Part shown: in pieces, positions 1-6,868 of the stretch
Layout: the number at the start of each line of letters is the position of its first letter
Numbering within the stretch: the first letter of the stretch is position 1
Assembly (NCBI GenBank): GCA_031288635.1
Contig: JAITQZ010000033.1
Span: forward strand, 1 to 6,868
Direction: 5' to 3'
DNA from: Candidatus Peribacteria bacterium
GTDB lineage: Bacteria > Patescibacteria > JAEDAM01 > Absconditabacterales > Absconditicoccaceae
Length of the DNA stretch: 6,868 bases
The notes under the pieces: generated by a model
Database searches by the model: none
What the model was told of the DNA's origin: nothing
Seen by the model: the letters and a program-made list of their open reading frames with translations, nothing else
Program-made: the position numbers and the translations under genes

Positions 1-12
1 TCATAGAGCCAT
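1..12 (-). CDS. 5' end of a second small ORF of the tandem family (partial, runs off window)
   Basis: On the minus strand, ATG-GCT-CTA-TGA begins at position 12 and leaves the window at position 1. With UGA as glycine it reads Met-Ala-Leu-Gly and stays open. The first three codons, and about 100 bp upstream of them, match the start of the small ORF at 186-323. This is the only reason to call it; the rest of the protein is not visible. Confidence 0.3.
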   Translation of the reverse strand: MAL

Positions 13-115
13 AATTTTTTTTAGGTGTTGTCATGTGGTTATAGGTATAAGAGATAAAGGGTTAGTTATTTCTATCTAATCCCTTTTCTATTTACACACT
101 TTTTTTTATGTTCTC
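4..115 (-). repeat. Long direct repeat, copy 1 (leader/promoter block of a small ORF)
   Basis: This 112-bp block recurs at 315-425 with four substitutions and a one-base difference in a T-run. On the minus strand it ends in the start codons of a small ORF, so it looks like a duplicated promoter and 5' region. It contains an inverted repeat, AAAGGGTTAG facing CTAATCCCTTT (about 57-66 and 76-86), followed on the plus strand by T-rich sequence. That hairpin could be a terminator, or an operator just upstream of the minus-strand -10. The -10 candidate in this copy is TATAAC (minus strand of 38-43). Confidence 0.8.
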
Positions 116-185
116 CAAAAATTAGATTTCCTTCATTATCATTCAGTCTATCTATATTATTCCCTAATATTCTATTTACACAAAA

Positions 186-323
186 CTATTTACGTTCCCT
201 CTTTTTTTTATTTTCATATCCTTGCATTATCTTTACTTTTCATCTCACACCAAATGCCCATCAAACCACAATCCATCTCCTCCACAACCACCACAGCTTT
301 TTTTTAAGACAACGTAGAGCCAT
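186..323 (-). CDS. Small Trp-rich basic protein, possibly membrane-active (hypothetical)
   Basis: This minus-strand ORF of 45 residues runs from ATG (323-321) to TAG (188-186). It is open only if its two UGA codons (263-261 and 242-240) are glycine. After an MALRCLKKK start comes a short aromatic/hydrophobic stretch, LWWLWRRWIVVGWAFGV (residues 10-26), with five TGG tryptophans, then a Lys/Arg-rich tail ending KKKRERK. That resembles a small membrane-active or nucleic-acid-binding peptide, but I recognise no family. The plus strand is very G-poor here, as expected if the coding strand is the minus strand. The ATG sits directly at the end of a conserved 111-bp block that also precedes another ORF start at position 12, which supports translation from this start. 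There is no Shine-Dalgarno sequence. It could still be a chance ORF beside a non-coding repeat. Confidence 0.45.
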
Positions 324-425
324 AATTTTTTTTAGGTGTTGTCATGTGATTATAGGTATAAGAGATAAAGGGTTGGTTATTTCTATCTAATCCCATTCCT
401 ATTTACACACTTTTTTTATGTTCTC
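315..425 (-). repeat. Long direct repeat, copy 2 (leader/promoter block)
   Basis: This is the second copy of the block at 4-115, with the start-to-start distance 311 bp. Substitutions relative to copy 1 lie at 349, 375, 395 and 398, and one T is missing from the run at 411-417. The change at 349 turns the minus-strand -10 candidate from TATAAC into TATAAT. The block ends, on the minus strand, with ATGGCTCTA, the first codons of the ORF at 186-323. The hairpin of copy 1 is partly preserved: GGGTTGG facing CTAATCCC, with one G-U pair. Confidence 0.8.
349..354 (-). promoter_or_regulatory. Candidate -10 box for the small minus-strand ORF
   Basis: The minus strand reads TATAAT here, 25 nt before the ATG at 323, which would give a leader of roughly 18 nt. 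No good -35 lies 16-18 nt upstream. The element is inside the duplicated block, and copy 1 has TATAAC at the same place. Confidence 0.3.
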
Positions 426-782
426 TAATAAATTGTCACTATCTTGACTTACTCTTATTTAGAAATTGTTTGCGGAACTCCTATATAACTACTCTATAGT
501 TCTCTATTTCGAGAGTTGAGGTATTTCACTACTTCAATAAAGAACATAAAATATAAAATAGCGTGTACGTCTCCAGTATGTGCTTTTGTCGTTAATCACT
601 GCAATATTTGTAATGATAAAATATATCTGAAGACTTGTAATTTGAGAGAGTTTTCATATAATTCAAGTTGCCAGAATTTTTGGAAATCCGAACCTCGAAA
701 ACCATCCTACTACTCATTAGAAAAATAATATTCAAAGGATTTACAACGGTCAGATTTATTTTATATCTATTATTTTTCAGAA
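426..782. other. Intergenic region between the repeat array and hsdM; no convincing gene
   Basis: I see no gene with recognisable content in these 357 bases on either strand, even with UGA read as glycine. A plus-strand frame open from about 489 to 728 has no ATG or ribosome binding site and gives a Cys-containing sequence that resembles nothing I know. Short inverted repeats occur at 486-500 (AACTA/TAGTT) and around 476-517 (AACTC/GAGTT). The region separates the leftward small ORFs from the rightward operon, so it probably holds the operon promoter. Confidence 0.5.
740..767 (+). promoter_or_regulatory. Possible hsdM promoter
   Basis: TTTACA (740-745) and TATATC (762-767) are separated by 16 bp and end 15 bp before the hsdM ATG. 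Transcription would start very close to the ATG, leaving almost no leader. That would fit the absence of a Shine-Dalgarno sequence before this gene. The region is AT-rich, so such matches arise easily by chance. Confidence 0.25.
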
Positions 783-2297
783 ATGCAAAAAACTTCTACC
801 AAAGAAACGAGCTTTGAAGATCAGCTTTTTAAGTCTGCTGACAAATTGAGAAAAAATATAGATGCCGCAGAATACAAACATGTCGTACTTTGACTAGTTT
901 TTCTTAAATATATTGGTGATGCTTTCCAGATTTTACACGACCAACTTTCCACTGATGCATTAGCAGATCCAGAAGATAGAGATGAATATCTTGCCGAAAA
1001 TGTTTTTTTTGTCCCTGAAGAAGCAAGACGAACCAATCTCCATCAAAAAGCGAAACTTCCCACCATCGGACAAGATGTAGATAGAGCGATGGAAGCATTA
1101 GAAAAAGAAAATCCTGACTTAAAAGGAGTTTTACCGAAAGTTTTTGGAAAATCGAATTTGGATACTACCGCACTTGGTGGATTGATTGATTTGATTTCTA
1201 ATATGGACATCCAAGCTTTAGGAGAAAACAGTAAAGACCTCTTTGGTCGTGTATATGAATATTTTCTCGGACAGTTTGCAAATGCTGAAGGAAAGAAAGG
1301 AGGAGAGTTTTATACTCCCAAAGGTATTGTACAACTCATGGTAGAAATGATAGAACCCTATAAAGGAAGAATTTATGATCCTGCCTGTGGAACGTGAGGA
1401 ATGTTTATCATGAGTGAAAAATTCGTAGAAAAACATCATGGAAACATCAAAGACATTAGCATTTACGGACAAGAGTCTAATCAGACTACTCGAAGACTTT
1501 TCAAAATGAACCTTGCTATCCGCCATATCAACTCAACATTTGTCGCTTGGAATAATGAAGGAAGTTTCCTTAAAGATGCTCACCCAGACCTGAAAGCAGA
1601 TTTTGTGCTTGCAAATCCCCCGTTCAATCAATCCGAGTGGGGACAAGAACATCTCATAGATGATCCGAGACGAAAATATGGACTCCCTCCAGCAGGAAAC
1701 GCCAATTTTGCACGAATACAACATATGCTGTATCATCTCGCACCTCACGGAGTAATGGCAACCGTACTCGCTAATGGTTCGCTTTCTTCCAATACCAGTG
1801 GAGAAGGAGAAATCAGAAAAAAGTTGATTGAAAATGACCTCGTGGACTGTATCGTAGCTCTGCCTGCTCAACTCTTTTTCAATACCCAAATCCCTGCCTG
1901 TATTTGGTTTCTCAGGAGAGAAAAGACAGCCAGAAAAGGAGAAATTCTTTTCATTGATGCAAGAAATAAAGGAGATATGATTAGTCGTGCACAGAAAGCC
2001 TTATCAGAAGAAGAGATTATGGAATTAGCGGGGATTTACCACAAGTGGAGGAGAAGTGAACACTACGAAGACATTAAAGGGTTTTGTAAATCTGCAAGTT
2101 TTGAGGAAGTGAAGAAAAATGATTTTGTATTGACTCCGTGAAGATATGTTGGGGTAGAAGAAGTAGAAGATGACGGGATACCTTTTGAAGAAAAGATGAA
2201 AAGTCTGACTGCGACATTAAGTGAACAGATGAAGAAGGAGGGAGAGATGAATGAGGAGATTAAGCATCAGTTGGGAAAGATTGGTTTTAGCTTGTAA
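783..2297 (+). CDS. hsdM: Type I restriction-modification DNA methyltransferase subunit (N6-adenine)
   Basis: HsdM binds AdoMet and, with HsdS, methylates adenine in the target sequence recognised by HsdS. The 504-residue protein has the usual family length. The N-terminal helical domain covers about residues 1-150. AdoMet motif I, DPACGTGGMF, is at 199-208 and catalytic motif IV, NPPF, at 278-281. The C-terminal part has the family's LTPGRYVG signature, although its Gly is encoded by UGA. In-frame UGA codons at 891, 1395 and 2139 encode residues 37, 205 and 453, all at positions where the family has Gly. CGA codons at 1029, 1491, 1671 and 1713 fall where the family has Trp (VPEEAR-W, TT-W-RL, DPR-W-KYG, NFA-W-IQH). 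The ATG at 783 gives a normal N-terminus but has no Shine-Dalgarno. The TAA overlaps the next gene's ATG by one base. Only 3 of 38 Gly codons are UGA. Confidence 0.95.
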
Positions 2298-4534
2298 TGA
2301 TGAAGATCATGGAAATAGATTTATCCAACTATTACGAGAATGATTGCAAATTCGCTGAAAATAGCAAAAAATTTAGTCTTTCTAAGAAAATAAATTTCAT
2401 ATTTGGTAAAAATGGTACGGGTAAAAGTACCATTAAAGAAGCAATTAGAAATAAGTATGGTGAAGAGTATAATGTCTGTATTTTTGAAGGTTATGAATGA
2501 GTTGTTGGAGAAAATCATAGATTAGATGCCATTGCTTTGGGAAGAGAAAACGCTGAAATACAAAAAAAAATTGAAGAAGTTGATAAAGAAATAGATGATA
2601 TTAAAAAAGAAATAGATGAACCAACAGATGAAAGTAAAAACCTTTTCACCAAAAACAAAAAGACAAATGAAGACTACAAAGCCCAAGAAGATAAGATTGA
2701 AAATTTTTATACTCAATCAGCATCCAAAATTAAAAATCAAACCAATCCGCAAATTGCAAAAACCAATTATGATAAAACTTATTTCAAATGAGAAATTGAA
2801 AATGCAAAATTTCTTTCTGATGAAGAAATGAAAAGGCACAAAGCAACAATGAGAGCAGAACAAAAGAAGGCTGTAAATGCAATTCCGTTTCCTGATATTG
2901 ATTTGGCTGAACAATTAAAAATTACAAATGAAATCTTGATAAAGAAAGTAGAACAACAACAAATCATATCTGAACTACAAAACAGTCCAAGTAAACAAAA
3001 TTTTGCTAGAGAGGGACTAAAAATACATGAACATAAAGATGGTGAAAAATGTGGTTTTTGTGGAAATGAAATCAGTGAAGAACGTTGGATATTGCTTGAA
3101 AAATATTTTAATGAGGAGGTGAAAAATTTTGAAGATACCATTAAGACCGTTATTGATAAACTAGATGAGAAAAATTCAACCTTAGATAATATGCCAGAAA
3201 TAGATGAACGTCTGTTTTACGAACAATTCTCAGAGAAAATAAAATCATTAACCTCTCAAATAAAAAATATCAAGAATGATTACAAAACATTTCTCAATTC
3301 ATTAAAAACCGCTTTGGAAGAGAAAAAAAGAGAAATTTTTTCTGCTTCTACTGAACTAACCTTTTCTATTCCACAAAACTTTGATGTTGTGAAGAATGAA
3401 TACGAGAAAATCGTTGATGAAAACAATATTTTTTCCCAAAATTTACAAACAGAGCAAGAAAATGCCAAAAACACTCTTCGCCTTCATGAAGTAAAAGTAG
3501 CATTGGAGGAGTTCAAATATGACGTTGAGAAAAACACACTTGATAAGTTAGAAAGTCAAAAAAATGAAACACAAAAAGAATTAAATGAGAAAAAGCAAGA
3601 ATCAGAAATAAAGAAAACAGTAAAAAAAGGGCTGATAGACCAGACAAAAGATAGAAGTAAACTTGCCATAGAAATCAATAATTTATTGAAAACTATGGGG
3701 GTCTTATCTTTTTCGTTAGAACTTGTCTCTGATAGTGAAGGGCAAAAGGGGCAATACCAAATCAAGGGACATAATAATGATATTAGAACGATAGATAAAT
3801 TGAGTAAAGGAGAAAAAAATATTATTGCTTTCCTTTATTTTATTTTTTCTATTGAAGCACCAACTGAGGATACTAAACCAAAGTTGATTATATTTGATGA
3901 CCCGATGACGAGTAATGATGATACGATGCAGTATTTAATGACAGAACAAATCCGCAAATTATATAGTAAAATCAACAATTCTAAGAGTGATTATTTTATT
4001 CTTTTGACACATAATTTGCATTTTTATCTCAATGTTCGTCCAAACTATAATGAGGTGGAAGAAAATAAAATATTACAAAGAAACAGAAGACAGTCTGATG
4101 ATAGTCAGAAAGAGAAGACATTTTACGAAAAAAGCGGGTACTTTATATTAAAAAATAATGGGACCCATACCACCATACAATCTATCGAGGATTACAACAT
4201 GGATCATAAAACCAGTTATTCGGCACTATGGAATGATTTAATATTTTTGTACAACAACGATAAACCAGTATCTATGCTAAATAATTGTAGAAGAATTATT
4301 GAAACTTATATAAAATTTAATAAAATAGAAAAAAAATTTTATGAAAATAACGAATTTGTTCGTAAATTATTCAATGTAAATTCTCATAGTATTGATGATC
4401 AAGAGAATGAATTAAACGGTAAGACGAAAGACGAAATTAAAATCATGCTTCATGAGGCATTCAAGAAAAACAATGTAGAAGACCATTTCAAGGCTTATTG
4501 GATTTTATCATCTAACCAAGAAGACGATGAGTAA
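2297..4534 (+). CDS. rloC: RloC/PrrC-like anticodon nuclease with ABC-type ATPase (AAA_13)
   Basis: Proteins of this family cleave tRNA at the anticodon when activated, shutting down translation, and an SMC/Rad50-like ATPase controls the nuclease. Visible features of the 745-residue product: Walker A GKNGTGKS (37-44); long charged coiled coils (about 80-200 and 260-460); a CxxC pair (CGFC, 252-255) like the RloC zinc hook; ABC signature LSKGE (502-506); Walker B LIIFDD (530-535); and the switch histidine in LLTHN (572). The C-terminal domain has R-x3-E (R665, E669) and His697 in NSHS, matching the Arg-Glu-His catalytic triad known from PrrC. The length and hook favour RloC over the roughly 400-residue PrrC. 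UGA codons at 2498 and 2789 are Gly68 and Gly165; without recoding the protein would end just after Walker A. No CGA is used. The gene overlaps hsdM by 1 nt and hsdS by 8 nt, implying coupled expression. The tRNA target is unknown. Confidence 0.82.
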
Positions 4535-5723
4535 AATTAACTGATGGCAAAAAGCAATATTATGAGAGATAATTACCTTAGTAGGATGATGAACTCCTAA
4601 AACTACTGAAAAAGACTATTGGAATGGAAATATTCCTTGGCTTTCAGTTATTGATTTTAATTCTGATAATAGGCGAGTTTCTAAAACTGAAAAAACAATT
4701 ACTCAAAAATGATTACAAAATAGCTCAACAAAATTACTAAACAAATGAGATTTAATTATATCAGCAAGATGAACTGTTGGTGTATTGGCACAACTGAAAA
4801 TCCCAATGGCATTTAATCAATCTTGTTATGGGATACAGGAAATACAATGACTTTCAGATATTAACTTTTTATATTATCTCATCAAAGCTGAATTAAATCA
4901 AATTTCAAAGAATGTTCATTGAGCAGTGTTTGATACTATTACGAGAGACACCTTTAATTCTATTAAAACTAAAATTCCCCCCCTTCCTGAACAGCAAGCC
5001 ATCGCCTCGCTTCTCTCTAGCTTCGATGATAAAATCGAACTTCTCCGTGCAGAGAATCAGACCTTAGAAGTGATAGGACAAACAATCTTCAAGGAGCGAT
5101 TCGGAAAGTATCAAGTGGGAGATGAATTGCCAGAAGGACGAAGAGTTGGGAAGATAAAAGATTTTGTAGATATTCTAAGTGGGTTTGCGTTTAAGAGTAG
5201 TGATTTTGTAAAAAATGGAACGTTTCGTTTGATTACTATTGCCAATGTACAAGATGGAGCTTTTATAGAGACAACCAAAGATGGATTAGATATCATCCCA
5301 GATAAAATGCCTGAATATTGCAAACTAAAGACAAGTGATATCTTGCTCTCACTGACAGGAAATGTTGGTAGAATTTGTCTTGTAATAGGAAAAAATTATC
5401 TTCTTAATCAAAGAGTTGCAAAATTACAACCAAAAGTTGAGCAAGATTTTGCTTATGTATATCTATTCTTTAGACAACCAGCTATAGTAAATTTGCTTGA
5501 AAATATCTCATCAGGGACAGCTCAACAAAATTTAAGTCCAATCAATACAGCAAATCTAGAAACAGTTATCCCGTCAAAAGAAATATTTGATAAATTTTGA
5601 AAAATAGCTAATTCACTGATATTGAAAATACTAGATAATCTGATACAAATTACAATCCTTTCAAAAACTCGTGATACTTTGCTGCCAAAGTTGATGAGTG
5701 GAGAAGTGAGGGTGAAGTTTTAG
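4527..5723 (+). CDS. hsdS: Type I restriction-modification specificity subunit
   Basis: HsdS gives the methyltransferase its DNA sequence specificity through two target recognition domains (TRDs) separated by helical spacers that bind HsdM. The 398-residue protein has the classical order: TRD1 (about 5-145), opening with a GGGTPKT signature; a central conserved region (150-192) with IPPLPEQQ, DDKIELL and IFKE-W-F; TRD2 (about 205-355), opening with LPEG-W-RVG; and a C-terminal helical repeat ending LLPKLMSGEV. Ten UGA codons are in frame: 4542, 4563, 4587, 4590, 4710, 4746, 4770, 4848, 4920 and 5598. The pair at 4587/4590 is tandem. Nine lie in the first third, where they supply 9 of 13 glycines; only 1 of the remaining 15 glycines is UGA. 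CGA at 4674, 5097 and 5139 fits Trp or another aromatic. The ATG lies inside the end of the preceding gene (ATGAGTAA overlap). TAG ends the gene, and no terminator is evident after it. Confidence 0.94.
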
Positions 5724-5820
5724 GACAAAAGAAATTGACTATCAAAACTTTGTTTAGATATTGTTTGATCGGAAGGAATTGGGATGTTAGTAGTATATTC
5801 AAAATTTTACAAAATATAAG

Positions 5821-5840
5821 AAGATTTGTTAAAAAATCTT
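5821..5840. repeat. Short inverted repeat upstream of the antitoxin promoter
   Basis: AAGATTT (5821-5827) and AAATCTT (5834-5840) form a perfect 7-bp inverted repeat with a 6-nt spacer. It lies 11 bp upstream of the -35 candidate at 5851. It has no T-tract, so it is a poor terminator. It may be a regulatory site or chance in AT-rich DNA. The rest of 5724-5850 shows no gene. Confidence 0.3.
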
Positions 5841-5850
5841 TACAAAAAGT

Positions 5851-5878
5851 TTGCATTTTGTTTGAAAATCTGTATACT
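5851..5878 (+). promoter_or_regulatory. Promoter of the HTH-Panacea gene
   Basis: TTGCAT (5851-5856) and TATACT (5873-5878) are 16 bp apart and resemble a housekeeping promoter. Transcription would start near 5885, giving a leader of about 35 nt before the ATG at 5920. The -10 lies inside the palindrome at 5871-5891. Confidence 0.5.
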
Positions 5879-5891
5879 GTATGTGTATACA
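5871..5891. promoter_or_regulatory. Palindromic operator, probably for autoregulation
   Basis: A perfect inverted repeat, TGTATAC-N7-GTATACA, covers the -10 box and predicted start site of the downstream gene. Such dyads are typical XRE-repressor operators, and the first gene downstream encodes an XRE HTH protein. Autorepression is therefore the likely role, but it is inferred from position and symmetry only. Confidence 0.5.
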
Positions 5892-5919
5892 TTACTATTT
5901 ACCCTCTTTCTTCTCCATA

Positions 5920-6669
5920 ATGACTACAAAAAGCCTTTGAGAAAAAATCAAAAGACTTAGAAATTCTGCTCATATGTCTCAGGAAGAATTTGCCAAAATA
6001 TTATGAATAAGCAGAGTAACTTTTGCACAAATCGAACAATGAGAAAGAGATTTGAAACATTCTGAATTAGTAATTATCGCCAATAACTTTGAGATGAGTA
6101 TCAATGACCTAATTTCTGATGAACATATTGAACCCACCCCACCCCAAGCAGGGAAAAATCAGCCTTTTTATAAATTTAAACAAGCATTTCTTTACCTCCT
6201 TAATAAGGTTGCCCAAAAACCGAATGTAGGAAAAACAGTTATCAATAAATTGCTTTATTTTGCAGATTTTAATCACTATGAAAAATACTGGGAAAGTATC
6301 ACGGGAGTTGATTATATCAAAATGCCGAGATGACCCGTTCCTCAAATAATGGATATGGTCATTGCTCAAATGGAAAAAGACCATCAGATACAACAACTCG
6401 ATGTTCCCTATTTTCAGTATATGCAACAAAAAATCATCCCATTAGTTGAACCTGATTTGGAGGTACTGAATGGGAAAGAACTTGCAGAATTGGAGTATGT
6501 AGTAAATAAATATGGAGACTGGAATGCTGATAAAATTAGTGAACGATCCCACGGAGATATGCCTTGGAAAGCTACTAAAAAAGAGGGAGATATCATTCAT
6601 TATGACTTTGCTATGTATCGTAATGGACTTTATTCGGTAACTGTAGGACGAGACGATGACGAAAATTAG
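5920..6669 (+). CDS. XRE-family HTH / Panacea (SocA, DUF4065) antitoxin-like protein
   Basis: This is probably the antitoxin and autorepressor of a type II toxin-antitoxin pair; Panacea-domain (PanA) antitoxins neutralise many unrelated toxins. The 249-residue product starts with an XRE helix-turn-helix (about 5-60), with MSQEEFAKILGISRVTFAQI (19-38) clearly the HTH core. A linker rich in Pro and Gln follows, then a Panacea domain (about 85-245) with KLLYFADF near 111-118, ITG-DYI, RGPVP and SHGDMPW. UGA codons at 5938, 6004, 6040 and 6331 encode Gly7, 29, 41 and 138; the first three are the usual Gly of the HTH fold. CGA at 6544 and 6649 would be Trp209 and Trp244; the first is plausible, the second untested. 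The leader before the ATG is pyrimidine-rich with no Shine-Dalgarno. The 3' end overlaps the next ORF by 14 nt, as in toxin-antitoxin pairs. Whether it controls the neighbouring RM/nuclease operon is unknown. Confidence 0.85.
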
Positions 6670-6760
6670 TTTACTTACTTGTCCTGAATTTGATAAAGAG
6701 CTTAGCCGTTTATGTAGTAAATATCCTTCTTTGGAGAAAGAATTTGAAGATGTAAACTAA
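6656..6760 (+). pseudogene. Truncated RelE/ParE-like toxin stub (34 codons)
   Basis: This ORF overlaps the antitoxin-like gene by 14 nt and ends at TAA only 2 nt before a terminator stem. Its pattern (CPEFDKELSRLCSKYPSLEKEFED) matches the first helix region of RelE/ParE-type toxins, which usually read x-FxKxLxxLxxKYPSLxxDL and run to about 90-120 residues. Everything after that, including the catalytic sheet, is missing, and no continuation appears in any frame before the terminator. The best reading is a toxin remnant left by a 3' deletion, with an antitoxin that has lost its partner. A functional mini-protein is possible but less likely. The family match is from memory over a short length. 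Confidence 0.6.
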
Positions 6761-6762
6761 AA

Positions 6763-6796
6763 AAACAGCCCTAAACTTGTGGGGCTGTTTCCTTTT
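6763..6796. terminator. Rho-independent terminator, possibly bidirectional
   Basis: A perfect 9-bp stem, AAACAGCCC (6763-6771) with GGGCTGTTT (6782-6790), encloses a 10-nt loop and is followed by CCTTTT. On the other strand the stem is followed by an unbroken T-run (the A-run at 6759-6765), so it may stop transcription from both sides. It follows the TAA of the toxin stub and closes this operon. Confidence 0.9.
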
Positions 6797-6836
6797 ATCA
6801 ATTTGCATTTTTCTCTACCATTTTCTTTCAAAAAGG

Positions 6837-6868
6837 TAATGATTATACCTGACTAATGGAAATCATTA
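6837..6868. repeat. Inverted repeat at the window edge
   Basis: TAATGATT (6837-6844) and AATCATTA (6861-6868) are perfect complements 16 nt apart. A minus-strand TATAAT (6847-6842) lies within it. It could be an operator at a promoter of a gene outside the window, but the context is cut off. No gene is seen from 6797 to the end. Confidence 0.3.

Follow-up and report, generated by a model that had tools for sequence, protein, structure and literature searches.

In the stretch of DNA analyzed here (6,868 nucleotides in full, referred to as the window), the codon CGA is almost certainly read as tryptophan, as judged by aligning the encoded proteins with their homologues; the reassignment appears real and strongly supported, and it is already known, so that the window adds a further clear case and no new code. 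The source is very probably a bacterium that combines UGA as Gly with CGA as Trp, most likely of the Absconditabacteria (SR1) lineage, whose code is presumably NCBI table 37.

Genes and CGA Codons

Four genes were examined in the window, which has a GC content of 0.324, and all of them are open under table 25:

hsdM, 783..2297, forward strand: type I restriction-modification methyltransferase subunit, 504 aa; 3 in-frame TGA (Gly), 4 CGA (Trp), 4 TGG
AAA_13 ATPase gene, 2297..4534, forward strand: between hsdM and hsdS, 745 aa; 0 CGA, 2 TGA, 3 TGG
hsdS, 4527..5723, forward strand: type I specificity subunit, 398 aa; 10 TGA, 3 CGA, 3 TGG
HTH_3 + SocA/Panacea gene (HTH-Panacea), 5920..6669, forward strand: 249 aa; 4 TGA, 2 CGA, 3 TGG

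The hsdM and hsdS genes constitute an ordinary type I restriction-modification pair, with PF12161 and PF02384 (HsdM) and PF01420 (HsdS) scoring above their cut-offs and the NCBIfam hsdM equivalog TIGR00497 reaching 185.6 bits, under its cut-off of 242.75; hsdR is not among the four genes, and the window ends at 6868. Within the 1,900 codons of these genes (stops included), CGA occurs in frame nine times and CGG, as a previous reading made from the sequence only had claimed, not once. CGA thereby makes up 9 of the 22 Trp codons, or 47 per 10,000 codons, and AGA predominates among the Arg codons, with 37 of 55. The nine CGA codons, with the residues found in the corresponding columns of the homologues, are as follows:

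1029..1031, forward strand: HsdM residue 83 (EARW); Trp in 120/120 listed homologues and in the solved HsdM 3khk
1491..1493, forward strand: HsdM residue 237 (TTWRL); Trp in 117/120 and Arg in 2/120 listed homologues; Trp in 3khk
1671..1673, forward strand: HsdM residue 297 (DPRW); Trp in 120/120 listed homologues and in 3khk
1713..1715, forward strand: HsdM residue 311 (NFAWxQH); Trp in 120/120 listed homologues and in 3khk
4674..4676, forward strand: HsdS residue 50; aromatic column, W48/Y34/F20/R4 among 120 listed homologues, Trp the commonest letter
5097..5099, forward strand: HsdS residue 191 (FKEWF); W83/Y18/R12 among 120 listed homologues
5139..5141, forward strand: HsdS residue 205 (LPEGW); Trp in 115/120 listed homologues
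6544..6546, forward strand: HTH-Panacea residue 209; R13/W8/Y7/F3 of 34 homologues; profile W 2.95, R 1.02 bits
6649..6651, forward strand: HTH-Panacea residue 244; variable column (K10, D6, V4, E4); W -1.13, R 0.25 bits

The positions of all nine codons agree with those given by the sequence-only reading, which had also matched the four hsdM codons to conserved Trp positions, those at 5097 and 5139 to Trp and that at 4674 to an aromatic residue; each of these assignments is borne out, with Trp the commonest residue at all seven hsdM and hsdS sites among the 120 listed homologues of either protein, and three of the four hsdM sites lie within the N6_Mtase domain. The two further codons named in the HTH-Panacea gene are both in frame; 6544 leans towards Trp by profile score, though Arg is its commonest letter (13/34), and 6649 carries no Trp signal. 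A clear Trp majority is thus seen at six of the nine columns, the two HTH-Panacea sites being weaker than the others, and 6544 is the only column at which Arg is the commonest residue. Among its 13 Arg rows is P0250, named "Candidatus Abscon...", the Arg of which may itself be a misread CGA.

Inference of Codon Meaning

The meaning of 60 codons was scored by a Codetta-like test against the homologue columns of hsdM (120 homologues listed of 7,999 scored), hsdS (120 listed of 7,996) and HTH-Panacea (34 of 34), with the AAA_13 gene, which holds no CGA, lying outside the test. Start codons and columns filled in fewer than half of the rows were skipped, and in the aligned query every CGA or TGA codon was represented by X. 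The residue of table 25 was recovered for 59 of the 60 codons, CGA being the sole departure: over its nine columns Trp scored +35.4 bits, Tyr +9.0 and Arg -3.1, which upholds the earlier statement that a table-25 reading puts a wrong Arg at these sites. For UGA, 17 columns gave Gly at +35.1 bits with a runner-up at 8.6, so that both halves of the proposed pair, UGA as Gly and CGA as Trp, are recovered as predicted in PMC8629427. The remaining Arg codons behaved as had been expected from the sequence, where Arg columns had been noted to use AGA, CGT and CGC: Arg was obtained for AGA (24 columns, +51.2 bits), CGT (6 columns, +15.1 bits), CGC (+3.0 bits, from a single column) and also AGG (4 columns, +9.6 bits).

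It has to be noted that the hsdM homologues were retrieved with the W reading of the protein (P0001), which introduces a slight bias towards W, whereas those of hsdS and HTH-Panacea were retrieved with Arg at CGA; despite this Arg-reading query, hsdS alone gave Trp at 13.7 bits versus -0.9 for Arg. As a control, the hsdM profile was applied to 24 standard-code hsdM genes (24 of 80 loci, namely L001-L025 without L020, which has an in-frame TAG in the matched stretch), the proteins of which may also be present in the profile, and it gave the right residue for 61 of 61 codons, CGA scoring +143.3 bits for Arg versus -110.1 for Trp. When nine positions were drawn at random from the 44 Arg-family codon positions, none of 1,000,000 draws reached the observed W-minus-R score, and W was favored over R at none of the 35 non-CGA positions of this family. 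Consistent with that, reading CGA as W instead of R raised the Pfam scores of N6_Mtase (PF02384) from 367.5 to 381.2 bits and of HsdM_N (PF12161) from 74.8 to 84.5 bits in the hsdM product, and those of MTS from 22.2 to 23.3, of Methylase_S from 147.2 to 153.8 and of SocA_Panacea from 72.3 to 74.0.

The homologues themselves offer a further indication. Trp at conserved Gly columns is expected of UGA=Gly proteins that have been read with table 4, and among the 120 listed HsdM rows, four of the ten with this feature have Arg at one of the eight conserved Trp columns, as opposed to none of the 110 others, which suggests, from these alignments, that the UGA and CGA reassignments go together elsewhere too. 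The equivalent comparison for hsdS (12/14 versus 1/106) is not clean and was left unused, most of the 12 rows being alike and their Arg at residue 191 perhaps genuine; that for HTH-Panacea was likewise left unused, the chosen columns including true Arg columns.

Relation to Known Codes

For the Absconditabacteria, Shulgina and Eddy (2021, PMC8629427) predicted UGA as Gly and both CGA and CGG as Trp, with tRNAs consistent with this. Such a code would go along with tRNAs of UCG and CCG anticodon that bear Trp identity elements, and with the lack of an ACG/ICG tRNA. The window shares with the published code UGA as Gly, CGA as Trp, CGU, CGC, AGA and AGG as Arg, a low GC content and AGA as the main Arg codon, and differs from it in using no CGG at all. 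Its GC content falls inside the range of 0.26-0.38 given there for four reassigned clades, and its CGA frequency exceeds the ceiling of 37 per 10,000 reported in the same account, although the present value comes from nine codons and, unlike the published one, is not restricted to Pfam columns (PMC8629427). NCBI table 25 (SR1 and Gracilibacteria) agrees with the window in UGA as Gly and in 59 of the 60 codons tested, and differs in keeping CGA as Arg where the columns here call for Trp. A comparable shift of an Arg CGN codon to Trp in low-GC genomes is described for Anaerococcus and for Bacilli of the order RFN20 (Onthovivens); in those codes, as they are described, it is CGG that has moved while CGA still means Arg, in contrast to the window, where CGA has moved and UGA means Gly (PMC8629427, PMC13092985).

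Alternative Explanations

The match to Trp columns could in principle be produced by CGA codons that are ordinary Arg codons and have come to lie there by gene decay or chance, the change from TGG to CGA requiring two transitions, which is within reach of decay. Such an explanation is highly improbable, as all four frames run without an internal stop under table 25, each of the 59 other codons falls on the columns expected of it, standard-code hsdM genes place CGA at Arg columns and the probability that four random hsdM residues all fall on its eight Trp columns is 2.6e-8; at the level of the alignments it is ruled out by the open frames, the permutation and the standard-code control. C-to-U RNA editing that restores Trp codons has a precedent in plant mitochondria, where CGG is edited to UGG, and here its probability is close to nil, since the codon is always CGA and its edited form, UGA, would mean Gly (or stop) and never Trp, so that codon logic rules it out. 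Ambiguous decoding, in which CGA is read partly as Trp and partly as Arg in an unfinished reassignment, would fit the sites at 6649 and 6544, where most homologues have a residue other than Trp, and could be told apart by experiment only (PMC8629427); it is nevertheless improbable, given that four CGA codons, of which three belong to the N6_Mtase domain, occupy Trp columns that are nearly invariant, and that Arg is common at no CGA column other than the mixed one at 6544 and, in 12 of 120 homologues, at 5097.

A different kind of alternative accepts CGA as Trp, through a similar change in tRNA, and places the host elsewhere, in the Gracilibacteria or in an unplaced sister lineage in which CGG is perhaps lost or unassigned. 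The lack of CGG would fit, as would the possible extension of CGG=Trp to some Gracilibacteria mentioned in PMC8629427. The protein trees point the same way: the rows nearest by path in the HTH-Panacea tree are P0262, P0272, P0245 and the Peribacteria-named P0248, and in the HsdM tree the window lies apart from the rows resembling UGA=Gly proteins, the window being assigned no placement in either tree. Against this, the combination of UGA as Gly and CGA as Trp is published for the Absconditabacteria, whereas the available text of that study reports no CGA=Trp for Gracilibacteria (PMC8629427); P0250, the one relative with an Absconditabacteria name (truncated after "Candidatus Abscon"), is among the closer HTH-Panacea relatives (57% match); and restriction genes are mobile between lineages, so that such trees are a weak guide to the host. 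The host group is probably the Absconditabacteria, and a CGA=Trp code outside the Absconditabacterales, or one with CGG lost or unassigned, which would represent a lineage or a stage beyond the published code, is unlikely.

Searches in Other Genomes

Among 379 genomes of one phylum (that of G003), 104 yielded HTH-Panacea matches with E<=0.001, of which the best was 45% identical, and none of the matches listed with E below 1e-7 had an in-frame TGA. Motif patterns with TGA for Gly were found in one of the 379 genomes in one search (L120) and in none in another; L120 (GC 43%) was taken as a chance match, its matched frame being full of stops and without GTPase context. No UGA=Gly genome was thus recognized among the 379 by patterns that are blind to genomes using GGN at those sites. 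An RpoB family search, of which the best rows were listed, matched 367 of the 379 genomes, and the RpoB of 42 weaker-matching genomes that were rechecked had no internal stops. In a scan of IMG/VR, P0003 gave one locus and P0001 13 loci, none of the 13 with an in-frame TGA in hsdM, and no locus was obtained for P0002 or for the upstream repeat. Plasmid and phage searches returned distant records only, namely 71 plasmid records with identities of 60-80%, none of them extending over 80% of the query, and three phage records under 60%.

Proposed Decoding and Consequences

The window holds no tRNA genes. By analogy with the literature, CGA would be decoded by a Trp-identity tRNA with the UCG anticodon, aminoacylated by TrpRS, and CGU and CGC would be read as Arg by a GCG-anticodon tRNA, leaving CGA unreached by any inosine tRNA. 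A low GC content may first deplete CGA and CGG, with CGA returning later at Trp sites. Annotation of such genomes with table 25 or 11 would put Arg in place of Trp, which in HsdM alone amounts to four errors at near-invariant sites. With four almost invariant Trp positions in a single protein, the window is a compact case for a peptide check of the predicted code. An altered code can evidently be carried by restriction-modification genes, which are often mobile between lineages.

The ATPase Gene

The AAA_13 gene, which lacks CGA, did not figure in the finding of the sequence-only reading. In its product, a Walker A motif, LSKGE and a single CxxC (at 252) can be recognized, and its position between hsdM and hsdS is shared with the ABC-type ATPases inserted in type I loci as rlo genes (PMC2610378). 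The RloC anticodon nuclease is described as having an Arg-X3-Glu-X36-52-His triad together with a CXXC zinc hook (PMC2610378). By motif inspection, the C-terminal part of the window ATPase contains R665-X3-E669, followed by H697 (gap 27, with Ser before it), H719 (gap 49) and H730. The top PADLOC match of the ATPase is the candidate defence family PDC-S06.

CGA as a highly probable tryptophan codon

With gene calls made under UGA=Gly, the window (GC 0.324) contains four open genes, all on the + strand:

783-2297, +, hsdM
2297-4534, +, AAA_13 ATPase gene
4527-5723, +, hsdS
5920-6669, +, HTH_3 plus SocA/Panacea gene

Across these genes, in-frame CGA occurs nine times, each at a coordinate named in the sequence-only reading, and CGG, as that reading also held, is absent from all 1,900 codons (stops counted); UGA is in frame 19 times, and the other counts are TGG 13, AGA 37, CGT 10, AGG 5 and CGC 3, so that CGA makes up 9 of the 22 Trp codons. 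Codon meaning was derived from alignments of every listed homologue (120 HsdM, 120 HsdS and 34 HTH-Panacea), with the profiles being built without the query and the log-odds of each residue summed per codon across its columns. The residue of table 25 (UGA=Gly, CGA=Arg) was recovered for 59 of the 60 codons present, including the proposed Gly for UGA (17 columns, +35.1 bits), and the sole departure was CGA, which, as claimed from the sequence, reads as Trp (+35.4 bits, with Tyr at +9.0 and Arg at -3.1). Gene by gene, Trp scored 19.8 vs -3.5 for Arg in hsdM, 13.7 vs -0.9 in hsdS and 1.8 vs 1.3 in HTH-Panacea. Tabulation of the four hsdM CGA columns bore out the Trp expected there (120, 117, 120 and 120 of 120 homologues), and the solved HsdM structure 3khk has Trp at all four as well. 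Of the two HTH-Panacea sites, 6544 shows no more than a lean to Trp, in a column where Arg is the commonest letter (13/34), and 6649 carries no information.

When 24 standard-code hsdM genes were run against the hsdM profile, all 61 of 61 codons were assigned correctly, with CGA (81 codons) scoring +143.3 bits for Arg and -110.1 for Trp. Within the window, Trp was favoured over Arg at none of the 35 non-CGA Arg-family positions, in agreement with the earlier assignment of AGA, CGT and CGC to Arg, and when nine of the 44 Arg-family positions were drawn at random 1,000,000 times, the CGA score was never reached. Reading CGA as Trp also raised the score against the independently made Pfam profiles for each matched domain holding a CGA site, the gain for SocA_Panacea being 1.7 bits only.

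Relatives, host and published codes

Trp at conserved Gly columns is seen in 10 of the 120 HsdM homologues, which is the appearance expected of UGA=Gly proteins read with table 4 (UGA as Trp). Of those 10 rows, 4 carry Arg in one of eight conserved Trp columns, vs 0 of the 110 others (Fisher 2.6e-5, a value that overstates independence, the rows being related), with three of the four lying within one supported tree group of four. Such a pattern would be expected if CGA or CGG likewise stands for Trp in UGA=Gly genomes and the stored proteins have Arg at those sites; the corresponding comparison in the HsdS and HTH-Panacea families was not clean. At the 6544 column, the public HTH-Panacea homologues with Arg, which may be CGA translated with the wrong table, include P0246 and P0250 (named 'Candidatus Abscon...'), and Trp is found in P0248 (Peribacteria-named) and seven others. 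P0257, P0264, P0265 and P0268 have Trp there, yet also a UGA=Gly-like protein appearance.

Trees of window genes (HsdM, HTH-Panacea) did not place the window, and a scan of 379 genomes of one phylum with two motif patterns picked out no UGA=Gly member. Given this, and with CGG having no occurrences, the window code is held with high but not full confidence to be the published Absconditabacteria code (UGA=Gly, CGA/CGG=Trp), which we take to be NCBI number 37, and the host group is probably Absconditabacteria. In 2021 Absconditabacteria were predicted to read UGA as Gly and both CGA and CGG as Trp (PMC8629427), and a 2026 paper (PMC13092985) asserts this without reserve for Absconditabacterales. 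In the consulted portions of the literature, code 25 alone is mentioned for these bacteria in PMC10746230, PMC11452946 and PMC13059738, and no proteomic test of CGA was found. The window CGA rate of 47 per 10,000 codons exceeds the published ceiling of 37 per 10,000 in Pfam alignments (PMC8629427), although nine codons are too few to place the host beyond it.

Proposed decoding

The CGN box is divided, with CGU and CGC on Arg columns and CGA on Trp columns. Absconditabacteria, as described by Shulgina and Eddy (PMC8629427), read CGU/CGC with a GCG tRNA, lack an ACG tRNA and hence inosine, and read CGA and CGG with UCG and CCG tRNAs consistent with Trp identity; by analogy, the window host would use the same scheme. 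ARAGORN detected no tRNA genes in the window. C-to-U editing is excluded as a cause, since an edited CGA would become UGA. TGG to CGA takes two transitions, most simply via CGG, and CGA occupies 4 of the 8 conserved Trp columns of HsdM, which together suggest that the use of CGA for Trp is established in the host.

Other features of the hsd locus

The hsdS gene looks like a mosaic from its Gly codons, which are TGA 9 and GGN 4 in residues 1-135 and TGA 1 and GGN 14 in residues 136-398 (Fisher p 0.001, for a cut picked after inspection), and its second half may be the newer arrival. Ahead of hsdM lies a direct repeat, of which a 30-base exact pattern had no match in IMG/VR:

4-106 and 315-417, 103-nt direct repeat, 96% identical, spacing 311 nt

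The AAA_13 ATPase gene sits inside the hsd locus, and its top PADLOC match is the candidate defence family PDC-S06 (796.5 bits); a sequence search at E<=0.001 returned no solved relatives. The protein carries Walker A, LSKGE and a CxxC at 252, together with a C-terminal R665-X3-E669 and H697, H719 and H730, a motif set reminiscent of the RloC/PrrC anticodon nucleases, and a tRNA-cutting activity, if present, would be of interest in a host with altered tRNAs.
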